Shown here piece by piece: positions 1-64,000 of a DNA stretch of 64,000 nt. This DNA comes from Prochlorococcus marinus str. AS9601 (GTDB taxonomy: Bacteria > Cyanobacteriota > Cyanobacteriia > PCC-6307 > Cyanobiaceae): positions 992,001-1,056,000 of the forward strand of contig NC_008816.1 of assembly GCF_000015645.1 (NCBI RefSeq), in the 5' to 3' direction. A model generated the notes under the pieces. The model was given only the letters and a program-made list of their open reading frames with translations, searched no databases and had not been told where the DNA came from. A program made the translations under genes and the position numbers. How positions within the stretch are numbered: the stretch's first letter is position 1; every line of letters begins with the position of its first letter.

Positions 1-972
1 GGCATATATAAATCCATTTTTGCGGAATTTCCTTAACGAATTTAAGCTTTTTGTAGAGTTACTTATATGATCAGCATATTTTTCAGGGAACCCCCCAGGA
101 ATAATTAAAGAAGAAGCCTCATTAGGTATTTCTTCATCATCATAAATACTCCATGAAATCAATGGTATTCCTAGTTCACTCAAAAACTCCTTAGTTTCAG
201 GATATTGAAAATGAAAGATTTTATCTTCTGCAATTGCGATAGGTTTACTTTTGTCTATTTTAAAATCTTTAAAATTGAAAGAATTAAATTTTTTCTTTTG
301 AGGAGATTTCAGAAATTTAATAAGAGAAAATACATCAAGATTTCTTTCGGCGAAATTTGCAAAATATTCAACATCAATTTCTTTTCCATTATCCATTGGA
401 GATATCAAACCTAAATTAGCTTTGTTTAAAGTTATTTTTGAATCAGATGGTAAAAAACCCAGAATTTCGATATCTTCATTTTTAAAAACTTCTTTGATTA
501 ATTTTTTATGTCGATCTGAATTAACGTTGTTAAATATAATTCCTACTATTGACAACTCACTATCGAAATCTCTAAAACCTCGAATAGTCGCCAAAAGAGA
601 AGCTACTTGACCTCTAGCATTAACAATAAAAACTATTGGAGCATTGAGAAGTTTAGAGATATTTGCTGTGCTGGAATAGGTTGTTGACCCTAGTCCATCA
701 AACAGACCCATTGCTCCTTCAATTAACGAGAATTCATATTTCAAAGAATGTTTAAAAAAACTTTCTTGAACCCATTCCTCACCACTTAAAAAAATATCTA
801 AATTCCTACAAATAGGTTGACCAATTGAGCTAAGTTGTTGTTGATCAAGATAATCTGGGCCCACCTTGAAAGTTTGTATCTTTATACCTTTTGAGAACGC
901 CCAACAAGATAGCAAAAGAGATAATGTAGTTTTCCCGCTATCAGTTGAAGGAGAAGATATTACACAAGGCAT
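1..972 (-). CDS. cobB: Cobyrinate a,c-diamide synthase, 3' end cut by the window edge
   Basis: Amidates the a and c side chains of cobyrinic acid with glutamine and ATP in cobalamin synthesis; cytoplasmic. The 324 codons present begin MPCVISSPSTDSGKTT, a P-loop of the dethiobiotin-synthetase type with G13-K14-T15. A DYLDQQ segment and an EGAMGLFDGL segment follow, typical of CobB/CbiA. The last residues visible include PGGFPE, which opens the class I glutamine amidotransferase domain; its catalytic Cys and His would lie beyond position 1. The ATG at 972 is 3 bp from the end of opcA, so the gene is probably cotranscribed with zwf-opcA. CobQ is the nearest alternative, but the P-loop form and domain order favour CobB/CbiA. 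Confidence 0.9.
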   Translation of the reverse strand, partial: MPCVISSPSTDSGKTTLSLLLSCWAFSKGIKIQTFKVGPDYLDQQQLSSIGQPICRNLDIFLSGEEWVQESFFKHSLKYEFSLIEGAMGLFDGLGSTTYSSTANISKLLNAPIVFIVNARGQVASLLATIRGFRDFDSELSIVGIIFNNVNSDRHKKLIKEVFKNEDIEILGFLPSDSKITLNKANLGLISPMDNGKEIDVEYFANFAERNLDVFSLIKFLKSPQKKKFNSFNFKDFKIDKSKPIAIAEDKIFHFQYPETKEFLSELGIPLISWSIYDDEEIPNEASSLIIPGGFPEKYADHISNSTKSLNSLRKFRKNGFIYA

Positions 973-975
973 CTA

Positions 976-2277
976 TTAGTTATTCAAACCATTAAATATT
1001 TGAAGAGCTATTTTAATAGAATTTTCAAAAAGAGGACTGGTATTACCTCTACTACTTCCCAATAATTTACTAACATCGTATTCTGATGTAGAAAAAGAAT
1101 TTGGAACAACTTGTTCTATTAATTCCATATTAGCCATTCCCCCTGCTTCAAGTCTCATACATTCCACTGATTCACAGCCAAGTATTACACAAGTGTTATT
1201 TTTTTGAACCTCACTAATTTTTGAAATCAGCCTCAATCCAATGACTTGTCCTAAATGAATACTTGGATTTCCCAAAGATAAGGGATTAATTGATGTAGAA
1301 ATTATTTCGCCATTAATTCTTTTAAACTCTATTTTTGTTGATTCTGTATCCGTTTCAACTCTTAGAAAAGACCAACCAAGTTTATCGCTAATCCATGAAA
1401 TCAAAAACAACGCTTGAATCATATGATCTCCTGCGATATCAATGTCAATATCAGTAATATGATCTAAAATCGGTCTCCTCGAAGGCGGATCAAAAATCAT
1501 TGCCAATGATTCCCTCCAATTTTTCAATCTAACCCAATTCAAATCATTAATAGCTTTATTTGAATTATTTAATTGATCTAAAACTTTTAAACATCTTTGA
1601 GGCGATCCAAGAGCAGTATCAATTATTAACCTTAGACCATAATCAGTAAAATATTCGAAAATTTCAGGCGATTCATCCAAGCTTCCATTCCACCACAACC
1701 ATGAAGGTAATTCATCAATAGATAATTCATCAATTATTTTTAATCCTTTATTAGATATTGAGGCCGAGTCCCCCCTAATAACAACTAAATCCCCACAAAT
1801 AGGTTGCATAGCTGGGGTATCACTTAATGGACAATAAGCAGATACAAAAGTTTTGATATCTGAATTTTTATTTATGGTTGGCGCTAAAGTTATTAATCTT
1901 CTTGGATTCAATGTACTTATCGTTGATTCAAAAAATTGTCCTCTAAAATCATCAAATTCTTTATTAGATAAATTTTCCTTCAACAAATTCAATAATTCTT
2001 CACTATTAAGTGAAGTCGCGATAGGAAGTCCTTGATCCAATATAAATTTTTTAGCAACTTCAATTATCTCTGGACTTAAGTTTCCAGTAATTGGTCCATT
2101 TACTAATCCTTTTTGAACCAAACATTGTTCTAGCCAAGCAGGCTGCCAGACCATTAATGTGAAAGTATTAGCTCCACTATTATCTTTATCTTCTGAAATC
2201 CATAATTTATTAAGGTAATTAGAAATTTCCTGATAAGGCAGCTCTAAAGGGGTTTGAAGTGTAAGTTGAGGTTTCAT
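976..2277 (-). CDS. opcA: Glucose-6-phosphate dehydrogenase assembly protein OpcA
   Basis: Cyanobacterial OpcA is an allosteric effector that activates Zwf and so directs carbon into the oxidative pentose phosphate pathway in the dark. The 433-residue protein is full length for the family. Its N-terminal third carries the WQPAWLEQCLVQKG segment and later blocks include VIRGDSA and DSPEIFEYF, as expected for OpcA/DUF1798-like glycolytic effectors. It starts 2 bp after the zwf stop, so the pair is almost certainly one transcript, which is the usual cyanobacterial order. Identification rests on family resemblance and on the adjacent zwf. Confidence 0.92.
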   Translation of the reverse strand: MKPQLTLQTPLELPYQEISNYLNKLWISEDKDNSGANTFTLMVWQPAWLEQCLVQKGLVNGPITGNLSPEIIEVAKKFILDQGLPIATSLNSEELLNLLKENLSNKEFDDFRGQFFESTISTLNPRRLITLAPTINKNSDIKTFVSAYCPLSDTPAMQPICGDLVVIRGDSASISNKGLKIIDELSIDELPSWLWWNGSLDESPEIFEYFTDYGLRLIIDTALGSPQRCLKVLDQLNNSNKAINDLNWVRLKNWRESLAMIFDPPSRRPILDHITDIDIDIAGDHMIQALFLISWISDKLGWSFLRVETDTESTKIEFKRINGEIISTSINPLSLGNPSIHLGQVIGLRLISKISEVQKNNTCVILGCESVECMRLEAGGMANMELIEQVVPNSFSTSEYDVSKLLGSSRGNTSPLFENSIKIALQIFNGLNN

Positions 2278-2279
2278 TT

Positions 2280-3803
2280 TTAGGGTCTACGCCAGAAAAT
2301 ATTATCTTTTGAAATTAATTGATCTGACTCAGGAGGTCCCCATGTCATAGATTCATAATTATAAATAGGTAACTTCCAAGGAGAATTATCCATCAATTCT
2401 ATTAATGGCGTATAAAGTTTCCAGGCTGCCTCTACCTCATCACTACGGGTAAATAATGTTGGGTCAGAAAGCATTGCATCAGCTAATAATCTTACATAGC
2501 CTTCATCTGATGGTTCTCCAAATGATTCATCATAAGAAAATTCCATTTCAACAGGTCTTGATTTCATTCCAGAACCAGGAGATTTTACCTCAAATTTGAA
2601 AGTAGCACCTTCATTTGGCTGAATTCTAAGGATAAGTTGATTTGGGGCAGGATTTATTATTGTTGATTCAAATAAATGAACAGGAACATCTTTAAAAGTC
2701 AAGACTATTTCTCCAAGTCTTTTAGGTAGTCTTTTACCAGTTCTCAAATAAAAAGGCACTCCTTGCCAACGCCAGTTATCAACGAAAACTTTTGTCGCGA
2801 TATAAGTTTCTGTTGTGCTGTTACTATTAACACCATCTTCCTGCCTATATCCTTTGAGTCGATTTGAAATATTCCCTCCCTCTCCATATTGTCCTCTTAT
2901 GCAACAATTCCACGGTTGATTTTCGTCAGCAAGTTTGGAAGCTTGAAGAACCTTAGCTTTTTCATTTCTTATTGCTTCTGGTTCAAATTTTCCAGGAGGT
3001 TCCATTGCAGTAACTGCAAGCATTTGAGTCATATGATTTTGAAGCATATCCCGCAAAGCACCAGAGCTTTCGTAATAACCTGCTCTATCTTCAACACCAA
3101 CTGTTTCAGATGAAGTAATTTGAACACTTGATATATAATTCCTGTTCCAAATTGGTTCAAAAATAGTATTAGCAAACCTCAAAACAAGAATATTCTGAAC
3201 TGTCTCTTTACCTAAATAATGATCAATCCTATAAATCTGACTTTCTTCAGCGCAACTTTGAACAATCTTATTCAATTTTTTTGCACTTGAATAATCTCTG
3301 CCAAAAGGTTTTTCAATTACCAAACGACTTTTCTTAGGGTTATCTAAAAGGCCAGCTCCTTTTAGAGCTTTACATCCACTTGCATAGAAATTTGGAGATA
3401 CTGATAAATAAAATGTTCTATTCCCATGAGTAGCTTGTGTTTTATCAATTTCATTTAATCTTCTAGAAAGCCTTACGACATGATCACTTTCTTGTAAGTC
3501 AACTGGTTCATAGAAAAGATAATTAGAAAATTGTTCCCACTCCCTTTCTTTACCAGATATTTGATTTGATAACTTTACTTTCATCTTTTCTCTAAACTCA
3601 TAATCAGTCCAAGGTCTTCTCGCACAACCAACTATTCCAAATTCACTAGGAATTCTTCTTTGCAAATAGAGTTCAAATAAGGCTGGTATTAATTTTCTAT
3701 GAGTAAGGTCTCCACTAGCGCCAAAAATTACTAAAGATTGTGGAGATATGACTCTTTCCTGCCGTAAACCTAATCTTAGAGGATTACTTAAAGTTGAAGG
3801 CAT
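2280..3803 (-). CDS. zwf: Glucose-6-phosphate 1-dehydrogenase
   Basis: Oxidises glucose 6-phosphate to 6-phosphogluconolactone with NADP, the entry step of the oxidative pentose phosphate pathway used at night. At 507 residues it is normal length. The dinucleotide-binding motif GASGDLTHRKL is at residues 28-38, and the active-site signature RIDHYLGKE is at 192-200 with its catalytic His inside. EKPFGRD at about 164-170 is the family substrate-binding motif. It is first in a zwf-opcA-cobB run on the minus strand and is followed 2 bp later by its activator opcA. ATG start. Confidence 0.97.
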   Translation of the reverse strand: MPSTLSNPLRLGLRQERVISPQSLVIFGASGDLTHRKLIPALFELYLQRRIPSEFGIVGCARRPWTDYEFREKMKVKLSNQISGKEREWEQFSNYLFYEPVDLQESDHVVRLSRRLNEIDKTQATHGNRTFYLSVSPNFYASGCKALKGAGLLDNPKKSRLVIEKPFGRDYSSAKKLNKIVQSCAEESQIYRIDHYLGKETVQNILVLRFANTIFEPIWNRNYISSVQITSSETVGVEDRAGYYESSGALRDMLQNHMTQMLAVTAMEPPGKFEPEAIRNEKAKVLQASKLADENQPWNCCIRGQYGEGGNISNRLKGYRQEDGVNSNSTTETYIATKVFVDNWRWQGVPFYLRTGKRLPKRLGEIVLTFKDVPVHLFESTIINPAPNQLILRIQPNEGATFKFEVKSPGSGMKSRPVEMEFSYDESFGEPSDEGYVRLLADAMLSDPTLFTRSDEVEAAWKLYTPLIELMDNSPWKLPIYNYESMTWGPPESDQLISKDNIFWRRP

Positions 3804-3913
3804 ATTCTTAGTATTCTTTATTTAAAATCCTCTTTTTTTCAAAAATTAGCTACATATTGTGTCTAAACCAAAAAGTATTTAATAAGTGAAACTTAAATCT
3901 AAGTAACCAAGAT

Positions 3914-5044
<1,131 letters not shown>

Positions 5045-5223
5045 TTAGATTTCTTTTATAAAAGATTATCAATTTGTAGTTTAATTTGTAGTGATTTTAC
5101 AAAAATGGTTACGTTTTGAGATCGGGATAAATAAAAGAAATTATTTTAATTTTTCAGTATTTATTGTTTTTATCAGTATAGTTACACAGAAATAATTTTT
5201 TATCTAATTAAAAAATTCATTGC

Positions 5224-5766
5224 ATGAACAAACCTCAAGAATCAGAAGATCATTATAAAGACAATGATTACAGGACAATTGAGCAGACGATGGAGAAGTT
5301 TTCCGGTGGGACAAGACGACTGGCAGCTCAACTTACAACTTCTGCAAGTTTTGATTCTTTGTGGAGTGTTTTAACAGATTATGATCGTTTAAATCTCTAC
5401 ATACCAAATCTTTTATCAAGCAAAAAAATATTTCAGAAGGGAAATAATGTCCACCTTAAGCAAGTTGGGGCTCAGGATTTCCTTGGCATGAAGTTTTCAG
5501 CTGAAGTAACTATAGATTTATTTGAAAATAAGGAGCTTGGCCTCTTAAAATTTAATTTAATAAAAGGAGATTTCAGAAAGTTTGAGGGTAGTTGGAAAAT
5601 TCAAAATATTAAAAATACTTCAACAAACTCATTAATTTATGATCTTACTGTTCAAGGTTGTCAGTGGATGCCAATAGGGATGATAGAGAAAAGACTGAAA
5701 AAAGATCTTTCAGAAAATTTAATTGCCGTAGATAAGCAAGCAAAATCATCAAGAAGATCGTTATAA
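5224..5766 (+). CDS. SRPBCC (START-like) cyclase/dehydrase family protein
   Basis: A 180-residue soluble protein with the polyketide cyclase/dehydrase (SRPBCC) pattern: a segment reading FDSLWSVLTDYDRLNLYIPNL at about residues 44-64, then alternating strands, ending in a long helix (PIGMIEKRLKKDLSENL). Members bind hydrophobic ligands in a deep cavity. The related cyanobacterial and plastid proteins are conserved but not functionally defined, so I assign no substrate. Divergent from petH and followed by tRNA-Glu on the opposite strand. ATG start. Confidence 0.8.
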   Translation: MNKPQESEDHYKDNDYRTIEQTMEKFSGGTRRLAAQLTTSASFDSLWSVLTDYDRLNLYIPNLLSSKKIFQKGNNVHLKQVGAQDFLGMKFSAEVTIDLFENKELGLLKFNLIKGDFRKFEGSWKIQNIKNTSTNSLIYDLTVQGCQWMPIGMIEKRLKKDLSENLIAVDKQAKSSRRSL

Positions 5767-5777
5767 ATTTAAATTAA

Positions 5778-5850
5778 TAGCCCCAAGGGGATTCGAACCC
5801 CTGTCGCCTCCGTGAAAGGGAGGTGTCCTAGGCCTCTAGACGATGGGGCC
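5778..5850 (-). tRNA. tRNA-Glu (anticodon UUC)
   Basis: The minus strand folds into a complete cloverleaf of 73 nt. The acceptor stem GGCCCCA pairs with TGGGGCT with a G-T pair at 1-72, followed by discriminator A. The anticodon loop is CTTTCAC between CCTCC and GGAGG, reading TTC, and the T-loop is GTTCGAATC. CCA is not encoded. It lies between the SRPBCC gene and sasA, which is also on the minus strand. Confidence 0.97.
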
Positions 5851-5891
5851 AGGAAATTAGCATAACAGCTTATTAAAAACTAAGAGTAAGG

Positions 5892-7010
5892 CTAGCCTTT
5901 CGTCAAGTTTTGTTGCTCTTTGTTTTGTCCTTGCCACACAGGAACTGTGAAATGGAAGCAGGAACCCACCCCTACTTCAGATACCACCCATATTCTTCCT
6001 CCATGGACTTGTACTATTCTCCTGCATACTGATAAGCCTATACCAAATCCTGAAGTTCCTTCAGATGTCTGGGGAAGTCTAACCCTATCTAGAAAAATTC
6101 TTTTTTGTTCGCTCAAAGGGATACCTGCACCTTTGTCACAAATTGTTATTTCTACCCATTGATTTGTCTTATGAATCATAGTGATTTTTATAGATCCAGA
6201 ATCTTTAGAAAACTTAATAGCATTTTCAATTAAATTTAAAAATACTTGCCTCATTCTTCTTTGATCTGCAAATACACTTGGCAGATCAGATGGAATATCA
6301 GTATCAATTTCAATATTCCTTATTCTCCAGAATTTTTCTAATTCGAGTATTACTTCAGCACTAATATTACCTAAATCAATTTTCTGAGGATTAAATAATG
6401 CTTCCCATTTGGTTGTTCCAACCTCTAAAAGATCCTGAGATAAGAGTTCAATCTCTTCAAGACGTCTTTTAATAACCTCCTGCAATTTTGAAATATCTAT
6501 TTGTCCGAGTTTTTGACTTTGAACAGCCAAAGTAGCAGCAGTTAAAGGTGTTCTTAATTCATGCGCGACCATTCTTAATAATCTTTCCTGAGATTCTATT
6601 CTTTTTGTTAATGTCTCATTTTCTTGTCTTAAAACAAGAAGTTCGTCTTCCAATAGAAATTCTTTTTGAGTTCTTGTTGAATCAATTTTGGATGGCTGCA
6701 AATTAATCCCAAGATTTTTTGTTAAGCCTTCCTGTGACCACCTTGGCAACCATTTTTGCAACTGAGAGAAAATATTACTTCCAGCAAATATTTGCTTTGG
6801 AGCTGGGGAAACCTTTATAAGAGCAGGGATAGCGACTAATCTATGTAATTCAAGTAATTCTGGTTGCTCTTTGGGTTCTGAGATCTGAAGAGATGTCTCA
6901 AATTCACAATCATCTGATTCTAAATAAGCTATTAAGCACTTAATATCATTACTAGAAAGTTGATTTCTAGCTGCCACAAGTATTAATTTTAGCTCTTTTT
7001 TATCATTCAA
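5892..7010 (-). CDS. sasA: Circadian output sensor histidine kinase SasA
   Basis: SasA reads the KaiC clock and phosphorylates the regulator RpaA. Residues 1-90 form the KaiB-like thioredoxin-fold sensor domain. A coiled segment (about 121-145) leads to the H-box [10 protein letters not shown] with phospho-acceptor H150. N-box ([12 protein letters not shown]), G1 (CDKGAGIP) and G2 (GFGIGLS) follow, giving an intact HATPase domain. There is no transmembrane segment. Length of 372 is normal. No kai genes lie in the window, so the assignment rests on the domain order. ATG start; the gene points away from the next plus-strand gene. Confidence 0.94.
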
Positions 7011-7116
7011 ATGAAATCCTCTGAAGTGTTGAAAAGCTGTTAATCCTTATAAACACCTTAAGATATTTTTTTTTATTTTACAGATAGGCTATTAAATAAA
7101 TAGGACTTTTTTATAA

Positions 7117-7656
7117 ATGGTTGCTATTAATCCAAAGGAAAATTTACATTTTGGTGAAAACCCTCCTGAAATCAACTTAAATAGTAATTTAAAAAGGTGG
7201 TTTTCCAGGAATATTGGATCATGGAAATCTAATAGAACGTATTTTCTCGATGAAGCACAAAAAACTTATAGTTTAAGTATGAATATAAATATTCAAGCTC
7301 TCGAGAGTAAGTCTAAATGGGAGTCGCATTATAAATTTACTTGGTACCCAGAAAAAAAATATAATTTCTTTGACGAAAATCCCCAGTATAAAGAGCGAGG
7401 AGAAATGCATGCATTTTTAAAAGGTCATCAACTTAAGAGGGAAAAATTTTATCTAAGTAATGATGAAGGTATTTCAAATATTAAACAAGTCGACGAACAC
7501 GAAATGATTTTTGAATCTTCTTATAAAGATTGGTATATTCTTGAACATACAAGGCTTGTAGATTCTGATAAGTATAGATTTAGGGTTATATATTCATGGA
7601 ACAAAGATATGCTTAAAATAGTAGAGAATCATCACGAAATTAAAATTATTAAATAA
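7117..7656 (+). CDS. CpeS/CpcS-like (lipocalin-fold) protein, tentative
   Basis: A 179-residue soluble protein rich in aromatic residues and predicted strands. The N-terminal RWFSRNIGSWKSNRTYF segment (about 27-43) resembles the start of phycobiliprotein lyases of the CpeS/CpcS family, and the C-terminal DKYRFRVIYSW block resembles their late strands. If so, it may handle a bilin, but high-light Prochlorococcus has almost no phycobiliproteins, so a generic lipocalin-like role is equally possible. No signal peptide. Monocistronic by appearance. The family call is by eye only. Confidence 0.5.
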   Translation: MVAINPKENLHFGENPPEINLNSNLKRWFSRNIGSWKSNRTYFLDEAQKTYSLSMNINIQALESKSKWESHYKFTWYPEKKYNFFDENPQYKERGEMHAFLKGHQLKREKFYLSNDEGISNIKQVDEHEMIFESSYKDWYILEHTRLVDSDKYRFRVIYSWNKDMLKIVENHHEIKIIK

Positions 7657-7728
7657 ATACTGTGGGCAGATTTAGTTTAAAAATAAAAAATGTTATCTTT
7701 AATAATGTGAATTAAAAATAAATCAAAT

Positions 7729-8163
7729 ATGAGTTTAAAATTATCTAATATTTTTGCAATTCCTCTAATTTTTTTATCTATTTTATTTGATACAAATAAT
7801 GAATTTAATAAAGTAAATGCAAATGTTAAAAATTCGCCTGCCAATAAAAATGATTTAGATTTATATCATGGGATGGGTGTTTCATTTCTATGTAATGCGA
7901 CAAGAAAAGGATTTGATCTGGATTTCCCAAAAACATTAAGTGTTGCTTCAGCAACCTTCGCATCAGTAGTATCGCAAAAACATGGAGGGAAAATAATAGA
8001 AAAAAAGAAAGAACAAACAGTTGATATGAAACAATTACAATTTATTGCATCCCTGCAATTAGTTGAATCAGCTCTTAAAGTGTGCCCAGATAATGTTCCT
8101 GAAAAGATCGAAAAACAATTTAAGATTGAAACTGAGAGAATCAAGAAATTACAAGGTTTGTAA
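7729..8163 (+). CDS. Small exported protein of unknown function
   Basis: A 144-residue protein with a basic start, a hydrophobic stretch at about residues 8-21 and a probable signal-peptide cleavage around residue 30. The mature part has two cysteines (about 53 and 122) that could form a disulfide, and a charged helical C-terminus. I do not recognise a catalytic motif. It faces prs convergently with only 13 bp between stop codons. ATG start. Confidence 0.7.
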   Translation: MSLKLSNIFAIPLIFLSILFDTNNEFNKVNANVKNSPANKNDLDLYHGMGVSFLCNATRKGFDLDFPKTLSVASATFASVVSQKHGGKIIEKKKEQTVDMKQLQFIASLQLVESALKVCPDNVPEKIEKQFKIETERIKKLQGL

Positions 8164-8176
8164 AAAATAAATTTTT

Positions 8177-9172
8177 TTATCTAAACATAGAACTAACAGA
8201 ACTTTCTTCGTGAATTCTCCAAATGGCTTCCCCAAGCATATTTGCGACAGAAAGAACTTTTAATTGTGGAAAATTATCTTTATGTTTAACTGGTATGCTG
8301 TTAGTCACAATAACTTGTTCGAAAAGATTCTTAGAACTTAATCTTTCATAAGAAGGAGGAGAAAATACAGCATGTGAGGCACAAGCAAATATCCTATTAG
8401 CTCCTTCTTTCTTTAGCAAATTTGCTCCAGAACAAATTGTGCCTCCCGTATCTATCATGTCGTCTATAAGAATAGCAGTTTTACCTTTAACTTCACCGAT
8501 AACCGTTAGACTTTCAGCGATATTATGCGCAGATCTCCTTTTATCAATTATAGCCAAAGGCGCATCATTCATTAATTTGGCGAATGCTCTTGCTCTTGCT
8601 ACCCCGCCTACATCAGGAGAGACTACAACTATTTCTTCTAAATCTAGAGATTCTAGATAATCAATTAATACAGGTGAACCGTAAATATGATCGCATGGTA
8701 TATCGAAGTAGCCTTGTATTTGAGCTGAGTGTAAGTCCATTGCTAAAACTCTATCAACTCCTGATTTCTCTAGTAAATTGGCAGTTAATTTTGCAGTTAT
8801 AGACTCTCTTCCTGAGGTTTTCCTATCTGCCCTCGCATATCCAAAATAGGGAATTACAGCCGTTATTTGTCTTGCAGAGGCTCTTTTGCAAGCGTCAATC
8901 ATGATCATTAGTTCCATTAAACTATCGTTTACAGGAGCGCATGTAGGTTGTATAAGGAATACATCACAACCTCTAATAGATTGCTGAATCTGAACATAAA
9001 GTTCTCCATCTGCAAATCTTTTAGATATTAAAGGTACATTTTCAATCCCTAAGTATGATGCAATTTCTTCAGCTAACTTTGGGTTTGTTGTCCCACTTAC
9101 TAATCTTAATCTACTATTAGTTAGATTAAAGTTCGATTCTTTACTCTGCATTGCCGTGATAAAACTTGTCAC
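8177..9172 (-). CDS. prs: Ribose-phosphate pyrophosphokinase
   Basis: Makes PRPP from ribose 5-phosphate and ATP, feeding nucleotide, His and Trp synthesis. The PRPP synthetase signature DLHSAQIQGYFDIP is at about residues 145-158, and the PRPP-binding loop VLIDDMIDTGGT-like block (ILIDDMIDTGGTI) is near 237-249. The listed start is GTG at 9172, giving 331 residues; an in-frame ATG seven codons later (9151) is an equally plausible start. Divergent from malQ across a 246-bp gap. Confidence 0.96.
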   Translation of the reverse strand: MTSFITAMQSKESNFNLTNSRLRLVSGTTNPKLAEEIASYLGIENVPLISKRFADGELYVQIQQSIRGCDVFLIQPTCAPVNDSLMELMIMIDACKRASARQITAVIPYFGYARADRKTSGRESITAKLTANLLEKSGVDRVLAMDLHSAQIQGYFDIPCDHIYGSPVLIDYLESLDLEEIVVVSPDVGGVARARAFAKLMNDAPLAIIDKRRSAHNIAESLTVIGEVKGKTAILIDDMIDTGGTICSGANLLKKEGANRIFACASHAVFSPPSYERLSSKNLFEQVIVTNSIPVKHKDNFPQLKVLSVANMLGEAIWRIHEESSVSSMFR

Positions 9173-9418
9173 GAAATTTGCACCATAAAACTATATTATC
9201 ATCGTAGTCGTTTATGTGAATTTCGCAAAAGATAATGACTAGATATTTTCAAAAGTCACATCAATTAAGCAAAAAATTGTTGATTAAAAATTAGAATTTA
9301 TATTTATCCAGACTTAAAAATCAGCAGTGATATTTGTCAATTAAAAAAAATTTGTATAAGGTTTAATTTAGAGAATTAAAAACTAGTTAAGTTTAAATAA
9401 TCAAAATATATTGAAAAC

Positions 9419-10939
9419 ATGCCTATAGAGTCAATTATTGCAAAAAAATCATTAGGCGTACTTATGCATCCAACATGTATTCCGGGAGGAAATGTCTGTG
9501 GAACTTTTGGGAGAGGAGCTAAAGAGTGGATAAGAAAACTTCATAAGCATGGAATTGAATACTGGCAATTTTTACCCCTTACACCTACTGACTCTACAGG
9601 TTCGCCATATAGTTCCCCATCTAGCTTTGCACTAAACCCATGGTTTTTGGATATAGATGATTTAATCGAAAAAGGTTTTATTTACATCTCAAATAAAGAA
9701 AATCTGGGTCCAACAAATCAAAATAAAGATCATTTTGATTTTGATATTGCGGATGACCTAACAAAAAAATTAGGTCTCCTCCTTTTGCAAGGTTGGAGTT
9801 CACAATCTGAAAAAAGAAAAATTAATTTTAACAAATGGGTCAGTAGGCATTCTTGGGTTGAAGATTATGCAACATTTGTTGTTATTAGAGAGGAATTTAA
9901 TATGTTGCCTTGGTGGGAATGGCCTCAAGATTTTAAAATAAAAAATAACAAGTTCTTAAAATCGTGGATTAAGAAAAAAAGTGAAGAGATACTTATTAAA
10001 AAATTAATACAGTGGCATCTTGATGAACAATGGAGCGTCATTAAAAACTTTGCAAAATCAAAAAATATTAAGCTCATAGGAGATTTGCCTTTTTATGTCT
10101 CTAGAGACAGCGCCGACGTATGGAGTAATAAATCATTATTTTCAATTTTTAAAAATGGGGATTTAATCTTTCAAAGTGGTGTTCCGCCTGATTATTTTTC
10201 ATCAACAGGACAATTATGGGGTACCCCAACTTACTTTTGGTCAAAGCATAAAAGGACTAATTTCAATTGGTGGAGAAAAAGATTTCAAAGACAATTTGAA
10301 CTTGTGGACATATTAAGATTTGATCATTTCAGGGGTTTAGCAGGTTACTGGAGAGTTAATGGCAATTCTAAAACGGCAATTATTGGAAAATGGATAAATT
10401 CTCCAGGTAAAACACTATTAAATAAAGTAAAAAAGGATCTAGGGGGTAACTATCTACCTATTATTGCGGAGGATTTGGGAGTAATAACTCCAGATGTAGA
10501 GAAATTAAGGAAACGCTTCGAACTACCTGGCATGAAAATATTACAATTTGCTTTTGATGGCAATAAAGATAATCCTTATTTACCAAAGAATATTGAAGGA
10601 GAAAATTGGGTTGTTTATACAGGTACTCACGACAACTCTACTTCTGTTTCATGGTGGGAAAATTTAGATTATGAATCCCAAAAAAGAATAAAAGATGAGT
10701 ATAAATTTTCAGAAAATCCTTCTTGGGATTTAATAGAAATTGGCATGGAGACAAATGCTAATCTTTTTATCGCTCCATTACAAGATCTATTATCTCTAAA
10801 CGATTCAAGTAGATTAAACAAACCTGGGACCACAAAAAATAACTGGAAATGGAAGTTAAATTGTCCTTTAGAAGAAATAGAAAATAATATAAAAATGTTT
10901 AGTGAGCTAGGAAATAATTTTGGGAGAACTCTAATGTAG
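9419..10939 (+). CDS. malQ: 4-alpha-glucanotransferase (amylomaltase)
   Basis: Rearranges alpha-1,4-glucans in glycogen turnover; glycoside hydrolase family 77. The 506-residue protein starts with the family's HPTCIPGG-type region and YWQFLPLTPTD block, and carries SPYSSPSSFALNP. The catalytic region shows DILRFDHFRGLAGYW (nucleophile Asp) and PIIAEDLGVITPDV (acid/base Glu), with YTGTHDNST near the C-terminus. Length matches bacterial amylomaltases. It ends 14 bp before the convergent gene. Confidence 0.96.
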   Translation: MPIESIIAKKSLGVLMHPTCIPGGNVCGTFGRGAKEWIRKLHKHGIEYWQFLPLTPTDSTGSPYSSPSSFALNPWFLDIDDLIEKGFIYISNKENLGPTNQNKDHFDFDIADDLTKKLGLLLLQGWSSQSEKRKINFNKWVSRHSWVEDYATFVVIREEFNMLPWWEWPQDFKIKNNKFLKSWIKKKSEEILIKKLIQWHLDEQWSVIKNFAKSKNIKLIGDLPFYVSRDSADVWSNKSLFSIFKNGDLIFQSGVPPDYFSSTGQLWGTPTYFWSKHKRTNFNWWRKRFQRQFELVDILRFDHFRGLAGYWRVNGNSKTAIIGKWINSPGKTLLNKVKKDLGGNYLPIIAEDLGVITPDVEKLRKRFELPGMKILQFAFDGNKDNPYLPKNIEGENWVVYTGTHDNSTSVSWWENLDYESQKRIKDEYKFSENPSWDLIEIGMETNANLFIAPLQDLLSLNDSSRLNKPGTTKNNWKWKLNCPLEEIENNIKMFSELGNNFGRTLM

Positions 10940-10952
10940 ATATTATTAAAAA

Positions 10953-11447
10953 TTATTTATCAATAATTTGATTTTCAATATTTTTAATTTCTATAACATT
11001 TACATTTAAAATAAAGTATCTCTTTAATATAAAAATAGTTAAAACTAATATAAAAAAATACAAAAGACTTCCTTGCCATGTATTGATAAGATCGAATTTC
11101 CTGAACATAAAAACCCTTCCTTTTTTCTTTAAAATTTTTCTTTCTTTAACTACTAAATTTAATAATGTATTTTTTTTTAATACTAAGCATTCCTCTAATT
11201 TAATTAATATGGATCTTATAAAAGGATACTCTGGCCTAGTACTTTTATTATTATTTTCAATAGAGTTTATTATTCGTTCAGGGATTTTTGAAATGTTTGA
11301 CAATTCTTTAATAGTAAGGTTTTGTTGAATTCTTGCTTCTTTTACTAACTTTGCAATTTCTAAAGATTGGTCAACCAATCTAGGACTAAATTCTTTATTT
11401 TTTTTAGATTTTTTATTAAATAAAAAGAGATTTTTCAAAATATTCAT
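10953..11447 (-). CDS. Membrane-anchored helix-turn-helix protein (RodZ-like, short)
   Basis: Residues about 24-95 form an HTH_25-type domain: LVKEARIQQNLTIKELSNISKIPERIINSIE has the helix-turn-helix spacing seen in RodZ. One membrane helix lies at about 130-148 (LLYFFILVLTIFILKRYF), and the protein stops about 16 residues after it. RodZ proteins have a larger periplasmic part, so this is a reduced form. RodZ links MreB to cell shape, and that role is only inferred here. Convergent with malQ. The sequence is extremely A+T rich. Confidence 0.7.
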   Translation of the reverse strand: MNILKNLFLFNKKSKKNKEFSPRLVDQSLEIAKLVKEARIQQNLTIKELSNISKIPERIINSIENNNKSTRPEYPFIRSILIKLEECLVLKKNTLLNLVVKERKILKKKGRVFMFRKFDLINTWQGSLLYFFILVLTIFILKRYFILNVNVIEIKNIENQIIDK

Positions 11448-11556
11448 TTAATCTTCCAAAGCTAAATAATCCTTTTACTTCTAATTATTAAAATATTACA
11501 TTCAATTCTAATAGAATTAAATTAATAAGTAAGTTAATTAACTATAAATATAAAAA

Positions 11557-11683
11557 CTAAACTGTTGAAATAATATTTTGTACTGCACTTTTTGCAATAT
11601 TTAGAGGACTAAAAGTATCTCTAATTAAAGCCAAGAGTTTTTTTGCATCAGTAAATTCTAATTTTTCATCTTTTATAAGACTA
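11557..11683 (-). pseudogene. Detached 3' end of the UbiB-family kinase gene (frameshift remnant)
   Basis: Beyond the in-frame stop of the upstream kinase gene, the reading frame shifted by one base encodes SLIKDEKLEFTDAKKLLALI and continues through RDTFSPLNIAKSAVQNIISTV to a TAG at 11557-11559. This reads as a sensible C-terminal helical tail of a UbiB/ABC1 protein. Removing one base from the A4 run at 11683-11686 (T4 on the coding strand) fuses it to the main frame. It is therefore either a real truncation or a homopolymer sequencing error. Confidence 0.75.
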
Positions 11684-13210
11684 AAAGAAGATTCTTCCTA
11701 ACTTCGGATCCTTTTTACTGACAAATAATTTCAATCCAGCGTTCGCAACTGGTATAAGATCTGAATTAATATTCTCTGAATCTCTAAATAAAATGTTTAG
11801 TAAACTTTCAACTTTTTCTATTTGGATTTGACCTTTTTTATCAAAAACGACTTCTAAAAGTATGTCTAAAATCTCTTCAGAATTATCGGTCAGTAATTTT
11901 TTTGCAATATATGGATAAGCTATTTTTAGAATTTTAAATTCAGGATCCAACCTTAGTGCTAAACCCTCTTGACTAACAACTGCTCTAATTATTAAGGCAA
12001 ACCTACTTGGAACCCTGAAAGGATAGGAATACATTAGTTTTGAGAATTTATCAGTTACATTTTTAAGATTAAAATTACCAACCTCAGCGCCAAAAGATCC
12101 TCCTAGAACTTCTTTTAATGGTTCAACAAGTTTTTGAAGATCTTGTTCTTTGGTTAAAAAACCTAATTTCTGGAAATCTTCTGCGAGAAGATAATATTCT
12201 TCGTTTATTATGTGAACTATTGCCTTAATAAGAGTAAGTCTATCTGAGTTTGTAATAGTATCCATCATTCCAAAATCAACATAAGCTAAATTCCCACTAT
12301 CTGCATTTCCTCCTTTGAGAGCGAACATATTTCCTGGATGTGGGTCTGCATGAAAATATCCAAATTCAAATAATTGCTGCAGTCCACTGATGACACATGT
12401 TTTTATAAACGAAGCAGGTATTAAGTTATTTTCCTCTAGTAAAAATCTATCTCTTAACTTAACTCCATCAATCCAAGAAGTTGTGATTACCCTTTTGGAT
12501 GAAAACTGTTTTTCTAATTTAGGAATAAAAATATTTGGATTTTCTTTGAATAAATTTGCAAACTTCAAAGCATTTTCGGCCTCTTTTTGATAGTCAATTT
12601 CATCAAAAAGTGCCTTACCGAATTCATCTATTATCTCTCCAATTCCAACACCTATATTTAATGGTAAGAGTGGGGATAAAAAAGTTCCTAAAAACCTTAA
12701 GATTACAACATCTCTTCTTATAAGGAAGTATAAATTTGGCCGCTGTACTTTCACAGCTAGATAAGAATTATTTAATTTTGCTTTATAAACTTGACCTAAG
12801 CTTGCTGAAGCAATAGGACTATCTGGAAACTCTTCAAATAATTCATTAGCAGGGGATCCAAGTTCCTCTTCAATGATTTTTAAAGAAATTTTGTGATCAA
12901 ATGCTGGGAGATTATCTTGTAAGTTTGTAAGTTCAGTAAGCCAATCTTGTCTAACAAGATCTGGTCTAGTTGAGAGTGCTTGGCCTAATTTGATAAAACA
13001 AGGCCCTAAATCCGTTATCACATCAAAAAGATATTTCGAGAGATTTTTTTGTACATTTTTATTTTTACTGTTACCTTGAAAAAGTATTCTTAAAAAAAGA
13101 AAAATAAAAGTTAAAAGGATATATAAAACTCTTGGGATAAAAATCCATGGTCTCAAAATCAACCAAAGAAAGTCTTCTTTTGCTGAATATTCCGAATAAG
13201 ATCTTTTCAT
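11681..13210 (-). CDS. UbiB/ABC1-family atypical kinase, C-terminus lost by frameshift
   Basis: ABC1/UbiB proteins are atypical membrane-associated kinases or ATPases tied to quinone and lipid metabolism. Two hydrophobic stretches lie near residues 15-45. The family motif KLGQALSTRPDLV follows, then the Ala-rich loop ASASLGQVYKA, the invariant Lys in LAVKVQRP, HADPHPGN (catalytic loop) and VDFGMMD (metal-binding Asp). The kinase core is complete. The frame ends in DPKLGRIFF, and the expected last 40 or so residues continue in another frame to 11557. Divergent from the decarboxylase gene. Confidence 0.88.
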   Translation of the reverse strand: MKRSYSEYSAKEDFLWLILRPWIFIPRVLYILLTFIFLFLRILFQGNSKNKNVQKNLSKYLFDVITDLGPCFIKLGQALSTRPDLVRQDWLTELTNLQDNLPAFDHKISLKIIEEELGSPANELFEEFPDSPIASASLGQVYKAKLNNSYLAVKVQRPNLYFLIRRDVVILRFLGTFLSPLLPLNIGVGIGEIIDEFGKALFDEIDYQKEAENALKFANLFKENPNIFIPKLEKQFSSKRVITTSWIDGVKLRDRFLLEENNLIPASFIKTCVISGLQQLFEFGYFHADPHPGNMFALKGGNADSGNLAYVDFGMMDTITNSDRLTLIKAIVHIINEEYYLLAEDFQKLGFLTKEQDLQKLVEPLKEVLGGSFGAEVGNFNLKNVTDKFSKLMYSYPFRVPSRFALIIRAVVSQEGLALRLDPEFKILKIAYPYIAKKLLTDNSEEILDILLEVVFDKKGQIQIEKVESLLNILFRDSENINSDLIPVANAGLKLFVSKKDPKLGRIFF

Positions 13211-13274
13211 TAAAGTTAAAAAATATCAAAAAAGATTACCATGTAGTCCATTCTATATATGTCAATAATACTTT

Positions 13275-14672
13275 ATGAGCATTTCATCTTTTCTAACTAA
13301 AAAGTTTTTAAAGTCTTTATTCTTTCCCGCTCATAACAGAGGGGCAGCTTTACCAAAGAAATTAGTGAAGTTGTTAAAAAATCCACCTGGGTATTGGGAC
13401 TTGCCAGAACTACCAGAAATAGGCTCCCCACTATCCCAAATCGGATTAATTGCTAAATCTCAAAGAGAATTCTCAGACAAATTTGGAGCTAAAGGATGTT
13501 TCTTTGGAGTTAATGGAGCTTCCGGATTAATACAATCAGCAGTAATTGCAATGGCAAATCCGGGCGAAAATATCCTGATGCCTAGAAATGTTCATATAAG
13601 TGTCATAAAAATCTGTGCGATGCAGAATATAAATCCAATATTTTTTGACTTAGAATTTTCAACCATAACGGGTCATTACAAACCAATTACAAAAATTTGG
13701 TTGGAAAATGTATTTAAAAAATTAAATTTTGATGAGAATAAAATTGCAGGGGTTATTCTTGTAAGCCCCTCTTATCATGGTTATGCAGGAGATTTAGAGC
13801 CTTTAATAGATTGTTGTCATCAAAAAAATTTACCTGTTTTAGTTGATGAAGCCCATGGTTCTTATTTACTTTTTTGTGAAAATCTTAATTTACCAAAACC
13901 GGCCTTATCATCAAACGCTGATTTAGTAGTTAATTCATTGCATAAGTCACTCAATGGATTAACTCAAACGGCGGTACTTTGGTACAAAGGGAATCTAATA
14001 AATGAATATAAATTAATCAAAAGTATTAATTTGCTTCAAACCACCAGTCCAAGTTCTTTATTACTTTCTTCTTGTGAAGAGTCTATAAGGGACTGGCTTA
14101 ACAAAAAAAGTTTATCAAAATATCAAAAAAGAATTTTAGAGGCAAAAAATATTTATAAAAAATTAATTCAAAAAAATATTCCTCTCATAGAAACTCAAGA
14201 CCCCTTAAAAATTGTATTAAATACCTCTAAGGCTGGGATTGATGGTTTTACTGCTGATAATTTTTTTTATAGAAATGGACTTATTGCAGAATTACCGGAA
14301 ATGATGACTCTTACTTTTTGCTTAGGATTTGGAAATCAAAAAGATTTTCTTAATTTATTTGAAAAATTATGGAAAAAATTACTATTAAATTCCAAAAAAT
14401 CAAAAAGTTTAAAAGTGCTCAGATCACCCTTTAAATTAGTTCAAGCTCCCGAAATCGAAATTGGAATTGCTTTGAGAAGTAAGAGTCAGAATATTCCTTT
14501 CTCACAATCATTAAATAAAATATCTGGAGATATTATTTGCCCTTATCCTCCTGGGATACCTTTACTAGTTCCTGGCGAAAAAATTGATTTAGATAGGTTT
14601 AATTGGATAAATAATCAAAGTTTATGCAACAAGGATCTGGTAAATTTTAATATAAGAGTCTTAGAAACATAG
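13275..14672 (+). CDS. Orn/Lys/Arg decarboxylase family PLP enzyme
   Basis: A fold-type I PLP enzyme of the Orn/Lys/Arg decarboxylase major domain, 465 residues, the short cyanobacterial form without an N-terminal receiver-like wing. Residues about 72-85 read GCFFGVNGASGLIQ (cofactor phosphate site), PVLVDEAHGSYL carries the Asp and His pair, and NSLHKSLNGLTQTA holds the PLP-binding Lys. The C-terminal domain has the CPYPPGIPLLVPGE motif of the family. Substrate (Arg, Lys or Orn) cannot be told from sequence. cdsA follows after 9 bp, suggesting cotranscription. Confidence 0.88.
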   Translation: MSISSFLTKKFLKSLFFPAHNRGAALPKKLVKLLKNPPGYWDLPELPEIGSPLSQIGLIAKSQREFSDKFGAKGCFFGVNGASGLIQSAVIAMANPGENILMPRNVHISVIKICAMQNINPIFFDLEFSTITGHYKPITKIWLENVFKKLNFDENKIAGVILVSPSYHGYAGDLEPLIDCCHQKNLPVLVDEAHGSYLLFCENLNLPKPALSSNADLVVNSLHKSLNGLTQTAVLWYKGNLINEYKLIKSINLLQTTSPSSLLLSSCEESIRDWLNKKSLSKYQKRILEAKNIYKKLIQKNIPLIETQDPLKIVLNTSKAGIDGFTADNFFYRNGLIAELPEMMTLTFCLGFGNQKDFLNLFEKLWKKLLLNSKKSKSLKVLRSPFKLVQAPEIEIGIALRSKSQNIPFSQSLNKISGDIICPYPPGIPLLVPGEKIDLDRFNWINNQSLCNKDLVNFNIRVLET

Positions 14673-14681
14673 CAATTTCAT

Positions 14682-15539
14682 ATGAGATTAAGAAGCGGTC
14701 TACTTATAGGAATTTTTGGTTTAATTGTTGTTTTGATGGGGGGATGGTTTTTTACATTGGCAACTGCGATGCTTACATATCTAGCATTATTGGAATTTTT
14801 TAGAATGGCAGAATTTAAAGGAATAAGACCAGCTACAAAAACCACATTATTTTCATCCTTTATAATTATAGTTTCTACTTATCTTGAGACTATAGGTTTG
14901 ATTGAAGGAGAAATTTCAAATTCAATTTTGCCAATCTGTTCAGTTGGGATATGTACTTGGTTACTTTTGCAGCCAAAACCTGGGACAATTTCAGATATTG
15001 CAGCCTCTATTTTTGGATTATTCTATTTAGGTTTTTTACCTAGTTACTGGATTAAGTTAAGGGGATTAGATTCAGTGATAATCAGTTCAAATCAAGGGTT
15101 TATATCGTTTGAGAACTTATCAAATACTACAGGTCTGCATTTAACTTTAACTTCTTGCTTTTTAATTGTAGCTAGTGATATTGGTTCTTATTTCATTGGG
15201 AAGTCATTTGGTAAAAAATCTCTATCTCCAATATCTCCTAGCAAAACTATAGAAGGTTTAATTGGAGGAATATCCTGTTCAACTTTACTAGCAATATTTT
15301 TCGCATTTTTATTGAATTGGGAAAATCCATTATTTGTTGGAATAATATATGGAATTTCAATTTCTCTTATGGCATTGGTTGGAGATTTAATTGAATCTAT
15401 GATGAAGAGAGATGCAAAAATAAAAGATTCCGGAACTTTTTTACCGGGACATGGAGGGATTCTTGACAGAATTGACAGTTACATCTTTACTCCATCTGTT
15501 TTGTATTATATTTTTATAATTCTCAAGTATTTAAATTAA
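14682..15539 (+). CDS. cdsA: Phosphatidate cytidylyltransferase (CDP-diglyceride synthase)
   Basis: Makes CDP-diacylglycerol from phosphatidate and CTP, the branch point to phosphatidylglycerol in the membrane. The 285-residue protein has about seven hydrophobic segments and ends with the full CDS signature: SMMKRDAKIKDSG followed by FLPGHGGILDRIDS. Closely follows the decarboxylase gene and converges on the hydrolase gene, leaving 12 bp between stop codons. ATG start. Confidence 0.96.
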   Translation: MRLRSGLLIGIFGLIVVLMGGWFFTLATAMLTYLALLEFFRMAEFKGIRPATKTTLFSSFIIIVSTYLETIGLIEGEISNSILPICSVGICTWLLLQPKPGTISDIAASIFGLFYLGFLPSYWIKLRGLDSVIISSNQGFISFENLSNTTGLHLTLTSCFLIVASDIGSYFIGKSFGKKSLSPISPSKTIEGLIGGISCSTLLAIFFAFLLNWENPLFVGIIYGISISLMALVGDLIESMMKRDAKIKDSGTFLPGHGGILDRIDSYIFTPSVLYYIFIILKYLN

Positions 15540-15551
15540 TTAAGAAATCTT

Positions 15552-16484
15552 TTATTCCAAAAAATAATCTTGGATTATTTTACTAGATAATGATGGAAGA
15601 TCTATATGCGGAAGATGTCCACAATTTTGTAACCCTACAAAATTCAATTTTTCAATATTTCCTATTTTTTTAAGCTCTGTTTTTCCAAGAATTCGATCAT
15701 TTTCTCCGCATAATGTTTTAATTGGGATATTTTGGATATATTTTTGAGTTCCTGCAAACCCACCACTTTTTGCAAATGATGCAAGTGAATTCCTCCATCC
15801 TTTACAACCTAAATGAATTGAAGCAATTTGCTCTTCCATCTTACCAACGCATTCATCTGGGAAAGCAAATGCTTGCCTACAAAGACTTTTTCTAACCTGA
15901 GGCATTCCAAGAAATGAGGCACCAATTTGGTTAAGAGGAAAAGGGATACTCTTAGGTTCTCCAAACAATCCGGCGGGGGACAAAAGGATAATTTTTTCAA
16001 TAGAATCAGGAATTTCATAAGCAAGTTTTAAAGCTGTTGAGCCTCCCATAGAGGCACCTATAATTTTTAGATTCTTTGTTATTTTTAATGTCTTAAGGAG
16101 ATCAATTAAATGCGAAATTATTTTCGAGGCATTATATTCATTTGTTGCGTACCTGGGACTAAAACCAAAGCCCAGAAGATCAGGAACGATAACTTGAAAA
16201 TTTCTTTTTAGTGATTTATATATTCTTCTGAATTCTAAAAAACTACTATCAAAGCCATGTAGAAGAAGTATAGGTTGACCTTTTCCTCCCATAACTACTG
16301 GGAATTTTAAGGAATTCCAATTTTGGTTGAGTTTTATCCACTTAACATCATTTGCCAAATAAAGACCTAAAGGATCTAATAGTGACAATTTGGCACTTTC
16401 GAAAAATTCTACATTTAAATCACTTAATTTTTCAAAATTGTTTTTAGTCAAAAAATATTTATATTTTAATTTTTTGTTGTTCAA
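15552..16484 (-). CDS. Alpha/beta-fold hydrolase
   Basis: A 310-residue alpha/beta hydrolase. The oxyanion segment LLHGFDSSFLEFR is near residue 75, the nucleophile elbow is GASMGGS (Ser of the triad), the acid sits in CGENDR and the catalytic His in NCGHLPHIDLP. This is a complete triad, so the enzyme should be active as an esterase, lipase or related enzyme; the substrate is unknown. Its start overlaps the end of the upstream dehydrogenase gene by 26 bp, so the two are probably translationally coupled. Confidence 0.88.
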   Translation of the reverse strand: MNNKKLKYKYFLTKNNFEKLSDLNVEFFESAKLSLLDPLGLYLANDVKWIKLNQNWNSLKFPVVMGGKGQPILLLHGFDSSFLEFRRIYKSLKRNFQVIVPDLLGFGFSPRYATNEYNASKIISHLIDLLKTLKITKNLKIIGASMGGSTALKLAYEIPDSIEKIILLSPAGLFGEPKSIPFPLNQIGASFLGMPQVRKSLCRQAFAFPDECVGKMEEQIASIHLGCKGWRNSLASFAKSGGFAGTQKYIQNIPIKTLCGENDRILGKTELKKIGNIEKLNFVGLQNCGHLPHIDLPSLSSKIIQDYFLE

Positions 16485-17550
16485 AATTTGAAATAACCTC
16501 TATTATATCCCGTTTATTAATTTCAAAAGGCAAAAAGTGAATCTCAGATTTATCTCGACAAGTAAAATCAGCAATTTTCTCTAAATTATTATTTTCAAAA
16601 ACATTTATTCCAAGTTGTCCGATAGAAGTTGGCAAATTCAATTCATTCATAAGTACAAATAATTGTTTAATTAATTGATCAGCTAATTTATTATTATTTT
16701 TCATTTCTTCTATTCTTAATTGCAATAATAAACCAACCCCAACAATCTCACCATGAAAGAATTTATTAGGGGTGATTATCTGGGTAATTGCATTATGAAT
16801 AGCATGTGCTGCGGCAGTCCTACATTTTTCTCCACCAATACCGCCAACCAATCCTGCTGTAAGTCCACATGCTTCTACAGTATTTTGCCAAGATGGATTA
16901 TTTTCAAATTGAGCCTTAAATGCTTTTTCTCCATCTATTAATAGTTGATCTCTTAAAACTCTTGATATCTGAATTGCTTGTTGAACAAGACCGTCATCTA
17001 TATTTGAACTTGTTATTGAGGATTCGTACCATTTTGCCAAGGCATCTGCTATGCCACTTGCAAGTGTTCTTGATGGAGCTGTTTGAATAAATTTATGATC
17101 AAAAACTAGTATTTTCGGACAAGATCCTAATGCAACATCTTTTATGAATTGACCATCCTTTGTATAAATATTCGATAAGGCTGTCCAACCAGCACATGTA
17201 GAGGCGCTAAGGGGAACTGTAATACAAGGGATATTAAGAGAATCGGCTATATATTTTCCAGAATCTAGAACTTTGCCACCTCCAGCTGCAATAACACAAT
17301 CATTATTATTATTTGAAATAATATTCCTAACTCTTGAAATATCTTCGTAACAACAATCAAATTGTAAATTGGCAAAATTTACATTAAGTTTTTGATTTTT
17401 TAAATCATTAAAAATATTATTTCTCAAATTATTCGTTTGAATCCCTCTGCCTAGAATTAATGGACTTTTAGTTAATTTAGTAATTTGAGGTAAAGATTTT
17501 TCCCAAGCATTATTTCCCCTATATATAGTTTCGGGAGAGATTGACTGCAT
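16459..17550 (-). CDS. Glycerol dehydrogenase-like iron-containing alcohol dehydrogenase
   Basis: Group III (metal-dependent) alcohol dehydrogenase related to GldA, 363 residues. The NAD-binding loop AAGGGKVLDSGKYIAD is at about residues 87-102 and PLSASTCAGWTALS matches the family's second motif. Metal ligands appear in SGIADALAKWYE (Asp), AAAHAIHNAIT (His) and FFHGEIVG (His). Reaction on glycerol or another small polyol or aldehyde is likely, but the substrate is not determinable. It lies just downstream of clpC and overlaps the hydrolase gene at its 3' end. Confidence 0.85.
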   Translation of the reverse strand: MQSISPETIYRGNNAWEKSLPQITKLTKSPLILGRGIQTNNLRNNIFNDLKNQKLNVNFANLQFDCCYEDISRVRNIISNNNNDCVIAAGGGKVLDSGKYIADSLNIPCITVPLSASTCAGWTALSNIYTKDGQFIKDVALGSCPKILVFDHKFIQTAPSRTLASGIADALAKWYESSITSSNIDDGLVQQAIQISRVLRDQLLIDGEKAFKAQFENNPSWQNTVEACGLTAGLVGGIGGEKCRTAAAHAIHNAITQIITPNKFFHGEIVGVGLLLQLRIEEMKNNNKLADQLIKQLFVLMNELNLPTSIGQLGINVFENNNLEKIADFTCRDKSEIHFLPFEINKRDIIEVISNFEQQKIKI

Positions 17551-17565
17551 ATTTACTTAGAATTA

Positions 17566-20094
17566 TTAGAAGTTAGCACTTGCTAGTTCTTGAGAAGATT
17601 CTTCAGAAGATATGTTTATTATAACTTTTTTATTATCATCTATATCAACTAAAGCCTTATCTCCATCTTTTATCCTCCCAGAAAGAACTTCTTCAGCCAA
17701 ACTATCTTCAAGTAAACGCATGACTGCCCTTCTCAAAGGTCTCGCACCGTAGGAAGGATTATAACCTTCTTCAACAAGTCTTTCTTTAAAAGCATCGGTT
17801 ACATCTAACTTAATGCCTTTATCTTGTAGTCGTGCAAAAACTTCTTGCAACATTATTTCAGCAATGTGTTTAACTTCATTTTTAGTTAGTTGTCTGAATA
17901 CAATTATTTCATCAAGTCTATTTAAAAATTCAGGCCTAAAGTATTGCTTAAGTTCTTCATTAACTAAAGATTTTATTCTATTGTATTGGCTATCTTCAAC
18001 TGAATCTCCTGAGAATTCAAATCCGAGTCCGCCCCCCCCTTTCTCAATTACTTTAGAACCGATATTAGAAGTCATTATTAACAAAGTATTTTTAAAATCT
18101 ACGGTTCTACCCTTAGAGTCAGTTAATCTTCCATCTTCAAGTAGTTGCAATAATAAATTGAATACATCTGGATGCGCCTTTTCAACTTCATCAAATAAAA
18201 CAACTGTATAAGGACGTCTTCTAACTGCCTCAGTAAGCTGACCTCCTTCATTAAAACCAACATATCCAGGAGGCGAACCTATAAGTTTACTAACTGTATG
18301 TCTTTCCATAAATTCTGACATATCTAACCTAATCATTGCTTCTTCACTACCGAAGAAATATGAAGCTAATGATTTAGTTAATTCAGTTTTACCTACACCA
18401 GTAGGGCCAGAAAAGATAAAACTTGCAATGGGTCTATTAGGATTTTTTAGACCAACTCTTGCTCTTCTTATAGCTCTAGAAACAGCCTTTACAGCTTCAT
18501 CCTGTCCAATTAACCTTTGGTGAAGTGTTTCCTCCATATTAAGAAGTTTTACTGATTCGGTTTCTGTTAATTTTTGAACAGGAACGCCTGTCCATGAAGC
18601 TACAATATGTGCTACATCCTCTTCACTAACAAGGGGACTTTGATAGAGTTTTGAATCACTTTCAACAGACTTATTATCATCATTAAATTGATCTTCCTCT
18701 GCAGATTCTTTTTTATTTTCCAATACCTCTTTAATTTTTGCAGACAATTCAATCTCTTTTTCACGTAATTGGCCAGCTTGATCAAAATTTTGATCTCTTA
18801 CAGATTCTTCCTTCTGTTTTTGAACTTGTCTTAGTTCTTTATCTATTTGTTTTGCTTCAGGCGGGAGTTTAGAATTTATTAGACGAACTCTACTTCCAGC
18901 CTCGTCGATGAGGTCTATAGCCTTATCAGGTAAATACCTATCAGATATGTAACGATCCCCTAAATGAGCTGCTGCTTCTAGCGCATCATCAGTAATTTTT
19001 AGACGATGATGTTGCTCGTAACGCTCTCTGAGGCCTTTTAATATCTCTATTGTATCTTCAATAGATGGCTCCCCTACCATTACAGGCTGGAATCGTCTTT
19101 CCAGAGCGGCGTCTCTTTCGATATGTTTTCTATATTCATCGAGAGTTGTTGCTCCAATACATTGAAGTTCTCCTCTAGCTAGTGCTGGCTTCAGAATATT
19201 TGCTGCGTCTATAGCTCCTTCAGCAGCTCCAGCACCAATTAAAGTATGCACCTCATCAATGACGAGTATGACATTACCTGCTGATTTAATTTCTTCCATT
19301 ATTTTTTTTAACCTTTCTTCAAATTCACCTCTATATTTTGTTCCTGCGACTAATAATCCTATATCAAGTGTCAAAACTCTTTTGTCTTCAAGAATGTCTG
19401 GAATATCGCCTGTTTGTATTCTTTGAGCTAAACCTTCTGCGATAGCTGTTTTACCTACACCTGGCTCCCCTATAAGAACAGGATTATTTTTGGTCCTCCT
19501 ACCTAATATTTGAACGACACGATCTATTTCTGAATAACGGCCAACGACAGGATCTAATTTTGATTCACTAGCTAGTTTTGTTAGGTTTGTACCAAATTCA
19601 TCAAGAGTAGCAGTTTTCTGGTTACTCTTAGTTGTACTAGTTCCTGAACCAACTTCGGCTGTTTCGCCTAGCATCCTGATGACTTGAGTTCTTACTTTGG
19701 TAAGGTCAATATTAAGATTTTCCAAAACTCTTGCAGCTACTCCCTCGCCTTCTCTTATTAAACCTAATAATAAATGTTCTGTTCCTATGTAATTGTGACC
19801 TAGTTGGCGAGCCTCTTCGAGAGATAATTCTAAAACTCTCTTAGCCCTAGGGGTAAAAGGTATTTCTACAGCTACAAATCCTGACCCTCTCCCTATTATC
19901 TTCTCTACTTCTATCCTTGAATCTTTTAAATTGACTCCAAGTGATTTAAGTACTTTCGCTGCAACCCCAGTTCCTTCTCCAATTAATCCCAAAAGAATTT
20001 GTTCAGTTCCAACGAAATTATGACCAAGTCTTCTAGCTTCCTCTTGAGCAAGCATAATGACTTTTATAGCTTTTTCAGTAAATCTTTCAAACAT
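17566..20094 (-). CDS. clpC: ATP-dependent Clp protease ATPase subunit ClpC
   Basis: Hsp100 unfoldase that feeds proteins to ClpP; essential in cyanobacteria. 842 residues is typical. The double Clp-N repeat covers about 1-140 ([15 protein letters not shown] and [15 protein letters not shown]). AAA1 has Walker [13 protein letters not shown] and Walker [15 protein letters not shown]-domain lies around 425-455, and AAA2 has Walker [13 protein letters not shown] and [13 protein letters not shown]. An LGF-type ClpP-docking segment (GGGGLGFEF) is present after AAA2. Single gene on the minus strand with a 180-bp upstream gap before rimI. Confidence 0.98.
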
Positions 20095-20273
20095 TAGAAG
20101 ATTAAATTCCTACTAATAACCTACCAGTAATCTGTTTATTTTGTGTTCAGAATGAGCTTTTGTGAATACCCAAAAATATGATTTATTGAATCAAATTGAA
20201 CTTTTTTAGTGATATAACAAGAAAATATAGTAATTTCAAGCATTCTGGTTATCCGAACAATTAAATTTTTACA

Positions 20274-20714
20274 TTATTTTGTTGTTAATTTTTTTTCTTT
20301 TAAAAGAGCATGTGAACCATCTTTATAATAATTTTTTCTTATTCCTACGGTATAAAAATCAAAGCGACTATAAAATCTTTCAGCACTAACATTACTCTGA
20401 GAAACTTCCAATAGTAATTTCTTTAGATTTAATTTCTCACATTTTTTTATTAGATAGATCATGAGGTAAGATCCAAAGCCTTTTTCCCTAAATTTTTGAT
20501 TTACAACAAAATAATTTATTTGAGCTTCATCAAGAACAACTTGAAAAACACAAATACCAATGACTAAATTTTTAATTAATAACCCAAATATTTTTGTACC
20601 ATCTTTTTTAAATTCGTTTGCCCATTGTTTTTTGCTCCATAGCGAAATCGTATTTCTATCTAATTCACAACATAATTCGATATCTTTCTCATTTATTTGT
20701 TTAATAGATATCAT
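20274..20714 (-). CDS. rimI: GNAT acetyltransferase, probable ribosomal protein alanine N-acetyltransferase
   Basis: A 146-residue GNAT enzyme. The acetyl-CoA binding motif A is VVNQKFREKGFGSYLMIYLI (about residues 71-90; Q/R-x-x-G-x-G/A), followed by KLLLEVSQSNVSAERFYSRFDFYTVGIRKNYY, split here across motif B. The NVSAERFYSRFDF pattern is typical of RimI. The usual target is the N-terminal alanine of ribosomal protein S18, but that is family knowledge. Divergent from lysA. Confidence 0.85.
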   Translation of the reverse strand: MISIKQINEKDIELCCELDRNTISLWSKKQWANEFKKDGTKIFGLLIKNLVIGICVFQVVLDEAQINYFVVNQKFREKGFGSYLMIYLIKKCEKLNLKKLLLEVSQSNVSAERFYSRFDFYTVGIRKNYYKDGSHALLKEKKLTTK

Positions 20715-20802
20715 TTTATTATGTATTTATATTTATAAAGTTCAAATCTAGAGTCATTATAAAATATGGCTGTTTTGGCAAAACTTTATTTAAAGTTCTC
20801 TT

Positions 20803-22176
20803 ATGGATGAAAAAGAATCTTTTTTAAAACAGAAAATTGACTTGGAAAGTCCCAATAAAAATATAGTGCCCATTACTACCTCAATTGGAGGAGATGGGAA
20901 ATTGTCAGTTGGTGGATGTTCAATTGAAGAATTAGTTAAAAAATATGATTCTCCTCTCTATATTTTGGATGAAACCACATTGAGAATGTCTTGTAGAGCT
21001 TATAAAAAAGCATTAGAAAAATACTATCCAGGAGAAACACTCCCGATATATGCATCCAAGGCTAATAGCTCTATATTTATGAGTAACCTTGTTTCCTCAG
21101 AAGGTTTAGGACTTGATGCAGTTTCGGAGGGGGAATTATTAACTGCCCTAAAGGGTGGGGTGCCAAATGAAAAAATTGTTTTTCATGGGAACAATAAATC
21201 TGACAAAGAAATAGATTTCGCGATTAAAAATAACATAAAAATAATTGTAGATAATGACTATGACTTAAAAAGATTAGAGGAAGTATCAAACTCATTAAAT
21301 CATGACTTAGAAATAATGATTCGCTTTACTCCTGGAATAGAATGCCATACACATGAATACATAAGAACAGGTTCATTTGATAGCAAATTTGGTTTTGGAA
21401 TCGAATATCTGAATAATTTATTTGCCAACATAAGCGACACTAAACATTTAAAGTTAAGAGGAATACATGCTCATATTGGTTCCCAAATTTTTGAACTAGA
21501 ACCTCATAAGGATCTAGGCGAAATAATGGTAAAGGTTATTTTGGACGCCAAGAAATTTGGCCACAATATTAAGGAACTTAATGTTGGTGGAGGATTAGGC
21601 ATTAAATATACAAAAAATGACGATCCACCTTCTATTGATGAATGGGTAAAAACAATTTCCACCTCTGTAGTTGAAGCTTGTAAAAAACACAATTTAGATT
21701 TACCTAAGTTAATGTGTGAACCTGGAAGATCCATCGTATCTACAGCAGGCATAACAATTTACAAAATTGGGGCTTTCAAAGAAATTCCTGGAATCAGAAC
21801 CTATTTGTCTGTTGATGGTGGGATGAGTGATAATCCAAGGCCCATAACATATCAATCAAATTATTCTGCATGTTTGGTAAAAAACCCCTTAAACATTAAT
21901 TCAAAAAATAAATATACTATTGCTGGAAAACATTGCGAATCAGGAGATGTATTGTTGAAGGAGATAGAGCTAGCAAATTGTAAAACAGGAGATCTTATAT
22001 GTGTTTTTGGTACTGGTGCATATAATGTTTCAATGAGTTCTAACTACAACAGAATTCCAAGGCCCGCAGCTCTTTTAGTTTGTGATGGAGAAGCAGAGAT
22101 TATTCAAAAAAGAGAAAGTCCATTTGATCTTTTAAGATATGATGTTTTGCCTGATCGCTTTATTAAACAAAATTAG
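20803..22176 (+). CDS. lysA: Diaminopimelate decarboxylase
   Basis: Last step of lysine synthesis: decarboxylates meso-diaminopimelate with PLP. The PLP lysine is in IYASKANSS (about residue 73), HAHIGSQ and LNVGGGLGIKY are the phosphate-binding blocks, MCEPGRS is present, and the CESGDVL plus FGTGAYNVSMSSNYN motifs close the active site. 457 residues includes an N-terminal extension of about 40 residues usual in cyanobacteria. First of five closely spaced plus-strand genes. Confidence 0.97.
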   Translation: MDEKESFLKQKIDLESPNKNIVPITTSIGGDGKLSVGGCSIEELVKKYDSPLYILDETTLRMSCRAYKKALEKYYPGETLPIYASKANSSIFMSNLVSSEGLGLDAVSEGELLTALKGGVPNEKIVFHGNNKSDKEIDFAIKNNIKIIVDNDYDLKRLEEVSNSLNHDLEIMIRFTPGIECHTHEYIRTGSFDSKFGFGIEYLNNLFANISDTKHLKLRGIHAHIGSQIFELEPHKDLGEIMVKVILDAKKFGHNIKELNVGGGLGIKYTKNDDPPSIDEWVKTISTSVVEACKKHNLDLPKLMCEPGRSIVSTAGITIYKIGAFKEIPGIRTYLSVDGGMSDNPRPITYQSNYSACLVKNPLNINSKNKYTIAGKHCESGDVLLKEIELANCKTGDLICVFGTGAYNVSMSSNYNRIPRPAALLVCDGEAEIIQKRESPFDLLRYDVLPDRFIKQN

Positions 22177-22204
22177 GTACATTTAAATTAATGTTGTTTT
22201 TAGT

Positions 22205-23113
22205 GTGAATTTCTGGGGAATTATAAATTTAAAGCTTTTATTAGATGTCTTATTTGCTGTTGGTTTCGGACTTTTATTATTCTCTAGAGTAAAAGAACAA
22301 AGGACATTGTGGCTTCTAAGGGGATATTTGTTTTTAGTTTCATCTGCATGGTTTATTCAAAGATATGCATACTTACCACTAACATCAAAATTAATTGATG
22401 CCGTAGTTCTAGCATGCTCTCTCTCATTAGCGATCCTTTGGCAAGGAGAGTTAAGAAGATTAATGGAACTTTTAGGCACTGGGAGGCTTGCCGTATTACT
22501 CGGAAATCCACAAAAGGAATTTAGAGCAACTTCAACTACTATTACTCAATTAGTTGATACTGCAGGTAAACTCTCTCAAAATAGAAGGGGAGCTTTAATT
22601 GTTGTAGATTTGGGGAGTGACTTAAGACCAGAAGATTTTTTATATTCAGGCACTAATATTGAGGCACAATTATCAACTGACCTTTTAATAAATCTATTTG
22701 CAACAGATACACCCTTACATGATGGAGCTGTTCTTGTGAAAGGGAATAAAATAATATCTGCCGGGGTAATACTCCCTTTATCTAGACAAGGAATAAGTAG
22801 ATACGGGACAAGACATCTTGCTGCACTAGGAATTACGGAAAGATTTGACAGATGTATTTGTATTGTTGTCTCTGAAGAGACAGGTACATTATCACTAGCA
22901 AACCAAGGGAAACTAGAAAGACCAATTACCAGTAGCAGGTTACAAGAACTTCTTGTAAATTTGATTGGTAATCAAAACACAATTGGAACGAATAAATCAA
23001 CTTTAGGTAAAAACTCTTTATCCCAAAATACAAAATCAAGTGATAATATTATCAATGATTCTAATGAGAAAGAGAAGGAAAAGCCAGCAATTTTTTTTAA
23101 CAAAAATGATTAA
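22205..23113 (+). CDS. cdaA: Membrane diadenylate cyclase (c-di-AMP synthase, CdaA type)
   Basis: Makes the second messenger c-di-AMP from two ATP. Three hydrophobic segments occupy about residues 1-85 (membrane anchor), followed by the DAC domain with the DGA motif (TPLHDGAVLVKG) and the RHR-like region SRYGTRHLAALGITE. The C-terminal 45 residues are polar and low complexity. Starts with GTG; an ATG 14 bp upstream is out of frame and quickly stops. Lies between lysA and uppS, with uppS starting 4 bp after its stop. Confidence 0.9.
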   Translation: MNFWGIINLKLLLDVLFAVGFGLLLFSRVKEQRTLWLLRGYLFLVSSAWFIQRYAYLPLTSKLIDAVVLACSLSLAILWQGELRRLMELLGTGRLAVLLGNPQKEFRATSTTITQLVDTAGKLSQNRRGALIVVDLGSDLRPEDFLYSGTNIEAQLSTDLLINLFATDTPLHDGAVLVKGNKIISAGVILPLSRQGISRYGTRHLAALGITERFDRCICIVVSEETGTLSLANQGKLERPITSSRLQELLVNLIGNQNTIGTNKSTLGKNSLSQNTKSSDNIINDSNEKEKEKPAIFFNKND

Positions 23114-23116
23114 ATT

Positions 23117-23920
23117 ATGAGTTTAGGAAAAATAATTGACGCGAAAAATAATAACTTATCCATGAAAATAGATAAGCAAAAAGTTCCAGAACATGTTGCA
23201 ATAATAATGGACGGCAATGGTAGATGGGCAACAAAAAAAGGGTTCCCTCGCACATATGGGCATAAAAAAGGCGTTAGTGTTTTAAAGGAGATTCTCAAAG
23301 CATCAAAAAAATTAGGATGTAAAGTACTAACTGTTTACGCTTTTTCAACAGAGAATTGGACAAGACCAACAAAAGAAGTTGACTTCCTCATTAATCTTTT
23401 TATCGAAGTTTTGAGAAATGAAATTAGAGAGATACATGAAGAATCAACAAAAATAAAATTCATTGGAGATATAACCCCTTTCCCAGAAAATCTAAAAAAA
23501 ATAATATCTAATTCAGAATCTCTAACTAAAAACAACAATAAATTTTTATTGAATGTTTGTGTTAACTACGGTGGTAGACAAGAAATAGTAAAAGTTGCAA
23601 AAGAATTAGCATTAAAATCTTCTTCTGGCGAAATAAAACCAAGTGAGGTTAATGAAGAATTATTTAATTCAGAGCTATTAACTCGAGGAATTAAAGATCC
23701 AGAATTACTAATAAGAACCAGTGGAGAAAAAAGGATAAGTAATTTTCTTTTATGGCAATTAGCTTATTCAGAAATTTATATATCTGACGTAATGTGGCCT
23801 GACTTCAATGAGTTTGAATTTCTAAAAGCAATCATTGATTACCAATCGAGGAATAGACGTTTCGGAGGTATAGAATCATTACCAAATGAATCTTTTGAAG
23901 ATTCTCATTATACTCTCTAA
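23117..23920 (+). CDS. uppS: Isoprenyl transferase (undecaprenyl diphosphate synthase family)
   Basis: cis-prenyltransferase that extends farnesyl diphosphate for the peptidoglycan lipid carrier. The catalytic Asp is D32 in [11 protein letters not shown], the [10 protein letters not shown] block is at about 73-82, and the C-terminal [20 protein letters not shown] and GGIE complete the family signature. An in-frame ATG at residue 15 could be the true start, because the first residues are not conserved in the family. Tight spacing with cdaA (4 bp) and bioB (6 bp) suggests one transcript. Confidence 0.96.
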
Positions 23921-23925
23921 AAATT

Positions 23926-24933
23926 ATGATAAATTCGAATAATCAGGTCTTAAGTGAAATTAGGTTCGATTGGAATAAAAAGGAGATATTAGAAATTCTT
24001 AATATGCCTCTGATCGATTTAATGTGGGAATCACAAATCGTTCACAGGAAATTCAACAGCTATAACATTCAATTAGCATCATTGTTCAGCGTAAAAACTG
24101 GTGGATGTGAGGAAAATTGTTCATATTGTAGCCAATCAATTTATAGTGCTAGCGAAATAAAAAGTCATCCACAATTTCAAGTTGAAGAGGTTTTAGCAAG
24201 AGCTAAAATAGCAAAAAATGAGGGTGCAGATAGGTTTTGTATGGGTTGGGCATGGAGAGAAATTAGAGATGGAAAATCTTTTAATGCAATGTTAGAGATG
24301 GTTAGCGGTGTAAGAGATTTAGGAATGGAAGCATGCGTTACTGCTGGGATGCTTACAGAAGAACAAGCTTCCCGACTGGCTGATGCAGGTTTAACAGCGT
24401 ACAACCACAATCTTGATACTAGCCCTGAGCATTATAAAAATATTATTACGACAAGAACTTATCAAGACAGACTAGATACTATCAAAAGAGTGAGAAATGC
24501 AGGAATAAATGTTTGTTGTGGAGGAATAATAGGCTTGGGTGAGACTAATGGCGATAGAGCATCTCTTTTGGAAGTGCTTTCAAACATGAATCCACACCCT
24601 GAAAGTGTTCCAATAAATTCATTAGTAGCTATTGAAGGTACTGGTTTAGAAGATAATCAAGAAATTGATTCTATTGAGATGATAAGGATGATAGCTACAG
24701 CCAGAATTCTTATGCCTAAAAGTAAAATAAGATTAAGTGCAGGAAGAGAAAAGCTCTCAAAAGAAGCCCAAATCTTATGTTTTCAATGCGGTGCAAATTC
24801 CATTTTTTACGGAGATGAGTTACTCACTACTTCAAATCCATCTTTTCAGTCAGACAGAAAACTTCTCAAAGAGGTTGGAGTATCATTTAACAAAGATTTT
24901 GAAACTTGTGAAAAAACATTATCTTCTTTATGA
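23926..24933 (+). CDS. bioB: Biotin synthase
   Basis: Radical-SAM enzyme that inserts sulfur into dethiobiotin. The [4Fe-4S] cysteines are C61, C65 and C68 in [25 protein letters not shown] and [10 protein letters not shown] hold the family's substrate and second-cluster residues, with further cysteines nearby. 335 residues is normal. Its stop overlaps the ATG of the next gene (ATGA), so the pair is translationally coupled. Confidence 0.97.
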
Positions 24934-25862
24934 AAGGCAAAAATTATAAAATTACTTCTCTATACTCTTTCTTCCCATTTCAAGAAAACTTAATTTTTGA
25001 TCTCAAAAATAAATTATTAGAAATCGAAAATGAAAACGATCTTTCAGGTTTGTTAATTTTTGCAAGTGAAGGCATTAATGGAACTATTTGTGCTGAGAAA
25101 AATGTAATTGATATTGTTATCAATTTAATTAAAGAATATACAGATAGTAGAAATTTGAATATCAAGGTAAACTTTTCAAAAAAGAAAGTCTTCAAAAAAT
25201 TAAAAATAAAAATCAAGAAAGAAATAGTTACCATGGGTGTCCCTGAAATAAACCCTTCAGAAAATAATGGGACCTATATTGATTCAGCTGGTTGGAATAA
25301 ATTAATTAAAAATCAAAATACAATAGTTATTGATACTAGAAATCATTATGAGATTTCTGTAGGAACATTTCAGAATTCTATAAACCCAAATACAAGGAAC
25401 TTTAGCGAATTCCCCAAGTGGGTAGATGATCATTTAAATACTCATTTAGAAAATAAAGATTCTACAAATATAGCAATGTTTTGTACCGGAGGAATAAGAT
25501 GTGAAAAAGCTACTAGTTTGCTGAAAAAGAAAGGTTATAAAAATATTTATCACCTAAAAGGCGGTATCCTTCAATACCTTGATGATATACCAAAAAAAGA
25601 AAATTTATTTGAAGGGGAATGTTATGTTTTTGATAAAAGAGTTGCTTTAGATCAAGAATTAGAAAAAGGCTCTTATTCGATTTGTCATGCATGTGGAATG
25701 CCAATTTCAATTCAAGATCAAAAAAGAAAAGAATACAGAAAGGGTATCCAATGTCATTTCTGCATAGATCAATTCAGTGATAATGATAGGAAAAGGTTTG
25801 AAGAAAGACAAAAACAAATAGATAGATTAAAAGTGGAAAATAATAAAATCAATAAGGACTAA
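24930..25862 (+). CDS. trhO: tRNA uridine-34 hydroxylase TrhO (rhodanese-like)
   Basis: TrhO/YceA proteins hydroxylate U34 of some tRNAs on the way to 5-methoxyuridine derivatives. Three parts are visible: an N-terminal acylphosphatase-like domain (SEGINGTI at about 47-54), a rhodanese domain from about 115 with the catalytic loop [11 protein letters not shown] (C185), and a Cys-rich C-terminus (CHACGMPIS and CHFCID) that could bind a metal. 310 residues matches the family. Overlaps the bioB stop by 4 bp. Confidence 0.92.
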
Positions 25863-25873
25863 TTTTCAAAATC

Positions 25874-26383
25874 ATGAAAGTTGAAGAATTAGAAAAATTA
25901 GCAGGTACCATTGGATTAATAATTAAAATTCAAGCTAGAGAAACACTTGGATTATGTTTTTTTAGAATCGTTATAGCAGAACAGAAAGATAACATCATTA
26001 AGATTTGGGCCGAAATGAAAGGTTGGACTTATTTAAATAAACAAGGTATTCAGCTTGATACATTAAGAATCCTTAGTAAAGCTCCTGCTTTTGTTTCGGA
26101 ATTAATATGGGCAACAACTATGGCTTGGGCAATTGAAAAAAAATCAAGCAACAAAGCACGACTTTTAGCTATTTTTGATAGTGAAGGATATAGTAAAAAA
26201 CTTGTAAGATATTTCAAGTTAATAGGCTTCAAAATTGTTAAAGAAGTTGGTAATAGCCCAGTAGATCTTTTATTAAGATTGGTTTGGGGTGGTGCGGGTA
26301 CACTTATGAACGGGGAATGTACTTCCATATTGAAAAAACTTGAAAAGAAACTTTTTTTAATTGAGGGAAGTCAACCCGCATGA
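25874..26383 (+). CDS. Conserved cyanobacterial protein of unknown function
   Basis: A 169-residue soluble protein. The segment after residue 75 (ELIWATTMAWAIEKKSSNKARLLAIFD followed by GYSKKLVRYFKLIGFK) has the look of an acetyltransferase-like alpha/beta unit, but no acetyl-CoA loop is clear. I do not recognise the function. Follows trhO after 11 bp and overlaps the convergent lipA gene by 13 bp at the 3' end, which shows how compact this region is. Confidence 0.75.
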   Translation: MKVEELEKLAGTIGLIIKIQARETLGLCFFRIVIAEQKDNIIKIWAEMKGWTYLNKQGIQLDTLRILSKAPAFVSELIWATTMAWAIEKKSSNKARLLAIFDSEGYSKKLVRYFKLIGFKIVKEVGNSPVDLLLRLVWGGAGTLMNGECTSILKKLEKKLFLIEGSQPA

Positions 26384-27270
26384 TAACTACTTCTAACTAA
26401 GGGCCCAGAAGATACTTTCTTGAATCCTAATTCCTTGGAAAAGCGATATAAATATTCGAACTCTGATGGATCCCAATATTTCTTAACTGCCAAATGATTG
26501 AATGAGGGCCTTAAATATTGGCCAATTGTAATTTGATCACAATCTATTTTTTTAAGATCATAAATTGTATTTTTTATTTCATCCAAGGTTTCACCAAGAC
26601 CTAACATGATGCCTGATTTAGTTTGAATATGAGGGGCAATGTCTTTTGACTTTTTTAATAAGCTAAGGGATTTTTTGTAATTTGCACCTCTCCTAACTTC
26701 TTTTTGCAATCTTTCAACAGTTTCAAGATTATGATTAAAGCATGTTGGATTTTTTTCTAAGATCATTTTTAATCTCTCAGTCTGAAGGTTGTTAGTTTCA
26801 TCAAAATTTTTGCCCCCACCCCATAAATCAGGAGTTAAAACCTCTATTTTAATTGTTGAATCAATTTTTCTAATCTCATCAATTGTAGATATAAATAAAT
26901 TTGCACCATGATCAGGGAGATCATCTCTAGCTACAGATGTCAAAACAACATATTTCAAATTTAGTACTTTTACTGCTTCAGCGACTTGAGTGCATTCATC
27001 AATATTAATAGAACTAGGTCTACCTTTATTTACCTGACAAAAAGCACAAGAACGAGAGCATATCGATCCACCCAGTAAGAAGGTGGCTGTTCCTGAGGCA
27101 TAACATTCTGCTCTATTTGGACATCTTGCTTCTTCACAAATAGTGTGAATATTTGATTTTTTGATGAGTGTTTGTATTTTTTCTAACTCTGATGATTTAC
27201 TAATGGGAAATTTTATCCAAGAGGGAAGCCTTAAGATTTTTTCTTTCTTGATAAGATTATTGTTTCTCAT
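26371..27270 (-). CDS. lipA: Lipoyl synthase
   Basis: Radical-SAM enzyme inserting two sulfurs into protein-bound octanoyl groups. The auxiliary cluster cysteines are C45, C50 and C56 (CEEARCPNRAEC), the SAM cluster cysteines are C71, C75 and C78 (CSRSCAFC), and the C-terminal RSSYHA supplies the conserved Ser ligand. 299 residues is normal. Cyanobacteria often carry two lipA paralogues; which one this is cannot be told here. Lies 3 bp after recR on the same strand. Confidence 0.95.
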   Translation of the reverse strand: MRNNNLIKKEKILRLPSWIKFPISKSSELEKIQTLIKKSNIHTICEEARCPNRAECYASGTATFLLGGSICSRSCAFCQVNKGRPSSINIDECTQVAEAVKVLNLKYVVLTSVARDDLPDHGANLFISTIDEIRKIDSTIKIEVLTPDLWGGGKNFDETNNLQTERLKMILEKNPTCFNHNLETVERLQKEVRRGANYKKSLSLLKKSKDIAPHIQTKSGIMLGLGETLDEIKNTIYDLKKIDCDQITIGQYLRPSFNHLAVKKYWDPSEFEYLYRFSKELGFKKVSSGPLVRSSYHAG

Positions 27271-27273
27271 TAT

Positions 27274-27873
27274 CTAATTTAATTTTGTTCTTCCCTCTAA
27301 GGCTCTCGCAAGTGTAACTTCATCCACATATTCAAGTTCACTCCCCATTGGGAGCCCATATGCAATCCTCGTAACTTTAGTAAAAGGTGATAACAATTTT
27401 CCAATATAAAGACTTGTTGTGTCTCCCTCAACGCTGGGAGTTAATGCCAATATGATCTCATCTATTTCAGACTTACTAACTCGTTCTACTAAGCTCCTTA
27501 TTTCTAAGAGTTCAGGGCCAACAGAATCCATTGGAGATATTAAACCACCAATAACATGGTATACACCTTTAAATTCTCGAGCACGTTCCAAAGCAAGTAA
27601 ATCTTTAGTTTCCGATACTACACAGATTAGTTTTTGATTTCTTTCAGTATTTCTACAAATTTCACATTCATCTTCTGAAGTCAAATTGAAGCATTTTTTA
27701 CAACGGCCAACATTATTATGAGCTTCTAAAAGAGCCTTTGAAAAATCCCTTATTGTACTTTCAGGTTGTTTTAAAATAAACAGGGCTAATCGTTGCGCTG
27801 TTCTTGGACCAATCCCTGGGAATTTCTCAAAATGACCGATTAATTTTGAAAGTGGTTTGGTATAAGTAATCAA
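27274..27873 (-). CDS. recR: Recombination mediator RecR
   Basis: Works with RecF/RecO to load RecA at gaps. The N-terminal helix-hairpin-helix is [17 protein letters not shown] (about 18-34), the zinc finger is [16 protein letters not shown] (about 57-72), and the Toprim domain follows with [13 protein letters not shown] and [12 protein letters not shown]. 199 residues is full length. Probably cotranscribed with lipA. Confidence 0.96.
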
Positions 27874-27976
27874 AATTAAACTATTTCTAGAGATAATTTA
27901 GACGCAAAATTCCGAATTGCCATAATTGTTTGCTTTTAATGTCTTATTATGTTTTTAGTTAGTAATTTCAAACAAA

Positions 27977-28534
27977 ATGAAAAATATTAAATTTAACCCT
28001 TTCAAATATTTATTCTTGGTTTTTTTGTGCTTAACACTGAGTGCTTGTAGTGGCGGACTAAATGCGGGATTAGAAGCTTATCAAAGTCCAGATGGTAGAT
28101 ATGCCTTTTTGTATCCAACAGGATGGACAAGAGTAAAAGTCGATGGAGGACCTGAAATTATTTATCATGATTTAATAAATAGTAATGAGACCTTAAGTTT
28201 AGTTATTTCTGATGTCAATAAAGAGGTTCAATTAGAGCAATTAGGAAGCCCAAGTGAAGTAGGTCAAACATTAATTGATAAAGTCATTGCTCCCGAAGGT
28301 TCAGGTAGAAAGGTAAAACTTATAAATGCCAATAAGAGGGAGGCATCCAATCATATTTTCTATGATTTAGAGTATGAATTAAATTTAAATGAACAGGCAA
28401 GACATGAATTAGCTACTGTGGTAATTGATCGAGGAACACTTTACACTTTCGCCGTAGGAACAAATGAAGAAAGGTGGAATAAAGTTGACGGTATGTTTAA
28501 TAACGTAATTGAATCATTTAACTTCTTAATATAG
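27977..28534 (+). CDS. PsbP-like photosystem II lipoprotein (CyanoP family)
   Basis: A 185-residue lipoprotein: a basic N-terminus and hydrophobic core lead to the lipobox LSAC with Cys at about residue 24. The mature part carries the PsbP-fold pattern YQSPDGRYAFLYPTGWTRVKV (here at about 35-55, quoted in part) and a late RWNKVDGMFNNVIESF helix. In cyanobacteria CyanoP is a lumenal factor bound to photosystem II assembly intermediates. Convergent with the ABC transporter gene. Confidence 0.9.
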   Translation: MKNIKFNPFKYLFLVFLCLTLSACSGGLNAGLEAYQSPDGRYAFLYPTGWTRVKVDGGPEIIYHDLINSNETLSLVISDVNKEVQLEQLGSPSEVGQTLIDKVIAPEGSGRKVKLINANKREASNHIFYDLEYELNLNEQARHELATVVIDRGTLYTFAVGTNEERWNKVDGMFNNVIESFNFLI

Positions 28535-28548
28535 TTTTGAAATTCATA

Positions 28549-30321
28549 CTAGATTCCTACTTGAACATTCCACAAATCAGCATATATTTCGTTCTGATCT
28601 AATAGTTTTTCATGTTTTCCGCTTTCAACTATTTTACCTTTATCAATAACTACAATATTATCCGCATTTTTTATGGTGCTTAATCTATGAGCTATTACTA
28701 TAGTTGTTCTTTCTTTTGTGATTTTAGATAATGATTTTTGAATTAAAGCCTCTGTTTCATTATCAACTGAAGCTGTAGCTTCATCTAATATTAATATTGG
28801 AGCATCCTTTAAAACAGCTCTCGCCAAGGCAATTCTTTGACGTTGCCCTCCTGAGAGCCTTTGGCCCCTTTCCCCCACTATAGTTTTATAACCATCTGGT
28901 AATTGTTCAATAAATTTATGAGCTTCCGCAATCTTTGAAGCTTTAATAATATCTTTAAGACTTGGGTTGATTGAGCCATAAGCAATATTTTCTTGTACAC
29001 TGCCATGAAATAAATAAGTTTCTTGACTTACTAAAGAGATACACTTTCTTAAATCCCTCAAATTTATTTCTTTAATAGAAACCCCATCCAAGGTTATTGA
29101 CCCGTTATTACTATCATAAATTCTAAGTAATAGTTTTATTATTGTACTTTTCCCAGAACCTGTTAAACCAACAATTCCTAATGTTGATTTATTTTCAATT
29201 TTTAAATTTATTTTTTTTAAAGTTAAATCTCTTCCAGGATAATTAAAATTTACATTATTAAAAATAATTTCTCCTTTGATATCTTTAGGTTCAATATTTA
29301 TTTTTCCATCCTTTATTTTTATTGGCGTATCTATGAGATCAATTACTCTATCTATTGAAGCCATAGATCTCTGAAAATCATCTAAAACATGCCCCAAAGT
29401 AGTTAAAGGCCATAATAGTCTTTGTGTAATAAAAACTAAAAAACTATAAGTACCTACATCAAGTGTCTTATTCCAAGTTTGGAAACCTCCAATTAATAGA
29501 ATCGCTATAAAAGCAAATAAAATTGCAAATCTTATAAGAGGGATAAAAGCAGAAGATAATTTTATTGCAGCCTTATTACTTCTTTGATAATCGAGACTTT
29601 CTTTATTTAATCTATCTAGTTCCCATTTTTCTTTAGTAAAACTTTTTATGGTTAGAATTCCACTTAAATTATTATTAAGCCTTGATGCCAACAGTCCAGC
29701 TTTATTTCTAACATCTCTGTATTTTGGAGCAAGCTTCCTTTGAAATTTAATTGATCCTAAAAATATAATTGGAATAGGAAAGAAAGCAAATAAAGCAATT
29801 TTTGGAGCGACAAAAAGCATAGTGCCCCCAATTATTAAGACAGTTACAAATAACTGAATAATCTGATTAGCACCTTGGTCTAGAAATCTCTCGAGTTGAT
29901 TTATATCATCATTCAAAATAGATAATAGCCTTCCAGTATTATCATTTTCAAAAAAATCCATATCTAATTCCTGGATATGCTCATAAGCTTTTATTCTTAA
30001 TTTATGTTGCGATAGCTGAGCCAAATTTCTCCATAAAATCGAATATAAATATTCAAAGGAGGATTCACCAGACCAAACTATTCCAGAAGCAAATGCAAGA
30101 AAAATCAATTGTACTGGAACTTCTTTTATTCCAAAACCAGCAATCCATGAATTCTGTTCCTTAACAACGATATCCACTGCAAGACCAATTATTACAGGGG
30201 GAGCTAAATCTAATATTTTATTAATTATGGAACTAAGAAAAGCAAAAAATAGTAACCTTCTTTCCTCAATCAGATTTAAATAAAGTCTAATTATTGGATT
30301 TTGATTGTTCTTAGACCTCAT
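28549..30321 (-). CDS. ABC transporter, fused permease-ATPase (MsbA/MdlB type exporter)
   Basis: A half-size exporter of 590 residues. Residues 1-325 hold six membrane helices of the ABC exporter fold. The ATPase domain has Walker A GLTGSGKST, the signature LSGGQRQRIALARA, Walker B ILILDEATASVD and the switch IAHRLSTIKNAD. All catalytic motifs are intact, so it should work as a homodimer. The substrate (lipid, peptide or drug) cannot be told from sequence. A small exported protein gene lies 11 bp upstream on the same strand. Confidence 0.93.
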   Translation of the reverse strand: MRSKNNQNPIIRLYLNLIEERRLLFFAFLSSIINKILDLAPPVIIGLAVDIVVKEQNSWIAGFGIKEVPVQLIFLAFASGIVWSGESSFEYLYSILWRNLAQLSQHKLRIKAYEHIQELDMDFFENDNTGRLLSILNDDINQLERFLDQGANQIIQLFVTVLIIGGTMLFVAPKIALFAFFPIPIIFLGSIKFQRKLAPKYRDVRNKAGLLASRLNNNLSGILTIKSFTKEKWELDRLNKESLDYQRSNKAAIKLSSAFIPLIRFAILFAFIAILLIGGFQTWNKTLDVGTYSFLVFITQRLLWPLTTLGHVLDDFQRSMASIDRVIDLIDTPIKIKDGKINIEPKDIKGEIIFNNVNFNYPGRDLTLKKINLKIENKSTLGIVGLTGSGKSTIIKLLLRIYDSNNGSITLDGVSIKEINLRDLRKCISLVSQETYLFHGSVQENIAYGSINPSLKDIIKASKIAEAHKFIEQLPDGYKTIVGERGQRLSGGQRQRIALARAVLKDAPILILDEATASVDNETEALIQKSLSKITKERTTIVIAHRLSTIKNADNIVVIDKGKIVESGKHEKLLDQNEIYADLWNVQVGI

Positions 30322-30332
30322 AAAAATAATAA

Positions 30333-30626
30333 TTAAATTTTTCTATTATGATTTATATTTTCTTTAGTTTCTAATTTACATTTTGTTTTTGCATCTTGAT
30401 GGCTTTCAGTTTGCATGAATTTTTCGTAGTAACAATCACAAGTTTCATTCGCAATTTCTTCACTATATACCATTTCTGCTTTCATCATCTCCTCTTTGAC
30501 ACTCTGAAGACAAAATAATTTTATAATTGAATTTTGTTTCGTTTGAGCTAAATAATAACTATTAAAGGAGTTGAATAGTATTATCAGATTCACAAAAATA
30601 AAGAAATTATATTTGCTAGCTTTCAT
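30333..30626 (-). CDS. Small exported protein with cysteines, function unknown
   Basis: A 97-residue protein with a hydrophobic N-terminal segment (about 8-25) compatible with a signal peptide or anchor. The mature part has four cysteines (FCLQ, TCDCYYEK and TKCKLET), a pattern suggesting disulfides. I know no function. It sits between the DEAD-box helicase (9 bp upstream) and the ABC exporter (11 bp downstream), so all three may share a transcript. Confidence 0.65.
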   Translation of the reverse strand: MKASKYNFFIFVNLIILFNSFNSYYLAQTKQNSIIKLFCLQSVKEEMMKAEMVYSEEIANETCDCYYEKFMQTESHQDAKTKCKLETKENINHNRKI

Positions 30627-30635
30627 TCTCTATAA

Positions 30636-32417
30636 CTAGTTTCTGAGTTTAATTTTTTTTAATTTATTTTTAGTTTCTCTATGCAGATCTCTGGGTAAAT
30701 CTACCAAACTGTAATCATTAAAAATCTGTATCTTACCTATGGATCTACCATTTATATTAGTTGAATTACAGATTGAGGATATAATATTTGCAACTCTAAC
30801 TCCATCAAATTTACCAAAGTTAAATTTATAGGTTTCAAAAGAATCATTTTGATAATTATTTCTTCTATTTGAATTTCTCATACGATTATTACTATTTCTA
30901 TTTGATCTATTTCGATCAGTATTATTTTGTTTATTAATCCAAGAATCATCTTCATCAACAAAAAATGATTTATTACCTATTACTAAATTAATCGCCGCCA
31001 TTGCAATATTTGATTCATCCATAGAGTATTTTTCTTTTAAATTATCTAGTACATCAATAATCAAAGCTTTATTTTCTTCATTTTCATCTTTAGCTAAAAA
31101 ACTCTCATTAACATTATCTATAAGTTTCTCCATCCTTTTTTCATTTATTATTTTATTACTTGGTATGTTAATTTCTTCAATCTTTGTTCTTGTTGAGTTT
31201 TCTAAGTTTCTTAGAAAATGTTTTTCTCTTTGATTAACAAATAAAATTGCTTCTCCAGATCTGCCTGCCCTTCCAGTTCTTCCAATTCTATGAGTATATG
31301 TTTCCTTGTCAAAAGGAAAATCGTAATTAACAACAAGTTTTATCCTCTCAACATCTAATCCTCTAGCTGCGACATCAGTTGCAACAAGGATATTAATAAA
31401 TCCTTTTTTCAATCTATCTACAGTATTTTCTCTTTGATTTTGAGGTATATCTCCATTAAGTACTGCCACAGTATGGCCTGAATTCTCTAAAGCTTCAGCT
31501 ATTGAAGTAGTAAGTAGTTTTGTCCTCACAAAAATAATTACTCCCTCGTTATTAAGTTCTAGTATTCTTTTTAAAGCATCTAACTTATGATGCCTTTGTA
31601 CATATAGAAATTTTTGCGAAATTAATTGAGTTTCTTTTTTGACACTTTTGATTAATATTTCGGCGGGATCATTTAGATATTTTTTTGCTATATTTCTTAT
31701 CTCACTAGGCATTGTTGCTGAAAACAATACCATTTGCTTATTTTCCGGAAGTTGATCTATTATCCATTCAATATCCTCAAGAAAACCCATATTTAACATT
31801 TCATCTGCCTCATCTAAAACAAGACAATTTATATCTTTAATTTTAAAAGTCCCCTGTCTTATATGATCCATTATTCGGCCTGGTGTACCAACTACTACGT
31901 CAACTTTTCTTTTCAATGCAGAAATTTGATTTCGATAGTCGGTGCCTCCATATATTGCAACCGTCTTAAAATTACTAGATTCAGAACTATAACTTTTAAA
32001 AGATTCTGCCACTTGAGTTGCTAATTCTCTTGTAGGAGTCATAACTAAAACCTTGGCATTTAATTCTTTATTATCTGTAAGTTTTTCTATTAATGGTAAT
32101 GCGAAAGCTGCAGTCTTTCCTGTTCCTGTTTGTGCTTGGCCCAGTAAATCCCTACCTAACATTAGTTCGGGAATTGCAGCTTTTTGGATGGGAGTTGGAT
32201 TTTTATATCCTTTATTTATTAACGAGTTTAAGATTGATTGATTAAACCCAAAATCGAGAAATCCATTCTCATTATCATTTTCTTTCGATACTTCCAATAA
32301 TTGAGATTCAATTTCTTTTTTGTTTTCTAAGTTCTTAGACTCTAGTAGGGGAGAATCTTCATTATGAAAATTCTCCTGCTCACTACCAAGAGAGTTACTA
32401 TCTTTTTTAAAAGCCAT
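30636..32417 (-). CDS. deaD: DEAD-box RNA helicase (CsdA/DeaD type)
   Basis: ATP-dependent RNA helicase used in ribosome assembly and RNA decay, often cold-induced. The Q motif GYKNPTPIQ lies at about 70-78, motif I AQTGTGKT at 95-102, motif II DEAD, motif III SAT and motif VI HRIGRTGRAGR. The C-terminus carries a DbpA-type RNA-binding fold (FGKFDGVRVANIIS) after an Asn/Arg-rich linker (RNRSNRNSNNRMRNS). 593 residues. A 10-bp perfect hairpin lies just before the ATG. Confidence 0.94.
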   Translation of the reverse strand: MAFKKDSNSLGSEQENFHNEDSPLLESKNLENKKEIESQLLEVSKENDNENGFLDFGFNQSILNSLINKGYKNPTPIQKAAIPELMLGRDLLGQAQTGTGKTAAFALPLIEKLTDNKELNAKVLVMTPTRELATQVAESFKSYSSESSNFKTVAIYGGTDYRNQISALKRKVDVVVGTPGRIMDHIRQGTFKIKDINCLVLDEADEMLNMGFLEDIEWIIDQLPENKQMVLFSATMPSEIRNIAKKYLNDPAEILIKSVKKETQLISQKFLYVQRHHKLDALKRILELNNEGVIIFVRTKLLTTSIAEALENSGHTVAVLNGDIPQNQRENTVDRLKKGFINILVATDVAARGLDVERIKLVVNYDFPFDKETYTHRIGRTGRAGRSGEAILFVNQREKHFLRNLENSTRTKIEEINIPSNKIINEKRMEKLIDNVNESFLAKDENEENKALIIDVLDNLKEKYSMDESNIAMAAINLVIGNKSFFVDEDDSWINKQNNTDRNRSNRNSNNRMRNSNRRNNYQNDSFETYKFNFGKFDGVRVANIISSICNSTNINGRSIGKIQIFNDYSLVDLPRDLHRETKNKLKKIKLRN

Positions 32418-32421
32418 TTTA

Positions 32422-32450
32422 AATGCCTAATAATCTTCTGATTAGGCATT
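32422..32450 (-). promoter_or_regulatory. Hairpin covering the deaD ribosome binding site
   Basis: AATGCCTAAT and ATTAGGCATT form a perfect 10-bp stem around a 9-nt loop. On the coding strand the 3' arm contains the only purine-rich match to a ribosome binding site (AGG, about 12 nt before the ATG at 32417), and the stem ends 4 nt from the start codon. It is not followed by a U run, so it is not a simple terminator. Control of translation by temperature or by the helicase itself is a reasonable inference. Confidence 0.55.
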
Positions 32451-32555
32451 CAACAAATATCTAAATTGACTTAAATTGTTGATTAGCCTTGCAGAGCCGA
32501 GTTATTAATCTAACATCTAGGGGTTGAGATATTACTAATTTCTCAAAAATAAAAT

Positions 32556-34259
32556 TTAATTTAAATAAAATATATTTAAAGTTTTTTTCGCTCTTGTAAC
32601 AGCAGTATAAAATAACCTTCTTTCAAAATTATCTCTGCAAAAGATATTTTGATCATCTTTTTTTTCTTTTACAGCATATTTATTTCTTCTATAATTTTGG
32701 GACCACAAAATGTTTACTTTTTCAGATTCACTTCCTTGAGATTTATGAATAGTAAAAGCTATTGCTGGTACAACATTTTCTAAATTAGATGGATCAATTA
32801 ATGAGACAATTTCTTCGTTATTATCATTAAATTTTCTAAAAAGATATTTTCTTTTATTTTTTAAACCTATAAGTACTCCTATATCCCCATTTGACAATCC
32901 TAGTTCATTATTATTTTTTGTACACATGATGGGAATACCCTCTTTAAGAGTTTTAAGGTCATAGGGTTTTTTTTGACCAAAAACAATTTCATTCAAATAT
33001 TCAACACTCCATATTCCCGAATTTTTTTCGCATAAAATCAAGTGACTTTGTAAATCCAGAAATATCTTATCTACTAAATCTTTTTCATTAAGCAATAAAT
33101 TATCTATACTCTCATCAAATATATATTTTTTTTTACTTAAATTTGAAGTTGAAATATTTAACTGCTTTAGATGACTTGTAATCGAAAATAATAGATCTTT
33201 TGGGATATCTTTTTCACTACTCTTTGAAATAGTAATTTCTTTTGAATTATTATCTTTTTCTAATTCTTTTATCTTTTGATTAAGTAAAGAAAAATCATTA
33301 TTAAATATTAAACTACTAATTAATGCTATATCTCCAATATTTCTATAAGTTTTTTCTAAATTTACTACACAAGATTTAATTGAACTATTATCGGAATATT
33401 CAAACAAATAATTCCATATAGAACAGTTATTTACTGGAGACAATTGATTTTTATCTCCAACTAAAATAATTTTACAGTCTTTTGCTAGCAAATCTAAAAC
33501 TGATTCAATCAAATCGATATTAACCATTGACATTTCATCAATTATGAAAATATCAAGCTCTTTTAGTTTAAATTTCAACTTAAGAGATTTATTTTGAGAA
33601 TTTAAAATCCATCTATGTAAAGTTTGAAATTCTATTTGGTCTAGAAATTTATTGAAGGAAATATTTTTTTTATCATTGAGAGCTTCTTTTAAACGTGCTG
33701 TAGCTTTACCAGTTGGAGCAGACAAACCAATATTTAAAAAGTTATCAATCTGAAGGAGTTCTAATATTAACTTAATTATTAAAGTGGTTTTACCCGTACC
33801 TGGTCCTCCTTGAAGGAAAACTATGTTTGAATATTTAAATATATTTTTAATTTCATCAATTTTATTATCATCTTTAAAAATTATTGAGTTCATTAAATTA
33901 ACGGTATCTATTTTTTTTAGGAATGAATTAATAACTCTTTCAATCTTTTTTGACCATTTTGATAAGGATAATTTTCTATTTACTAATACGAATGGAGAAT
34001 GAAGGGAACCAATCAAACCTATAGTTTTTAGAACATGTATATGTTTATTGGGCCAGCCATCTTCTAATAATTCAAAGATTATTAAACTATTATCAACATC
34101 AATAATAGTTTCACCATTTTTTTCAAAATCTAATAAGATTCTTATTACATCCTTTACGAAATTTCCATATTTTTTTTCACTAAATTTGAAAATACCTAAG
34201 ATTAAATTAAATATATGATCGTATTGGAACTTTTCAATATCTGTAGAGGTTTTAGTCAT
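32556..34259 (-). CDS. recD: Exodeoxyribonuclease V subunit alpha (RecD helicase)
   Basis: The 5'-3' helicase of RecBCD. Superfamily 1 motifs are clear: Walker A QGGPGTGKTT (about 150-159), Walker B IIDEMSMV, LVGDKNQLSPV, and the C-terminal FTIHKSQGSE and FYTAVTRAK. 567 residues is close to the usual RecD size. Starts 1 bp after the recB stop, so it is translationally linked to recB. The sequence is very A+T rich with many Lys and Asn. Confidence 0.93.
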   Translation of the reverse strand: MTKTSTDIEKFQYDHIFNLILGIFKFSEKKYGNFVKDVIRILLDFEKNGETIIDVDNSLIIFELLEDGWPNKHIHVLKTIGLIGSLHSPFVLVNRKLSLSKWSKKIERVINSFLKKIDTVNLMNSIIFKDDNKIDEIKNIFKYSNIVFLQGGPGTGKTTLIIKLILELLQIDNFLNIGLSAPTGKATARLKEALNDKKNISFNKFLDQIEFQTLHRWILNSQNKSLKLKFKLKELDIFIIDEMSMVNIDLIESVLDLLAKDCKIILVGDKNQLSPVNNCSIWNYLFEYSDNSSIKSCVVNLEKTYRNIGDIALISSLIFNNDFSLLNQKIKELEKDNNSKEITISKSSEKDIPKDLLFSITSHLKQLNISTSNLSKKKYIFDESIDNLLLNEKDLVDKIFLDLQSHLILCEKNSGIWSVEYLNEIVFGQKKPYDLKTLKEGIPIMCTKNNNELGLSNGDIGVLIGLKNKRKYLFRKFNDNNEEIVSLIDPSNLENVVPAIAFTIHKSQGSESEKVNILWSQNYRRNKYAVKEKKDDQNIFCRDNFERRLFYTAVTRAKKTLNIFYLN

Positions 34260-34260
34260 T

Positions 34261-37200
34261 CTAAAAAAGGTTATCTAAATAATTAATTCTTTTTAAAGGT
34301 GCCTTGCTAATAAAAATACCTGGAGATATATCTTCAGACTTAGATTTTTCAAATAATTCAAAATCTGGCAATCCCTTTAAAAATAAATAAATATATCCTC
34401 CTAGATGTTTTTGTGGTTGATAATTTTTAAGTCGCCACTTTAATAATCTATGCAATGCTAATAAATAAAGATGAGATTGCAATGGATAATGATGTTTAAT
34501 CATTTCATTTCTCATGTTTTCATAGTTATAGTTTCTTGGTAAACAATCACTATTATCACTATCAGAAATCAAATTACTTTTCCAATCAATTACCCACCAT
34601 TTACTATCTTCTAATTTATTTCCTACAGGGAAAATACAATCAATACATCCTGAATGAAAGCCTTTATTCATAATTTGAAGATCATTTATTTTATTTGCAT
34701 ATTCTTCACCAAATTCATAATCCTGATCTAAAAAAAAGCAATTTGATATATCATTAGAGTTAATATTTCTACCTTCATAAGATAGGGTTAAATCATATTT
34801 GAGTTCTTTAATTAAGTATTCATTTGGAATATCAACTAGTTTCTTATTTTGTAATTCTCTTCCTAAAGATATATTTATGATTCTTAAAATCGCATCTTTT
34901 ACTTTAAAAGCCAAAGAAGTATCGATTTGATGAAAGTTCAATTCCTCAATAATTAAATCAATTAATTCTTGATTATTATCGTTTCTAAATTCAAATCTTT
35001 CTATTATTTTGTGCAGGCAAGTCCCAGCAATAGTTCCTTTTGGAAATTCACTTAAGGGATTTGGATGAGAGAAATAATTAGGATAGTTCTTTGAATTCTT
35101 AAAATTAGAATCTTTGATAATTGATATATTATCTTCATAATCCTTATATTGATTAATGACTGCTTCAATATTTTTATCTTTACGTATCCAAGAAGAATAA
35201 CTTGAATAAGAAATAAATTGATCAGAATTAAATACATTAGATATTTTTTTATTAACGTTATCGATTTTCCAAAGATTATTATTCAATCGGTTGGTTTGGA
35301 ACTTAGAAAAAATTTCTTTTATTTTCTCGTTTTCTATCCTAACTTTAAAAGTAGACTTATAAATATTTATATTTTCCAAATTATTAAGTAAATCATTATT
35401 TAAAATATTATTTGTATCCTCTAAATCATTAAAAACAATAAGTTTATATTTGCTCCTCGTAAGTGCTACATAAATTAACCTCTCACTCTCTTTGAATAGA
35501 TCTTCTTCTTCTATTAATTTAAATTTTTCAACCTTCGCGTAATTATTAGAAATATTAACGTATATATTTCTATCAATATTTGATTTCCAAAGAGGTCCTT
35601 TAATTTTATTTAACTTATTTGAAATAATTGAGAGATATGGACATAGGACTATTTCAAATTCGAGGCCCTTACTACTATGAATGGTAGAAAGATTTATTCC
35701 ATTTTGAAGATTATAATCTTTCGTCAAAAAATCTTCTCCAGTTGAAATTCTTAAAATATGATCTAACTGATTTTTATACCAGTTGAAGACTATATTGAGA
35801 TCTAAATCATTATTTATTAATTCTATTTCAACAATTTCTGAAAGTTGAAATAAATTTGAATTTAAATCTGAATCTTGAATAATCGAGGATGATTTGTAAT
35901 TTATAACTAGTTCATTAACAATATTTAAAAAACCTTTTTCTCTTAGTTCTTGGGACCAAGTAATGCATTTATTCATTAAAATTTCTAAATTATTACTAAT
36001 TCCATGATCAAGTAAATCTTCTAATTTTATTTCTATAAACTTTGAAGTAGCAAGCAAAGTTATATTTTTTAAAGACCTCGGATTTAATAAACATTCAATG
36101 AATAAAAATAGTAGAGAACTTGCTTCTGTATCAAAAATATTTTGTTTATTTTGAATTTTGCATGGCAGGTTAAACTGATTTAATTTTTTTTTAAAATCTA
36201 AGCATTGAGAATTATTTAATGTAAGAATCGCAATTTTATTAATATCAATTTCTTTATTATTTAAAATAAAGTTAACTATATAATGAGTTACAAGATCCTC
36301 TATATCAGTCTCTTTTTTTGAAAATTCTACAATTTCAAATACATCCTTAAATTTAAATTCAGGATTAATATTTTCATTGATTCTTGAGGTTAATTTACTA
36401 TATTTTAGTTTTGATTGTTTAAGTCCATTCTTATAAAGTTTATTAAGAACATCGATTAAGTTTTTTGAGGATCTATAGTTATCTGTAAGACTAAAAACTT
36501 CGATTGCATTAGATCTTGCATCTAAGTAAGTTTCAATATCTCCACCTCTAAATTTGTAAATCGCTTGTTTTGGATCACCTACGCAAAGTAAAAAATGATT
36601 TTTTGTATTAAAGAACTTTTTTATTAAATTCCACTGAGTAATATCTGTATCTTGGAACTCATCAACTAAGACACATTTAAATCTTTTTTGAATTTTAGAA
36701 AGAGTATTACTATTACTAATTTCCGAATCTAGAAATGTATTTTCTACAGTCTTTATAAGATCATTGAAGTTGAAAATAGAAAAACTTTTCTTTAATTCAA
36801 ATAATTTTATATAAGCTAATTGAGTAAATATTCTTACAAATTCAGTAAAAAAGCCTTCTTTTATTTTATAAATTTTATCTTGTAATAAATTAAATTTAGT
36901 AAAATCTAATTTAATATTATGTTTATTAATTTCTTTAGATATATTTTCAATGTAAAAATATTTAGATAAAAGATCATCCTTAGAAATATCATATATGAAA
37001 TCAATAACATTTTTAGAATTAAGCCTTTTGTTAATCTCTTCAATCCAACAATTTATTTGATTAAACTTATCATTTCTTGGTTTTGCTGCATATATTTGAC
37101 TTTTTCCACCACTTTCCTTAATTAATTTTCCCAACTCTATGAGTTGTAAAAATAATTCCTTACCTTTCTTATTCCATTCAAAACAAAACTCGTTCCAATT

Positions 37201-37887
37201 TAAATAAAAAAATTCATTAAAATAATTATTTAAATCAATAATCTTATATTTATTATTTATTTGAAATTTATAGATATTTTCTTGATCTATATTTTTTAAA
37301 ATTTCTACAAAAAATGACTTATTGATCCTACTTCCAAATCTAGAACTTATTTTTTTTTTGTATACTGCTGAAATAAGCTCATGATTAAGATTAAGAAAAT
37401 CATCAATCCATAAATTATCTATTACATCTTTATACAAATTATCAATATTATTCTCAATATATGGATCTTGTGTTAAACCTATTTCAATACTATATTCATC
37501 AATAATATTATTACAAAAAGCATGGAACGTAGTTACTTTTAACTTATAGAATTGATTTATAAAATTGTCAATTTCGGAAATTATTTTTTCCTTAGATTTA
37601 TCTTTATCCTTAAAATTTAGATACCAATCCTTAAGAGTATTATCTATCTTACATTCTTTATAACTTTGCAAATATAATTTTAAATTAAGAAATCTCGAGA
37701 GAATTTTGTCTCTTAATTCAGAACAAGTATTTTTTGTAAAGCTTAGCAAGAGTATTTCATCTGGTTTAACTTTTTTCTCCAAAACATTTCTTAAAACTAT
37801 GTGTGCCAAAGTAAAACTCTTACCAGTGCCTGCACTTGCTTCAACTAATTTAAATTTTTTATTTAATTTAATTTGATTAATATCCAT
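34261..37887 (-). CDS. recB: Exodeoxyribonuclease V subunit beta (RecB helicase-nuclease)
   Basis: The 3'-5' helicase and nuclease subunit of RecBCD, which resects double-strand breaks and loads RecA. Walker A EASAGTGKSFT is at residues 16-26, VDEFQDTD marks motif II, GDPKQAIYKFRGGD motif III, and STIHSSKGLEFEIV and IYVALTRS the last helicase motifs. The C-terminal nuclease has CIDCIFP and WWVIDWKSN, where the Asp-Trp-Lys is the catalytic signature. 1208 residues. The whole catalytic set is present. Confidence 0.94.
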   Translation of the reverse strand: MDINQIKLNKKFKLVEASAGTGKSFTLAHIVLRNVLEKKVKPDEILLLSFTKNTCSELRDKILSRFLNLKLYLQSYKECKIDNTLKDWYLNFKDKDKSKEKIISEIDNFINQFYKLKVTTFHAFCNNIIDEYSIEIGLTQDPYIENNIDNLYKDVIDNLWIDDFLNLNHELISAVYKKKISSRFGSRINKSFFVEILKNIDQENIYKFQINNKYKIIDLNNYFNEFFYLNWNEFCFEWNKKGKELFLQLIELGKLIKESGGKSQIYAAKPRNDKFNQINCWIEEINKRLNSKNVIDFIYDISKDDLLSKYFYIENISKEINKHNIKLDFTKFNLLQDKIYKIKEGFFTEFVRIFTQLAYIKLFELKKSFSIFNFNDLIKTVENTFLDSEISNSNTLSKIQKRFKCVLVDEFQDTDITQWNLIKKFFNTKNHFLLCVGDPKQAIYKFRGGDIETYLDARSNAIEVFSLTDNYRSSKNLIDVLNKLYKNGLKQSKLKYSKLTSRINENINPEFKFKDVFEIVEFSKKETDIEDLVTHYIVNFILNNKEIDINKIAILTLNNSQCLDFKKKLNQFNLPCKIQNKQNIFDTEASSLLFLFIECLLNPRSLKNITLLATSKFIEIKLEDLLDHGISNNLEILMNKCITWSQELREKGFLNIVNELVINYKSSSIIQDSDLNSNLFQLSEIVEIELINNDLDLNIVFNWYKNQLDHILRISTGEDFLTKDYNLQNGINLSTIHSSKGLEFEIVLCPYLSIISNKLNKIKGPLWKSNIDRNIYVNISNNYAKVEKFKLIEEEDLFKESERLIYVALTRSKYKLIVFNDLEDTNNILNNDLLNNLENINIYKSTFKVRIENEKIKEIFSKFQTNRLNNNLWKIDNVNKKISNVFNSDQFISYSSYSSWIRKDKNIEAVINQYKDYEDNISIIKDSNFKNSKNYPNYFSHPNPLSEFPKGTIAGTCLHKIIERFEFRNDNNQELIDLIIEELNFHQIDTSLAFKVKDAILRIINISLGRELQNKKLVDIPNEYLIKELKYDLTLSYEGRNINSNDISNCFFLDQDYEFGEEYANKINDLQIMNKGFHSGCIDCIFPVGNKLEDSKWWVIDWKSNLISDSDNSDCLPRNYNYENMRNEMIKHHYPLQSHLYLLALHRLLKWRLKNYQPQKHLGGYIYLFLKGLPDFELFEKSKSEDISPGIFISKAPLKRINYLDNLF

Positions 37888-37899
37888 TTTTTTATTAAA

Positions 37900-38373
37900 T
37901 TAAACTTTGACCTCATTTTTATAAAGTAAGTAATTCTTAAATTTTTTCATTAAATATTTCTCTTCCAAGTCAATCTTAAATTTAATTATTAAACATAAAC
38001 TTATTGTCAAAAATAAATAATAAATAGATAATTTTATTATAAAAACTCCAATAGAAATAAATATTAAAGAATAGTACATAGGATGACGTGTAAAACGATA
38101 AATACCTGTAGTAACTAGATTGCTATTGTTTATAGGTCTTGGGAAAGGGGATAAATTGCTTCCTAAGTCTTTAATTGAAACTAACATTATTATGAAAGCG
38201 ATTATGATAATTAAAATACCTAGGAAATAAAAAAAAGGACTTTCTTGAATTATTTGTTTTTGAAGAAAAAATTCCCATTGAAAAAAATGAAGACTAATAA
38301 TAAAGAACTGTAAAAAAACAAGTAATCGTTCATAAACAGCTTTAAAAAAATTTTTTAACTGAAATTTAGACAT
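37900..38373 (-). CDS. Isoprenylcysteine/phospholipid methyltransferase-like membrane protein
   Basis: A 157-residue protein with about four membrane helices and the ICMT/PEMT motif GIYRFTRHPMYYSLIFIS (His and Pro of the SAM-binding site), preceded by LVTTGIYR. Bacterial members methylate small or lipid substrates, and none can be named here. It lies between recC (3 bp away) and recB (12 bp away), so it is inside the recombination operon, but no functional link is known to me. Confidence 0.8.
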   Translation of the reverse strand: MSKFQLKNFFKAVYERLLVFLQFFIISLHFFQWEFFLQKQIIQESPFFYFLGILIIIIAFIIMLVSIKDLGSNLSPFPRPINNSNLVTTGIYRFTRHPMYYSLIFISIGVFIIKLSIYYLFLTISLCLIIKFKIDLEEKYLMKKFKNYLLYKNEVKV

Positions 38374-38376
38374 TTA

Positions 38377-41300
38377 TTATTTCTTAAATGCTTTAATTAG
38401 AGGACCATATATTCTGTATGATAATTGATCAAAATTATTATTTCCAAGAAAGAATTCTGGTTCTTTTTCATTACCAAAACACATTTTCATTTCGATATTA
38501 TCTCTTTCTCCTTTAGAAAAATTTTTATTACCAATCCATTTATCTCTGAAAGCTTTTTTTTCATTTTTTGATTTTATTTTTGCTTCTACATATTTATAGG
38601 CACTTTCTGGAGGAAGAGGTAAACATTTTTCAGAATAATTTTTAAAAATATTTATGTACTCCTCCAAAATAAGATTTGATTCAGTTAATCCCGGTGATTG
38701 AATAATTTGCGATTTATAATTATTTTCTGTTCTAAAAATTACTTTAGTCCTTTTTATATTCCTCTTTAAAGAAGAAATAAAGAGTAATTTTATCCAAGCC
38801 TCAATCAAACGGCTTAAACTTAACTTCGCATTAATTAATTCAATTACGGTGTCATCAGCGATTAAATATTCTTCTTTATTCGCATTTAACTTAACATAGA
38901 TTTTATTAATCTTATTATGCTGACTAAGACTTGCAGATAGACTGATTAATAAGTCTTTGATTTCTTTTTCTTTTGTAAAAATACTATTTTTGGGCATAAT
39001 AATGCCATTTTCAGCCAATTGATCATTAATATTTAATTCATTTAAAAAATCAACAATATTATGATTACCAATCTCTACTTGCTGGATTATTTTGGTAATT
39101 AGTTGTGACTTTTGCAGATTGCTTACATACTCCTCATCTGGATGATGAATAAATATTTCCTTGGGATAAATATTGTTTTTATTAAGCCAATATTTTTGTG
39201 GAGTCTTGAACCAATAAATCAATTCTGATAATTTGTAATTTTTAATATCAGATTTTTTTTCATTCCAATCTATATCTTCCATTAAAGAATAATTACTTTT
39301 AACAATCTTAGATTTATCAAGATCAATTATTTCAATTTTTTTTAAATCAGAATCTTTAATTATTAGTCCTCTTTGGCTTTGGTTTAGAAAACTATCAAAA
39401 AAAGAAATTAACTCTTTTATAGGAAAAGAAACATCTAATTTTTTATTGTCTTTATCATTTTTTACCCAATTAACTATAAATTTATCTCTGCAGGAAATTA
39501 ACAACTCCAGAAATGCATATTTCTCTCTTTCAAAAACAGATGGATCTCCCAAATGATATTTGTTTTTTAATAAATTAATGTTTTCACTCTTTGGTAATTT
39601 TGGATAATTAACACTATTCATGTCTATTAGGAAGATAACCTTATGTGGAATATGCCTTGAATTCTCAATATCACTTACAAGGATCTTGTTGACTCGTGAT
39701 TTACTTTGATATTTAGCTTTATTTATGCAAGAAATTAATATTTCTCTAAAAACTTTTAACAAGATAAGATCATCAGGTATTAAAGGTATTGCGTGATTAT
39801 CAAGAATTCTATTTATTTCACTTATTTCTAAATTGAAATTTGCATTAGAATCAGCGATACTTTTTAATATAAACTTTATCTTTTCAACCCAATTCGAGTA
39901 AGAAAAAGATCCCCTTATCAAATTAATATATTTTTTTAAATTAATTAATATTTTAACCCATTTATTCAAATCCAAACTTATATTTTTATAGCTAAATGGT
40001 TTTAAATTAAAAATACTTAAATTTACTTCTTTGTCATAAATTAAGCCTAAAGTAATTCTATTTATACACCAATCTAGAGTATTTTTCTCTTCACCTAATC
40101 TTTCTTTATCATCTAATCCCCAATGAAACCCCGCTTGGGTAAGTAAGAAAATAATTTCATCCTTCTCAGTAATTGTAAAATTAAAAATATTCTGAGTTAC
40201 TTTTTTCGAAAGAATATAATCTATTTTTTCAAGTGTAATTTTTTCACTTGCTATTTGAGTGATGTCAATTAGAAATTCATAAATTCCTGAAGAGTCATTA
40301 TTATCCTCATCGATAAAAAAATAAGGTATCTTTTCACCATTAATTAACTCATTATTAAATATGTACCTTAGATAAGGTTTAATTAAATTAGTTTGTGGAG
40401 ATAAAACAGCAATATCACTATATTTAATATTCTCGCAAGAATTAATTATTTCTATAATTTTATTTCTTAAATATTCAAATTGAATATTCTGATTAAAATG
40501 CTCACAAAGTAATATTGAATCATCCCTTTCACTTAGAATAAAATCAACGCTATTATTATCAATTAGTCTTTTTTGTATTTGATTAAGAAGAGGAATATCT
40601 TTCTTATTATGAAAATTAGTTGTTGGATCGAGATAAATAAGATTATTTTTTAAATTTATACCTTCTATATAAATATTTTCATCAATTAATTTCTGAAAGT
40701 TTGCTCCAAATTTTCCAAATATTTTCTCTATATTTGTACTATTTAAATTCAATTTACTTTCATTATCATTAAATTCCAACTCACCCTCAAGACAATTTAT
40801 TCTATTCCATAAATCTTCTCCAGGAGATAATAAATACAAATTTACCTTAATAAATTTTGAAAGTTCTGAATAAAAATTAATATGTAGTTTAGATAAGTTA
40901 TTATCCGAAAAAATATAAATTTGATTTGGTACTTGAAATTGAATGTTTTTAATTTTTCTTAAATTCTTTATTACTTCAATCATGTATAAACATGATGGCT
41001 TTTCAGGTATCTTTTCCTCTAATAATTTATATAAAATAGGTTGCCAAAATTGATCTGAGTTTAAATTCTTAAATAGATTAGATGAATTAATTTCATATCT
41101 ATTCCATTGAGCAATCATTTCAGGTCTAAAAATCAGATAATCAATAAAATTATTCGTGATCTTTTTTGTCAGATTATATATGTCTCCATCAATTGTCTTT
41201 TTATTATCCAAATATTTATTAATCCAATTTCTAAGCGGAAATGATTCTTTAAAGCCATTTAATTCTTCCAAGGAATCAATAATGCCCCATTTAATTGACT

Positions 41301-41559
41301 CAAAATTCCATGCGCTCATATCAATTGCAGGGAAAAAATTTGTCAATAAAGATTCGGTATACGTTGATATTGTCTTTAATTCATAAAGAGCACTTATTTT
41401 GTTTTTTATAGTTATTTGTTCACGTAACCAATTACCCAAAAAGTAGTTGGGGACTACTATTTCTAATTTCTCATTTATAGGCGGAGGACATATTTTTAAT
41501 TCCTCTGCTAACAGCTCACTAATTACTTCAATTTTATTTGTTTTATAAAGATTGAGCAA
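38377..41559 (-). CDS. recC: Exodeoxyribonuclease V subunit gamma (RecC)
   Basis: The scaffold and Chi-reading subunit of RecBCD; a helicase-like fold without catalytic motifs. The 1060-residue protein starts with the family pattern VPNYFLGNWLREQI (about 40-53; RecC has a matching NxxxGxWL). Later landmarks are FLIDMNSVNYPKLP and YWFKTPQKYWLN. First gene of the cluster recC, methyltransferase, recB, recD. The ATG at 41559 follows the gene at 41577-41894 by 17 bp. Confidence 0.9.
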   Translation of the reverse strand: MLNLYKTNKIEVISELLAEELKICPPPINEKLEIVVPNYFLGNWLREQITIKNKISALYELKTISTYTESLLTNFFPAIDMSAWNFESIKWGIIDSLEELNGFKESFPLRNWINKYLDNKKTIDGDIYNLTKKITNNFIDYLIFRPEMIAQWNRYEINSSNLFKNLNSDQFWQPILYKLLEEKIPEKPSCLYMIEVIKNLRKIKNIQFQVPNQIYIFSDNNLSKLHINFYSELSKFIKVNLYLLSPGEDLWNRINCLEGELEFNDNESKLNLNSTNIEKIFGKFGANFQKLIDENIYIEGINLKNNLIYLDPTTNFHNKKDIPLLNQIQKRLIDNNSVDFILSERDDSILLCEHFNQNIQFEYLRNKIIEIINSCENIKYSDIAVLSPQTNLIKPYLRYIFNNELINGEKIPYFFIDEDNNDSSGIYEFLIDITQIASEKITLEKIDYILSKKVTQNIFNFTITEKDEIIFLLTQAGFHWGLDDKERLGEEKNTLDWCINRITLGLIYDKEVNLSIFNLKPFSYKNISLDLNKWVKILINLKKYINLIRGSFSYSNWVEKIKFILKSIADSNANFNLEISEINRILDNHAIPLIPDDLILLKVFREILISCINKAKYQSKSRVNKILVSDIENSRHIPHKVIFLIDMNSVNYPKLPKSENINLLKNKYHLGDPSVFEREKYAFLELLISCRDKFIVNWVKNDKDNKKLDVSFPIKELISFFDSFLNQSQRGLIIKDSDLKKIEIIDLDKSKIVKSNYSLMEDIDWNEKKSDIKNYKLSELIYWFKTPQKYWLNKNNIYPKEIFIHHPDEEYVSNLQKSQLITKIIQQVEIGNHNIVDFLNELNINDQLAENGIIMPKNSIFTKEKEIKDLLISLSASLSQHNKINKIYVKLNANKEEYLIADDTVIELINAKLSLSRLIEAWIKLLFISSLKRNIKRTKVIFRTENNYKSQIIQSPGLTESNLILEEYINIFKNYSEKCLPLPPESAYKYVEAKIKSKNEKKAFRDKWIGNKNFSKGERDNIEMKMCFGNEKEPEFFLGNNNFDQLSYRIYGPLIKAFKK

Positions 41560-41576
41560 TTTACTAGATGGTTATA

Positions 41577-41894
41577 TTACTCAACTTTAAATGGATCAAT
41601 TATTTCTGCATTAGGAAATTCGAATTCCCCCACAGCAACAAACTCTAAACGAAGCTTTAAGAAAGTTATAAATTTTTTATCAGTCGATAAAACAACTGCT
41701 GGGGTAGATGGAATTTTTGCTTTTAGATCAGCAAATTGGGTAGTTTGTAAAAATGATGGATTTTTTAAGAGCCAAAAATCTATTTCTTTATTATTTTCTT
41801 TATAATTCCTCATCCTCTCTTTCAAAATTTCATCAAGTGGTTCTTCAACTGTTAAAAACTTTTCACTTGCGGCGACGAAAAAATATGTTGTCAT
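41577..41894 (-). CDS. MgPME-cyclase complex family protein (DUF2488)
   Basis: A 105-residue conserved cyanobacterial and plastid protein. The pattern TTYFFVAASEKFLTVEEPLDEIL at the N-terminus, IDFWLLKNPSFL in the middle and STDKKFITFLKLRLEFV late are characteristic (quoted in part). Homologues have been linked to the Mg-protoporphyrin IX monomethyl ester cyclase complex of chlorophyll synthesis, but their role is not defined. Follows pdxJ by 8 bp. Confidence 0.82.
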   Translation of the reverse strand: MTTYFFVAASEKFLTVEEPLDEILKERMRNYKENNKEIDFWLLKNPSFLQTTQFADLKAKIPSTPAVVLSTDKKFITFLKLRLEFVAVGEFEFPNAEIIDPFKVE

Positions 41895-41902
41895 TTTGAA
41901 AA

Positions 41903-42619
41903 TTAATTTAATGTAATGAGGGACTTCATTTCACGTACAGACTTTTCTAATCCAATCGCTAAAGCCCTTGCAACAATACTATGACCTATGTTTAACTCGT
42001 TCATATTGTTAATTGATGCAATTTTCCTAACATTATTATAGTTAAGGCCATGACCAGCATTAACAACTAATCCGAGGTCATTTGCTATGTGAGTAGACTC
42101 TATGATCCTTTGGAGCTCTTTATGCTGGTTAGATCCTGATAGTTCAGCATATTTTCCAGTATGTAATTCTATAAAATCAAAGCCTATTTCTTTGGAATAA
42201 TTTATCTGTTCACTAAGAGGATCAATAAATGCACTTACCTCTATATTTGAATCTTTTAAACTACCAACTGCCTTCTTAAGGTATTGCACATTACTTTTTA
42301 AATCCAATCCGCCTTCAGTAGTAACTTCCTCTCTTTTCTCAGGTACAAGCGTTACATAATCGGGAAGAATTTTTTTGGCAATTTCTAACATTTCTTTTGT
42401 AGCAGCCATCTCTAAGTTGAGTTTTGTTTTTATAGTCTCTTTCAGAAGGAATACGTCCCTATCTTGTATATGTCTTCTATCTTCTCTTAGATGCACTGTT
42501 ATGGAATCTGCCCCTCCTAATTCAGCTAAAAAAGCAAATTGGACAGGGTCAGGCTCGACAGTTTTCCTTGCTTGCCTTACATTCGCAATATGATCAATGT
42601 TTACTCCTAAAGTAGCCAT
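41903..42619 (-). CDS. pdxJ: Pyridoxine 5'-phosphate synthase
   Basis: Condenses 1-deoxyxylulose 5-phosphate with aminoacetone phosphate to make vitamin B6. A 238-residue TIM barrel starting LGVNIDHIANVRQAR, with the HLREDRRHIQDRD active-site loop at about 44-56, TLVPEKREEVTTEGG, and late NAGHGLNY and NIGHSIVARAL phosphate-binding motifs. Normal length; ATG start. First of a short minus-strand run leading to recC. Confidence 0.97.
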   Translation of the reverse strand: MATLGVNIDHIANVRQARKTVEPDPVQFAFLAELGGADSITVHLREDRRHIQDRDVFLLKETIKTKLNLEMAATKEMLEIAKKILPDYVTLVPEKREEVTTEGGLDLKSNVQYLKKAVGSLKDSNIEVSAFIDPLSEQINYSKEIGFDFIELHTGKYAELSGSNQHKELQRIIESTHIANDLGLVVNAGHGLNYNNVRKIASINNMNELNIGHSIVARALAIGLEKSVREMKSLITLN

Positions 42620-42719
42620 AATTTTGTAAATCTTAGTTTCTAGACAATCTAGTAACCGCCCAATAATAGCTAATAAAAAAAGGCAAAGACTTAAATTATT
42701 AATATATAGTAAATAGAAC

Positions 42720-43394
42720 TTGAAGAAGAATTCATTAAATATTTGGCATAAAATAAACCCTTTATTGGGATTTATTGCAATGTTTGTTACTCAGGACGTT
42801 GTTTTGAGATTCTTTTTTAGAAAAAAGAAAATATTAAAAAATGGTTTTTCGATTCCCATAAATTCCTCTATTATTTTGGCTCCAACCCACAGATCAAGAT
42901 GGGACGGCTTAATACTCACCATGGCAATTGGTAGAAGGGTAACAAAAAAGGATTGTAGATTTATGGTTACTAATTCCGAAATGAGAGGAATACAAGGTTG
43001 GTTTTTAAAAAGACTTGGATGTTTTTCAATAAATCAATTATCGCCATCTCTCTCAGCTTTAAGATATGCGATTGATCTTATAGAAAAAGGTGAACAACTA
43101 GTAGTTTTCCCTGAAGGAAAGATCAATAGATATGGGAAAAAATTAGTTCTCAAAGAAGGACTATATAGATTAGCTAGATTAGCTACAAAAAAAACAACCT
43201 CTATTACTATTATTCCAATTGGAATTGCTTACAGCAAAATACCTCCGAACTTTAGGGGCGAATTTTGTTTATCCTTTGGAAAACCAATATCAATTAATGA
43301 TTACTCAAACTTTAACATCAAGGACTTTAATAAATTTCTAAATAAAAAAATGATTCAAGAGGAAGAAAAAGCATTAAAAAATGTAGGTAGATGA
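42720..43394 (+). CDS. 1-acyl-sn-glycerol-3-phosphate acyltransferase-like protein (PlsC family)
   Basis: A 224-residue PlsC-type acyltransferase. The catalytic HX4D motif is THRSRWDG (H57, D62), motif III is VFPEGKINR and the IIPIGIAY segment is motif IV. One hydrophobic segment near residues 12-32 may anchor it. The listed start is TTG at 42720; the next ATG (42780) would cut part of the anchor, so TTG is preferred. Divergent from pdxJ. Confidence 0.85.
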   Translation: MKKNSLNIWHKINPLLGFIAMFVTQDVVLRFFFRKKKILKNGFSIPINSSIILAPTHRSRWDGLILTMAIGRRVTKKDCRFMVTNSEMRGIQGWFLKRLGCFSINQLSPSLSALRYAIDLIEKGEQLVVFPEGKINRYGKKLVLKEGLYRLARLATKKTTSITIIPIGIAYSKIPPNFRGEFCLSFGKPISINDYSNFNIKDFNKFLNKKMIQEEEKALKNVGR

Positions 43395-43425
43395 ATCTGC
43401 AATAAGTTACTATGAACTTTAATAA

Positions 43426-43953
43426 TTGAAAAAGAAGATGAAATTCTTAAAATTAATTCCAATTTTATTTATATTTTTTGGAAATATTCCTTACAAAAAT
43501 GAAGTTCGTGCAGAAATAAAGAATCCAAAAGACTTCAGAGTACTCTCAAATGAGAGTAAAAAGCTTTCCATCTCAAACGTGAGGTATTTTATAAAAGAAG
43601 GTGATAAATATATTAAGAACGGGGATTTTGAAAAAGCAAAGGATTTTTATTTAGACGCTAGAAAATTAGCAAAGCAACTTGCGTCTTTTTATTCTGATCT
43701 AAATTCATCGTTCAAAGGAATTGATGCGAGAATACCAAATGAAATGCAAAGGAAAGGTAAGCAAACATTACAAATTTTGGCACAATCAAATGAGAGATTA
43801 GCCTCTTTGTATATAAAAACTGAAAAGCCTGAGGTTGCAGTACCCTTACTCGTTGAAACAATTAGAATAATGTCACCTACAAGCCCTGAAGGTAAAGAAG
43901 CTTATGAAAGATTGATCCAACTAGGTTTTGTTGAGACAAATTATAAAGGTTAA
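43426..43953 (+). CDS. Exported helical protein of unknown function
   Basis: A 175-residue protein with a signal peptide (KFLKLIPILFIFFGNIPY) ending near residue 30. The mature part is helical with a TPR-like pair at about 58-82 (GDKYIKNGDFEKAKDFYLDARKLA, split) and again near the C-terminus, so a small TPR protein is likely. The listed start is TTG at 43426; an ATG four codons later (43438) is at least as likely. Leads a run with bolA and grxD. Confidence 0.7.
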   Translation: MKKKMKFLKLIPILFIFFGNIPYKNEVRAEIKNPKDFRVLSNESKKLSISNVRYFIKEGDKYIKNGDFEKAKDFYLDARKLAKQLASFYSDLNSSFKGIDARIPNEMQRKGKQTLQILAQSNERLASLYIKTEKPEVAVPLLVETIRIMSPTSPEGKEAYERLIQLGFVETNYKG

Positions 43954-43965
43954 TTTTAATTTACT

Positions 43966-44196
43966 ATGATTACAAAAACAGAAGTTATCAAATTAATCAC
44001 TAAAAAAATACCAAGTTCCCAAGTTTTTGTTGAAAACCTCAAGGGAAATGATCATTTGCAAGTAACTGTAATTGCATCTGAATTTAATGGATTATCATTA
44101 GTTAAACAACACCAGCTAGTATATTCTGCTTTGAAGGAAGAATTAGCTTCAGAGGCTATCCATGCACTGGCATTAAAAACAGAAACTCCAAATTGA
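43966..44196 (+). CDS. bolA: BolA-family protein
   Basis: A 76-residue BolA fold: KLITKKIPSSQVFVENLKG at the start, the loop GNDHLQVTVIASEF and the family signature SLVKQHQLVYSALKEEL with its conserved His. BolA proteins form a [2Fe-2S]-bridged complex with monothiol glutaredoxins, and the gene lies 3 bp upstream of exactly such a gene. This conserved pairing supports an iron-sulfur trafficking or sensing role. Confidence 0.93.
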   Translation: MITKTEVIKLITKKIPSSQVFVENLKGNDHLQVTVIASEFNGLSLVKQHQLVYSALKEELASEAIHALALKTETPN

Positions 44197-44199
44197 ATT

Positions 44200-44523
44200 A
44201 TGGACAACTCAACAAAAGATAAAATACAAAAACTGATCGATTCTAATCCAGTGATGGTTTTCATGAAAGGGACAAAATTAATGCCTCAATGCGGTTTTTC
44301 CAACAATGTAGTTCAAATACTAAATTCTTTAGGGGTAGAATTTGGTACGTTTGATGTTTTAAGTGATTTCGCTATAAGAGAAGGTATTAAAGAATATTCA
44401 GATTGGCCAACAATTCCTCAAGTTTACTTAAAAGGAGAATTTCTTGGTGGATCAGACATCCTTATTGAGATGTACAACTCTGGATCTCTTAAAGAAAAAA
44501 TAGAAATTGAACTAGCGTCTTAA
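44200..44523 (+). CDS. grxD: Monothiol glutaredoxin (CGFS type)
   Basis: A 107-residue glutaredoxin with the CGFS active site (C31 in MPQCGFSN), the glutathione-binding [19 protein letters not shown] block and a C-terminal helix. CGFS glutaredoxins bind and pass on [2Fe-2S] clusters. Cotranscribed with bolA (3-bp gap), its expected partner. ATG start. Confidence 0.96.
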
Positions 44524-44571
44524 GATAATTAGTGAGTATAAATACTGTATTGGTTAATAAAAATTAATATT

Positions 44572-44841
44572 TTAAATACTTTTTTTATCAAAAAAACCTT
44601 TATTTCCATCTCCATCTGGATCAATAAAACTTGACGGATCTAAAATCCATCTTTCAATTAATCTCTCCAATTTCTCTTGATCCTTTTGCTCTAAACTACT
44701 GCAATTCCTCAATGCTTGGAGATAACCATCACTATATAATTTAAGATCAGATGGCGTATGAAAACGAGTGACTAAGTCCTGGCAACTATCGCAAATTGAC
44801 TGAAAATGACGAATTGCTTTGGGGTTTTCAAATGATGTCAT
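44572..44841 (-). CDS. Conserved cyanobacterial protein (DUF6761 type)
   Basis: An 89-residue soluble helical protein. Landmarks are AIRHFQSICDSCQDLVTRFH, LKLYSDGYLQALRNC and the late ERWILDPSSFIDPDGD. It is widespread in cyanobacteria but has no known function. The C-terminal DPDGDGNKG looks calcium-loop-like but lacks the flanking helices of an EF-hand. Monocistronic and convergent with grxD. Confidence 0.8.
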   Translation of the reverse strand: MTSFENPKAIRHFQSICDSCQDLVTRFHTPSDLKLYSDGYLQALRNCSSLEQKDQEKLERLIERWILDPSSFIDPDGDGNKGFFDKKSI

Positions 44842-44927
44842 AATTCGATAAATTCTGATTTTTATTTTGCATTTGTTATACCTTATTAAGAACGATCAAA
44901 AATTGCCTGGCCAAACAGTAATTAAGA

Positions 44928-45665
44928 ATGCAATCAACTGAGCAAATCTTAGCTTCAACTCCTGGCAGTTCACAATTGCCTACGAGCTCTCAGACCCCAT
45001 CAAGAGTTCTAGTTGTTGAACCTCACCCCACACTTAGAACAGTACTTGTGCAAAGGCTTCGCCAAGATGGCCATCTAGCTGCAGCAGTAGGTACAGCTGC
45101 AGAAGCTATTGACTTATGCAGAGAACAATCACCTGACTTATTAGTTAGCGCAGAAATCCTGGAGAATAATACTGCAATGAGACTAGCTCAACAACTGGGA
45201 TCCTCTGTCATAGTTTTAACTGCAAGATCAGGTGTTGAAGCATTAGTAAATCTATTAGATGAGGGGGCAGATGATGTACTCAGAAAACCTTTTGGGCTTG
45301 AAGAGCTTGCAGCACGATGCAGAACACTCCTAAAAAGGGGAAGGATAGGATTACAAGAAAAAGTTGAGGTTGGACCTTTAGAGGTTCATCTTCTTTTAAG
45401 ACAAGTTACTCTTAGCGAAAAGCCCGTAGAATTAAGCCCTAGGGAGTTTGCACTGCTTTGCGCTCTTCTAATGCCGCCGGGAATGGTAAGGAGTCGTCAA
45501 GAGCTCTTAAGGATGGCCTGGCCGCCCTTCAGTGGTGGCCCAAGGTCTGTAGATACTCAGGTATTAACTTTGCGTAGAAAATTAGAACAAGCTGGATTGG
45601 GAGAAGGTGGGGGAATAACCACTGTTAGACAACAAGGTTATAGATTCAGCATTGATAATATTTAA
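44928..45665 (+). CDS. OmpR-type response regulator with a degenerate receiver domain
   Basis: A 245-residue regulator. After a 25-residue Ser/Thr/Pro-rich start the receiver begins RVLVVEPHP, where the usual acidic pair is reduced to Glu31 followed by Pro. The phospho-acceptor position has Ala75 (PDLLVSAEIL) instead of Asp. The conserved Lys is kept in VLRKPF. The winged-helix DNA-binding domain is complete (LSPREFALLCALL, RSVDTQVLTLRRKLE, TTVRQQGYRF). Phosphorylation as in ordinary response regulators is therefore unlikely. The coding DNA is clearly richer in G+C than its neighbours. It could be an NblR-like or other picocyanobacterial orphan regulator; I cannot say which. Confidence 0.88.
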   Translation: MQSTEQILASTPGSSQLPTSSQTPSRVLVVEPHPTLRTVLVQRLRQDGHLAAAVGTAAEAIDLCREQSPDLLVSAEILENNTAMRLAQQLGSSVIVLTARSGVEALVNLLDEGADDVLRKPFGLEELAARCRTLLKRGRIGLQEKVEVGPLEVHLLLRQVTLSEKPVELSPREFALLCALLMPPGMVRSRQELLRMAWPPFSGGPRSVDTQVLTLRRKLEQAGLGEGGGITTVRQQGYRFSIDNI

Positions 45666-46168
45666 TTTAGAAAAGCAAAAAGTTCACCAATAATCATAAA
45701 AACTGATAGTAACGTGAGTAATTTATATGTCCATAGTGGTGATATGTAAGATATTTCATTAATAGAAATCCCAGTATTGCTGGAAACAATTAATAAAAAT
45801 TTTTCAAAGTTTTCAACTCTTTGTGGGACAAGAAAATTTTCACCTTGAAAAGTATTAAAGTAATAAACTTTACTACCCTGACTGGTTGGCAAAGATTTGA
45901 TTAATTTAATATCTTTCCAAGAAATCTCCCAATTTTTTTTTCCTAAGAATTTAGAAATAAAGCTACTTTTATATGAAATTTTATTACTACAAGTTTCAAC
46001 ATAATCACTAGTGATATTGATTATCAAATAAAGTCCTATGATAAAAATTATAATAGAGGGGATTTTTAGTTTTTCGATTGAAATAAATGGTAAAGGAATT
46101 GTAAGCGCTAAATAAAGAGAAATTAACGAACTTTTCACAAAAATAAGAGTTTTAAATTTTTCTATCAT
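45662..46168 (-). CDS. Membrane protein of unknown function (PH-like central domain)
   Basis: 168 residues with two membrane helices near the N-terminus (about 10-50), a polar central part (WEISWKDIKLIKSLPTSQGS, then YYFNTFQGENFLVPQ) that resembles a small PH-like beta domain, and a last membrane helix at the C-terminus (LLTLLSVFMIIGELFAF). No catalytic motif. It overlaps the response regulator gene by 4 bp at the 3' ends and follows crtH by 16 bp. Confidence 0.7.
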   Translation of the reverse strand: MIEKFKTLIFVKSSLISLYLALTIPLPFISIEKLKIPSIIIFIIGLYLIINITSDYVETCSNKISYKSSFISKFLGKKNWEISWKDIKLIKSLPTSQGSKVYYFNTFQGENFLVPQRVENFEKFLLIVSSNTGISINEISYISPLWTYKLLTLLSVFMIIGELFAFLN

Positions 46169-46184
46169 TTCAGAAGGAATCCTT

Positions 46185-47729
46185 TTAATCGGGCAATTTA
46201 AAACTGTTTATGTTTAACTTTGCACCTATTTTGTGAGCGCATGCGTATCCACTAAAAGCAACTGCATTTAGGCCTTGGCCAGGGAAGCAAGAATCCCCTA
46301 CACAATATAGGTTTTGAATTTTTGTAGTGTTGAAAGGCATTGGCAAAAGTCCAAGCAACTTTTTACTGGGAATTGGCCCATAACTACCTTCATATCTTCC
46401 AAGAAACTTTTTATGAGTTTTGGGAGTACCAATTTCTTTGTGATCAATATTTTGTTCAAGATTAGGAAGAATAGTTGATATTTTTTCAACAAGAAAAGAA
46501 AAATATTTTTCTTTCTTTTGCATATATTCTTTCCTTGATAGGCCTTCCCATTCACTCATCAATGAAGGAGTAAATGCATGTAAAATATGTTTACCTTCTG
46601 GAGCCAAAGACGAGTCAAGCAAAGTAGGTATAGAAACAAAAATAACTCCCTTTTCGCTTTCTAATTCATCCCAATTTTCAACGATTATATGATGACAATT
46701 AAAATTATCTGGTATTAGATTTTTTTCTACTCCAAGGTGAATCGAAACAAAAGAAGGTGAGGGTTTATAAGTTTCTGACCACTTATATTCACTTTTTGGC
46801 ACGTTTTTACTAGAAATTAATCCTTTAGTATTATCTTTTAATCCAAATGTATCCCATCTAGTGGAGTTGGATACAATAATATCTGAATATATTTCTTCCC
46901 CATTTGAGAGCTTAACTCCTACCGCTTTATCATCCTTTAAGAGGATTTCAGTCACATTGGCTTTATATCTAACTTTTCCTCCTAATTTTTCAATCCCAGA
47001 AACAAACTTCTCTGCTATCGTTCCAACTCCCCCTTTTGGATAATTTATCCCCCCCGCATGCCTATCTGTAAATACCATTCCCGCATTAATCATAGGGGTT
47101 TTTAGAGCTGGCATTACAGACCAACAAAAACATTCGATATCAATAAATTTTAAAAGTTCTGGATCTTTTATAAACTTTCTCGCAACATCTCCTGCATTTG
47201 CAGGTAGCCATCTAGCTAACCCTAAACAGGATAATGGAGATTTAAAGAAAACTTTAAAAAGATAATTTGGATCCTCTATTGATAAAAGAGGCATTGAATC
47301 TAAACATTTAAATACACTTGCACAAGTATCATAGAATTTCTTGATACCTTTTTTTTCCTTGGGAAAAATAGCTGATAATTTGCTTATAAATTGCTCATAA
47401 TTTTTATCTACAGAAATATTTAAGTTATTTGGCAAGTGATATTCCAGTTGAACAGGATCGGGAATAGTTTCGCATTTTTCATTCACATCTTTCAAAGCAC
47501 GAGTTAATAAATTGGTATAACCTTTCTCTCCAAATCCAAAAATCATTGAAGCCCCGACGTCAAAGGTATAGCCTTTTCTCTTAAATGAGCCTCCACTCCC
47601 GCCTGGAATAATATATTTTTCAAGAACTAATACTTGAGCTCCCTTAGCCGCCAATTGTGAAGCAGTTACTAATCCTCCAATTCCTGAGCCAATAATAATT
47701 GCATCGAAGTTTTCCTTATTTAATTCCAT
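46185..47729 (-). CDS. crtH: Carotenoid isomerase (prolycopene isomerase)
   Basis: FAD-dependent isomerase that converts poly-cis-lycopene to all-trans-lycopene in carotenoid synthesis. The dinucleotide-binding fold is IIGSGIGGLVTASQLAAKGA (about 12-31), followed by VLEKYIIPGGSGGSF and YTFDVGASMIFGF. The C-terminal FAD motif is YCVGDSCFPGQGLNAVAFSG. 514 residues is normal for CrtH. Other phytoene desaturase-like enzymes are less likely given the PGQG block. Confidence 0.93.
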   Translation of the reverse strand: MELNKENFDAIIIGSGIGGLVTASQLAAKGAQVLVLEKYIIPGGSGGSFKRKGYTFDVGASMIFGFGEKGYTNLLTRALKDVNEKCETIPDPVQLEYHLPNNLNISVDKNYEQFISKLSAIFPKEKKGIKKFYDTCASVFKCLDSMPLLSIEDPNYLFKVFFKSPLSCLGLARWLPANAGDVARKFIKDPELLKFIDIECFCWSVMPALKTPMINAGMVFTDRHAGGINYPKGGVGTIAEKFVSGIEKLGGKVRYKANVTEILLKDDKAVGVKLSNGEEIYSDIIVSNSTRWDTFGLKDNTKGLISSKNVPKSEYKWSETYKPSPSFVSIHLGVEKNLIPDNFNCHHIIVENWDELESEKGVIFVSIPTLLDSSLAPEGKHILHAFTPSLMSEWEGLSRKEYMQKKEKYFSFLVEKISTILPNLEQNIDHKEIGTPKTHKKFLGRYEGSYGPIPSKKLLGLLPMPFNTTKIQNLYCVGDSCFPGQGLNAVAFSGYACAHKIGAKLNINSFKLPD

Positions 47730-47753
47730 TTTTTGGATCTTTGATAATTAATC

Positions 47754-49166
47754 TTAGTAAATTTTGCTAAGTAAGTGGTCTTTATCAAAACAAGAATCTA
47801 GTTGATTTTTAAAGTCATTCAAGGCTTCTGTAGATCTTTCTTGATAAGCTTTGTACCTTAATCTTTTATCTTTTATTCTTTTAATTAGCTCTGGAACTAA
47901 ACCAAATGAAGCGGGCATTGGTTGGAATTTATTCTTTTGCTGATTAGATAATATTTGATTTTTGTTACTGATAAAATTCATTAGAGAACCAATCATTGAT
48001 TGATCAGGGAAACTTACTGTTTTTTTACCCTTAGCTAATAAGGATGCATTTATTCCTGCAAGCAAGCCCCCTGCTGCTGCTGCTGCATAACCTTCGGTAC
48101 CCGTTATTTGGCCTGCAGCAAAAAGGTTTTCTCTTTTCAAAAATTGTAATGTCGGTAAAAGTAATTTTGGAGATTCTAAAAAAGTATTTCTATGCATTAC
48201 TCCAAAACGTACAAACTCAGCCTTTTCTAAACCAGGAATCAACCTAAATATTCTTTTTTGCTCAGACCATTTGAGGTTAGTTTGAAAACCTACCATATTT
48301 AGCAATTTTCCTTCTAAATCTTCTTTCCTTAATTGGACAACTGCATGAGGTCGCTTTTTTAATCTATTTTCCCTATCAAATAAATCTCCCCATTTTGGAT
48401 TCCACAAACCAATTGATTTTAGTGGTCCGTACCTCATTGTATCAACTCCTCTTCTAGCAATTTCTTCAATTGGTAAACAAGCTTCAAAGAAATTAGCTGA
48501 TTCTTTCTCAAAGTCTTTTAAATTAACTTGTTCACCTTTTATTAGTTCATTTCTGAAATTGATATAATCATTTTTTCCCATAGGGCAATTAAAATATGCA
48601 GGATCTCCTTTGTCATATCTACTAGCTTTAAATACAATCTCTTGATCAATAGTATCTCCATAAATAATAGGACTAGCGGCATCAAAAAAATGACACGCAT
48701 CTATACCTGTAAAAGCTTGAATTTTATAGGATAATTCATCTGCAGTTAATGGACCAGTTGCAAGGATAGTTATATTTTCTTTGCTTGGCAAATCTAATTG
48801 TTCAAATCTCTTAATTTCAATTAAAGGATGATTAGATAAAGCTTCAGTCAAAGCAATACTGAATTTAGATCTATCAACCGCCAAAGCGCCTCCAGCTGGA
48901 ACAGCAAATTTATCTGCTGTTTGAACTATCAATGAATTAAAAATTCTAAGTTCTTTTTGTAATAAACCGGCAGCTCTATCAGGGCTTAGAGCTCCAAAGC
49001 TATTACTACAAACCAATTCTCCAAATTCACTTGTATGATGAGCTGGAGTTGATTTAATAGGCCTCATCTCAACTAATTTAACTGGAACACCAGAACTTGC
49101 AACTTGCCAAGCTGCTTCTGATCCTGCGAGACCAGCTCCAATAATTATTACTTGTTTATATGACAA
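47754..49166 (-). CDS. trmFO: Methylenetetrahydrofolate-tRNA (uracil-5-)-methyltransferase TrmFO
   Basis: Folate- and FAD-dependent enzyme that makes m5U54 in the tRNA T-loop. The FAD fold opens [20 protein letters not shown], with [14 protein letters not shown] and [20 protein letters not shown] next. The catalytic Cys is in the NCPMGKNDY block, and [23 protein letters not shown] ends the second flavin motif (quoted in part). 470 residues. psbY follows upstream on the same strand. Confidence 0.96.
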
Positions 49167-49172
49167 ATTGGA

Positions 49173-49289
49173 TTAATCCTTGCCCAAAAAGTCCCTATTG
49201 AATTGCTCTCTTGCTGGTTTTTGTATGTTGAATATGACCCAAGCTAAAGCCGCAATAATGGGTGCAAAAACTACGATTGTTCTGAGCAT
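49173..49289 (-). CDS. psbY: Photosystem II protein Y
   Basis: A 38-residue protein starting [20 protein letters not shown], one membrane helix, then a basic tail ending FLGKD. The length and the [11 protein letters not shown] helix fit the short PsbY of picocyanobacteria, a peripheral one-helix subunit of photosystem II. The ATG is at 49289 and the TAA at 49173-49175, only 7 bp from the trmFO start codon. Confidence 0.85.
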
Positions 49290-49466
49290 TTTAGAAATCT
49301 TATTATTTATTAGATTATTTTAACTTTTAACTGTAAATTTAGAGAGAAATTTTAATTTTTTATTTCATTAGTTAAGAATTGTTTTTCTATTGTTCAACTT
49401 GAGATAAAAAGTTGTTTTTTTTACCTTAAAAAGGGATAATTTCATATGTACTCAATTTTACAAAAT

Positions 49467-49538
49467 GGGTCGCTAGCTCAGCGGTAGAGCATCCGGCTTT
49501 TAACCGGCTGGTCCTGAGTTCGAATCTCAGGCGACCCA
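49467..49538 (+). tRNA. tRNA-Lys (anticodon UUU)
   Basis: A complete 72-nt cloverleaf. The acceptor arms GGGTCGC and GCGACCC pair fully with discriminator A. The D-loop is AGCTCAGCGGTAGAGC, the anticodon loop is CTTTTAA reading TTT, and the T-loop is GTTCGAATC. CCA is not encoded. Confidence 0.97.
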
Positions 49539-49561
49539 CATTTTTAATTGAGTTCATCTTT

Positions 49562-49759
49562 TTAAAAGTAAAAGACAATAGATCTTAAATTTTGATTATT
49601 TCTTAATTGAGATATGTTGCTTTTTAATGATCTCGAGATAAATTTCAAGCAAATTCGTGGATAAACAAATCTAGGATGTACATTAGGGTTCTCAAAATAT
49701 AAAGCATTTTTAAAACTCATAAAGCTGTGAAGAAAATACAGAATACTATTTATTTTCAT
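49562..49759 (-). CDS. Doubtful small basic protein
   Basis: An open frame of 65 codons from the ATG at 49759 encodes a basic, aromatic-rich peptide (KINSILYFLHSFMSF at the start, SIVFYF at the end). No motif, signal or good ribosome binding site is seen. It is the only frame of any size in the roughly 440 bp between tRNA-Lys and the hli gene, and could be a chance opening in A+T-rich DNA. Confidence 0.3.
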   Translation of the reverse strand: MKINSILYFLHSFMSFKNALYFENPNVHPRFVYPRICLKFISRSLKSNISQLRNNQNLRSIVFYF

Positions 49760-49834
49760 TAATAACTTCAATTAACTTATTACGAAAATATTAAAATTCT
49801 TTTTTTTCAATGATTACTGGACAAACCAAATAAA

Positions 49835-49865
49835 TTGACACGTTTTTGCAACAAGAATGTAAAAT
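49835..49865 (+). promoter_or_regulatory. Candidate promoter upstream of hli
   Basis: TTGACA at 49835-49840 and TAAAAT at 49860-49865 are 19 bp apart, slightly long for a sigma-70 promoter. They lie about 110 bp upstream of the hli start codon, leaving room for a leader. A weak call based on spacing only. Confidence 0.3.
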
Positions 49866-49975
49866 CTAGGCATAATTTTTGCTTAATATTGAAATCTCTC
49901 AAAAAAACTAAAAAATTACTTTACAAAGCTTAATATACCTGTTACAATAATTCATATACATTTTACATTTTTATC

Positions 49976-50083
49976 ATGACACCTGAAGCAGAACGTTTTA
50001 ATGGTTGGGCAGCAATGTTAGGTTTCGTTGCAGCAGTAGGCGCATATGTAACTACTGGACAAATCATACCTGGTTGGTTTTAA
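49976..50083 (+). CDS. hli: High-light-inducible protein (Hli)
   Basis: A 35-residue one-helix protein starting MTPEAERFNGWAAMLGFVAA. The ERFNGWAAMLGF block is the chlorophyll-binding motif of the Hli family (Glu, Asn and Arg pattern ExxNGR/W), and it ends with TTGQIIPGWF, the usual Prochlorococcus tail. Hli proteins bind chlorophyll and carotenoid and protect photosystem II from excess light. It stands alone, about 440 bp downstream of tRNA-Lys. Confidence 0.93.
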   Translation: MTPEAERFNGWAAMLGFVAAVGAYVTTGQIIPGWF

Positions 50084-50418
50084 ATTCTATTCATAAAGAA
50101 TTTAGAAATATCAATTATTAGCATCAATTATTTGATCTATCCTAATTGAATTACCAAAAACTAATTTTCTTCAAGTTATTTACGAATCATAATTTTACTT
50201 TGATTCCAAATGCTTGAAGATTTTTTTTTCAAATTTATACTATTTAATATTTAATTCATACTCAAGGAAAACTAGCTTATAGTCAAAAAAACTAACAAAA
50301 GGCTGTTTTACCTTTTTACATTTTTTGGTACTGATATTAGATTAAGGTTTATTTGGCTGAAAAGTTCCCTGTTTTTTCAGGTATGTATAATTCGACTTTT
50401 TTTAATATATTTACTAAC
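50084..50418. other. Gene-free A+T-rich stretch
   Basis: 335 bp with no frame longer than a few dozen codons, no convincing hairpin and no repeat that I could see. It separates the hli gene from a tiny zinc-ribbon gene on the other strand. Confidence 0.6.
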
Positions 50419-50544
50419 TCATAGTTTTTTTTCTATATTGTCCAAACATGTAGAACATAATAAGTGTCCTTTTTTACTCCAAAAAGTTTTTGTTGATCTT
50501 TCTATATCCTTTCTACATATCAAACATTTAAAAATTGGAGTCAT
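50419..50544 (-). CDS. Tiny zinc-ribbon-like protein
   Basis: A 41-residue protein starting MTPIFKCLICRKDIERSTK and later GHLLCSTCLDN. The two CxxC pairs 20 residues apart form a plausible four-cysteine zinc site. This coding pattern is unlikely by chance in such A+T-rich DNA, which argues for a real gene. Function unknown. ATG at 50544, stop TGA at 50419-50421. Confidence 0.6.
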   Translation of the reverse strand: MTPIFKCLICRKDIERSTKTFWSKKGHLLCSTCLDNIEKKL

Positions 50545-50692
50545 TTAATTATCAATTTCAAAAATAGGTTTCTCTATAAACATTACTGTTTTAAATAAAT
50601 TATATAAATACTAAAATTTAAAGCAACACAAAAAATCAAAAGTATCATTTTTATCTAAAACTTATGATCTTTTGATAATAATTACTTAAATT

Positions 50693-51657
50693 AATTAAAA
50701 AAAAAAGATCTGCTTTATAGCAGATCTTTCTTTGTGTGTAGTTTTTCTAATCTAAGTTATTAGAAAGAGAATGATGCTTTAACAGCTACGCCTGTGTCAT
50801 CAGTAGTATCTTCTACGATAAATACACCAGGTGTAATAGTCATGCCATCATTTACTGGATAAGAGTAAGATGCTTCATAGATCATTTTCTCAGACTCAGT
50901 ATCTTTAAAGAGTCCTGTAGTTGCAGCAGCAACGTTTACTGTACCAGGGCCAACGTCAGAGAAAGTTAAACCAACGAAGTATCCAGTTTTATCATCTGAA
51001 CCATCATCTTGAGTTTCGTAACCAACACTTAAGTCTGCTAAATCAAAACTGTAGTAACCTTGGAAACCCCAAGTTGTTGTCTCAGCGCCTGTTCCACCAT
51101 CATCAGTAGAATATCCAACAGCTAATCCGTAAGTGTCTGTTGTATAAGCAGCATTAAGACCGTATATGTCAGATGAATCACCTAAGATTTCATCTTCAGG
51201 AGAAGAAATTCCACCAGCTACTGAGAAACCATTATCAAATGCATAACTTATAGATGCTGTAACAGCTTTACCAGTTACACCTAGAGAATTACCTGTTCCA
51301 CAGTCGTCTGGGGTGTAATCAGTAAATGCACTGTAAAGACAAGCTCCTGTAAATGAAGCACTGATGTCAGTTGCATCACCAACGATCATTGTTGCTCCAC
51401 CAACAGGGAATGTGTAAGTTACACCATCAACATTTAATTTAGTTCCTTCGTCGAAGCCCATTGCTTTACTTAGAACTGATGCTGCTGAATTACCACTGTC
51501 AATAGTAATATCTAGTGAATCTTCACCTGTAAAACTTGTTGATAAACCAATGTTGAATTGGTAGTCAAGACTTGTTGTTTCGCTAGTTGCACCGTCGATA
51601 GCACCTAAAACAGCATCAACGCTGAAGGATGCAGAAGTTGTTTCTGAGAAACTGCCA
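50693..51657 (-). repeat. Long direct repeat, copy 1 (porin 3' part and terminator)
   Basis: About 965 bp covering the terminator hairpin and the last 300 or so codons of the porin gene match 53883-54847 with an offset of 3190 bp. I saw no mismatch in the bases compared, and the encoded proteins are identical over this block. The match breaks sharply on both sides. Recent duplication or gene conversion is the likely cause. Confidence 0.93.
50697..50729 (-). terminator. Rho-independent terminator of the first porin gene
   Basis: On the minus strand AAAGATCTGC and GCAGATCTTT form a 10-bp stem around a 6-nt loop, followed by a run of T (A run at 50697-50706 on the plus strand). It lies about 30 bp after the porin stop codon. 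The identical structure follows the second porin gene. Confidence 0.9.
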
Positions 51658-51869
51658 TCATGACTATGATCATCAACTAAACCTTCTCCACCTGCAAGTA
51701 AAGAGTCATGATTTAGTTCATCATTTACAAAAGCATTGGCTAGATCAATATGCTCTAGATCAGAGTATTTTGAGATATTATTTAGGTCTGCCTCGCCAGC
51801 AAACGTAGATAATGGAGCTAGTAGACCAATAGTTGCTGGAGCTACTAACAAGCTTTTAAAAAGCTTCAT
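50760..51869 (-). CDS. Outer-membrane porin, copy 1
   Basis: 369 residues from the ATG at 51869, preceded by GAGGAATTTT as ribosome binding site; an upstream in-frame GTG at 51881 is less likely. The signal peptide is MKLFKSLLVAPATIGLLAPL with cleavage near STFA. The mature N-terminus has a SLH-like acidic stretch (LNNISKYSDLEHIDLANAF) and a His/Asp-rich bit (VDDHSHDG). The rest is Gly/Thr/Asp-rich alternating strands ending in VKASFSF, the terminal Phe typical of outer-membrane barrels. Two cysteines lie in TGACLYSAF and DDCGTG. Picocyanobacterial porins like this are major outer-membrane proteins. The barrel is identical to that of copy 2. Confidence 0.9.
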   Translation of the reverse strand: MKLFKSLLVAPATIGLLAPLSTFAGEADLNNISKYSDLEHIDLANAFVNDELNHDSLLAGGEGLVDDHSHDGSFSETTSASFSVDAVLGAIDGATSETTSLDYQFNIGLSTSFTGEDSLDITIDSGNSAASVLSKAMGFDEGTKLNVDGVTYTFPVGGATMIVGDATDISASFTGACLYSAFTDYTPDDCGTGNSLGVTGKAVTASISYAFDNGFSVAGGISSPEDEILGDSSDIYGLNAAYTTDTYGLAVGYSTDDGGTGAETTTWGFQGYYSFDLADLSVGYETQDDGSDDKTGYFVGLTFSDVGPGTVNVAAATTGLFKDTESEKMIYEASYSYPVNDGMTITPGVFIVEDTTDDTGVAVKASFSF

Positions 51870-51974
51870 AAAATTCCTCACACAATTTAAGGTATTTTAA
51901 AGGTAATCTATTTGCCAAGAATTTACAACCTCCAGTAGACAAAATCCGAGCCGGTTATTACTAAAACACTCTCT

Positions 51975-53819
51975 TCACCTAGAAATCTTTTCTGCAAGAA
52001 GTTTATTTGTTTTAATAATTTCTATTGCAGGTTCCAAAAGTTCCTTATATTCTTTCCAAATTCCTATAGAAGAAGAATAAAATTTCTTTCTTATTTGAGC
52101 GCTACTTGCGGTGTGTACATTTCTTTTGTTTTGATGGGGAGAAAGATATTTTTCGTCCCAATCCCAACCAAGCCAATTTATTATCCTAGGTATTACATTA
52201 TTGGGATTTTCAATTAAGTCTTCATAGTAATAATCATAAATATTTACACCATATTTAATTTTATATTCCTCCATAGTTTCAAAATAGTGTTTATATAAAC
52301 AAGAAATATCAGATAAAGAGAAAGAGAATGACTGATTTAAAAAGTTTGCTCTATAAATGGATAAAATATTATCGAGAGGGTTTCTTATGCAATTTATTAT
52401 TTTTGCTTTAGGAAAAAAATTAGAAATAATGGCAATATACATATAATTAAATAAACTTTTATCGGTGTAAAAGGTAGCGGATTTAAATTGATTAATAACT
52501 TTTTTTTCATATAAATCATATATTTCTTCAAAATCTTTAGCTTCCTTGATGGATTCCTCTAAAAAGCTAACCTCGCCCATATCAGTTACTTCAGAATTTA
52601 AACTTAATATGTTTTCCAGTAAAGTACTTCCTGATCTTGGCATGCCAACAATAAAGACATAATTAGAAGAATTCTTCAAATATTTATTTTTTGATTTTTT
52701 GATTTTTAGTGATCTATAAGATTCAGTATGTTTAATCTTCAAACTTGAGTCAGATTTTTTATACTTCATGCCTTCGTCATTGGCGATTTTTAGATATTTT
52801 GCACTTTCTTTAAATTTTCCTTGTTTGTGCAGCAAATTTGAGATTGCAAAAGCTGCGTATATCTTTGAGTTTGGATTAAGATTCTCAAGTTTAGTATTTA
52901 ATAAAAAATCTAATTCATTTTTATGATTCTTAAAATCATAAATCCCAGATAATTCATAAAAACTATTGAAGTCAAATTTATTTCTAGAAATAATAAATAA
53001 GTTAGTCTCAATAGCAAGTTTAAGCTGTCCTGAATTTCTATAGAAACTTGCTAAATTTTTATAAAAAGGCATGAAATTGGGAGATAGGTTTATTCCCTTT
53101 TTTAGTATTTGTATACTTTTACTTAATTGATTCTTATCCTTATACAGAATACTTAAATTTAAATAAGCCAATTCCAATCCTTGATATTTTTTGGTCAATT
53201 TTAAAAGAATTGTTTCTGCTTCTTCGTACTTCCTTTTTTTTAGGAATGCATTGGCTAGAAGAATATTTATTCTTATTTCTTTATTTTTATCTTTTTTAAT
53301 TCTATTTTTATTATTTAGATTTTCCAAGATATACAATGCTTCATCAATATTGAATTTATTGATATAAATCTCAGACTTTAAAAGTTTATAAATATCATTA
53401 TTTATCGATACTTTAATAGCTTTATCTATATAATCTAGTGCATAATCAAAGTTTCTCAATGTAAAGTACAAAAGAGAAAGATTATAAAGTAAATCTCCAT
53501 GATTAGGATTAATTTTTATTGCCTTTTGCAGTACCCTTTCTGCATCATTGAATTTGTTCTCAATTTTTAATATTTCAGCTAATAAAATATAAGAATTAAT
53601 TGATGATGAGAATTTATTAATTAGATTGAGAAATACTCTTTTTGCTAAATTAAAATTTTTTAAATCTCTACAAAACAACCCATAAGCGTAAAGTAAATCA
53701 AAAGAATCATTATTTGATTTTAATAACTCTTGAAATATCTGATTTGCCTCTAAAGAGTTCCCTGCTTTATGTTTTATTTTTGCTTCTTCAATTTTTTTTA
53801 ATAAGTCAATTTTTTTCAA
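51975..53819 (-). CDS. TPR-repeat protein fused to a sulfotransferase domain
   Basis: 614 residues. Residues about 1-350 hold eight or more tetratricopeptide repeats (for example the one around IKINPNHGDLLYNLSLLYF). Residues 385-614 are a PAPS-dependent sulfotransferase: the 5'-phosphosulfate loop VGMPRSGSTLLENIL is at 391-405, and the 3'-phosphate site is in INCIRNPLDNILSIYR. It probably sulfates a peptide or glycan, and the TPR part would bind the acceptor; this is inference. The gene lies between two near-identical porin genes, a placement that suggests insertion or duplication around it. Confidence 0.87.
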   Translation of the reverse strand: MKKIDLLKKIEEAKIKHKAGNSLEANQIFQELLKSNNDSFDLLYAYGLFCRDLKNFNLAKRVFLNLINKFSSSINSYILLAEILKIENKFNDAERVLQKAIKINPNHGDLLYNLSLLYFTLRNFDYALDYIDKAIKVSINNDIYKLLKSEIYINKFNIDEALYILENLNNKNRIKKDKNKEIRINILLANAFLKKRKYEEAETILLKLTKKYQGLELAYLNLSILYKDKNQLSKSIQILKKGINLSPNFMPFYKNLASFYRNSGQLKLAIETNLFIISRNKFDFNSFYELSGIYDFKNHKNELDFLLNTKLENLNPNSKIYAAFAISNLLHKQGKFKESAKYLKIANDEGMKYKKSDSSLKIKHTESYRSLKIKKSKNKYLKNSSNYVFIVGMPRSGSTLLENILSLNSEVTDMGEVSFLEESIKEAKDFEEIYDLYEKKVINQFKSATFYTDKSLFNYMYIAIISNFFPKAKIINCIRNPLDNILSIYRANFLNQSFSFSLSDISCLYKHYFETMEEYKIKYGVNIYDYYYEDLIENPNNVIPRIINWLGWDWDEKYLSPHQNKRNVHTASSAQIRKKFYSSSIGIWKEYKELLEPAIEIIKTNKLLAEKISR

Positions 53820-53882
53820 TATATTTAAATTTTTTATACATTATAGTTAATGAAAGTATTAAAAAAAAATATTAATTTTAGA

Positions 53883-54847
53883 AATTAAAAAAAAAAGATC
53901 TGCTTTATAGCAGATCTTTCTTTGTGTGTAGTTTTTCTAATCTAAGTTATTAGAAAGAGAATGATGCTTTAACAGCTACGCCTGTGTCATCAGTAGTATC
54001 TTCTACGATAAATACACCAGGTGTAATAGTCATGCCATCATTTACTGGATAAGAGTAAGATGCTTCATAGATCATTTTCTCAGACTCAGTATCTTTAAAG
54101 AGTCCTGTAGTTGCAGCAGCAACGTTTACTGTACCAGGGCCAACGTCAGAGAAAGTTAAACCAACGAAGTATCCAGTTTTATCATCTGAACCATCATCTT
54201 GAGTTTCGTAACCAACACTTAAGTCTGCTAAATCAAAACTGTAGTAACCTTGGAAACCCCAAGTTGTTGTCTCAGCGCCTGTTCCACCATCATCAGTAGA
54301 ATATCCAACAGCTAATCCGTAAGTGTCTGTTGTATAAGCAGCATTAAGACCGTATATGTCAGATGAATCACCTAAGATTTCATCTTCAGGAGAAGAAATT
54401 CCACCAGCTACTGAGAAACCATTATCAAATGCATAACTTATAGATGCTGTAACAGCTTTACCAGTTACACCTAGAGAATTACCTGTTCCACAGTCGTCTG
54501 GGGTGTAATCAGTAAATGCACTGTAAAGACAAGCTCCTGTAAATGAAGCACTGATGTCAGTTGCATCACCAACGATCATTGTTGCTCCACCAACAGGGAA
54601 TGTGTAAGTTACACCATCAACATTTAATTTAGTTCCTTCGTCGAAGCCCATTGCTTTACTTAGAACTGATGCTGCTGAATTACCACTGTCAATAGTAATA
54701 TCTAGTGAATCTTCACCTGTAAAACTTGTTGATAAACCAATGTTGAATTGGTAGTCAAGACTTGTTGTTTCGCTAGTTGCACCGTCGATAGCACCTAAAA
54801 CAGCATCAACGCTGAAGGATGCAGAAGTTGTTTCTGAGAAACTGCCA
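53883..54847 (-). repeat. Long direct repeat, copy 2 (porin 3' part and terminator)
   Basis: The second copy of the roughly 965-bp block described at 50693-51657. It includes the terminator hairpin and the shared barrel-coding part of the second porin gene. Beyond 54847 the two genes differ in the mature N-terminal region, then become similar again over the signal peptide and ribosome binding site. Confidence 0.93.
53887..53919 (-). terminator. Rho-independent terminator of the second porin gene
   Basis: The same 10-bp stem (AAAGATCTGC / GCAGATCTTT) and T run as after the first porin gene, about 30 bp after the stop codon. It should also insulate the downstream TPR-sulfotransferase gene from porin transcription. 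Confidence 0.9.
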
Positions 54848-55017
54848 GCTTCGAAGTTGTTTAGTCTAGCTTCTAAACCGTCTACACGGCTATTTGTAAC
54901 TGCAATTTCTTCTGCAGCATTGAAGTCGTTAATAGTGACTTCATTCGCAGTTGCCGCCATAGGCGCAAGAAGGCCTAATGATGCAGGAGCAACTAATAAG
55001 CTCTTAAAAAGCTTCAT
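53950..55017 (-). CDS. Outer-membrane porin, copy 2
   Basis: 355 residues from the ATG at 55017, chosen because it is preceded by GAGGAAATTT and starts the signal peptide MKLFKSLLVAPASLGLLAPM; a longer frame to 55080 lacks such support. The mature N-terminus (NEVTINDFNAAEEIAVTNS) leads into RVDGLEARLNNFEAG, a short coiled coil common before cyanobacterial porin barrels. From GSFSETTSASF onward it is identical to copy 1, ending VKASFSF. Likely a highly expressed nutrient channel, by family resemblance. It has its own terminator and upstream region. Confidence 0.92.
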   Translation of the reverse strand: MKLFKSLLVAPASLGLLAPMAATANEVTINDFNAAEEIAVTNSRVDGLEARLNNFEAGSFSETTSASFSVDAVLGAIDGATSETTSLDYQFNIGLSTSFTGEDSLDITIDSGNSAASVLSKAMGFDEGTKLNVDGVTYTFPVGGATMIVGDATDISASFTGACLYSAFTDYTPDDCGTGNSLGVTGKAVTASISYAFDNGFSVAGGISSPEDEILGDSSDIYGLNAAYTTDTYGLAVGYSTDDGGTGAETTTWGFQGYYSFDLADLSVGYETQDDGSDDKTGYFVGLTFSDVGPGTVNVAAATTGLFKDTESEKMIYEASYSYPVNDGMTITPGVFIVEDTTDDTGVAVKASFSF

Positions 55018-55196
55018 AAATTTCCTCACACGAAATTTAAAGTACACCTCAAGATAGTGTATTTGGGTATACGAAATCAAGTATTAACTGCTACATAATG
55101 AAAAAAAGTGCCACTTTTTTTAGTTGCACAATCAAAATTACTAAATTATTTTATCAAGATTTCGTTATTTGCGATGAAATAACAAAAGGATTAATT

Positions 55197-55361
55197 TTAT
55201 ATTTTTTTCGAAATTTTAAAAGTAACTTTCTCTGTTTTATATTTTTTCTTTTTTCTATTATCAATTGAATCAACGTACCACCCAGAGGCCAACCTAGTGT
55301 CAATTTCCTCGTAGCTTTCTTTTTGATTAATTTTATTTAGGGATTTCTTTTTATAATCCAT
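55197..55361 (-). CDS. Very small basic protein
   Basis: 54 codons from the ATG at 55361. The product starts MDYKKKSLNKINQKESYEEI, has a central DTRLASGWYVDSID and a Lys-rich end. The ordered mix of charged and aromatic residues suggests a real small protein rather than chance. The preceding AAGGTT is a weak ribosome binding site. Function unknown. Confidence 0.5.
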   Translation of the reverse strand: MDYKKKSLNKINQKESYEEIDTRLASGWYVDSIDNRKKKKYKTEKVTFKISKKI

Positions 55362-55593
55362 AAACCTTCAAAGTTTTTTTATTTAATAGAAAAAATATAG
55401 CATTTAAATAACATTTGAGCTTTAGATTAGTTTGGTAAATAATTTTTATTAGCATTTTGAAAATTATTTTCTTATGGAGCTTTACTTTCCTGAAATCTTT
55501 AGAAAAAAGAAAAAAAGACTTTTATTTCCCTCAACAAAAAAAATAATTAGTTATATTTTTTAAAAATTAAATACCTGAGGAGCACAAGGTCAA

Positions 55594-55698
55594 ATGACTC
55601 ATCTAAATCTTTTTGTAAATTCACTACCAAGAGATCTATTAGAATTTGTTTTTTTTCTTGCAGTTGGTTTTACAGCTGGATCTGTTGGAATCATATAA
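55594..55698 (+). CDS. One-helix membrane peptide
   Basis: 34 residues starting MTHLNLFVNSLPRDLLEF followed by one membrane helix (VFFLAVGFTAGSVGII). A strong ribosome binding site, GAGGAGCACAAGGTC, lies just upstream. The size and the short polar head recall small photosynthetic subunits, but it does not match PsaI, PsaJ, PsaM, PetL or PetN by eye. I assign no name. Confidence 0.6.
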   Translation: MTHLNLFVNSLPRDLLEFVFFLAVGFTAGSVGII

Positions 55699-55826
55699 AT
55701 TCAAATAACAAGGTTTCTAAATTCAATCTCTCAAATTTTTACTAAAAACTAAAAATTTTCTACTTGATAGACAAATTACTAAAGCTCACTAATAGATACT
55801 TTTTTTAAAATTCCACTTTTGTGATT

Positions 55827-56339
55827 CTATAAGGTAACTATTGAGTGTACTGGAAAATCCAACTTAGATTTGCCTTTTAAACTCTTCAATTCAACAACAG
55901 TTATTAATCCCAATATTTTCTTCTTTTGATCACGAATCAACCTTGATACAGATTTAACTGTTCCTCCTGTAGCTAATAAATCATCTACGATTACAAAAGA
56001 ATTAAATTTTTTCAGGGCATTAACTTGTATTGAAAGAGAATTTTTCCCATATTCCAAATCATATTCTCTTGTTAATAACTGTCCTGGTAGTTTCCCAGGT
56101 TTACGTGCCACAATCATAGGTTTAGATGATTCTAGAGCAACTGCTGAACCAAAAATAAATCCCCTCGCATCTATGGAAATTATTGCTTCAGCTTTTTTTA
56201 GGAATTGATTTGAAGACATTTTTAAAATTATGTCCTGAAAAATATCTGGATATTGAAGAATTTCGAGAACGTCCTTAAATTCAATCCCTTTTTTTGGAAA
56301 ATCCTTATAAGTGAGAATCAAATCTTCTAATTTTTTCAT
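55827..56339 (-). CDS. apt: Adenine phosphoribosyltransferase
   Basis: Salvages adenine to AMP with PRPP. 170 residues, ATG start. The N-terminal DFPKKGIEFKDV is the family hood motif, ISIDARGFIFGSAVA binds the purine, and the PRPP loop is VIVDDLLATGGTVKS. Normal length. The last core gene before the tRNA-Pro island. Confidence 0.95.
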   Translation of the reverse strand: MKKLEDLILTYKDFPKKGIEFKDVLEILQYPDIFQDIILKMSSNQFLKKAEAIISIDARGFIFGSAVALESSKPMIVARKPGKLPGQLLTREYDLEYGKNSLSIQVNALKKFNSFVIVDDLLATGGTVKSVSRLIRDQKKKILGLITVVELKSLKGKSKLDFPVHSIVTL

Positions 56340-56521
56340 ACTTCAAATTCTCAAAAGCAATTCAGATGGATATCCTTATGGATTTCAATTCACATTTTTA
56401 ATATGTCGTAAATTAAAAACATTTCAAAGCGAACTAATAAGTAATATCTTGATTTGGATAAACTAATTTATAGGATCAATGAAACTATTTTAATTCTGAA
56501 AAAAGTAACTAAAATCATTTT

Positions 56522-56645
56522 TAGCCTGAAAATTGCTTTTTTATAAATATTTTTGAAATTAAGGCTTCTATAGATTTCTGTTATGAACTAAGATCTTGTG
56601 AGCGGGGCGGGGCGCAGCTTGATAGCTCGAGTGCTTTAGAGCATC
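56522..56645 (+). repeat. Decayed copy of the tRNA-Pro upstream flank and 5' half
   Basis: From TAGCCTGAAAATTGC through TTATGAACTAAGATCTTGTGAG this stretch aligns with 57885-57967, the flank upstream of the intact tRNA-Pro, and from 56603 it continues as a degraded tRNA 5' half (CGGGGCGGGGCGCAGCTTGA and on to GTGCTTTAGAGCA). Substitutions in the D-arm and anticodon stem, and the loss of the 3' half, make it a non-functional remnant. The offset to the intact copy is 1365 bp. Confidence 0.8.
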
Positions 56646-56730
56646 CCTTTTTATTAACGAGAACGATTGCATCAACTGACTTTCTTACTTTTATTACAAA
56701 CCAAAAAGCGAGGGAAAGCGACAAAATTTT

Positions 56731-56744
56731 AGTAGCGCGGGTGC
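56731..56744 (+). repeat. Second short fragment of the tRNA-Pro 5' half
   Basis: AGTAGCGCGGGTGC matches the D-arm and anticodon-stem part of tRNA-Pro (57989-57999 and neighbours) except at its first base or so. It lies about 90 bp after the larger remnant. Short enough to be chance, but the G+C-rich word is unusual in this DNA. Confidence 0.4.
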
Positions 56745-56835
56745 CTCTAAAATAATTTGCGAATCCTAATAAAATCAGTATTTTTTTTCAAATCATTTGC
56801 AATATAAAAACAGACAAATATGGAGAATTTTTTTT

Positions 56836-57828
56836 TTGAACAAACTTTCAAAAACATTATTAATAACATTTTTAGGATTATTTTCTATAAATCCAAGTTA
56901 TGCATTTGATGTTTTTTCCCTTGAGTCTGATACCACAAATAATGTGCTGAAGGTTTATGGGGTGGATTTAATAACTAAAGAAAAGACATTATTAACTGAA
57001 AAAAATTTAGGCGGATCAGATCCTTCTTCAGCGGGAAGAAACTCTTACGTAAATCCAAATTCCGGGGAGCTTGTAATAATTACCAATGAAAGTGGTCAAG
57101 AAGCTTATAACTGGAAAACAAATACTTGGAGAACAATTGATGAAAGTTTATTCCCCAATGCTCCTCATATTTTACAAGTACCCTCTGCGAGTGGTAATGG
57201 TTCATTAGAAGTTTATAGTCTTGGAGAAAAAACATTTCACGTCCAAACAACCTCATCACAAAAAAAATTATGGGGGACCAACTCAGATGGGAAAGTCGTC
57301 CCAATAAACATAACGAACGGGAGTAAATTATTAATAGATGGCAGAGATGTAGAGCAATCAATTAATAATGTGGGAGCGTTAAGTGCCGCTCTTACAGGTT
57401 TACCGACTATTCCTACCGAAACCAACCATGCTTGTGGATTAGGGACAGGAACTCATGGAGGTGATTTTGCATTTTCAGGTGGTTGTGCATCTAAAGTCAA
57501 TGAAAAACTGTCAATTAATTATGCCGCATCTATGACTATTCCTGGTCAAGATTACGCAGGTGATTTTGAAGATACTTTTTCCGCAAGAGCAGGATTTGTT
57601 TGGAAGTTAGGTAAATCATTGAAACCAACTCAAATAGGTTTGAAAGATAAGGCAATTATTGATGAAAAAATATCAATTCTTGAAAAAGATAATGAGATTT
57701 TAAAAGCTAAAAATGATGAGATAATTTCTCAAAATCAAAAACTTTTATCGAGATTAATGAAATTAGAAAATATAGCTTTAAATTTTCAATCAAAGCCAGA
57801 GATAATTTCTGCCGCCACCAAAGACTAA
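56836..57828 (+). CDS. Surface protein with a YadA-like membrane anchor and C-terminal coiled coil
   Basis: 330 residues from a TTG at 56836, chosen because GGAG lies about 10 nt before it; a TTG at 56797 would add 13 residues ahead of the signal peptide. The signal peptide is NKLSKTLLITFLGLFSINPSYA. Residues about 177-259 resemble the YadA anchor of trimeric autotransporters (NNVGALSAALTGLPTIP, then a Gly-rich GLGTGTHGGDFAFSGG and strands ending SARAGFVWKLG), with Cys at about 200 and 217. An unusual feature is the heptad-rich coiled coil after the anchor (about 275-313). An outer-membrane, surface-exposed role is inferred. It lies between tRNA-Pro remnants and the intact tRNA-Pro. Confidence 0.65.
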   Translation: MNKLSKTLLITFLGLFSINPSYAFDVFSLESDTTNNVLKVYGVDLITKEKTLLTEKNLGGSDPSSAGRNSYVNPNSGELVIITNESGQEAYNWKTNTWRTIDESLFPNAPHILQVPSASGNGSLEVYSLGEKTFHVQTTSSQKKLWGTNSDGKVVPINITNGSKLLIDGRDVEQSINNVGALSAALTGLPTIPTETNHACGLGTGTHGGDFAFSGGCASKVNEKLSINYAASMTIPGQDYAGDFEDTFSARAGFVWKLGKSLKPTQIGLKDKAIIDEKISILEKDNEILKAKNDEIISQNQKLLSRLMKLENIALNFQSKPEIISAATKD

Positions 57829-57834
57829 TTTCTA

Positions 57835-57874
57835 GTGACAAAACACATATTTTTTTAGTGACAAAATAGTGATA
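57835..57874 (+). repeat. Weak GTGACAAAA repeats upstream of tRNA-Pro
   Basis: GTGACAAAA occurs at 57835 and again at 57858, the latter as GTGACAAAATAGTGATA. They resemble the GTGGACAAATA repeats of the next segment with one base missing. They could be an older, decayed set of the same kind of site. Weak. Confidence 0.35.
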
Positions 57875-57967
57875 TAACTCATTTTCAAGCCTCAAAAATG
57901 ATTTTTTATAAAAAATTTAGAGATTTAGTCTTTTATAGATGACTGTTATGAACTAAGATCTTATGAG

Positions 57968-58041
57968 CGGGGCGTGGCGCAGCTTGGTAGCGCGGGTGCT
58001 TTGGGAGCACTAGGTCGCAGGTTCGAATCCTGTCGCCCCGA
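57968..58041 (+). tRNA. tRNA-Pro (anticodon UGG), island attachment target
   Basis: An intact 74-nt cloverleaf. The acceptor arms CGGGGCG and CGCCCCG pair fully, with discriminator A at 58041. The anticodon loop is TTTGGGA reading TGG and the T-loop is GTTCGAATC. Its 3' half (57996 onward) plus 4 flanking bases recurs perfectly at 61186-61235. The 5' half and upstream flank recur, decayed, at about 56.5-56.65 kb. Confidence 0.97.
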
Positions 58042-58045
58042 CTCT
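57996..58045 (+). repeat. tRNA-Pro 3'-half direct repeat, left copy (attL-like)
   Basis: 50 bp from GTGCTTTGGGAGCACTAGG to CCCCGACTCT, identical to 61186-61235. It spans the anticodon loop to just past the tRNA end, the region most tRNA-targeting tyrosine recombinases use. Weaker similarity continues about 15 bp past the end (CCAAGTCATA in both). Confidence 0.95.
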
Positions 58046-58060
58046 AATAATCCAAGTCAT

Positions 58061-58087
58061 AGATAGGTTCCCCAGCCTGTCTTTTTT
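58061..58087 (+). terminator. Terminator downstream of tRNA-Pro
   Basis: AGATAGG pairs with CCTGTCT (one G-T pair) around an 8-nt loop and is followed by six T. It begins 20 bp after the tRNA end. The equivalent place after the right-hand tRNA fragment also holds a terminator of different sequence. Confidence 0.75.
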
Positions 58088-58098
58088 ATTGGGTAAAA

Positions 58099-58135
58099 TT
58101 TGTCCACGTCTTAAGTGGACAGATAGTGGACAAAT
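58099..58135. repeat. GTGGAC paired repeat, left end of cassette A (arm-type site candidate)
   Basis: GTGGACAGATA is followed directly by GTGGACAAAT (58115-58135), an 11-bp period. An inverted copy TTTGTCCAC lies just before, at 58099-58107. The pair starts exactly 70 bp after the end of the tRNA 3'-half repeat. It matches 61077-61097 in 20 of 21 positions. Confidence 0.8.
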
Positions 58136-58253
58136 TACCATCCAAATATATTCATAAAAAATCTTATTTTCTAAAATTTATGATTCTAAATTTTAAAAAT
58201 ACTAATAATATGTATAAATAAGAACCTGAATTGTTATTCTTAAAGATATTTTA

Positions 58254-59825
58254 TTGACAAAAAAATTCTTCACATTTATAAAGCGCGGTCAATCTAAGAA
58301 TTTAATTTATATAGTAATAATTTCTATTTTTTCTGGTTATAGTTTTCAAAAGACGATAGCTGCGAACAATGAAACTAACATCACCGTTGGTCTAACATGC
58401 GGAATAATAGGTTGGAATAATGGAAAATGGGAGGAGCTTTCTTTAAATAGTGGACACTTAGATGCTCCTTGGTATACAGGTAAAAAAGGAGGGAATAGTT
58501 GGACAGAAAATGAAAATAATAAAGCTTCAAGGATATGGTCTGATAAATATTTTGAACAAAATTCCATCAATTGGGTAAGATTTGCATATTTTTCAGATGA
58601 AGTTACCCAACCCACAAGAACGATGGTTCGTCATCATAGATGGAAAAATTCTACTTCTAGTCAATTTACTTGGACTGATGATAATAGAGCTCAAAATTGG
58701 GCACAGTATATAGGCAACTGCTCAACTGAGAATGGTATACCTGATGTTGGCATTCCAAATGAAGATATTGAGTTGTTGGCAAAAAATATAGTCTTAGAAG
58801 TATCAAATACTAGAGAAAACAACTATAAAATGGCACTAAACTTTTTACCGAAAAGTTTATTTGCGACAGGAGGAAAAGCTATTCAGGCTTATCAAAACGA
58901 CCTCGTAACTGCAGTTAAAAAGAAATCAAAAAATAATAAAAAAGAAAAGGTTTCAATATGGACGTCAATATTTAGTGGAAATAACTCACCTTTTGATTTC
59001 AATACTAATAATTTTGGAGAATATGGGAATTGGAAAAGTGATCATAATGGTTTTCTTATTGGTCTAACTAATGAAGTTGGTTCAAATAAATTTATTTCTA
59101 TATTTGGAAATAATGGTTCTGTTAAAGTCGATTTCCTCGATCAAGGAGGAGGAACATATAAACCTAAAGGGAATGGTTTTGGAATTGTAATTGGTAAAGA
59201 ATCAGAAAAAAATTATTCGCATTTTCTTTTTAGTAATACTAGCTTTAGTGGAAAACACAATCGCGGACTTATTCCGGTTGGTGACTTTGCTGGTGGATCT
59301 GCGAGCGGGAATAAAAGCATAACTTCTTATGTTTTTGATCTAACAATTGGCAAGAGAAAAGAGGTAAATGGATTTCTCATTAATCCTGAAATAAGTGGCA
59401 CCTGGAATCAAAATATAGATCATGAATGGAAAGAGTCAGGAGGTGATCCATTTAATCTTCAGTACAACGAATACAAAGATAATTTTCTTCTCACAGAAAT
59501 CTCGATTGCCATATCAAAAAAGGCTAAAGTTTATGAGAAATTCATATTAACTCCAACAATTAAAGCTGGATGGATTGTTGATTGGGATTTAAATAATAAG
59601 CCAGCAACAATTACTAATCTCGAAAATAGCCAAACAATAACTATTAAACCTGATGAACAAAACCAGCAAGGAATATTAATAGAGAGTTCCATAAAACTAG
59701 GTCCAACGAAAGATAGTGAGTCTAAGCTTGAGGCTGAAGTTTCATATGGAATAAAACTTTGGGAATCAAACCAAAAGTTTTCTGATTGGAGAGCCGCAAT
59801 AGGAGTGTCTTATTTTTTCGATTAA
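58254..59825 (+). CDS. Outer-membrane autotransporter-like barrel protein
   Basis: 523 residues from a TTG start. A long basic head leads to a signal-like hydrophobic segment at about 17-33 (LIYIVIISIFSGYSF) with cleavage near TIAA. An N-terminal region rich in Trp, Asn and Ser (about 40-170) includes a GNCSTENG bit. From about 225 the protein alternates polar and hydrophobic strands with many Gly and Asn, ending WRAAIGVSYFFD. This looks like the beta domain of an autotransporter, but by eye only; there is no obvious passenger fold. Only plus-strand gene in cassette A, facing away from tRNA-Pro and convergent with the sigma operon. Confidence 0.6.
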   Translation: MTKKFFTFIKRGQSKNLIYIVIISIFSGYSFQKTIAANNETNITVGLTCGIIGWNNGKWEELSLNSGHLDAPWYTGKKGGNSWTENENNKASRIWSDKYFEQNSINWVRFAYFSDEVTQPTRTMVRHHRWKNSTSSQFTWTDDNRAQNWAQYIGNCSTENGIPDVGIPNEDIELLAKNIVLEVSNTRENNYKMALNFLPKSLFATGGKAIQAYQNDLVTAVKKKSKNNKKEKVSIWTSIFSGNNSPFDFNTNNFGEYGNWKSDHNGFLIGLTNEVGSNKFISIFGNNGSVKVDFLDQGGGTYKPKGNGFGIVIGKESEKNYSHFLFSNTSFSGKHNRGLIPVGDFAGGSASGNKSITSYVFDLTIGKRKEVNGFLINPEISGTWNQNIDHEWKESGGDPFNLQYNEYKDNFLLTEISIAISKKAKVYEKFILTPTIKAGWIVDWDLNNKPATITNLENSQTITIKPDEQNQQGILIESSIKLGPTKDSESKLEAEVSYGIKLWESNQKFSDWRAAIGVSYFFD

Positions 59826-59894
59826 TAAAAGATTATCATTTTTTAAAAAATATTATTTTTTTTGATCTAGTTAAGGACCTCATGAAATTTAAAA

Positions 59895-60155
59895 CTATAA
59901 GTCCTCAATAATCCCATAAGTCACAAAATCATTAATTTCATTAACATCCACAATATTCCTAGATATCAATAATTGAGGAATAAAAATGCAAGAAATAATC
60001 AATGAGGTAAAAGTTAATCCATAAACGTTTGGCTTGAGAATTAATTCCTTAAGCCTTTTATGTAAAGAATTAGATTTAATGTTTTTTACTTCTTGTTTAT
60101 AAGAAAGTGCATTCTCAATCATTTGATTAAGACGTTCCTTTTGTAATTTAGACAT
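59895..60155 (-). CDS. Short single-pass membrane protein, candidate anti-sigma factor
   Basis: 86 residues: a charged, helical N-terminal part (about 1-43), one membrane helix (about 44-64, VYGLTFTSLIISCIFIPQLL) and a 22-residue end. It overlaps the ECF sigma gene stop by 8 bp, so translation is coupled. That position, order and topology are what anti-sigma factors show. It lacks the HxxxCxxC zinc motif of the ZAS family, so the anti-sigma role is inferred from context alone. Confidence 0.6.
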   Translation of the reverse strand: MSKLQKERLNQMIENALSYKQEVKNIKSNSLHKRLKELILKPNVYGLTFTSLIISCIFIPQLLISRNIVDVNEINDFVTYGIIEDL

Positions 60156-60702
60156 CCAAAAATTCCTCCAAAATATTTTTTGGCAAAATAGTTTTTAACT
60201 TTTTGCGAGCGCGAATAATGAGGCTTTCAGTTGCCTTGTCACTTTTTTTTAAGATCCTAGACACTTCTCTCTGTTTATAGCCAGAAAAGTAATGTAGCAA
60301 AATGGCTTCTCCCTGATCTTGAGGAAGTTTTTGAATATTTTTTAAAAGCATTTTTCTCAATTCACTAGTTGTATAGTTGTTATTTATTATTTCTAAGTTG
60401 GAATAATTATCTTTAAATTCTTCAGCACTTTTATATCTTCTAAAAAAGTCAATGCAAGTTGAAAAAACGATTTTATGAATATACCCTTCTACACTTCCTT
60501 TATTTACCCAATTAGGAGCTGATTGCCATACTTTAATTAAAGAAATTTGTACTACATCTTCTGCATCCTCAGAATGCGATGAACCTAAAATCTTAATTGC
60601 TGTGGCATGCATTTTGTATCCTAAAGAATTTGCAATGAATCGGAAAGCTGCCTTATCACCCTTTGCGACTTTGAGCATATAAGCACTAAGGTCTGTAGAC
60701 AT
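60148..60702 (-). CDS. ECF-type RNA polymerase sigma factor
   Basis: 184 residues with only sigma regions 2 and 4. Region 2 has the core-binding SEDAEDVVQISLIKVW (about 44-59) and the -10 recognition part GYIHKIVFSTCIDFFRR. Region 4 (about 123-172) is LPQDQGEAILLHYFSGY then REVSRILKKSDKATESLIIRARKKLK, the helix-turn-helix for -35 reading (quoted in part). No N-terminal extension. Starts 3 bp after the EF-hand gene and overlaps the membrane protein gene. Alternative sigma factors of this class are few in high-light Prochlorococcus, and this one lies in a mobile-looking cassette. Confidence 0.9.
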   Translation of the reverse strand: MSTDLSAYMLKVAKGDKAAFRFIANSLGYKMHATAIKILGSSHSEDAEDVVQISLIKVWQSAPNWVNKGSVEGYIHKIVFSTCIDFFRRYKSAEEFKDNYSNLEIINNNYTTSELRKMLLKNIQKLPQDQGEAILLHYFSGYKQREVSRILKKSDKATESLIIRARKKLKTILPKNILEEFLDV

Positions 60703-60705
60703 TCT

Positions 60706-61008
60706 TTAATTCCCTTCATTTCTAAATTTATATATCCTTTTTTTCATTTCTTGCTTAACTGCTCGTAGTTCTTTTTTTGATAACTTGCCATCAGCATTCT
60801 TATCAAAATTCAAAAATAGTTTATCTATACGATCACGATGAGCTTCTATCATCTCGCCTTTAGAAAGAAGTCCATCTCCATTCTTATCGATCTTTTGAAA
60901 TCGCTTGCGCATCTTAATAAAACTATTTTTCTCAAAAGTTGGATTGGAATAAGAAGGTAATGCGATAAAAAAGGCTAATGCCAAAATTAAAAATGAAAAA
61001 TTTTTCAT
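60706..61008 (-). CDS. Exported EF-hand calcium-binding protein
   Basis: 100 residues from the ATG at 61008, which begins a proper signal peptide (MKNFSFLILALAFFIALPSY). A longer frame to 61095 adds residues with no support. Two canonical 12-residue EF-hand loops follow: D41 to E52 (DKNGDGLLSKGE) and D69 to E80 (DKNADGKLSKKE), with all oxygen ligands in place. The ends are rich in Lys and Arg. First gene of the operon leading into the ECF sigma factor (3-bp gap), so a periplasmic calcium sensor or target of the sigma system is a fair inference. Confidence 0.9.
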   Translation of the reverse strand: MKNFSFLILALAFFIALPSYSNPTFEKNSFIKMRKRFQKIDKNGDGLLSKGEMIEAHRDRIDKLFLNFDKNADGKLSKKELRAVKQEMKKRIYKFRNEGN

Positions 61009-61076
61009 AAAGGTTTTAAATGTCTCTAAATTATTAACGCAGAAATCAATAAAAATCCTTCGCATAAATATATAAA

Positions 61077-61097
61077 GTGGACAAATAGTGGACAAAT
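61077..61097. repeat. GTGGAC paired repeat, right end of cassette A
   Basis: GTGGACAAATA followed by GTGGACAAAT, same orientation and 11-bp period as at the left end. It lies 109 bp before the right tRNA 3'-half repeat, and also about 70 bp upstream of the EF-hand start codon, so it could instead be a promoter element for that operon. Confidence 0.8.
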
Positions 61098-61185
61098 ATT
61101 GTTTGAATTGTCAGGACAAACTACGCAGAACTAAGCAAAAAAATAGATATAGCTTGAAACGCTAGTGCTTGCAATGGGGTGGGAA

Positions 61186-61235
61186 GTGCTTTGGGAGCAC
61201 TAGGTCGCAGGTTCGAATCCTGTCGCCCCGACTCT
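61186..61235 (+). repeat. tRNA-Pro 3'-half direct repeat, right copy (attR-like)
   Basis: A perfect 50-bp copy of 57996-58045. The upstream sequence (AATGGGGTGGGAA) does not form the 5' half of a tRNA, so this is a remnant and not a gene. Confidence 0.95.
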
Positions 61236-61253
61236 TAAAAACCAAGTCATACT

Positions 61254-61280
61254 AGAGAGTTACCCAAACTCTCTTTTTTT
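61254..61280 (+). terminator. Terminator after the right tRNA-Pro fragment
   Basis: AGAGAGTT and AACTCTCT form a perfect 8-bp stem around a 5-nt loop followed by seven T. It lies 18 bp after the tRNA fragment, in the same place as the terminator after the intact tRNA-Pro, but with a different stem. It will also stop transcripts coming from the left. Confidence 0.85.
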
Positions 61281-61304
61281 ATGTTTATGTCTCAAAGTGA
61301 GAAA

Positions 61305-61324
61305 GGGGAGCTGTAGGGGGAGCT
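61305..61324. repeat. GGGGAGCT paired repeat, left end of cassette B
   Basis: GGGGAGCT occurs at 61305-61312 and 61317-61324, a 12-bp period. It starts exactly 70 bp after the end of the tRNA 3'-half repeat, the same distance as the GTGGAC pair in cassette A. Repeated at 63957-63976 with 18 of 20 positions the same. Confidence 0.75.
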
Positions 61325-61353
61325 CATAGGATGTACTTTGATGTATTTAGTGC

Positions 61354-61602
61354 CTAGAAATAGCTCCTGAAGATACTTGTTTTCTTCCACCCCTCATCCA
61401 GTAGTTGTTTGTATTCCTTCCGAGCTGCTTCGATAGTTTCAACTCTGCTTCCTTTCATAACTGGTTTACTAGCTCGCTTATAAACACATCCATAACTAAT
61501 CATCATTGCATCAATACTAGGACTAGGCTTCGATACATCTTCAAATGGTTCAAATACTTTTATCCTATTTCTTTCATTATTTATAAGAATAAATCTCTCC
61601 AT
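61354..61602 (-). CDS. Small conserved picocyanobacterial protein (DUF1651-like)
   Basis: 82 residues starting MERFILINNERNRIKVFEPF and ending EARKEYKQLLDEGWKKTSIF. The late KGSRVETIEAARKEYKQLL and DEGW pattern resembles the DUF1651 family known from Prochlorococcus and Synechococcus, but the match is by eye. Its ATG overlaps the stop of the next upstream gene (TAATG), making it the last of a coupled series. Function unknown. Confidence 0.6.
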   Translation of the reverse strand: MERFILINNERNRIKVFEPFEDVSKPSPSIDAMMISYGCVYKRASKPVMKGSRVETIEAARKEYKQLLDEGWKKTSIFRSYF

Positions 61603-61853
61603 TACTTGCCTTTAGATAAAAGATAATTTAAAAAAATACCTCCTGAAACTAATAAACATCCCATAGCAACAAATCCAAGTAAATCTATTAATGATTTATC
61701 AGTATTTATTTTTAAAAAAGTTAAAGCAAAAGCTATTGGAGGGAATAATAATATTGCTTTTGGAATGAGCGCCTGATTCCATTTCTTTATATTTGTATCT
61801 TCTTCGTTTAGCTCTTGATACATCTTTTCCAGTTTTTTTCTTTCTTCTTCCAT
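61602..61853 (-). CDS. Small two-helix membrane protein
   Basis: 83 residues from the ATG at 61853 (MEEERKKLEKMYQELNEEDT), with a charged coiled head and two membrane helices at about 30-45 and 57-77. Its ATG overlaps the stop of the gene before it (TAATG), and its stop overlaps the ATG of the next gene. A GTG at 61871 would give six extra residues. Function unknown. Confidence 0.6.
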   Translation of the reverse strand: MEEERKKLEKMYQELNEEDTNIKKWNQALIPKAILLFPPIAFALTFLKINTDKSLIDLLGFVAMGCLLVSGGIFLNYLLSKGK

Positions 61854-61924
61854 TAAATAAGCAATAACCACATAATTGCTCCCATACTAAAAATTAAGCT
61901 CCACCCTTGCGAGTTAATTTTCAC
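61853..61924 (-). CDS. Possible 23-residue membrane peptide
   Basis: GTG start at 61924 overlapping the previous stop (GTGA). The product reads MKINSQGWSLIFSMGAIMWL plus LLI, one short membrane helix. Its stop overlaps the next ATG (TAATG). The two overlaps are the main argument that it is translated; the length alone would not support it. Confidence 0.4.
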   Translation of the reverse strand: MKINSQGWSLIFSMGAIMWLLLI

Positions 61925-62049
61925 TGATAAATATCGAGTAATTTTATATAAATTCCTAACAGTACTAATATTGCTAAACCTCCTCCAATAAGTATATTTG
62001 GTTGATTATTCCAAAGATTAGTTAAATATTCCATAAAAAAATTACTCAT
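61921..62049 (-). CDS. Small one-helix membrane protein
   Basis: 42 residues from the ATG at 62049, or 37 from the ATG at 62034. A polar Trp/Asn start (MEYLTNLWNNQPN) leads to one membrane helix (ILIGGGLAILVLLGIYI) and a short tail. First of the overlapping series that runs to 61354. Function unknown. Confidence 0.5.
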   Translation of the reverse strand: MSNFFMEYLTNLWNNQPNILIGGGLAILVLLGIYIKLLDIYQ

Positions 62050-62077
62050 TATACATAAAGTAATTTATTTGAAATAT

Positions 62078-62332
62078 TCAATCAGTGCTGATTTTAATCT
62101 CTTCTTTTTCTTCGGTTAACTCCTTTAATTCCTCTTTAGATTCTTCAGGCCAGGCAATATCAAATCTCGCAATCTCTTCCGTCTCGAAGCCCTCAGGATG
62201 ACGAGTACAAATTTTCTTTCTTCTTACAAAAATATGATCAACTCTCTTTTCTTCATCAGGAGTTACTATCCTTTCTAGTTCTATCACTTCTGTGAAGGGA
62301 GTTGATTTAAGTTCGTTAGTGGGTTTTGCCAT
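62078..62332 (-). CDS. Small acidic protein of unknown function
   Basis: 84 residues from the ATG at 62332 (MAKPTNELKSTPFTEVIELE), a soluble protein with a basic middle (VDHIFVRRKKICTRHPEGF) and an acidic end (ELKELTEEKEE). A TTG at 62395 would give 105 residues but adds nothing recognisable. Lies just downstream of the hli pair on the same strand. Confidence 0.6.
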   Translation of the reverse strand: MAKPTNELKSTPFTEVIELERIVTPDEEKRVDHIFVRRKKICTRHPEGFETEEIARFDIAWPEESKEELKELTEEKEEIKISTD

Positions 62333-62426
62333 TTTTTTTGCGGGATGTAAAAGCTTTTTACCTGATTCTGCGTAATTTCTCGTGTTCCATAACAAGATAT
62401 CTTGAAGAAATTAAAGATGAATATTT

Positions 62427-62570
62427 TAAATAACTCCAGGAACGATTTGTCCAGTTGTTATGTATGCTCCCACTAAAGCAATTAGACCGACGAGAGCAAA
62501 TCTGCCATTTAAATTCTCTGCTCTTATTTTTTGAGGATCAATATTTCTTGATTGATTTTTATTTTCCATT
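62427..62570 (-). CDS. hli: High-light-inducible protein (Hli), second of a tandem pair
   Basis: 47 residues from the ATG at 62570. A polar head (MENKNQSRNIDPQKIRAE) leads into the Hli motif ENLNGRFALVGLIALVGAY and the tail TTGQIVPGVI. The Glu, Asn and Arg chlorophyll ligand set is intact. The start codon directly abuts the stop of the upstream hli gene, so the two are surely cotranscribed. Confidence 0.92.
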
Positions 62571-62687
62571 TAAAAAACTCCTGGGATAAGCTGGCCTGTT
62601 GTTAAATATGTCCCCACTAAGATCATGAAAGCCATCATTGCTGGTCTTCCAATGGCTCTGTTGAGAATATCTTTATTTGAATCCATT
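62571..62687 (-). CDS. hli: High-light-inducible protein (Hli), first of a tandem pair
   Basis: 38 residues from the ATG at 62687. The head is MDSNKDILNRAIGRPAMMAF, where the usual ExxNGR is changed to LNRAIGR, followed by one helix and the tail TTGQLIPGVF. The chlorophyll-ligand pattern is thus altered, which may affect pigment binding. Ends immediately before the next hli start. Confidence 0.88.
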
Positions 62688-62848
62688 GTTAATTAAAGAA
62701 CTGGTTCCTAAATATTACTTAATGTAAACAGATGTCGAGATATGGTTGTATCAAATGATTCACCTGACACAAAAATGCGTTAAAAATGTAGCAAGTTTTA
62801 GTTATTCAAACTATTGAGTGACGTTTTTGAGATTTTTTTAGTTTAAAT

Positions 62849-62986
62849 TTATTGCTTTGTAAAAATGGCATTTTGATTAGTCAACCAAAATAATAGAAAA
62901 ATAAAGAATGATAATAATGCTCCAGAAAGGATTGCTATGAAGAAGAATTCTGTTGTTAATTCTGCATCAAAAAAATATAAATACAT
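62849..62986 (-). CDS. Small one-helix membrane protein
   Basis: 45 residues from the ATG at 62986: MYLYFFDAELTTEFFFIAIL then SGALLSFFIFLLFW, one long membrane helix, and a short polar end. It lies 10 bp after the PsbN-like gene on the same strand. Very hydrophobic, no motif. It may be a partner of the PsbN-like protein by position only. Confidence 0.55.
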   Translation of the reverse strand: MYLYFFDAELTTEFFFIAILSGALLSFFIFLLFWLTNQNAIFTKQ

Positions 62987-62996
62987 TTATATCTAC

Positions 62997-63212
62997 TCAG
63001 TGAATATGTTCTGCCTCATTATGGTTGTGATGATTGTGACCATGAGCAATACCTAATTCATGCATCCTTGCATGCTCTTTAATGGTGTCTCTTAACTTAT
63101 AAGATGATGGTCCAACTGTTGTATAAATCCCATATCCAATTGAGCCAAATAGTAAAATTCCAACACTACTCAAAAGTAGAAATAAAGTTGGATCTTTAAT
63201 TGTTCCTAGCAT
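62997..63212 (-). CDS. PsbN-like membrane protein with a histidine-rich tail
   Basis: 71 residues from the ATG at 63212 (a TTG at 63218 adds two). One membrane helix at about 9-29 is followed by GYGIYTTVGPSSYKLRDTIK, which matches the conserved PsbN pattern GYxxYTxFGxxxxxLRDP. PsbN assists photosystem II repair and assembly. PsbN normally stops soon after this point, but here about 25 residues follow with nine His (47, 51, 57, 59, 61, 62, 64, 69, 71), a likely metal-binding tail. A paralogue inside the hli-bearing cassette rather than the core psbN is likely. Confidence 0.65.
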   Translation of the reverse strand: MLGTIKDPTLFLLLSSVGILLFGSIGYGIYTTVGPSSYKLRDTIKEHARMHELGIAHGHNHHNHNEAEHIH

Positions 63213-63218
63213 TTTCAA

Positions 63219-63561
63219 TAAATCAATTACTAAATAACCCTAAATATCTTCAAAGATTTATTCAAGTTCAAAATTTATATAATAAAGCAGAAAAAAGCAT
63301 TCTTAAATATAAAGATTAAATGGCCAGATTGTATATAAAACAATAAAAATCAAAATTTTTAATCACAAAATAATACTTATTAAATATTTGCCAAAGTAAA
63401 AAAATAACACTTTAAGGTTATTATCTATTGAAATAGATTGATATAAAAGGATTTTATATTTTAAATTTAATCGCACGAAATTTACCGTGACTTGTATTAT
63501 TTGATATTGATTAAAATTAGACCTCTCAACTAGTTTGGATTTAATTAAATGGTATTAGCGT
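63219..63561. other. Gene-free A+T-rich stretch between divergent small genes
   Basis: About 340 bp with no credible frame, no hairpin of note and no copy of the tRNA or paired repeats. It must hold the promoters for the PsbN-like gene on one side and the two tiny genes on the other. Confidence 0.55.
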
Positions 63562-63729
63562 ATGGAAGTTTTGCTTTTTGCACTTTTTTTTATTAGTGCT
63601 CTTATTTTTTTTATTTCAGGTAAGGATGATTTTGGAAGAACCAAAAATAAATTAATTATTCAGGAAAAGGAAACGTTTAAAAAAGAGGAAAGCATCGAAC
63701 CCTCTTTAGAAGTCAAAAAAGAAGCATAA
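63562..63729 (+). CDS. Small one-helix membrane protein with a charged tail
   Basis: 55 residues starting MEVLLFALFFISALIFFISG, one membrane helix, followed by a Lys/Glu-rich tail (KDDFGRTKNKLIIQEKETFK and on). Small anchored proteins like this are common near hli genes in Prochlorococcus islands. Function unknown. The next gene follows after 25 bp. Confidence 0.6.
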   Translation: MEVLLFALFFISALIFFISGKDDFGRTKNKLIIQEKETFKKEESIEPSLEVKKEA

Positions 63730-63754
63730 TAAAAGCAAATTAATCAAGTTATTT

Positions 63755-63910
63755 ATGATTTATGGGTTTGCCTATTTAATGATGGTTCTTGCTATTAGTG
63801 CAGGTTGGATTATTCTTGCAGTCTTAAAAAAACCTGATTTTATTGAAAAACCACTTAATGAAGTGAAGAATAAAATAAGACCTTTTCTAAATCCAAAAGA
63901 TGATCAATGA
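63755..63910 (+). CDS. Small one-helix membrane protein
   Basis: 51 residues starting MIYGFAYLMMVLAISAGWII, one membrane helix, then a polar end with KKPDFIEKPLNEVKNKIRPF. Probably cotranscribed with the gene 25 bp upstream, which has the same general layout. Function unknown. Confidence 0.6.
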   Translation: MIYGFAYLMMVLAISAGWIILAVLKKPDFIEKPLNEVKNKIRPFLNPKDDQ

Positions 63911-63956
63911 AATCATTTCATCGACCTACTTCATAAGAGGCACTAGGTCGGATAGG

Positions 63957-63976
63957 GGGGAGCTACAGGGGGAGCT
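63957..63976. repeat. GGGGAGCT paired repeat, right end of cassette B
   Basis: GGGGAGCT at 63957-63964 and 63969-63976, the same orientation and 12-bp period as at 61305. An 11-bp tRNA-Pro word (GCACTAGGTCG, 63940-63950) lies just before it. By analogy with cassette A, a tRNA-Pro 3' half should begin about 109 bp after 63957, at about 64066. Confidence 0.7.
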
Positions 63977-64000
63977 GAGCATATGTATTAAGTATGTAGG

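Follow-up and report, generated by a model that had tools for sequence, protein, structure and literature searches.

An EF-hand/ECF sigma operon that appears to control mainly itself travels in tRNA-bounded cassettes of Prochlorococcus

Introduction

Could a cell as streamlined as Prochlorococcus acquire a complete envelope-sensing circuit in a single small piece of DNA? This question is raised by a 64,000-nucleotide stretch of the Prochlorococcus marinus str. AS9601 genome (hereafter the window), for which an original prediction proposed that an exported EF-hand protein, an ECF sigma factor and a one-helix membrane protein form an operon on a mobile-looking cassette, with a periplasmic calcium or cation signal freeing the sigma factor to turn on its own operon and perhaps a neighbouring gene for a barrel-like surface protein. 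The single operon, its predicted self-regulation and the mobile cassette were supported in our analysis, while control of the surface protein was not. All four open reading frames were confirmed where they had been placed (Table 1).

Table 1. Features of the tRNA-Pro cassette in the window
Feature	Positions	Strand	Description
tRNA-Pro (TGG)	57968-58042	+	Intact; ARAGORN
Left border repeat copy	57996-58042	+	Last 47 bases of tRNA-Pro; BLAST of the tRNA
Cassette body	58043-61185		Barrel module and operon module; borders are tRNA-Pro copies
Left end repeat	58115-58135	+	GTGGACAGATA-GTGGACAAAT; period 11
"Barrel" gene	58254-59825	+	523-aa exported protein; independent cargo module
One-TM protein gene	59895-60155	-	86 aa; presumed anti-sigma
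ECF sigma gene	60148-60702	-	184 aa; nearest NCBIfam model PRK05602
EF-hand gene	60706-61008	-	Exported, 100 aa, two EF-hand loops
Predicted ECF-type promoter	61033-61061	-	-35 GAAGGATTTT from 61061; -10 GCGTTA to 61035
Right end repeat	61077-61097	+	GTGGACAAATA-GTGGACAAAT; period 11
47-bp exact copy of tRNA-Pro 3' end	61186-61232	+	Right border; also left border of the next cassette

Results and discussion

A conserved three-gene operon

The EF-hand, sigma and 86-aa protein genes are one operon. The predicted 3-bp gap between the first two and 8-bp overlap between the last two are exact, with the overlap present in all 15 intact operons, and the gene order is kept in 16 of the 17 sigma-bearing genomes, including that of the window, found among 200 Prochlorococcus genomes. 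In the seventeenth (G033), a contig end cuts inside the sigma gene; the proposed search for the same gene order found the three genes adjacent in every one of the 16 loci where adjacency was visible. Median dN/dS across 15 operons was 0.21, 0.20 and 0.42 for the EF-hand, sigma and 86-aa protein genes, respectively, indicating that all three are evolving under purifying selection (a locus with a broken sigma gene, L112, was left out of this calculation, and a cut one, L113, out of both this and the promoter analysis). Pairwise distances of the three proteins were correlated at r=0.92-0.93, a level reached in none of 2000 permutations, as expected from joint divergence. Given recurrence, kept order, dN/dS and joint divergence, we rejected a chance gene cluster.

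At the protein level, the EF-hand protein carries a signal peptide (by eye) and matched the Pfam family EF-hand_5 over two stretches (E=2.1e-12), its loops being DKNGDGLLSKGE (residues 41-52) and DKNADGKLSKKE (residues 69-80). Calcium-ligand positions 1, 3, 5 and 12 are retained in both loops in all 16 alignment rows, as judged by eye; the usual glycine at position 6 of the second loop is gone in 11 of the 16, which may lower its calcium affinity. The sigma factor scored above the Pfam cut-offs for Sigma70_r2 and r4_2 and above the cut-off of TIGR02937, as an ECF sigma factor does, and the best of the 87 NCBIfam models it matched was PRK05602 (NF004113), with 97.5 bits against a family cut-off of 208. 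For the 86-aa protein, no Pfam or NCBIfam family scored above cut-off, and no homology to a known anti-sigma was detected. It contains a single hydrophobic stretch (best window, residues 46-64), and its alignment runs from a conserved N-terminal helix through the transmembrane segment to a conserved C-terminal tail; its predicted structure is weak (mean pLDDT 63).

The 86-aa protein was matched in 24 of the 200 genomes, of which 17 also have the sigma factor. Sigma-less matches in two genomes (G034 and G107) share 52-53% identity, lack residues 1-8 and contain an in-frame TAG, and those in the remaining five, with E-values of 1.4e-4 to 9.2e-4 and internal stops, are weak; two second matches in sigma-bearing genomes are likewise weak. 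Since the sigma-less copies are all weak or broken, no intact copy without the sigma factor was seen in the 200 genomes, in keeping with the coupling on which the original prediction depended.

Among 300 genomes of the family, the sigma profile matched four at E<=1e-15, and these belong to the same genus, one of the 59 covered. No recurring neighbour ORF was found in more than 5 of the 17 loci, and a conserved adjoining target gene was thus rejected. Scans of IMG/VR yielded two distant ECF relatives for the sigma factor (23% and 28%) and no match for either the 86-aa protein or the end repeat of the cassette, and a phage source of the operon was rejected after these scans. As for a defence system, PADLOC gave no match at E<=0.01.

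A predicted regulon limited to the operon

Each of the 16 loci analysed has an ECF-like promoter of the form GAAGGATTTT-N10/11-[GA]CGTTA ahead of its EF-hand gene. This conservation supports the proposed self-regulation: the operon appears to be a self-regulated ECF unit, whose sigma factor would use this predicted promoter. Strict matches to the pattern occurred in 15 of the 200 genomes, 11 of them at the operon, one at a decayed copy and three elsewhere (G041, G165 and G194, the last inside a coding ORF), this last number being equal to that of the backwards control. Within the window's own genome there was one strict match, and a looser consensus matched once, at the operon, vs 12 times in the backwards control. 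Because strict matches elsewhere are no commoner than in the control, we predict a regulon that does not extend beyond the operon.

Relation to known systems

The closest studied relative of the operon is cabp-sigV of Caulobacter vibrioides, in which a periplasmic EF-hand protein is genetically linked to an ECF sigma factor that activates the EF-hand gene, and for which a membrane link of unknown identity has been proposed (PMC13171946). Both systems place an exported EF-hand gene directly before the ECF sigma gene. In the part of that account used here, however, the Caulobacter protein has three EF loops in 133 aa, compared to two in 100 aa in the window, and cabp and sigV have separate promoters, whereas we found one conserved promoter, before the EF-hand gene. 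The window further differs in its conserved third gene, encoding the one-TM protein, and in its carriage by a tRNA cassette.

A similar layout recurs in the class of an alphaproteobacterial relative (L006), where raw counts over 30 loci gave an EF-hand gene upstream in 14, a small one-TM ORF downstream in 26 and both in 11, i.e. the order EF-hand, PRK05602-type ECF, small one-TM protein. By contrast, the window sigma factor falls below the PRK05602 cut-off and outside the alphaproteobacterial clade in a tree built from 6 of 15 Prochlorococcus sigma factors, 29 of the 30 alphaproteobacterial loci (L232, with an internal stop, was left out) and 20 hand-picked loci of 80. Compared with six proteins encoded downstream in related layouts, the 86-aa protein showed no homology (hhalign probability 0.3%). 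In four Polynucleobacter loci, the first gene instead looks Spy/CpxP-like (by eye).

CnrYXH of Cupriavidus metallidurans, as described, combines a periplasmic metal sensor, the short membrane anti-sigma CnrY and an ECF sigma factor (PMC4598750). The sigma profile matched CnrH in structure 4cxf (E=1.1e-6), and the topology and position of the 86-aa protein fit a short one-TM anti-sigma that would bind the sigma factor, although no sequence link to CnrY was found. In place of CnrX stands the EF-hand protein, which matches EF-hand families and not a sensor of the CnrX type. By analogy only, the EF-hand protein may act as sensor and the 86-aa protein as anti-sigma.

A proposed self-amplifying envelope switch

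We propose, with moderate confidence, that the operon is a self-contained, self-amplifying EF-hand/ECF envelope switch, carried as cargo of a cassette that is placed at tRNA-Pro in trans. The 86-aa protein would sit in the inner membrane, its N-terminal helix holding the sigma factor inactive and its C-terminal tail reaching into the periplasm. An envelope signal would loosen this hold, and the sigma factor would then activate the GAAGGATTTT/[GA]CGTTA promoter of its operon, yielding extra EF-hand protein, sigma factor and inhibitor. Sea water contains about 10 mM Ca2+, so that the EF-hand loops would probably be loaded by default, which makes Ca2+ loss, acid or ion competition the likelier signal. 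Anti-sigma binding, the role of the EF-hand protein, the sign of the signal and transfer in trans are the parts of this scheme that we infer.

The inducers reported for cabp-sigV are Ca2+ limitation, acid and ion competition, and deletion of cabp hardly changed the induction of its promoter by EGTA or acid (PMC13171946). As far as described, this favours the EF-hand protein as an output over a sole sensor. It is conceivable, if rather unlikely, that this protein is an output only, i.e. a periplasmic Ca2+-binding stress protein produced when needed, with sensing performed by the 86-aa protein or by proteases and calcium not being the signal; the sole consensus promoter of the window's genome, that of the operon, is also consistent with such a role. 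Yet CaBP overexpression in Caulobacter is reported to have raised sigV (PMC13171946), and both the correlation between EF-hand and 86-aa protein distances (r=0.916) and the placing of the EF-hand gene at the head of all 16 operons that could be assessed fit a functional partner, without proving one. Within the self-amplifying switch, which we prefer, the EF-hand protein would be the main predicted output as well as a putative periplasmic partner feeding back on the tail of the 86-aa protein.

An array of tagged cassettes at tRNA-Pro

The description of the cassette as mobile-looking was right: it lies between the tRNA-Pro gene and a second copy of the last 47 bp of that gene, spans 3143 bp and is one member of an array. 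A matching direct repeat with an 11- or 12-bp period was found at both ends of 32 of 52 cassettes, vs 6% of mismatched pairs, while the remaining 20 have no end repeat common to both ends; the 32 matched cassettes include 14 different tags by our own grouping. No recombinase domain (PF00589) was detected in the window cassette, and no integrase gene with GTGGACA ends was found among the mapped cassettes. One PF00589 gene does lie within a mapped cassette (G079, L099 5777-13523), whose end repeats differ (GGGGAGCT left, TGCAGTCT right). Integrases near L156 (G107) and L182 (G181) are outside mapped cassettes. The unit would be cargo of a small integrase-less cassette, moved and placed at tRNA-Pro by a tyrosine recombinase acting in trans.

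Tycheposons, the tRNA-bounded, cargo-carrying elements of Prochlorococcus, share the tRNA border but are described as having their own tyrosine recombinase and spanning 4-200 kb (PMC10872708), compared to a recombinase-less 3.2 kb for the window cassette. The additive flexible islands fGI-2 of Methylophilaceae, 330 bp to 42 kb, similarly lie beside repeated copies of tRNA 3' ends; cassette-specific end repeats are not mentioned in the portion of the description used here (PMC10872708).

The settings of the operon vary, including GTGGACA ends (window, L099 and L100), ATGTCAT ends (L110) and positions beside tRNA-Ala (L105 and L109). This variety might suggest a switch that serves the cassette itself, e.g. 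through a stress-dependent increase in recombinase or transfer activity, but we consider this very unlikely, as the only looser consensus match in the window's genome is at the operon and both of its PF00589 genes are elsewhere.

The putative barrel protein scored above cut-off for no Pfam or NCBIfam family, and its AlphaFold model is meaningless (mean pLDDT 30.4). That the switch drives this surface protein and thereby remodels the cell surface, as first suggested, is the least credible reading: although the two modules share the window cassette and lie side by side in G162 (L101), the shared promoter motif expected upstream of both 61008 and 58254 was found at the former only, the barrel gene occurs in 4 of the 200 genomes, two of which lack the sigma factor (G022, 100% complete; G067, 74%), 15 of the 17 sigma-bearing genomes lack the barrel gene, and barrel-only (L157) and operon-only cassettes both exist. 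Given the lack of a promoter match and this separate travel, we rejected the barrel gene as a sigma target and place it outside the predicted circuit.

For the array as a whole, we tentatively suggest an integron-like store at tRNA-Pro, a reading that seems plausible but short of probable. Stacked cassettes of ~1-4 kb, mostly without an integrase, would each end in a copy of the tRNA 3' half, bear their own 11- or 12-bp-period repeat as a tag at both ends, and be recognized and shuffled by tag via trans-acting tyrosine recombinases, the switch being one interchangeable cargo. If so, a module of 1.2 kb would suffice to pass a complete self-regulating envelope circuit between streamlined genomes.

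Significance

The operon would represent a minimal natural EF-hand/sigma switch, with its whole predicted circuit on 1.2 kb, and the 86-aa protein is a candidate for the membrane link absent from the Caulobacter model. Should the cassette-specific end repeats serve as arm sites for recombinases, their presence would explain how cassettes are recognized and offer a simple way to find cassette borders in sequence data. Overall, the switch appears, from comparison of these genomes, to travel among Prochlorococcus in tiny tRNA-bounded cassettes and to control mainly itself, and cassettes of this kind, without an integrase, may provide a route by which a streamlined cell acquires a regulatory circuit.

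Conservation of the operon

All four genes named in the original prediction were found in the window (positions 992001-1056000 in a single-contig genome of 1,669,886 bp), namely genes for an EF-hand protein, an ECF sigma factor, an 86-aa protein with one transmembrane (TM) helix, and a 523-aa protein described as barrel-like. The 100-aa protein scored above Pfam cut-offs for EF-hands, as did the 184-aa protein for sigma regions 2 and 4, and the 86-aa and 523-aa proteins matched no Pfam or NCBIfam family above cut-off. The sigma factor was detected in 17 of 200 Prochlorococcus genomes, including AS9601, and in 7 of the 66 that are at least 90% complete. Comparison of the regions around it in the 16 further genomes and the window bore out a single operon, the three genes being adjacent in 16/17 genomes; in the 17th (G033), the contig ends inside the sigma gene. 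One sigma copy is broken (G121, locus L112). The 8-bp overlap between the sigma and 86-aa genes was present in 15/15 intact operons, and the EF-hand/sigma gap was 3 bp in 11 of these 15. Median dN/dS was 0.21 for the EF-hand gene, 0.20 for the sigma gene and 0.42 for the 86-aa gene (largest value 0.90), and pairwise distances of the three proteins were correlated (0.92-0.93). By eye, positions 1, 3, 5, and 12 of both EF loops were conserved in 16/16 alignment rows, while glycine at position 6 occurred in 15/16 rows for loop 1 and only 5/16 for loop 2. No other ORF of at least 60 aa within 5 kb of the operon recurred in more than 5 of the 17 loci. On this sequence evidence, the operon is a selected unit.

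Features of the cassette and its borders in the window
Feature	Position	Strand	Remark
tRNA-Pro	57968-58042		Left border of cassette
Barrel gene	58254-59825	plus	523 aa
86-aa gene	59895-60155	minus	One TM helix
Sigma gene	60148-60702	minus	184 aa
EF-hand gene	60706-61008	minus	100 aa
Predicted promoter block	61061-61033	minus	Window copy of block conserved in 16/16 loci
Exact copy of last 47 bases of tRNA-Pro	61186-61232		BLAST of tRNA

Related systems and predicted calcium sensing

Of 300 family genomes, 4 matched the sigma profile at E<=1e-15, every one Prochlorococcus, and the best NCBIfam model for the window sigma, PRK05602, reached 97.5 bits, below its cut-off of 208. At a Rhodospirillaceae locus (L006), a three-loop EF-hand gene precedes a sigma gene that exceeds this cut-off. 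In a 142-genome sample of the same class, 58 genomes carried a PRK05602-like sigma at E<=1e-30, and in 32 of them it exceeded the cut-off. Among 30 loci listed for this class, one of them cut off on its downstream side, a gene with at least two EF loops lay no more than 600 bp upstream in 14, a small ORF with one TM helix began close to the stop codon of the sigma gene in 26, and both features occurred in 11. In four Polynucleobacter loci among the matches listed, the upstream gene looked Spy/CpxP-like and a one-TM protein of 106-107 aa lay downstream (both by eye). In a tree of 55 sigmas, whose bootstrap had not converged, Prochlorococcus sigmas formed one clade (100/100), grouped with an alphaproteobacterial clade and three betaproteobacterial sequences (92/89), and fell outside the alphaproteobacterial clade (99/93). 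Taken together, this indicates that the layout is known outside Prochlorococcus and that the Prochlorococcus operon is a divergent variant of it.

Full-text literature searches returned no paper joining Prochlorococcus, EF-hand, and sigma factor; a search combining ECF sigma factor, EF-hand, anti-sigma, and calcium returned Caulobacter cabp-sigV alone. In that report, cabp encodes a periplasmic EF-hand protein, is sigma-dependent, and is induced by EGTA and acid, and a membrane link is proposed and not identified there (PMC13171946). Deletion of cabp barely altered induction of its promoter (PMC13171946), which argues against a pure sensor role, lowers our confidence in the predicted sensing of calcium through the EF-hand protein, and leads us to give more weight to this protein being an output of the switch. 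CnrY/CnrX/CnrH offer a mechanistic model (PMC4598750).

The 86-aa protein is most conserved in its N-terminal helix and near its C-terminus, the two parts being separated by a single hydrophobic stretch. An AlphaFold model built with five sequences showed two long helices at weak confidence (mean pLDDT 63), and a PDB search gave chance-like matches only (best E=0.15). Based on position, topology, co-conservation, and analogy, this protein is a candidate “anti-sigma”. It is also a candidate for a membrane link such as that postulated in Caulobacter.

Promoter and predicted regulon

A block, GAAGG[AG]TTT...[GA]CGTTA, preceded the EF-hand gene in 16/16 loci and was the sole long block common to all 16 upstream regions. 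A single match to the strict pattern GAAGGATT-N11..14-GCGTTA was present in 15 of 200 genomes: in 11 it lay at the operon, in one (G140) it lay ahead of an EF-hand remnant (by eye) and no sigma was found, and in three it lay elsewhere, the backwards control likewise giving three matches. In AS9601, the looser GAAGG-N16..17-CGTTA matched once, at the operon, vs 12 matches for its backwards control; this genome possibly avoids stray promoters of the operon's sigma. Allowing up to three mismatches, the window held the operon site and two weak sites distant from 58254, and three sites were also reached in 14 of 100 shuffles. From promoter conservation, autoregulation of the operon is well supported, and no wider regulon was visible with this consensus in the 200 genomes, the AS9601 genome, or the window.

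A tRNA-Pro cassette array

Five more copies of the tRNA-Pro 3′ end lie near 1056121, 1057910, 1060192, 1062928, and 1064013 in AS9601, the last three degenerate. The next cassette begins directly at 61233 and runs beyond 64000, with GGGAGCT repeats (12-bp period) at 61306 and 63958 and many small ORFs between them, including a high-light-inducible-like one (62426-62569, by eye); a 360-aa ORF at 1058789-1059871, photosystem II D1 (psbA) by eye, also lies inside the array. Across 16 loci, 52 stretches were delimited by neighboring 3′ copies. The same iterated 6-mer occurred near both ends of 32/52 cassettes vs 164/2652 mismatched pairs; the other 20 showed no shared repeat. Its spacing was 11 bp in 26 cassettes and 12 bp in 6 (2.8 and 0.2 expected from mismatched pairs), and no further spacing occurred within the 5-30 bp range. 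With one cassette per content cluster, ends matched in 21/36 cassettes vs 38/1260 mismatched pairs, and in 18/32 vs 27/992 once the GTGGACA family, the criterion by which nine loci had been picked, was also removed. The sequence GTGGACARATAGTGGACAAAT occurred in 14 of 200 genomes, and its backwards control in none. Tn916 provides a model for arm-type recombinase sites, and by analogy we read the end repeats as putative arm-type sites of tyrosine recombinases.

The window cassette shares about 95 bp at its left end and about 95-110 bp at its right end with a barrel-only cassette (L157), two operon-only ones (L099 and L100), and one combining the barrel gene with other cargo (L158). Further GTGGACA cassettes carried different ORFs (91, 125, and 338 aa); the operon also occurred in an ATGTCAT-ended cassette (L110) and beside tRNA-Ala in L105 and L109. 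The tRNA-Pro borders, shared end repeats, and separate barrel-only and operon-only versions support the reading of the cassette as mobile. By contrast, the suggestion that the switch drives the surface protein is not supported, given the barrel-only cassette and a fuzzy search upstream of 58254 that gave no match to a shared promoter.

No PF00589 match was found in 51 of the 52 mapped cassettes (16 genomes), the sole exception being L099 5777-13523. AS9601 has two PF00589 genes, both outside the window cassette; a tyrosine recombinase at 379736-380209 (359-aa frame), with tRNA-Thr some 1 kb away at 380827, might assist transfer in trans.

A decayed tRNA-Pro 5′ half (56603-56637, 88.6% over 35 bases; 56560-56637 with its upstream flank) lies ahead of a 343-aa exported ORF (56797-57828) whose match to YadA_anchor is weak (21.3 bits, below the cut-off of 22.7); together they resemble an insertion at the 5′ side of tRNA-Pro. 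G034 (L155) has three 5′ half copies about 1 kb apart (460-498, 1445-1487, and 2655-2696), as if cassettes stack on this side too. Elsewhere in the window, GC content falls to 0.22-0.26 at 33001-41000, vs about 0.30-0.33 around it.

Overall, the EF-hand/ECF operon is real, self-regulating as predicted from its promoter, and carried on a mobile cassette, and what is newest in this finding is the array of tagged, mostly integrase-less cassettes to which it belongs.
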